Positions 1 to 10,009 of a stretch of DNA of 10,009 nucleotides are shown here, one piece after another; the first letter of the stretch is position 1; each line of letters begins with the position of its first letter. A program made the position numbers and the translations under genes. The notes under the pieces were generated by a model that had not been told where the DNA came from, did no database searches, and saw only the letters and a program-made list of their open reading frames with translations. The stretch covers positions 1 through 10,009 of the forward strand of contig JAJRAX010000055.1 of NCBI GenBank assembly GCA_028679775.1, given 5' to 3'. Source of the stretch: Methanothrix sp. GTDB lineage: Archaea; Halobacteriota; Methanosarcinia; Methanotrichales; Methanotrichaceae.

Positions 1-11
1 ACCAGTAGAAG

Positions 12-86
12 GGGGTTGTAGGGTAGCCTGGTCCATCCTACAGCGTTCGGGACGCTGTGACCTGAGTTCGAATCTCAGCAACCCCA
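12..86 (+). tRNA. tRNA-Pro (anticodon CGG)
   Basis: The cloverleaf can be folded by hand. The acceptor stem GGGGUUG (12-18) pairs with CAACCCC (79-85). The anticodon stem is CAGCG/CGCUG around the loop UUCGGGA, giving anticodon CGG (reads CCG, proline) followed by G37, as is usual for tRNA-Pro. The T arm CUGAG-UUCGAAU-CUCAG (62-78) carries the canonical UUCGAAU loop. The D arm contains AGCCUGGU. The discriminator is A86 and the 3' CCA is not encoded (the next bases are TCAT), which is common in archaea. The gene lies 27 bases before rpoK with no visible TATA box between them, so the two may share a primary transcript. Confidence 0.95.
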
Positions 87-113
87 TCATACTCTTCCTT
101 TTGAGGTGGCTAT

Positions 114-302
114 TTGAAGGGCGAGAAATATACTAGATATGAACGTGCGCGCATAATAGGAGCACGAGCTTTGCAAATTTTCATGGGCGCTCCAGTGTTG
201 ATCGATACCATTAATACCGACCCTCTCGAAATAGCGCTAGAAGAGATGAGACTGGGCGTAATTCCCATAACAGTAAAACGCGATCGCTATTTAGGTAGGT
301 GA
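114..302 (+). CDS. rpoK: DNA-directed RNA polymerase subunit K (Rpo6, RPB6/omega family)
   Basis: Small subunit of the archaeal RNA polymerase, homologous to eukaryotic RPB6 and bacterial omega. It helps assemble the enzyme by clamping the largest subunit. The 62-residue product is of normal length for the family and carries its signature: a [16 protein letters not shown] stretch near residues 6-21, then [16 protein letters not shown] and a basic PITVKR tail. The start is TTG at 114, chosen because GAGGTGG (103-109) sits four bases upstream and the reading covers the whole conserved domain. Only five bases separate its stop from the rps2 start. In many euryarchaea enolase lies between rpoK and rps2; here it is absent. 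Confidence 0.96.
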
Positions 303-307
303 ATTAG

Positions 308-928
308 TTGGAAGAAGATGAGGTGATGACGGTAGCGGGAGAATATGAGACTCTCATACCAATTGACGAGTACCTTGCAGCAGGCGTACACATTGGTACT
401 CAGCAGAAGACAAATGACATGATGCCCTACATTTACAGGGTACGGACAGACGGGCTTTACGTGCTGGATGTTCAATCCACAGACAAGCGCATCCGCCTGG
501 CAGGCAAGTTCCTGGCAAAATACGACCCGGCCAACATATTAGTCGTATCCGCCAGACAGTACGGCCAGAGACCGGCCACCATGTTTGCCAAGGCAATAGG
601 GGCCACAGCCAACGTGGGCCGATTTGTGCCCAATACACTGACCAACCCCGCCTTCAGAGGTTTCATCGAGCCCGATGTGCTTATAACCACAGACCCCAGC
701 GGCGATGCCCAGGGTGTCAATGAGGCTGTAGACGTAGGCATTCCGGTGATCGCGCTGTGCGATACCAACAACATGACATCCAATGTTGATCTGGTCATAC
801 CCACCAACAACAAAGGCCGGAAAGCTCTAACGCTTATCTACTGGCTGCTCGCCCGGCAGGTGCTTCGCGAGAGGGGCGAAGAGGATCGGTTCAAGTACAC
901 TATCTCCGACTTCGAGATGGAGTTTTAA
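308..928 (+). CDS. rps2: Small ribosomal subunit protein uS2 (archaeal Rps2)
   Basis: Structural protein of the 30S subunit head, the archaeal/eukaryotic type of uS2 (eukaryotic SA/P40). The family core is plain: a [11 protein letters not shown] segment around residues 23-33, a [10 protein letters not shown] stretch near 80-90, [11 protein letters not shown] near 103-113, [10 protein letters not shown] near 121-130, and [13 protein letters not shown] near 142-155 followed by [13 protein letters not shown]. The length of 206 residues is typical. The TTG start at 308 has GGTGA at 298-302, five bases upstream. An in-frame ATG at 326 is the alternative, but its GAGGTG directly abuts the start codon, which is too close to serve as a ribosome binding site. 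The gene is followed after four bases by the MEMO gene. Confidence 0.96.
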
Positions 929-932
929 GTCC

Positions 933-1721
933 ATGCGACTTGCAGCTGTTGCTGGCCAGTTCTATCTAGGCAGAGGAGTAGAGCTAGAGCATCAGCTGGA
1001 CGGCATGTTGCATCCTGAAAAAGAGCTTCCAGTTCTGGGAGCAGTGGTACCTCATGCCGGATACATCTATTCGGGGCAAGTAGCAGCAGCAGTCTATTCT
1101 TGCCTGCCTAAAGCGGAAACCTATGTAATCATAGGGCCCAATCATCACGGCCTCGGCTCTCCGGTAGCACTCTCACGCGACTCGTGGAAGACCCCACTAG
1201 GAGTGGTTGAATCAGATGGAGATATGGCAGATGCCCTAGCCGGCAGCATCATCGACCATGATGAGACGGCTCATCTGCACGAGCACTCCATCGAGGTTCA
1301 GTTGCCCTTTCTCCAGAGGCGATTTCAGGGATTCAAGATCCTTCCAATCTGCATGGGACTGCAGGATGAAGAGACTGCAGCAGAGGTCGGAAGAGAGATT
1401 TCGAGAGCAATCGAGATGCTTCACCGCCGCTGCGTAATCATTGCCAGCAGCGACTTTACTCATTATGAGCCTCAGGAGACTGCTAGATCTGTCGACACTA
1501 GGCTTCTTGAGGCCATTTTAAATATGGATGTGCCTGAGCTTTACAGCAGAGTACGTCGTTACGATGCTTCAGCCTGCGGCTATGGCCCAATAGCTGCAAC
1601 AATCACCGCCTCCGCTGCCCTGGGTGCGAAAGCCGGCAGACTGCAAGCCTACGCCACCAGTGGAGACGTGAGCGGCGACTACAATCAGGTAGTCGGGTAC
1701 GGGGCGGTTGTCTTCTTCTGA
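933..1721 (+). CDS. amrB: MEMO family protein (AmmeMemoRadiSam system protein B)
   Basis: Member of the MEMO family, which has the fold of class III non-haem iron dioxygenases (LigB-like). Its reaction in archaea is not established. Visible signatures are VPHAGYIYSG (His41), IIGPNHHG (His71/His72), HEHSIEVQLPF (about 116-126), ICMGLQD, ASSDFTHY (171-178) and ACGYGP (Cys215). By comparison with human MEMO1, His41, one of His71/72 and Cys215 are the expected metal ligands, so the site looks intact. The 262-residue length is normal. The family often occurs with AMMECR1-like and radical SAM proteins; neither is in this window, so any partners are encoded elsewhere. The gene sits four bases after rps2 and 12 bases before mevalonate kinase, and is probably co-transcribed with both. 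Confidence 0.93.
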   Translation: MRLAAVAGQFYLGRGVELEHQLDGMLHPEKELPVLGAVVPHAGYIYSGQVAAAVYSCLPKAETYVIIGPNHHGLGSPVALSRDSWKTPLGVVESDGDMADALAGSIIDHDETAHLHEHSIEVQLPFLQRRFQGFKILPICMGLQDEETAAEVGREISRAIEMLHRRCVIIASSDFTHYEPQETARSVDTRLLEAILNMDVPELYSRVRRYDASACGYGPIAATITASAALGAKAGRLQAYATSGDVSGDYNQVVGYGAVVFF

Positions 1722-1733
1722 GGAGGCCCATTA

Positions 1734-2690
1734 TTGACAACGGCTTCGGCTCCCGGCAAAGTCATCCTTTTCGGTGAGCATGCCGTCGTCTCCGGAATTA
1801 CAGCTCTTGGCGGCGCCATCGACCTGCGAGCCAAAGCGACTGTTAGAAACCGGCCAGGGTGCGCGCTCATCAAGACTGACGATCTTGTGCTGCGAGGATT
1901 CTCTTTAGACCTGATATCAGGTCAACTCTTGTCCCCCCAGGCGGCAAATGCAACCAGGTATATCTCTGCCGTGCTCAGGGAATTTGATGCCCGAAACATT
2001 CAGGTCGAGACCAAGTCCGCCCTGCCTTTAGCAGCGGGCCTGGGATCATCAGCCGCCATAGTTGTGGCCACTGTGACGGCCTTAAGCCAACATCTGGGTC
2101 AGGAACTGTCCCAAAAGGAGATAGCTGCAACCTCCTACCGCCTGGAAAAAGAGGTCCAGCAAGGCATGGCAAGTCCCACGGACACGGCTTTAGCAGTATT
2201 CGGTGGCTACTTGCGGGTCTCAAAAGAGATTTCTGCGTTGGATCTTCCTTCTCTGGAAATGGTAGTCGGCTTCACAGGAGTGCCTCACGACACCAAATCG
2301 GAGGTAGAAAAAGTGCAAGGCCTGAGGAGAAACTACCCTGAGCTGGTTGATCCCATATTCCAGGCCATCGGCTCTATCTCAGAGAGGGCAGTCCACCTCA
2401 TCAGAGAGCATAAAGCCGCAAAGCTCGGCCAGATGATGAACATCAACCATGGCCTTCTGGAGGCTCTCGGCGTCAGCTCAAGAGAGCTTGGTGAGCTGGT
2501 TTACGCAGCAAGAGGCGCGGGCGGGGCGCTTGGTGCTAAACTCACTGGAGCTGGTGGGGGAGGATGCATGATTGCTATTCCCGGACCGGCTGGGGCAGAA
2601 GCACTGATGACCGCGATAAGACAGGCAAGAGGAGTTCCCTTTAAAGTTAGTGTGGGCTGTGAAGGCGTTCGGATGGAGAGGGACCCGTGA
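1734..2690 (+). CDS. mvk: Mevalonate kinase
   Basis: GHMP-superfamily kinase that phosphorylates (R)-mevalonate with ATP to mevalonate 5-phosphate, in the cytoplasm. All three GHMP motifs are visible: SAPGKVILFGEHAVV at residues 5-19 (Lys8), the ATP loop PLAAGLGSSAA at 98-108, and KLTGAGGGGC at 269-278. ASPTD at 146-150 supplies the catalytic Asp150. The 318-residue length fits archaeal enzymes. The start is TTG at 1734, chosen because GAGGAGG lies just upstream (1720-1726) and the APGK motif begins six residues in. Its TGA stop overlaps the GTG start of the next gene in the sequence GTGA, implying translational coupling. No phosphomevalonate kinase or diphosphomevalonate decarboxylase is nearby, which fits the archaeal route through isopentenyl phosphate. 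Confidence 0.96.
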   Translation: MTTASAPGKVILFGEHAVVSGITALGGAIDLRAKATVRNRPGCALIKTDDLVLRGFSLDLISGQLLSPQAANATRYISAVLREFDARNIQVETKSALPLAAGLGSSAAIVVATVTALSQHLGQELSQKEIAATSYRLEKEVQQGMASPTDTALAVFGGYLRVSKEISALDLPSLEMVVGFTGVPHDTKSEVEKVQGLRRNYPELVDPIFQAIGSISERAVHLIREHKAAKLGQMMNINHGLLEALGVSSRELGELVYAARGAGGALGAKLTGAGGGGCMIAIPGPAGAEALMTAIRQARGVPFKVSVGCEGVRMERDP

Positions 2691-3439
2691 CACGGATTCT
2701 CAAGATCGGTGGAAGCATTCTGACAGACAAGAGCCGGGAGCTAGTTGCCCGACCTGAGGAGATATCGCGAATAGCCCATGAGATATCAACTCAGCCGGAC
2801 GACCTGGTGCTGGTGCATGGTGCCGGCTCCTTTGGACATATTCCAGCCAGGAAATACTGTCTCTCCCAGGAATTCAGCCGAGAGGGGTTGAGGGTGACTC
2901 ATAACTCTGTGGCCAGGCTCTGTGAGCTTGTGGTAGAGGCCCTCGGTCAGGCAGGAGTTGAGAGCCTGCCTGTGCATCCTCTGTCCTGCCTCCAGCTTCA
3001 TAGCGGCAGAATAGAGAGATTCTTGCTCGATCCCATAAAAGAGATGCTAAAAAATGGCATTATTCCGGTACTTCACGGCGACGTGGCCATGGATCTTGCC
3101 AGAGGCGCGGCTATAGTCTCCGGAGATCAGCTCGTCACCTACCTGGCCACGGCTCTTCAAGCTGAGGTCGTAGCTGTGGGAAGCAACGTCGATGGAGTTC
3201 TGGTTTCAGGAAGACCGCTTCCGTCCATCTCCAGAAAAAACCTCCCGGAATTCGAGAACGCCATTGGCGGCAGCGCTGGAGTGGATGTAACCGGCGGCAT
3301 GAGGGGAAAGCTCTTAGAGCTATTGGATCTGGCTGACCTTGGAATAGAGTCTGTGATATTCAATGCCGGAATAGAAGGAAACATCGCCCGAGCTCTGAAT
3401 GGAGAAACATTGGGAACCAGAATACGGAGGTCGAAGTGA
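2687..3439 (+). CDS. ipk: Isopentenyl phosphate kinase
   Basis: Amino-acid-kinase-fold enzyme that converts isopentenyl phosphate to isopentenyl diphosphate with ATP, the hallmark step of the archaeal mevalonate route. Evidence: LKIGGSILTDK at residues 5-15 (Lys6, the glycine loop and Lys15), VHGAGSFGH at 43-51 with His51 in the position of the substrate-phosphate-binding histidine diagnostic of this family, HGD at 130-132, SGDQL at 145-149, and TGGMRGK at 202-208 near the nucleotide site. His51 separates it from acetylglutamate or aspartate kinases and makes it IPK rather than a generic kinase. The 250-residue length is normal. The GTG start shares a GTGA overlap with the mvk stop, and its own stop shares GTGA with the isomerase start. 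Confidence 0.95.
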   Translation: MTRILKIGGSILTDKSRELVARPEEISRIAHEISTQPDDLVLVHGAGSFGHIPARKYCLSQEFSREGLRVTHNSVARLCELVVEALGQAGVESLPVHPLSCLQLHSGRIERFLLDPIKEMLKNGIIPVLHGDVAMDLARGAAIVSGDQLVTYLATALQAEVVAVGSNVDGVLVSGRPLPSISRKNLPEFENAIGGSAGVDVTGGMRGKLLELLDLADLGIESVIFNAGIEGNIARALNGETLGTRIRRSK

Positions 3440-4524
3440 CCACATCCAGCCGAAAGCTCGACCACATAAGAATCTGCCTGGAGAGAGAAGTGGATGCAAA
3501 GATCAGGCCCTTTGAGGATATTGTGCTGCTGCATAAGGCTCTGCCGGAGATCAATGAATCGGATATCGATACGTCCTGCCGATTCCTGGATAAGAGGCTC
3601 CATGCGCCACTCATGATCTCTGCCATGACCGGAGGCCATCCGGCCACGAAAGAGATCAATGTCCGCCTGGCAGAAGCTGCCTCTCAGATGGGCATAGCTC
3701 TTGGGATCGGCTCACAGAGGGCGGCTTTAGAGGACAGGAGCCTGGAGGACACCTTCTCGGCTGTGAGAGATGCGGCTCCAGAGATTCCCATTATCGGCAA
3801 CATCGGAGCTGTTCAGTTGAAGAGATCCGGCCCAGAGATCATAGATCGGCTGGCGGAGATGATAGACGCAGATGCCATCGCCGTTCATCTCAACTTCCTG
3901 CAGGAGAGCATTCAGCCGGAAGGAGATAAGGATGCGTCTTCTGTGTTGGGTGCCATAAAAGATGCAGCCCAAGGGCAGATGCCAATCATCGTCAAAGAGA
4001 CCGGAACTGGCATAACGATGGAAGTGGCTCGCGATCTGGTCAACGCTGGCGTGAGGACGATTGATGTCTCTGGCGTGGGAGGCCTCTCCTGGGCCGGAGT
4101 CGAGACGTTCAGAGCGGCTGAGGCAGAGGATAGCGATCTGGAGCAGATGGGCCAGCTATTCAGATGCTGGGGGATCCCTACGCCTGTAAGCATTGTCGAG
4201 TGCAAATCCGCCGGAGCGTGTGTCATATCTTCCGGAGGAGTTCGAAGCGGCCTGGATGCTGCCCGGAGCCTGGCTCTTGGTGCCCGTCTGGCAGGTGCTT
4301 CTCTTCCATTTCTGAAGCCCGCTACCGAGGACAAAGACGCGGTGGTCAGGGCTGTGAAGTCCTATATCCGGGCACTGAGGATTACCATGTTTCTCACCGG
4401 ATGCAAAGATGTCTCCGAGCTTGCCTCTATTCCTCTCGTGGTCCTAGGAAGGACCAGGGAGTGGCTGGAAGCTAGGGGTTTTAATCTGAATGCATTTTCT
4501 GTTTATAGAGAGTTGGCAAAATGA
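3436..4524 (+). CDS. fni: Type II isopentenyl-diphosphate delta-isomerase (FMN-dependent)
   Basis: Flavin-dependent TIM-barrel enzyme that interconverts isopentenyl and dimethylallyl diphosphate, unrelated to the type I (Nudix) isomerase. Signatures: RKLDHI at residues 6-11 (diphosphate binding), SAMTGG at 62-67 and GIGSQR at 90-95 (FMN binding), HLNFLQE at 151-157 with the catalytic-region Gln156 and metal-binding Glu157, KETGTG at 187-192, DVSGVGG at 210-216, SSGGVRSG at 265-272 and LGARLAGA at 281-288 (FMN phosphate). The 362-residue length is typical. The GTG start overlaps the ipk stop, and its TGA overlaps the RNase J ATG as ATGA. It makes the allylic primer used by the prenyl synthase two genes downstream. 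Confidence 0.96.
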   Translation: MTTSSRKLDHIRICLEREVDAKIRPFEDIVLLHKALPEINESDIDTSCRFLDKRLHAPLMISAMTGGHPATKEINVRLAEAASQMGIALGIGSQRAALEDRSLEDTFSAVRDAAPEIPIIGNIGAVQLKRSGPEIIDRLAEMIDADAIAVHLNFLQESIQPEGDKDASSVLGAIKDAAQGQMPIIVKETGTGITMEVARDLVNAGVRTIDVSGVGGLSWAGVETFRAAEAEDSDLEQMGQLFRCWGIPTPVSIVECKSAGACVISSGGVRSGLDAARSLALGARLAGASLPFLKPATEDKDAVVRAVKSYIRALRITMFLTGCKDVSELASIPLVVLGRTREWLEARGFNLNAFSVYRELAK

Positions 4525-5858
4525 AGGATATTGCAATAATCGCCGTGGGCGGCTACAATGAGATTGGCCGCAATATGACGGCGATAAGGATAGGAAAAGA
4601 TATCGTGGTGATGGACATGGGCATACGCCTGGATAGGGTTCAGATCCACGAGGATACAGATGTGGAGTCGCTACATGCAGCCGACTTGATCAACATGGGG
4701 GCCATTCCCGATGATAGCATAATGGAAAACGTTGAGGGGAAGGTCAGGGCCATTGCCTGCACACACGGCCACCTTGATCACATTGGAGCCATCTCGAAGC
4801 TTGCTCATAAGTATCATGCTCCCATCATCGCCTCACCATTTACCGCGGACCTCATCAATCAGGAGATCAAGTCCGAGAAGATTTTTGGCGTCAAAAATCC
4901 CCTGCAGGTCATGAAGGCCGGAGAGCGTTTTGCGGTAACCGAGGATATCGATCTGGAGTTCGTCCGGGTGCAGCACAGCATTGTGGACTGCGTGTTCGCT
5001 GCCATTCATACTCCAAAAGGCATCATACTCTACGCTAACGATTTCAAGATAGACCGGTCTCCAACATTAGGTGAGCCACCAGACTTCGCCCGGTTGAGGG
5101 CTCTCGGAAAGCAAGGCGTCCTGGCTCTCATTACCGAGACCACCAATGCCTCGATCTCAGGAAAGACGCCCTCTGAGAAGATCGCCAAAGACCTGGTGTG
5201 GGATGTGCTCATAGGGACCGAGGAGTCCAAATCCGGCGTCATGGTCACAACCTTCTCGTCTCACATCGCACGCATTCGAGCCATCATCGAGGCTGCCCAT
5301 AAGATGGGAAGAAAGCCTGTGCTCTTAGGCCGGTCCATGGAGAAGTACTGGGGAACGGCGGTGAGGACTGGCTATGCCGAGCAGGGCGACGTGGCGGTCT
5401 TTGGCAGACGCAAGTCAGTGGATAAAGCCTTAAAGAGGATCATGACTGAGGGCAAAGACAAATATCTGCCCATCATGACCGGGCATCAGGGTGAACCTGG
5501 AGCTATCTTGAGCCGGGTGGCCAATGGCGAGACCGATTATCTGGTGGAGTCAGGGGACAGGGCCATATTCTCTGCTGGCATCATACCCCAGCCGCTCAAT
5601 GAGTCCAACAGGCATACGGTTGTCACAAAGCTCAAGATGCGGGGCGGCAGGATTTACGATAACGTCCACGTATCCGGGCACGCCTGCCGGGAGGATCACT
5701 GGGAGCTGTTAAGGATGATTCAGCCGGAGCATGTCATACCGAGTCATGGAAACCTGATATCCCACGGCAGCTATCTCATGATGGCAGAGGAGACCGGCTA
5801 TTCGCTGGGGTCCAACATTCATCTGGTGAGAAACGGCCAGGAACTCTTGATTGATTAG
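4521..5858 (+). CDS. rnj: Archaeal ribonuclease J (metallo-beta-lactamase / beta-CASP)
   Basis: 5'-3' exoribonuclease, possibly also an endonuclease, in RNA maturation and decay. The metallo-beta-lactamase core is intact: THGHLDH at residues 81-87 (His82, His84, Asp86, His87), QHS with His152, and ANDFK with Asp174. The beta-CASP part shows the acidic motif A TETT (Glu206), a TGHQGEPGA loop at 320-328, SGHA with His387 and PSHG with His409. The 445 residues match compact archaeal RNase J, without the long C-terminal domain of bacterial enzymes. The ATG overlaps the isomerase stop by four bases, so an RNA-decay enzyme is translationally coupled to an isoprenoid gene. This neighbourhood recurs in euryarchaea; the functional link is unknown. 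Confidence 0.95.
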   Translation: MKDIAIIAVGGYNEIGRNMTAIRIGKDIVVMDMGIRLDRVQIHEDTDVESLHAADLINMGAIPDDSIMENVEGKVRAIACTHGHLDHIGAISKLAHKYHAPIIASPFTADLINQEIKSEKIFGVKNPLQVMKAGERFAVTEDIDLEFVRVQHSIVDCVFAAIHTPKGIILYANDFKIDRSPTLGEPPDFARLRALGKQGVLALITETTNASISGKTPSEKIAKDLVWDVLIGTEESKSGVMVTTFSSHIARIRAIIEAAHKMGRKPVLLGRSMEKYWGTAVRTGYAEQGDVAVFGRRKSVDKALKRIMTEGKDKYLPIMTGHQGEPGAILSRVANGETDYLVESGDRAIFSAGIIPQPLNESNRHTVVTKLKMRGGRIYDNVHVSGHACREDHWELLRMIQPEHVIPSHGNLISHGSYLMMAEETGYSLGSNIHLVRNGQELLID

Positions 5859-5876
5859 AGGAGGGATGAGGCAAGA

Positions 5877-6860
5877 ATGAAAAAGACCATGGACAAAGAG
5901 CTGGATCATGAGCTGCAAAAAAGAGCAGCACTGGTGACAGGTGCAATTGAGAGGCTTTTGCCGGTAGTTCATCCCCTTCCGCTCTATGAGGCGAGCAGGC
6001 ATCTGGTGGACGCCGGTGGAAAAAGGCTGCGGCCATCCATGCTCCTCCTGGCGGCAGAGGCCGCTGGCGGAGACGCAGAGGCTTTTGCTCCTGCAGCGGT
6101 ATCTATCGAGCTGATCCATAACTTCACGCTCATTCACGACGACATCATGGACAATGCCGATGTGAGGCGAGGGCGCGCTGCGGTTCACAAACTCTGGGGC
6201 CAGTCAGGAGCCATTCTTGCCGGAGATACACTCTACTCCAAGGCCTTCCAGGTGCTGGGGACGACACAGGCCAGGCCGGAACTCATTCTGGGGGCCATGA
6301 ATATGCTCTCTAAAACCTGCACAGCCATCTGCGAGGGCCAGTGGCTGGACATGGAGTTTGAGTCCAGACCGCGCGTGTCCGAGTCGGAGTACATGGAGAT
6401 GATCGAGAAGAAGACCGGCGTTCTTTATGGCGCATCAGCCGGCATTGGAGCGCTTCTTTCAGGCGCTGCTCCTCAGGTCGTATCGGCTCTGGACGAGTTT
6501 GGCAGGCTTACCGGCATGGGCTTCCAGTTGCAGGATGACGTGATCGATCTCGTAACTTCCGAGAAGGTCTCAGGAAAACGGCAAGGCGGAGACCTGATTG
6601 AGGCCAAGAAGACATTGATCATGATTCATGCCTTCGCCCATGACGTCCAAGTAGCGGTCTTCGGCAAGAAGGATGCCACAGCTGAAGAGATCCAGGAGTC
6701 CATTGCCATTCTTGAAGAGAGCGGGTCTATCGAATATGCTCGCTCCAGAGCCGAGGAGATGGTGGAGAAGGGCAAGAGAGCCCTGCAGGTTCTGCCTGAT
6801 TCGAAGGCCAAGGGCACGCTCCTGGAGCTGGCTGACTACATGGTCAAGAGGAGTTATTAA
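5877..6860 (+). CDS. idsA: Geranylgeranyl (or farnesyl) diphosphate synthase
   Basis: Trans-prenyl synthase that condenses isopentenyl diphosphate onto allylic primers to make C15/C20 chains for archaeol-type ether lipids. The all-alpha fold markers are GGKRLRP at residues 47-53 (diphosphate binding), the first aspartate-rich motif LIHDDIMD (Asp88, Asp89, Asp92), RRGR at 97-100, KKTG at 178-181, and the second motif FQLQDDVID (Asp220, Asp221, Asp224). Phe83, five residues before the first aspartate, is bulky; this is typical of archaeal geranylgeranyl synthases and sets chain length, so C20 is the likelier product, though motif reading cannot exclude C15. The length is 327 residues. The ATG has GAGG (5868-5871) five bases upstream. 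It is the last gene of the operon, directly before a terminator-like hairpin. Confidence 0.95.
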   Translation: MKKTMDKELDHELQKRAALVTGAIERLLPVVHPLPLYEASRHLVDAGGKRLRPSMLLLAAEAAGGDAEAFAPAAVSIELIHNFTLIHDDIMDNADVRRGRAAVHKLWGQSGAILAGDTLYSKAFQVLGTTQARPELILGAMNMLSKTCTAICEGQWLDMEFESRPRVSESEYMEMIEKKTGVLYGASAGIGALLSGAAPQVVSALDEFGRLTGMGFQLQDDVIDLVTSEKVSGKRQGGDLIEAKKTLIMIHAFAHDVQVAVFGKKDATAEEIQESIAILEESGSIEYARSRAEEMVEKGKRALQVLPDSKAKGTLLELADYMVKRSY

Positions 6861-6870
6861 AAGGTGGTAG

Positions 6871-6930
6871 ATGTGCTGCGCCTTGGCTTGCTGAAGCGAA
6901 GATTGACGAAGTCAAGGTGGGGCACATTTT
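6871..6930 (+). terminator. Long hairpin plus TTTT after the isoprenoid operon
   Basis: Bases 6871-6889 pair in strict register with 6909-6927: 15 Watson-Crick pairs, three G-U pairs and one G-G mismatch over 19 positions, around a 19-base loop. The 3' arm runs straight into TTTT (6927-6930). It begins ten bases after the idsA stop and lies before an independent promoter. The pairing is seen directly; termination is inferred, because archaeal terminators often need only a T-run. The structure could instead be a 3' UTR stabilising element or a processing site for the co-encoded RNase J. Confidence 0.6.
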
Positions 6931-6956
6931 GCAGCACCGGATTTAGTAGACAATTT

Positions 6957-6970
6957 GCCGAAATATAAAA
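6957..6970 (+). promoter_or_regulatory. Archaeal BRE/TATA promoter with no normal-sized gene behind it
   Basis: The sequence GCCGAAATATAAAA is a close match to an archaeal BRE (purine-rich CGAAA) joined to a TATA box (TATAAAA, 6964-6970). Transcription should begin roughly 25 bases downstream, about 6990-6995. That coincides with an ATG at 6990, so the transcript would be leaderless or nearly so. It lies only 27 bases after the T-run of the preceding terminator-like hairpin. Confidence 0.55.
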
Positions 6971-6989
6971 GGGCTTTCATCTATTTTTC

Positions 6990-7058
6990 ATGCCGCCTAA
7001 GAAGTACCAAGACAGAGGCGTTTGGGTCTATGCAGGCACATTCAATAGATATCTGTGA
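6990..7058 (+). CDS. Possible 22-residue leaderless small protein
   Basis: A short ORF from ATG 6990 to TGA 7056-7058 encodes a basic, tyrosine-rich peptide that begins MPPKKYQDRG and ends FNRYL. No Shine-Dalgarno site precedes it (the leader is pyrimidine-rich), which suits a leaderless mRNA from the TATA box at 6964-6970. A one-base shift at the stop would continue through HIDNAEVLGAKAGLLAGP to a TGA at 7129, so it may instead be the start of a decayed longer gene. I recognise no family. Coding status is uncertain. Confidence 0.25.
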   Translation: MPPKKYQDRGVWVYAGTFNRYL

Positions 7059-7291
7059 CCACATCGATAATGCTGAGGTCCTTGGGGCCAAAGCCGGCCT
7101 GCTCGCCGGTCCGACCCTGGAGGATTACTGAGCCGCAAGAAGTTCATGCCCCCTTAAGAGAAGCCAGCCAATGCCAGGCCCTGTATATGTCTGCCTTTCG
7201 GGAGTCTCCCGTCCGGATGGTTCCCGCTGGCTTCCGGGGCCGTGGGGCGGAGCTCCTCGATAGAAGAATGGCTCTTCTAGCCCCTGCCTAT

Positions 7292-7313
7292 GCCATCAAA
7301 TAGCCATCAAATA
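7292..7313 (+). repeat. Perfect 11-base tandem repeat (two GCCATCAAATA units)
   Basis: GCCATCAAATA occurs twice back to back (7292-7302 and 7303-7313). A diverged copy of the ATCAAAT-N4-TCAAATAA-N-AT arrangement recurs at 7387-7409, matching 7295-7317 at 19 of 23 positions and starting 92 bases later. There are too few units and no uniform spacing for a CRISPR array. It could be paired binding sites for a regulator, or simple duplication. Confidence 0.6.
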
Positions 7314-7422
7314 AAATGCCTGTGGCCGTTGCATGCTGAAAGCAACCATTTTGGAGCACGCCCAGCAGCCAAGTGGATCCGCTTCAATCAAATGACCGTC
7401 AAATAAGATCTTGCTCATAAGC

Positions 7423-7452
7423 CTCCCTTTGGAGCAGTGGCCCAAAAGGGAG
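7423..7452. repeat. Inverted repeat CTCCCTTT / AAAGGGAG
   Basis: The eight-base arms at 7423-7430 and 7445-7452 are perfectly complementary around a 14-base loop. The stem can lengthen by GG/CC with one bulged A. No T-run follows (AGCATTTACG), so it is not an obvious terminator. It lies 14 bases after the diverged repeat copy at 7387-7409. Role unknown. Confidence 0.45.
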
Positions 7453-7631
7453 CATTTACGTATTTCAGGCAGGCGTGAAGATAGCAGGCAAGCACACGGT
7501 CGTTCTTGTCCCTATTGGAAAGCGAAATGAGGACAAAGAGCAGGACTCCCAGGCAATCTCAATTCGATAGCTACGAGCAGTATATTAGAACTGAGTTTCT
7601 GCTATCATCATTACCATAATCACGCAAAACC

Positions 7632-7639
7632 TTATAAAA
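7632..7639 (+). promoter_or_regulatory. TATA box for the three-gene cassette
   Basis: TTATAAAA, preceded by an A/C-rich GCAAAACC that could serve as BRE, lies 53 bases before the first cassette start codon at 7685. Initiation about 25 bases downstream (near 7660) would leave a leader of roughly 25 bases containing GGAG at 7671-7674. This supports 7685 as the start and places the ATG at 7654 upstream of the transcript. Confidence 0.55.
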
Positions 7640-7684
7640 CGGCAGGATCATAAATGAGGAGCACTGCGATGGAGATCTACATTC

Positions 7685-8188
7685 ATGGCTATTGAGGTTA
7701 AAACGGTCGATCAAGCCAAATCGTTAGCTCAAACTTGGATGCAGAATAGCGGGTCTTTCTCTAAGGAGATTCTCCCCTGTCCCAGTGATCTTAATTTCAT
7801 TCTTGAAGGCATGGCTCCAAATGGTATACCGTTCCTGGTTATTCAGCCAAAGCAGTTAAAAAGCGCGGTGGCTGCAATAGCAAACGTAAGGATTACTGAA
7901 TCCAGTTTCGCCTCGCTCAGTGCCTTGGATAAAGGCGAACGCGACGAGTTCCTATGGAATCTGAAAAGAGAACTCATGTTCGCGCCCCCAACGTTTGCCT
8001 TTGATCCGACTTTCGAGGAAACCGGCATTCCAAAAGGTATTCAGTTTTCCAAGGAAGTATATTATGATGAACTCACCGAAGGCAGATTAGCTGAGGCCGT
8101 TAGCTGTGTTACGAGATCTGCCCTCTGGGTGGTCTGGTCTTTTGGAAGAAGATTCGGCCCCCGCGCAGAGGTGAAGCCGGTTGAGTGA
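7685..8188 (+). CDS. DUF2299-like protein, first gene of accessory cassette
   Basis: A 167-residue soluble protein with no signal peptide or membrane segment. The layout resembles the archaeal DUF2299 family: an N-terminal helix (AKSLAQTWMQ), a strand pair ending FLVIQPK near residues 49-55, a DEFLWNLKREL helix near 87-97, a beta strand with FAFDP, then VYYDELTEGRL near 125-135 and a final helix with WVVWSFGRRFG. I match it on pattern alone, and the family has no established function. The ATG at 7685 has GGAG ten bases upstream and follows a TATA box. Its stop overlaps the next gene by eight bases, so it is translated with the STAS-like gene and probably works with it. Codon use is closer to the housekeeping block than that of the two genes after it. 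Confidence 0.65.
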   Translation: MAIEVKTVDQAKSLAQTWMQNSGSFSKEILPCPSDLNFILEGMAPNGIPFLVIQPKQLKSAVAAIANVRITESSFASLSALDKGERDEFLWNLKRELMFAPPTFAFDPTFEETGIPKGIQFSKEVYYDELTEGRLAEAVSCVTRSALWVVWSFGRRFGPRAEVKPVE

Positions 8189-8837
8189 AGTTCAAGTCGT
8201 AAATATGAGTGCCCTAAGTGGCATAGGAACCGATGCAAGGATTCGTGGGCTTGCTTGGGGACAATATTTTCAAGGATTGGAGCCGGAAGCGAATAATGTA
8301 CGCGATAGTCCCGCAGGGGACTGGAACGAGATGTTATTCTCATTTGCGACTGAGGTATTGGAAAGAATGCCTGACCAAACCTCTCTGGAACGCCTTTGGG
8401 AAACAACATCCAGGCTGTTGGCGGGTTTCACATCACCAAAAAATATAATACCAGAGACAGTCCACCTTTATAGTGGAGCAATTGCAGGCATGGATGCAGA
8501 GAAAGTCATCAGTATCCGCGATGTAGTTGGGAGCGAAGTATGTGTTGCTTCCGATATCGGTCAGAGCGTTTACCTTGCTACTAAGGCGGCATTATCACAA
8601 GGGAAGAAGATATGCCTGTCATTTGAGAATATTATAATTATTAGCTCTGCGTTTTTAAATTCATCAATAGGCCAACTCTATAATGGAGAATTTTCAGACG
8701 AAGATATCGAAGAAAGGTTAAGAATAATTAACATGTCACCTGATCACTTATTCCTTCTGGAGAGGATAAAACAAAGGGCAAAAGAATACTATAAGGATCC
8801 AGAGAGATTTGAACGAGCCACACGAATGGCATCCTGA
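8181..8837 (+). CDS. Protein with C-terminal STAS-like (DUF4325-type) domain
   Basis: A 218-residue protein in two parts. Residues 1-105 match nothing I recognise; they include WGQYF near 26-30 and a helical stretch near 48-82. Residues about 108-205 follow the DUF4325/STAS-like plan: SIRDVVGSEVC, DIGQSVYLATKAALSQGKK, a strand CLSFENIIIISS, then SAFLNSSIGQLYNGE and a helical LERIKQRAKEYY end. STAS-type folds serve as partner-switch and regulatory modules; the ISSAFLN loop (154-160) sits where anti-anti-sigma proteins carry their phosphorylated serine. The start is TTG at 8181, six bases after GAGGTG (8169-8174); ATG 8205 is the alternative. It overlaps the upstream gene by eight bases and the PIN gene by one, so an inhibitor or antitoxin role toward PIN is a reasonable inference. 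Confidence 0.7.
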   Translation: MSEVQVVNMSALSGIGTDARIRGLAWGQYFQGLEPEANNVRDSPAGDWNEMLFSFATEVLERMPDQTSLERLWETTSRLLAGFTSPKNIIPETVHLYSGAIAGMDAEKVISIRDVVGSEVCVASDIGQSVYLATKAALSQGKKICLSFENIIIISSAFLNSSIGQLYNGEFSDEDIEERLRIINMSPDHLFLLERIKQRAKEYYKDPERFERATRMAS

Positions 8838-9403
8838 TGAGGATTATGGCAGTTTTTGACATTCGATCATTCAAATATAAAGAAGAACATCATTTTCTGA
8901 TAGATGCGAATGTTTGGCTAGACGTGTTTGGGCCAATTCCTCGATCAAGACGCTCCGGCGCGTACACAACCGCGATGCAGGATATGAGAGTTAAGAAAAG
9001 CAAGATCCATTTGGATGTGCTTGTCTTGTCCGAATTCATTAACAGGTATGCCCGTATTTTGTATCAGATAGAACTCTTAAAATATCCTGGGCTTTCTGAT
9101 GAAGAAAAACCCAAATATAAGCAATTTAGGGACAGCCAGGAGTTTAAGCTTGTCGCGGAAGAGATAAGAATAGTTACAAAAGATATTATCAATACCGCAA
9201 CTGTCTGTTGCAGTCCAGATTTTAACTGTGATAAGGCGAATGCCTTTACTGATGTATTTGGAAGAGATTGTGTAGATTTTAATGATCAAATAATAGCAGA
9301 TTCATGCAAGACAAAAAACCTGCTTTTGGTAACTGATGACGGAGATTTTCAAAATTATGAGGATATCTCTATTTTAACGGCAAATCCAAGGGCTATCAGC
9401 TAA
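8837..9403 (+). CDS. PIN-domain protein (probable ribonuclease)
   Basis: A 188-residue protein with the PIN nuclease pattern: FLIDANVWLDV at residues 20-30 (Asp23), VLSEF with Glu66, DFNDQIIADS at 147-156 (Asp150), and a terminal LLLVTDDGDF strand (Asp167/Asp168, Asp170). The expected four-acid, metal-binding site is therefore present. It is larger than VapC-type toxins (about 130 residues) because of a charged helical insert between Glu66 and Asp150 that includes CCSPDFNC near 124-131. The start ATG overlaps the STAS-like stop as TGATG, a classic coupling; an ATG three codons later is the alternative. Base composition is markedly AT-rich. It is most likely the effector of a toxin-antitoxin-like or RNA-processing pair; the target is unknown. 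Confidence 0.85.
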   Translation: MRIMAVFDIRSFKYKEEHHFLIDANVWLDVFGPIPRSRRSGAYTTAMQDMRVKKSKIHLDVLVLSEFINRYARILYQIELLKYPGLSDEEKPKYKQFRDSQEFKLVAEEIRIVTKDIINTATVCCSPDFNCDKANAFTDVFGRDCVDFNDQIIADSCKTKNLLLVTDDGDFQNYEDISILTANPRAIS

Positions 9404-9485
9404 TTTTAGACTCCACTCACTTTGAAATATTACGTTAGCGACCCCAATATCTCCCGCCCCCTGAAAGGCATCTCCCTTCGGCCTG
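9404..9485. other. Spacer after the PIN gene
   Basis: This short spacer begins AT-rich and becomes GC-rich. TTTTAG directly after the PIN stop is the only terminator-like feature and is weak. TTTGAAATATTA (9421-9432) is a poor TATA candidate. I see no gene, and this looks like the edge where cassette DNA meets native DNA. Confidence 0.35.
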
Positions 9486-9489
9486 CAAG

Positions 9490-10009
9490 GCACTCGGGTA
9501 TCTGCTGCCTTGTCCCTATGCCCCCGGATTTCTCCCGGCTCTCGGCCTGCCGCGCGCCAGGGAGTGCGCCACGCGAGCCCTGGCCGCAGATCCCAGGCGT
9601 CCCATAGCCCTCCAAGAACATGGGCATCATCCTCGGGAAAGGAGGGCGGCAGCCTGCGGACTCTATGCTACCTGCGCCGCTCCAACGAGTGCGATCCACA
9701 GAATCCGCAGACCGTGTACGGCCTCGGCTTTGCCGCTTGACCGGCGACATCGAGCCGGCCCAGAAGCATTTCCAAAAGGTGCTAGAGATGGAGGCACCCG
9801 AGGACCTGCGCGGTCTGGCCAGAGATGGGCTGCGCAAGATTGCGGCTCGAGAGCTCAAGGCCACGGGGCTGAGGAAGGACGGTGATCTTCTATCCGGCTG
9901 GGCACGGCGGCTGTTCCGCGACAAGTCGCTGCAGGAGATCCGGGAGATTGTATTCTAGATCGGCATGCTGGGCAAGTACGGACTGGACATCAACGACCCC
10001 AAGGAGACG
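9490..10009 (+). pseudogene. Decayed TPR-repeat gene, 3' part running off the window
   Basis: TPR-like sequence is spread over three frames. ATRALAADPRRPIALQEHG (from about 9568) is in one frame, MGIILGKGGR (9620-9649) in a second, TLCYLRRSNECDPQNPQTVY to the TGA at 9738-9740 in a third, and LTGDIEPAQKHFQKVLEMEA onward returns to the second. That frame continues through FRDKSLQEIREIVF to TAG at 9956-9958, after which IGMLGKYGLDINDP resumes in frame to the edge. The DP-x-NP and A-x-x-F-x-K-x-L-E pieces are standard tetratricopeptide features. Three frame changes plus a nonsense codon make this a pseudogene unless the sequence is error-prone here. The start is not identifiable; 9490 is approximate. 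Confidence 0.72.

Follow-up and report, generated by a model that had tools for sequence, protein, structure and literature searches.

The window, meaning the whole 10,009-nucleotide stretch of Methanothrix DNA that was analysed, carries a cassette of three tightly spaced genes on its forward strand, preceded by putative transcription and translation signals (Table 1). The initial annotation had claimed three genes that overlap by eight bases (genes 1 and 2) and one base (genes 2 and 3), and open reading frames with exactly these overlaps were found. Its domain calls were also borne out, as all three proteins scored above the Pfam cut-offs: gene 1 against DUF2299 (PF10061, 86.7 bits, cut-off 22.8), gene 2 against DUF4325 (PF14213, 47.7 bits, cut-off 23) over residues 127–188 of 218 in its C-terminal half, and gene 3 against PIN (PF01850, 32.8 bits, cut-off 23.6).

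Table 1. Features of the three-gene cassette and its signals, in window coordinates.
Feature	Position	Strand	Remarks
TATA-like box TTATAAAA	7632-7639	+	45 nt 5' of the first start codon; sequence reading
GGAG, Shine-Dalgarno-like, precedes gene 1	7671-7674	+	by-eye reading
Gene 1, DUF2299 protein, in the usual vapK position	7685-8188	+	167 aa
Shine-Dalgarno-like AGAGGTGA, serves the TTG start of gene 2	8167-8174	+	by-eye reading
Gene 2, VapS-like STAS (DUF4325) antitoxin with N-terminal extension	8181-8837	+	218 aa, TTG start
VapS N-terminal extension, residues 1-104	8181-8492	+	partly helical, low-confidence model; not seen in VapS proteins of vapKSC loci examined
VapS residues 79-99, candidate DUF2299 grip	8415-8477	+	resembles a piece of the G021 HEPN-antitoxin extension
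Ser156 codon, aligned with Escherichia VapS Ser48	8646-8648	+	alignment to 9z7o_A, chain residue 66
Gene 3, VapC-like PIN ribonuclease	8837-9403	+	188 aa; PF01850; VapC homology

Upstream of the cassette, the genes bear ordinary housekeeping and isoprenoid Pfam domains, in keeping with the housekeeping operon named in that annotation. In the downstream region that had been called a pseudogene, the only open reading frame run through Pfam (9620-9958) matched no family; the stretch from 9430 to 9958 is GC-rich and remnant-like. A GGPP synthase gene was found in 25 of 26 genomes of the genus, and the open reading frames 3' of it vary from genome to genome. No DUF2299 gene was seen within 1500 nt downstream of it in the other 24 genomes, several of whose contigs end sooner. 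This variable stretch fits a cassette that arrived together as an accessory unit.

The STAS/PIN half of this arrangement is already known. In June 2026, Chambers et al. (PMC13373217) described a homologous anti-phage operon, vapKSC, in which, according to the available part of their report, VapS neutralises the toxic VapC until the kinase VapK phosphorylates VapS. The same part reports a solved VapS2-VapC2 structure (PDB 9z7o), a requirement for the VapS C-terminal helix in inhibition, the loss of both neutralisation and binding with an S48E substitution, and protection by vapKSC of approximately 2 logs against one phage; activation of VapK by single-stranded DNA is presented there as the authors' model, beyond their direct test (PMC13373217). 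Gene 2 matched the Escherichia VapS chain (9z7o_A) with an E-value of 3.6e-9 and gene 3 the VapC chain (9z7o_C) with 1.4e-4. By eye, gene 3 has the catalytic-type D23 (codon 8903-8905) within FLIDANVW, along with E66 and a TDDGD motif, and a single-protein model of VapS predicted C-terminal helices at residues 187-205 and 207-217. The earlier suggestion that a STAS-like protein, and not an antitoxin of the VapB kind, would restrain the PIN toxin is supported, since this is reported for the homologous Escherichia VapS/VapC in the part of the paper at hand (PMC13373217). No DNA-binding antitoxin of the VapB type, as in VapBC, was found; gene 2 matches DUF4325 alone in Pfam.

The pairing recurs widely. 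Although the window VapS alone found no relative when used as a query against genome contigs, a profile search with an alignment of DUF4325 proteins succeeded, and the best 80 of 102 loci were analysed. Only the STAS-like protein was used to fetch these loci; in 75 of the 80, its gene has a PIN gene of the same family downstream, so the adjacency goes beyond chance and the neighbourhood survey proposed with the initial annotation was strongly positive. As for the remaining five, one contig ends just past vapS (L083) and no PIN match was seen in the stretch covered for the other four (L109, L117, L120, L121). In six loci the PIN gene is partial or broken beside an intact vapS (L073, L080, L096, L099, L105, L118), and in L092 it leaves the contig; a broken PIN gene next to a whole vapS is expected if the toxin can be lost before the antitoxin, with assembly errors as an alternative. 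Among 60 relative genomes, the gene 2 and gene 3 queries hit the same six, where the matches adjoin each time, and one genome (G058) has an additional gene 2 match without a neighbouring gene 3 match. We regard genes 2 and 3 as a toxin-antitoxin pair with high confidence.

What sets the window apart is its first gene. A homologous kinase protein of approximately 290 residues is encoded close by in 67 of the same best 80 of 102 loci, nearly always directly upstream, and the VapK profile matches 71 of the 80 when fragments are counted. In one locus (L112, 5047-5919) VapK lies 3' rather than 5' of VapC, giving the order S-C-K. The VapK (STAS+GHKL kinase) profile had no match in the window, where the DUF2299 gene stands in the usual place of vapK. 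The host assembly (2.34 Mb in 410 contigs, 83% complete) holds one true VapK, on contig C287 (443.8 bits), inside a complete vapKSC; this protein reached 24.2 bits against HATPase_c, slightly below the curated 26.4. A second match to the profile in the assembly, a frame of 809 residues scoring 20.8 bits, belongs to a distant ATPase. The window thus shares with VapKSC an adjacent, tightly coupled pair of homologous STAS antitoxin and PIN toxin, with the phospho-acceptor serine and catalytic aspartate retained, but it has DUF2299 first and no adjacent vapK, a VapS with an N-terminal extension of approximately 100 residues, and an archaeal host, compared with the 289 vapKSC described across diverse bacterial groups in the available part of that paper (PMC13373217).

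The phospho-acceptor position was followed through the aligned VapS proteins, with Ser48 equated to chain residue 66 by an 18-residue tag offset deduced from the chain length of 134 and the end of the paper's range at 116. Serine occupies this column in all 74 rows with a VapK match of at least 30 bits. Among the 19 kinase-less loci with at least 1200 nt of upstream sequence, only four have serine (L099, L117, L129 and the window), 14 have another residue (eight Pro, two Ala, one Gly and three Thr) and one is unreadable at a contig end (L135); two further loci (L111 and L113) were undecidable. Fisher's exact test gave p = 2.4e-13 (74/0 vs 4/14) with kinase-side rows counted regardless of relatedness, including equal-score rows that are probably near-copies (e.g., L123/L228, L119/L126), and p = 4.3e-6 when the Pro loci were collapsed to a single count, as were the Thr loci, and the kinase side was left as is. 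This pattern (74/74 with the kinase, 4/18 readable loci without) supports the published phospho-switch from an independent, comparative side. The three threonine sites could still be phosphorylated, as the available part of PMC13373217 speaks of Ser or Thr. The eight kinase-less VapSC pairs with proline (TPAFLN; L130, L131, L132, L134, L231, L234, L235, L244) come from eight genomes of the window's class that are related to each other at genus level, and their VapS is possibly a natural constitutive form. Two further kinase-less loci differ in layout: L133 (6153-6512) is a solitary VapS with alanine at the site and no VapK or VapC match, whose neighbours read as type I restriction-modification genes, while L129 (6869-7751, G001:C48) kept the serine in a VapS with an extension of approximately 30 residues, next to a truncated PIN gene.

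Since Ser156 is kept in the window, the C287 VapK may additionally act on the window VapS. Taken further, this suggests control in trans, in which that kinase would phosphorylate Ser156 and govern the window VapSC, with DUF2299 secondary. The presence of a full VapK in the same genome speaks for such cross-control, as does the fact that, among the ten kinase-less loci whose VapC is nearly complete, the window alone has serine, the rest having Pro (eight) or Ala (one). However, genome G266 has a VapK elsewhere and yet Pro in its kinase-less copy, so a trans kinase alone does not keep the serine. Moreover, G007, the other genome with a DUF2299-headed vapS, has no true VapK (although it is only 58% complete), and neither DUF2299 nor the VapS extension would be explained. 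We therefore consider control in trans unlikely as the main mode of regulation.

Among the aligned VapS proteins, the extension goes with DUF2299. From the first possible start codon, on which several of our extension lengths are based, to the start of the STAS profile, the window VapS has 94 residues and that of G007 (L135) 99, whereas none of the remaining 93 of 95 rows exceeds 34. Both DUF2299 loci thus have an extended VapS, which all 93 remaining rows lack; these two are the only DUF2299-VapS loci from genomes, and that of G007 ends at a contig edge. No Pfam family matches the N-terminal stretch, and the ten blocks covering residues 1-100 were modelled with a mean pLDDT of only 32-63. The notion that the extension is a start-codon artefact was rejected, as it is conserved in metagenome relatives (81.7% identity across the extension in P0004 and 50.5% in P0006) and a Shine-Dalgarno-like site is present.

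For gene 1, neither the CesT nor the YbjN family was matched in Pfam, DUF2299 alone being listed at E-values up to 10. Its structural model, on the other hand, has the overall fold of type III secretion chaperones and YbjN, with CesT/YbjN-type chains matched at VIA Z scores of 8-11 in most cases. Beyond the DUF2299 family, Foldseek placed ExsC in its complex with ExsE first (E = 8.2e-4). Relationship to SecB or a disguised kinase was also considered and dropped, there being no SecB chain and no kinase among the 50 structure matches listed. Type III secretion chaperones grip the N-terminal stretch of their client. The likeness of DUF2299 to the class I type III secretion chaperones, YbjN and ExsC therefore comprises a predicted fold and a supposed N-terminal client grip, the differences being that DUF2299 has no Pfam match to them and that its client would be an archaeal antitoxin. 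Because proteins annotated as regulators, YbjN and AmyR, have the same fold as the DUF2299 model, the shared fold alone does not prove a chaperone role. The structural match to ExsC and the position of DUF2299, where the triggering kinase usually stands, would also suit partner switching, as in the ExsC/ExsE circuit. DUF2299 would then act as a sensor or adaptor that either sequesters VapS or is itself titrated away by a signal protein, triggering the toxin instead of protecting the antitoxin. We judge partner switching improbable on balance, as the middle genes of DUF2299 cassettes belong to unrelated families, which fits the binding of flexible extensions better than the recognition of one fold.

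These further cassettes came to light in 50 genomes of the family, where each of the eight best DUF2299 matches heads one. Besides the window (VapS and PIN) and G007 (VapS, the contig ending before a toxin), five comprise a middle gene and a HEPN-like gene (G000:C221, G024, G021, G020 and G251) and one a middle gene and a PemK/MazF-like gene (G027, PemK 30.2, over the cut-off). The HEPN Pfam search scored over the cut-off for G021 (27.7 bits), of which the G020 cassette is a near-copy, and under it for G024 (18.2) and G251 (13.9), while the C221 protein had no Pfam match and is called HEPN-like from its similarity to the others and a weak PADLOC HEPN match. That DUF2299 comes first in eight cassettes supports, at the level of gene order, the view that it is a functional third component.

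DUF2299 could instead be a hitch-hiker, an ordinary archaeal gene that became translationally coupled by chance and has no control role. The family is indeed widespread as a single gene: it was present in 28 of 60 relative genomes and in 46 of 294 genomes sampled across the phylum, 45 of which had a single copy. In the window's genus, many copies adjoin one particular gene, which we take to be methenyl-H4MPT cyclohydrolase (mch). The cassette copies, however, form their own group in the tree (15 of 67 rows, set apart by a branch with 100/100 support, with a long-branch warning inside the group, which includes seven metagenome proteins of unknown context). The PDB structure of a DUF2299 (PF10061) protein, 3cxj, is of an uncharacterised protein. 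In addition, all seven cassettes with a readable third gene have an RNase-like toxin gene, from three families, and the variability downstream of GGPP synthase suits a cassette that came in as one piece. Chance coupling is consequently very unlikely.

The HEPN-associated antitoxins also appear to be extended at their N-termini. Relatives from outside DUF2299 cassettes match only residues 86-201 of 201 in the G021 antitoxin, 73-164 of 165 in that of G251 and 60-191 of 202 in that of C221; a marginal exception for the first, G330 (E = 9.7e-4), matches residues 13-69, and no antitoxin-like gene was seen there. In hhalign comparisons of the cassette extensions, a 21-residue piece shared by those of VapS and G021 scored 21.17, the best of 15 pairs; none of 300 shuffles scored as high (top 18.8) and eight control extensions gave 8.0-9.9. 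The remaining four distinct middle genes of DUF2299 cassettes showed no such piece, and the resemblance is suggestive of a candidate common grip for DUF2299. That the extensions are one family was rejected, given a signal in only one of the 15 pairs.

Related cassettes can have other genes in the first position. TIGR04255 genes, all over the cut-off, come first, ahead of an antitoxin, in five loci, one on a Thermus brockianus plasmid (L201) and four archaeal (L204, L205, L208 and L210), the latter continuing with a HEPN-like gene. HEPN-like cassettes are also headed by a family of 120-138 residues in four loci (L218, L219, L223 and L224, alike by phmmer) and one of 101 residues in two (L225 and L226). 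Of the four members compared with DUF3467 (cut-off 25), three remained below the cut-off at 12.6 (L219), 19.9 (L223) and 24.5 bits (L225), and L218 had no match. The first genes of L207 and L227 belong to no known family. Sequence searches of the PDB with one DUF3467-like protein gave nothing and with one TIGR04255 protein only weak, unrelated-looking matches. Antitoxins of the G251 type measure 122, 123, 123, 123 and 149 residues with no adjacent first gene, 165 and 169 with DUF2299, and 201 and 204 with a DUF3467-like gene. The contrast is weaker for the G021 type, at up to 157 and 152 residues without a first gene, 145-178 with TIGR04255, 198 with the L207 first gene, and 201 and 202 with DUF2299. 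As HEPN antitoxins with TIGR04255 or small-protein first genes are also extended, the extension marks three-gene cassettes rather than DUF2299 alone.

Such an organisation recalls the SecB-type toxin-antitoxin-chaperone (TAC) modules (PMC5105189, PMC6377645), which, in the available parts of these papers, likewise have three genes, an antitoxin with an extra, non-conserved tail, and one type of chaperone serving unrelated toxins; the window DUF2299 would be chaperone-like by its predicted fold. The tails of TAC antitoxins are reported there to be mutually dissimilar, and one of them functioned on model proteins when placed N-terminally (PMC5105189). The window differs in that its chaperone-like gene has a predicted CesT/YbjN fold and no SecB Pfam match, in an N-terminal extension as opposed to the C-terminal ChAD, and in the order chaperone-antitoxin-toxin.

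Taken at even odds, our preferred interpretation is that the locus is a vapSC without vapK, controlled instead or additionally by a chaperone-like DUF2299 via the VapS extension. By analogy with its Escherichia homologue, for which this was shown, VapC would be a ribonuclease toxin kept inactive by VapS. DUF2299 most likely binds the extension of approximately 100 residues and so would fold or stabilise the antitoxin; stress or infection may then use up or destroy DUF2299, whereupon VapS would fail and VapC would cut RNA. The logic would be that of a TAC module whose chaperone has a different fold and grips the N-terminus. More broadly, and with somewhat less assurance, the cassettes may represent a new archaeal class of TAC in which DUF2299 grips the N-terminal extensions of unrelated antitoxins (VapS for PIN, and the partners of HEPN-like and MazF-like toxins), makes them dependent and is itself the sensor. 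DUF2299 would then have replaced the DNA-damage kinase in VapSC, the first slot acting as a socket also for TIGR04255, DUF3467-like or kinase genes.

That the VapSC core here lacks its kinase trigger and has another control gene instead amounts to a natural experiment on sensor exchange in toxin modules, and DUF2299 gains a predicted fold and a genomic role. Should the chaperone interpretation hold, chaperone-addicted antitoxins would not be restricted to SecB, and a fold best known from bacterial secretion would guard toxins in methanogens. In a literature search of largely open-access journal papers, the name vapKSC appeared in one paper, no paper naming DUF2299 or TIGR04255 was found, DUF4325, alone (two papers) or with a PIN domain (one), returned only papers with unrelated titles, and the combination of STAS-like, toxin-antitoxin and PIN returned none.

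The PADLOC defence models (2023) matched none of the three cassette proteins, and neither VapS nor DUF2299 found a relative in viral contigs. When three cassette middle genes were searched against plasmids, one gave a Thermus match and the other two gave nothing. The G021 and G020 cassettes adjoin cas3 and cas4-cas1 genes. Bacterial vapKSC (L048-L127) often sit among restriction-type genes: within the best 80 of 102 loci, a methylase/AAA cluster lies no more than three genes upstream in 18 and a Res-type helicase cluster lies downstream in 10, with one member of each cluster checked against Pfam.
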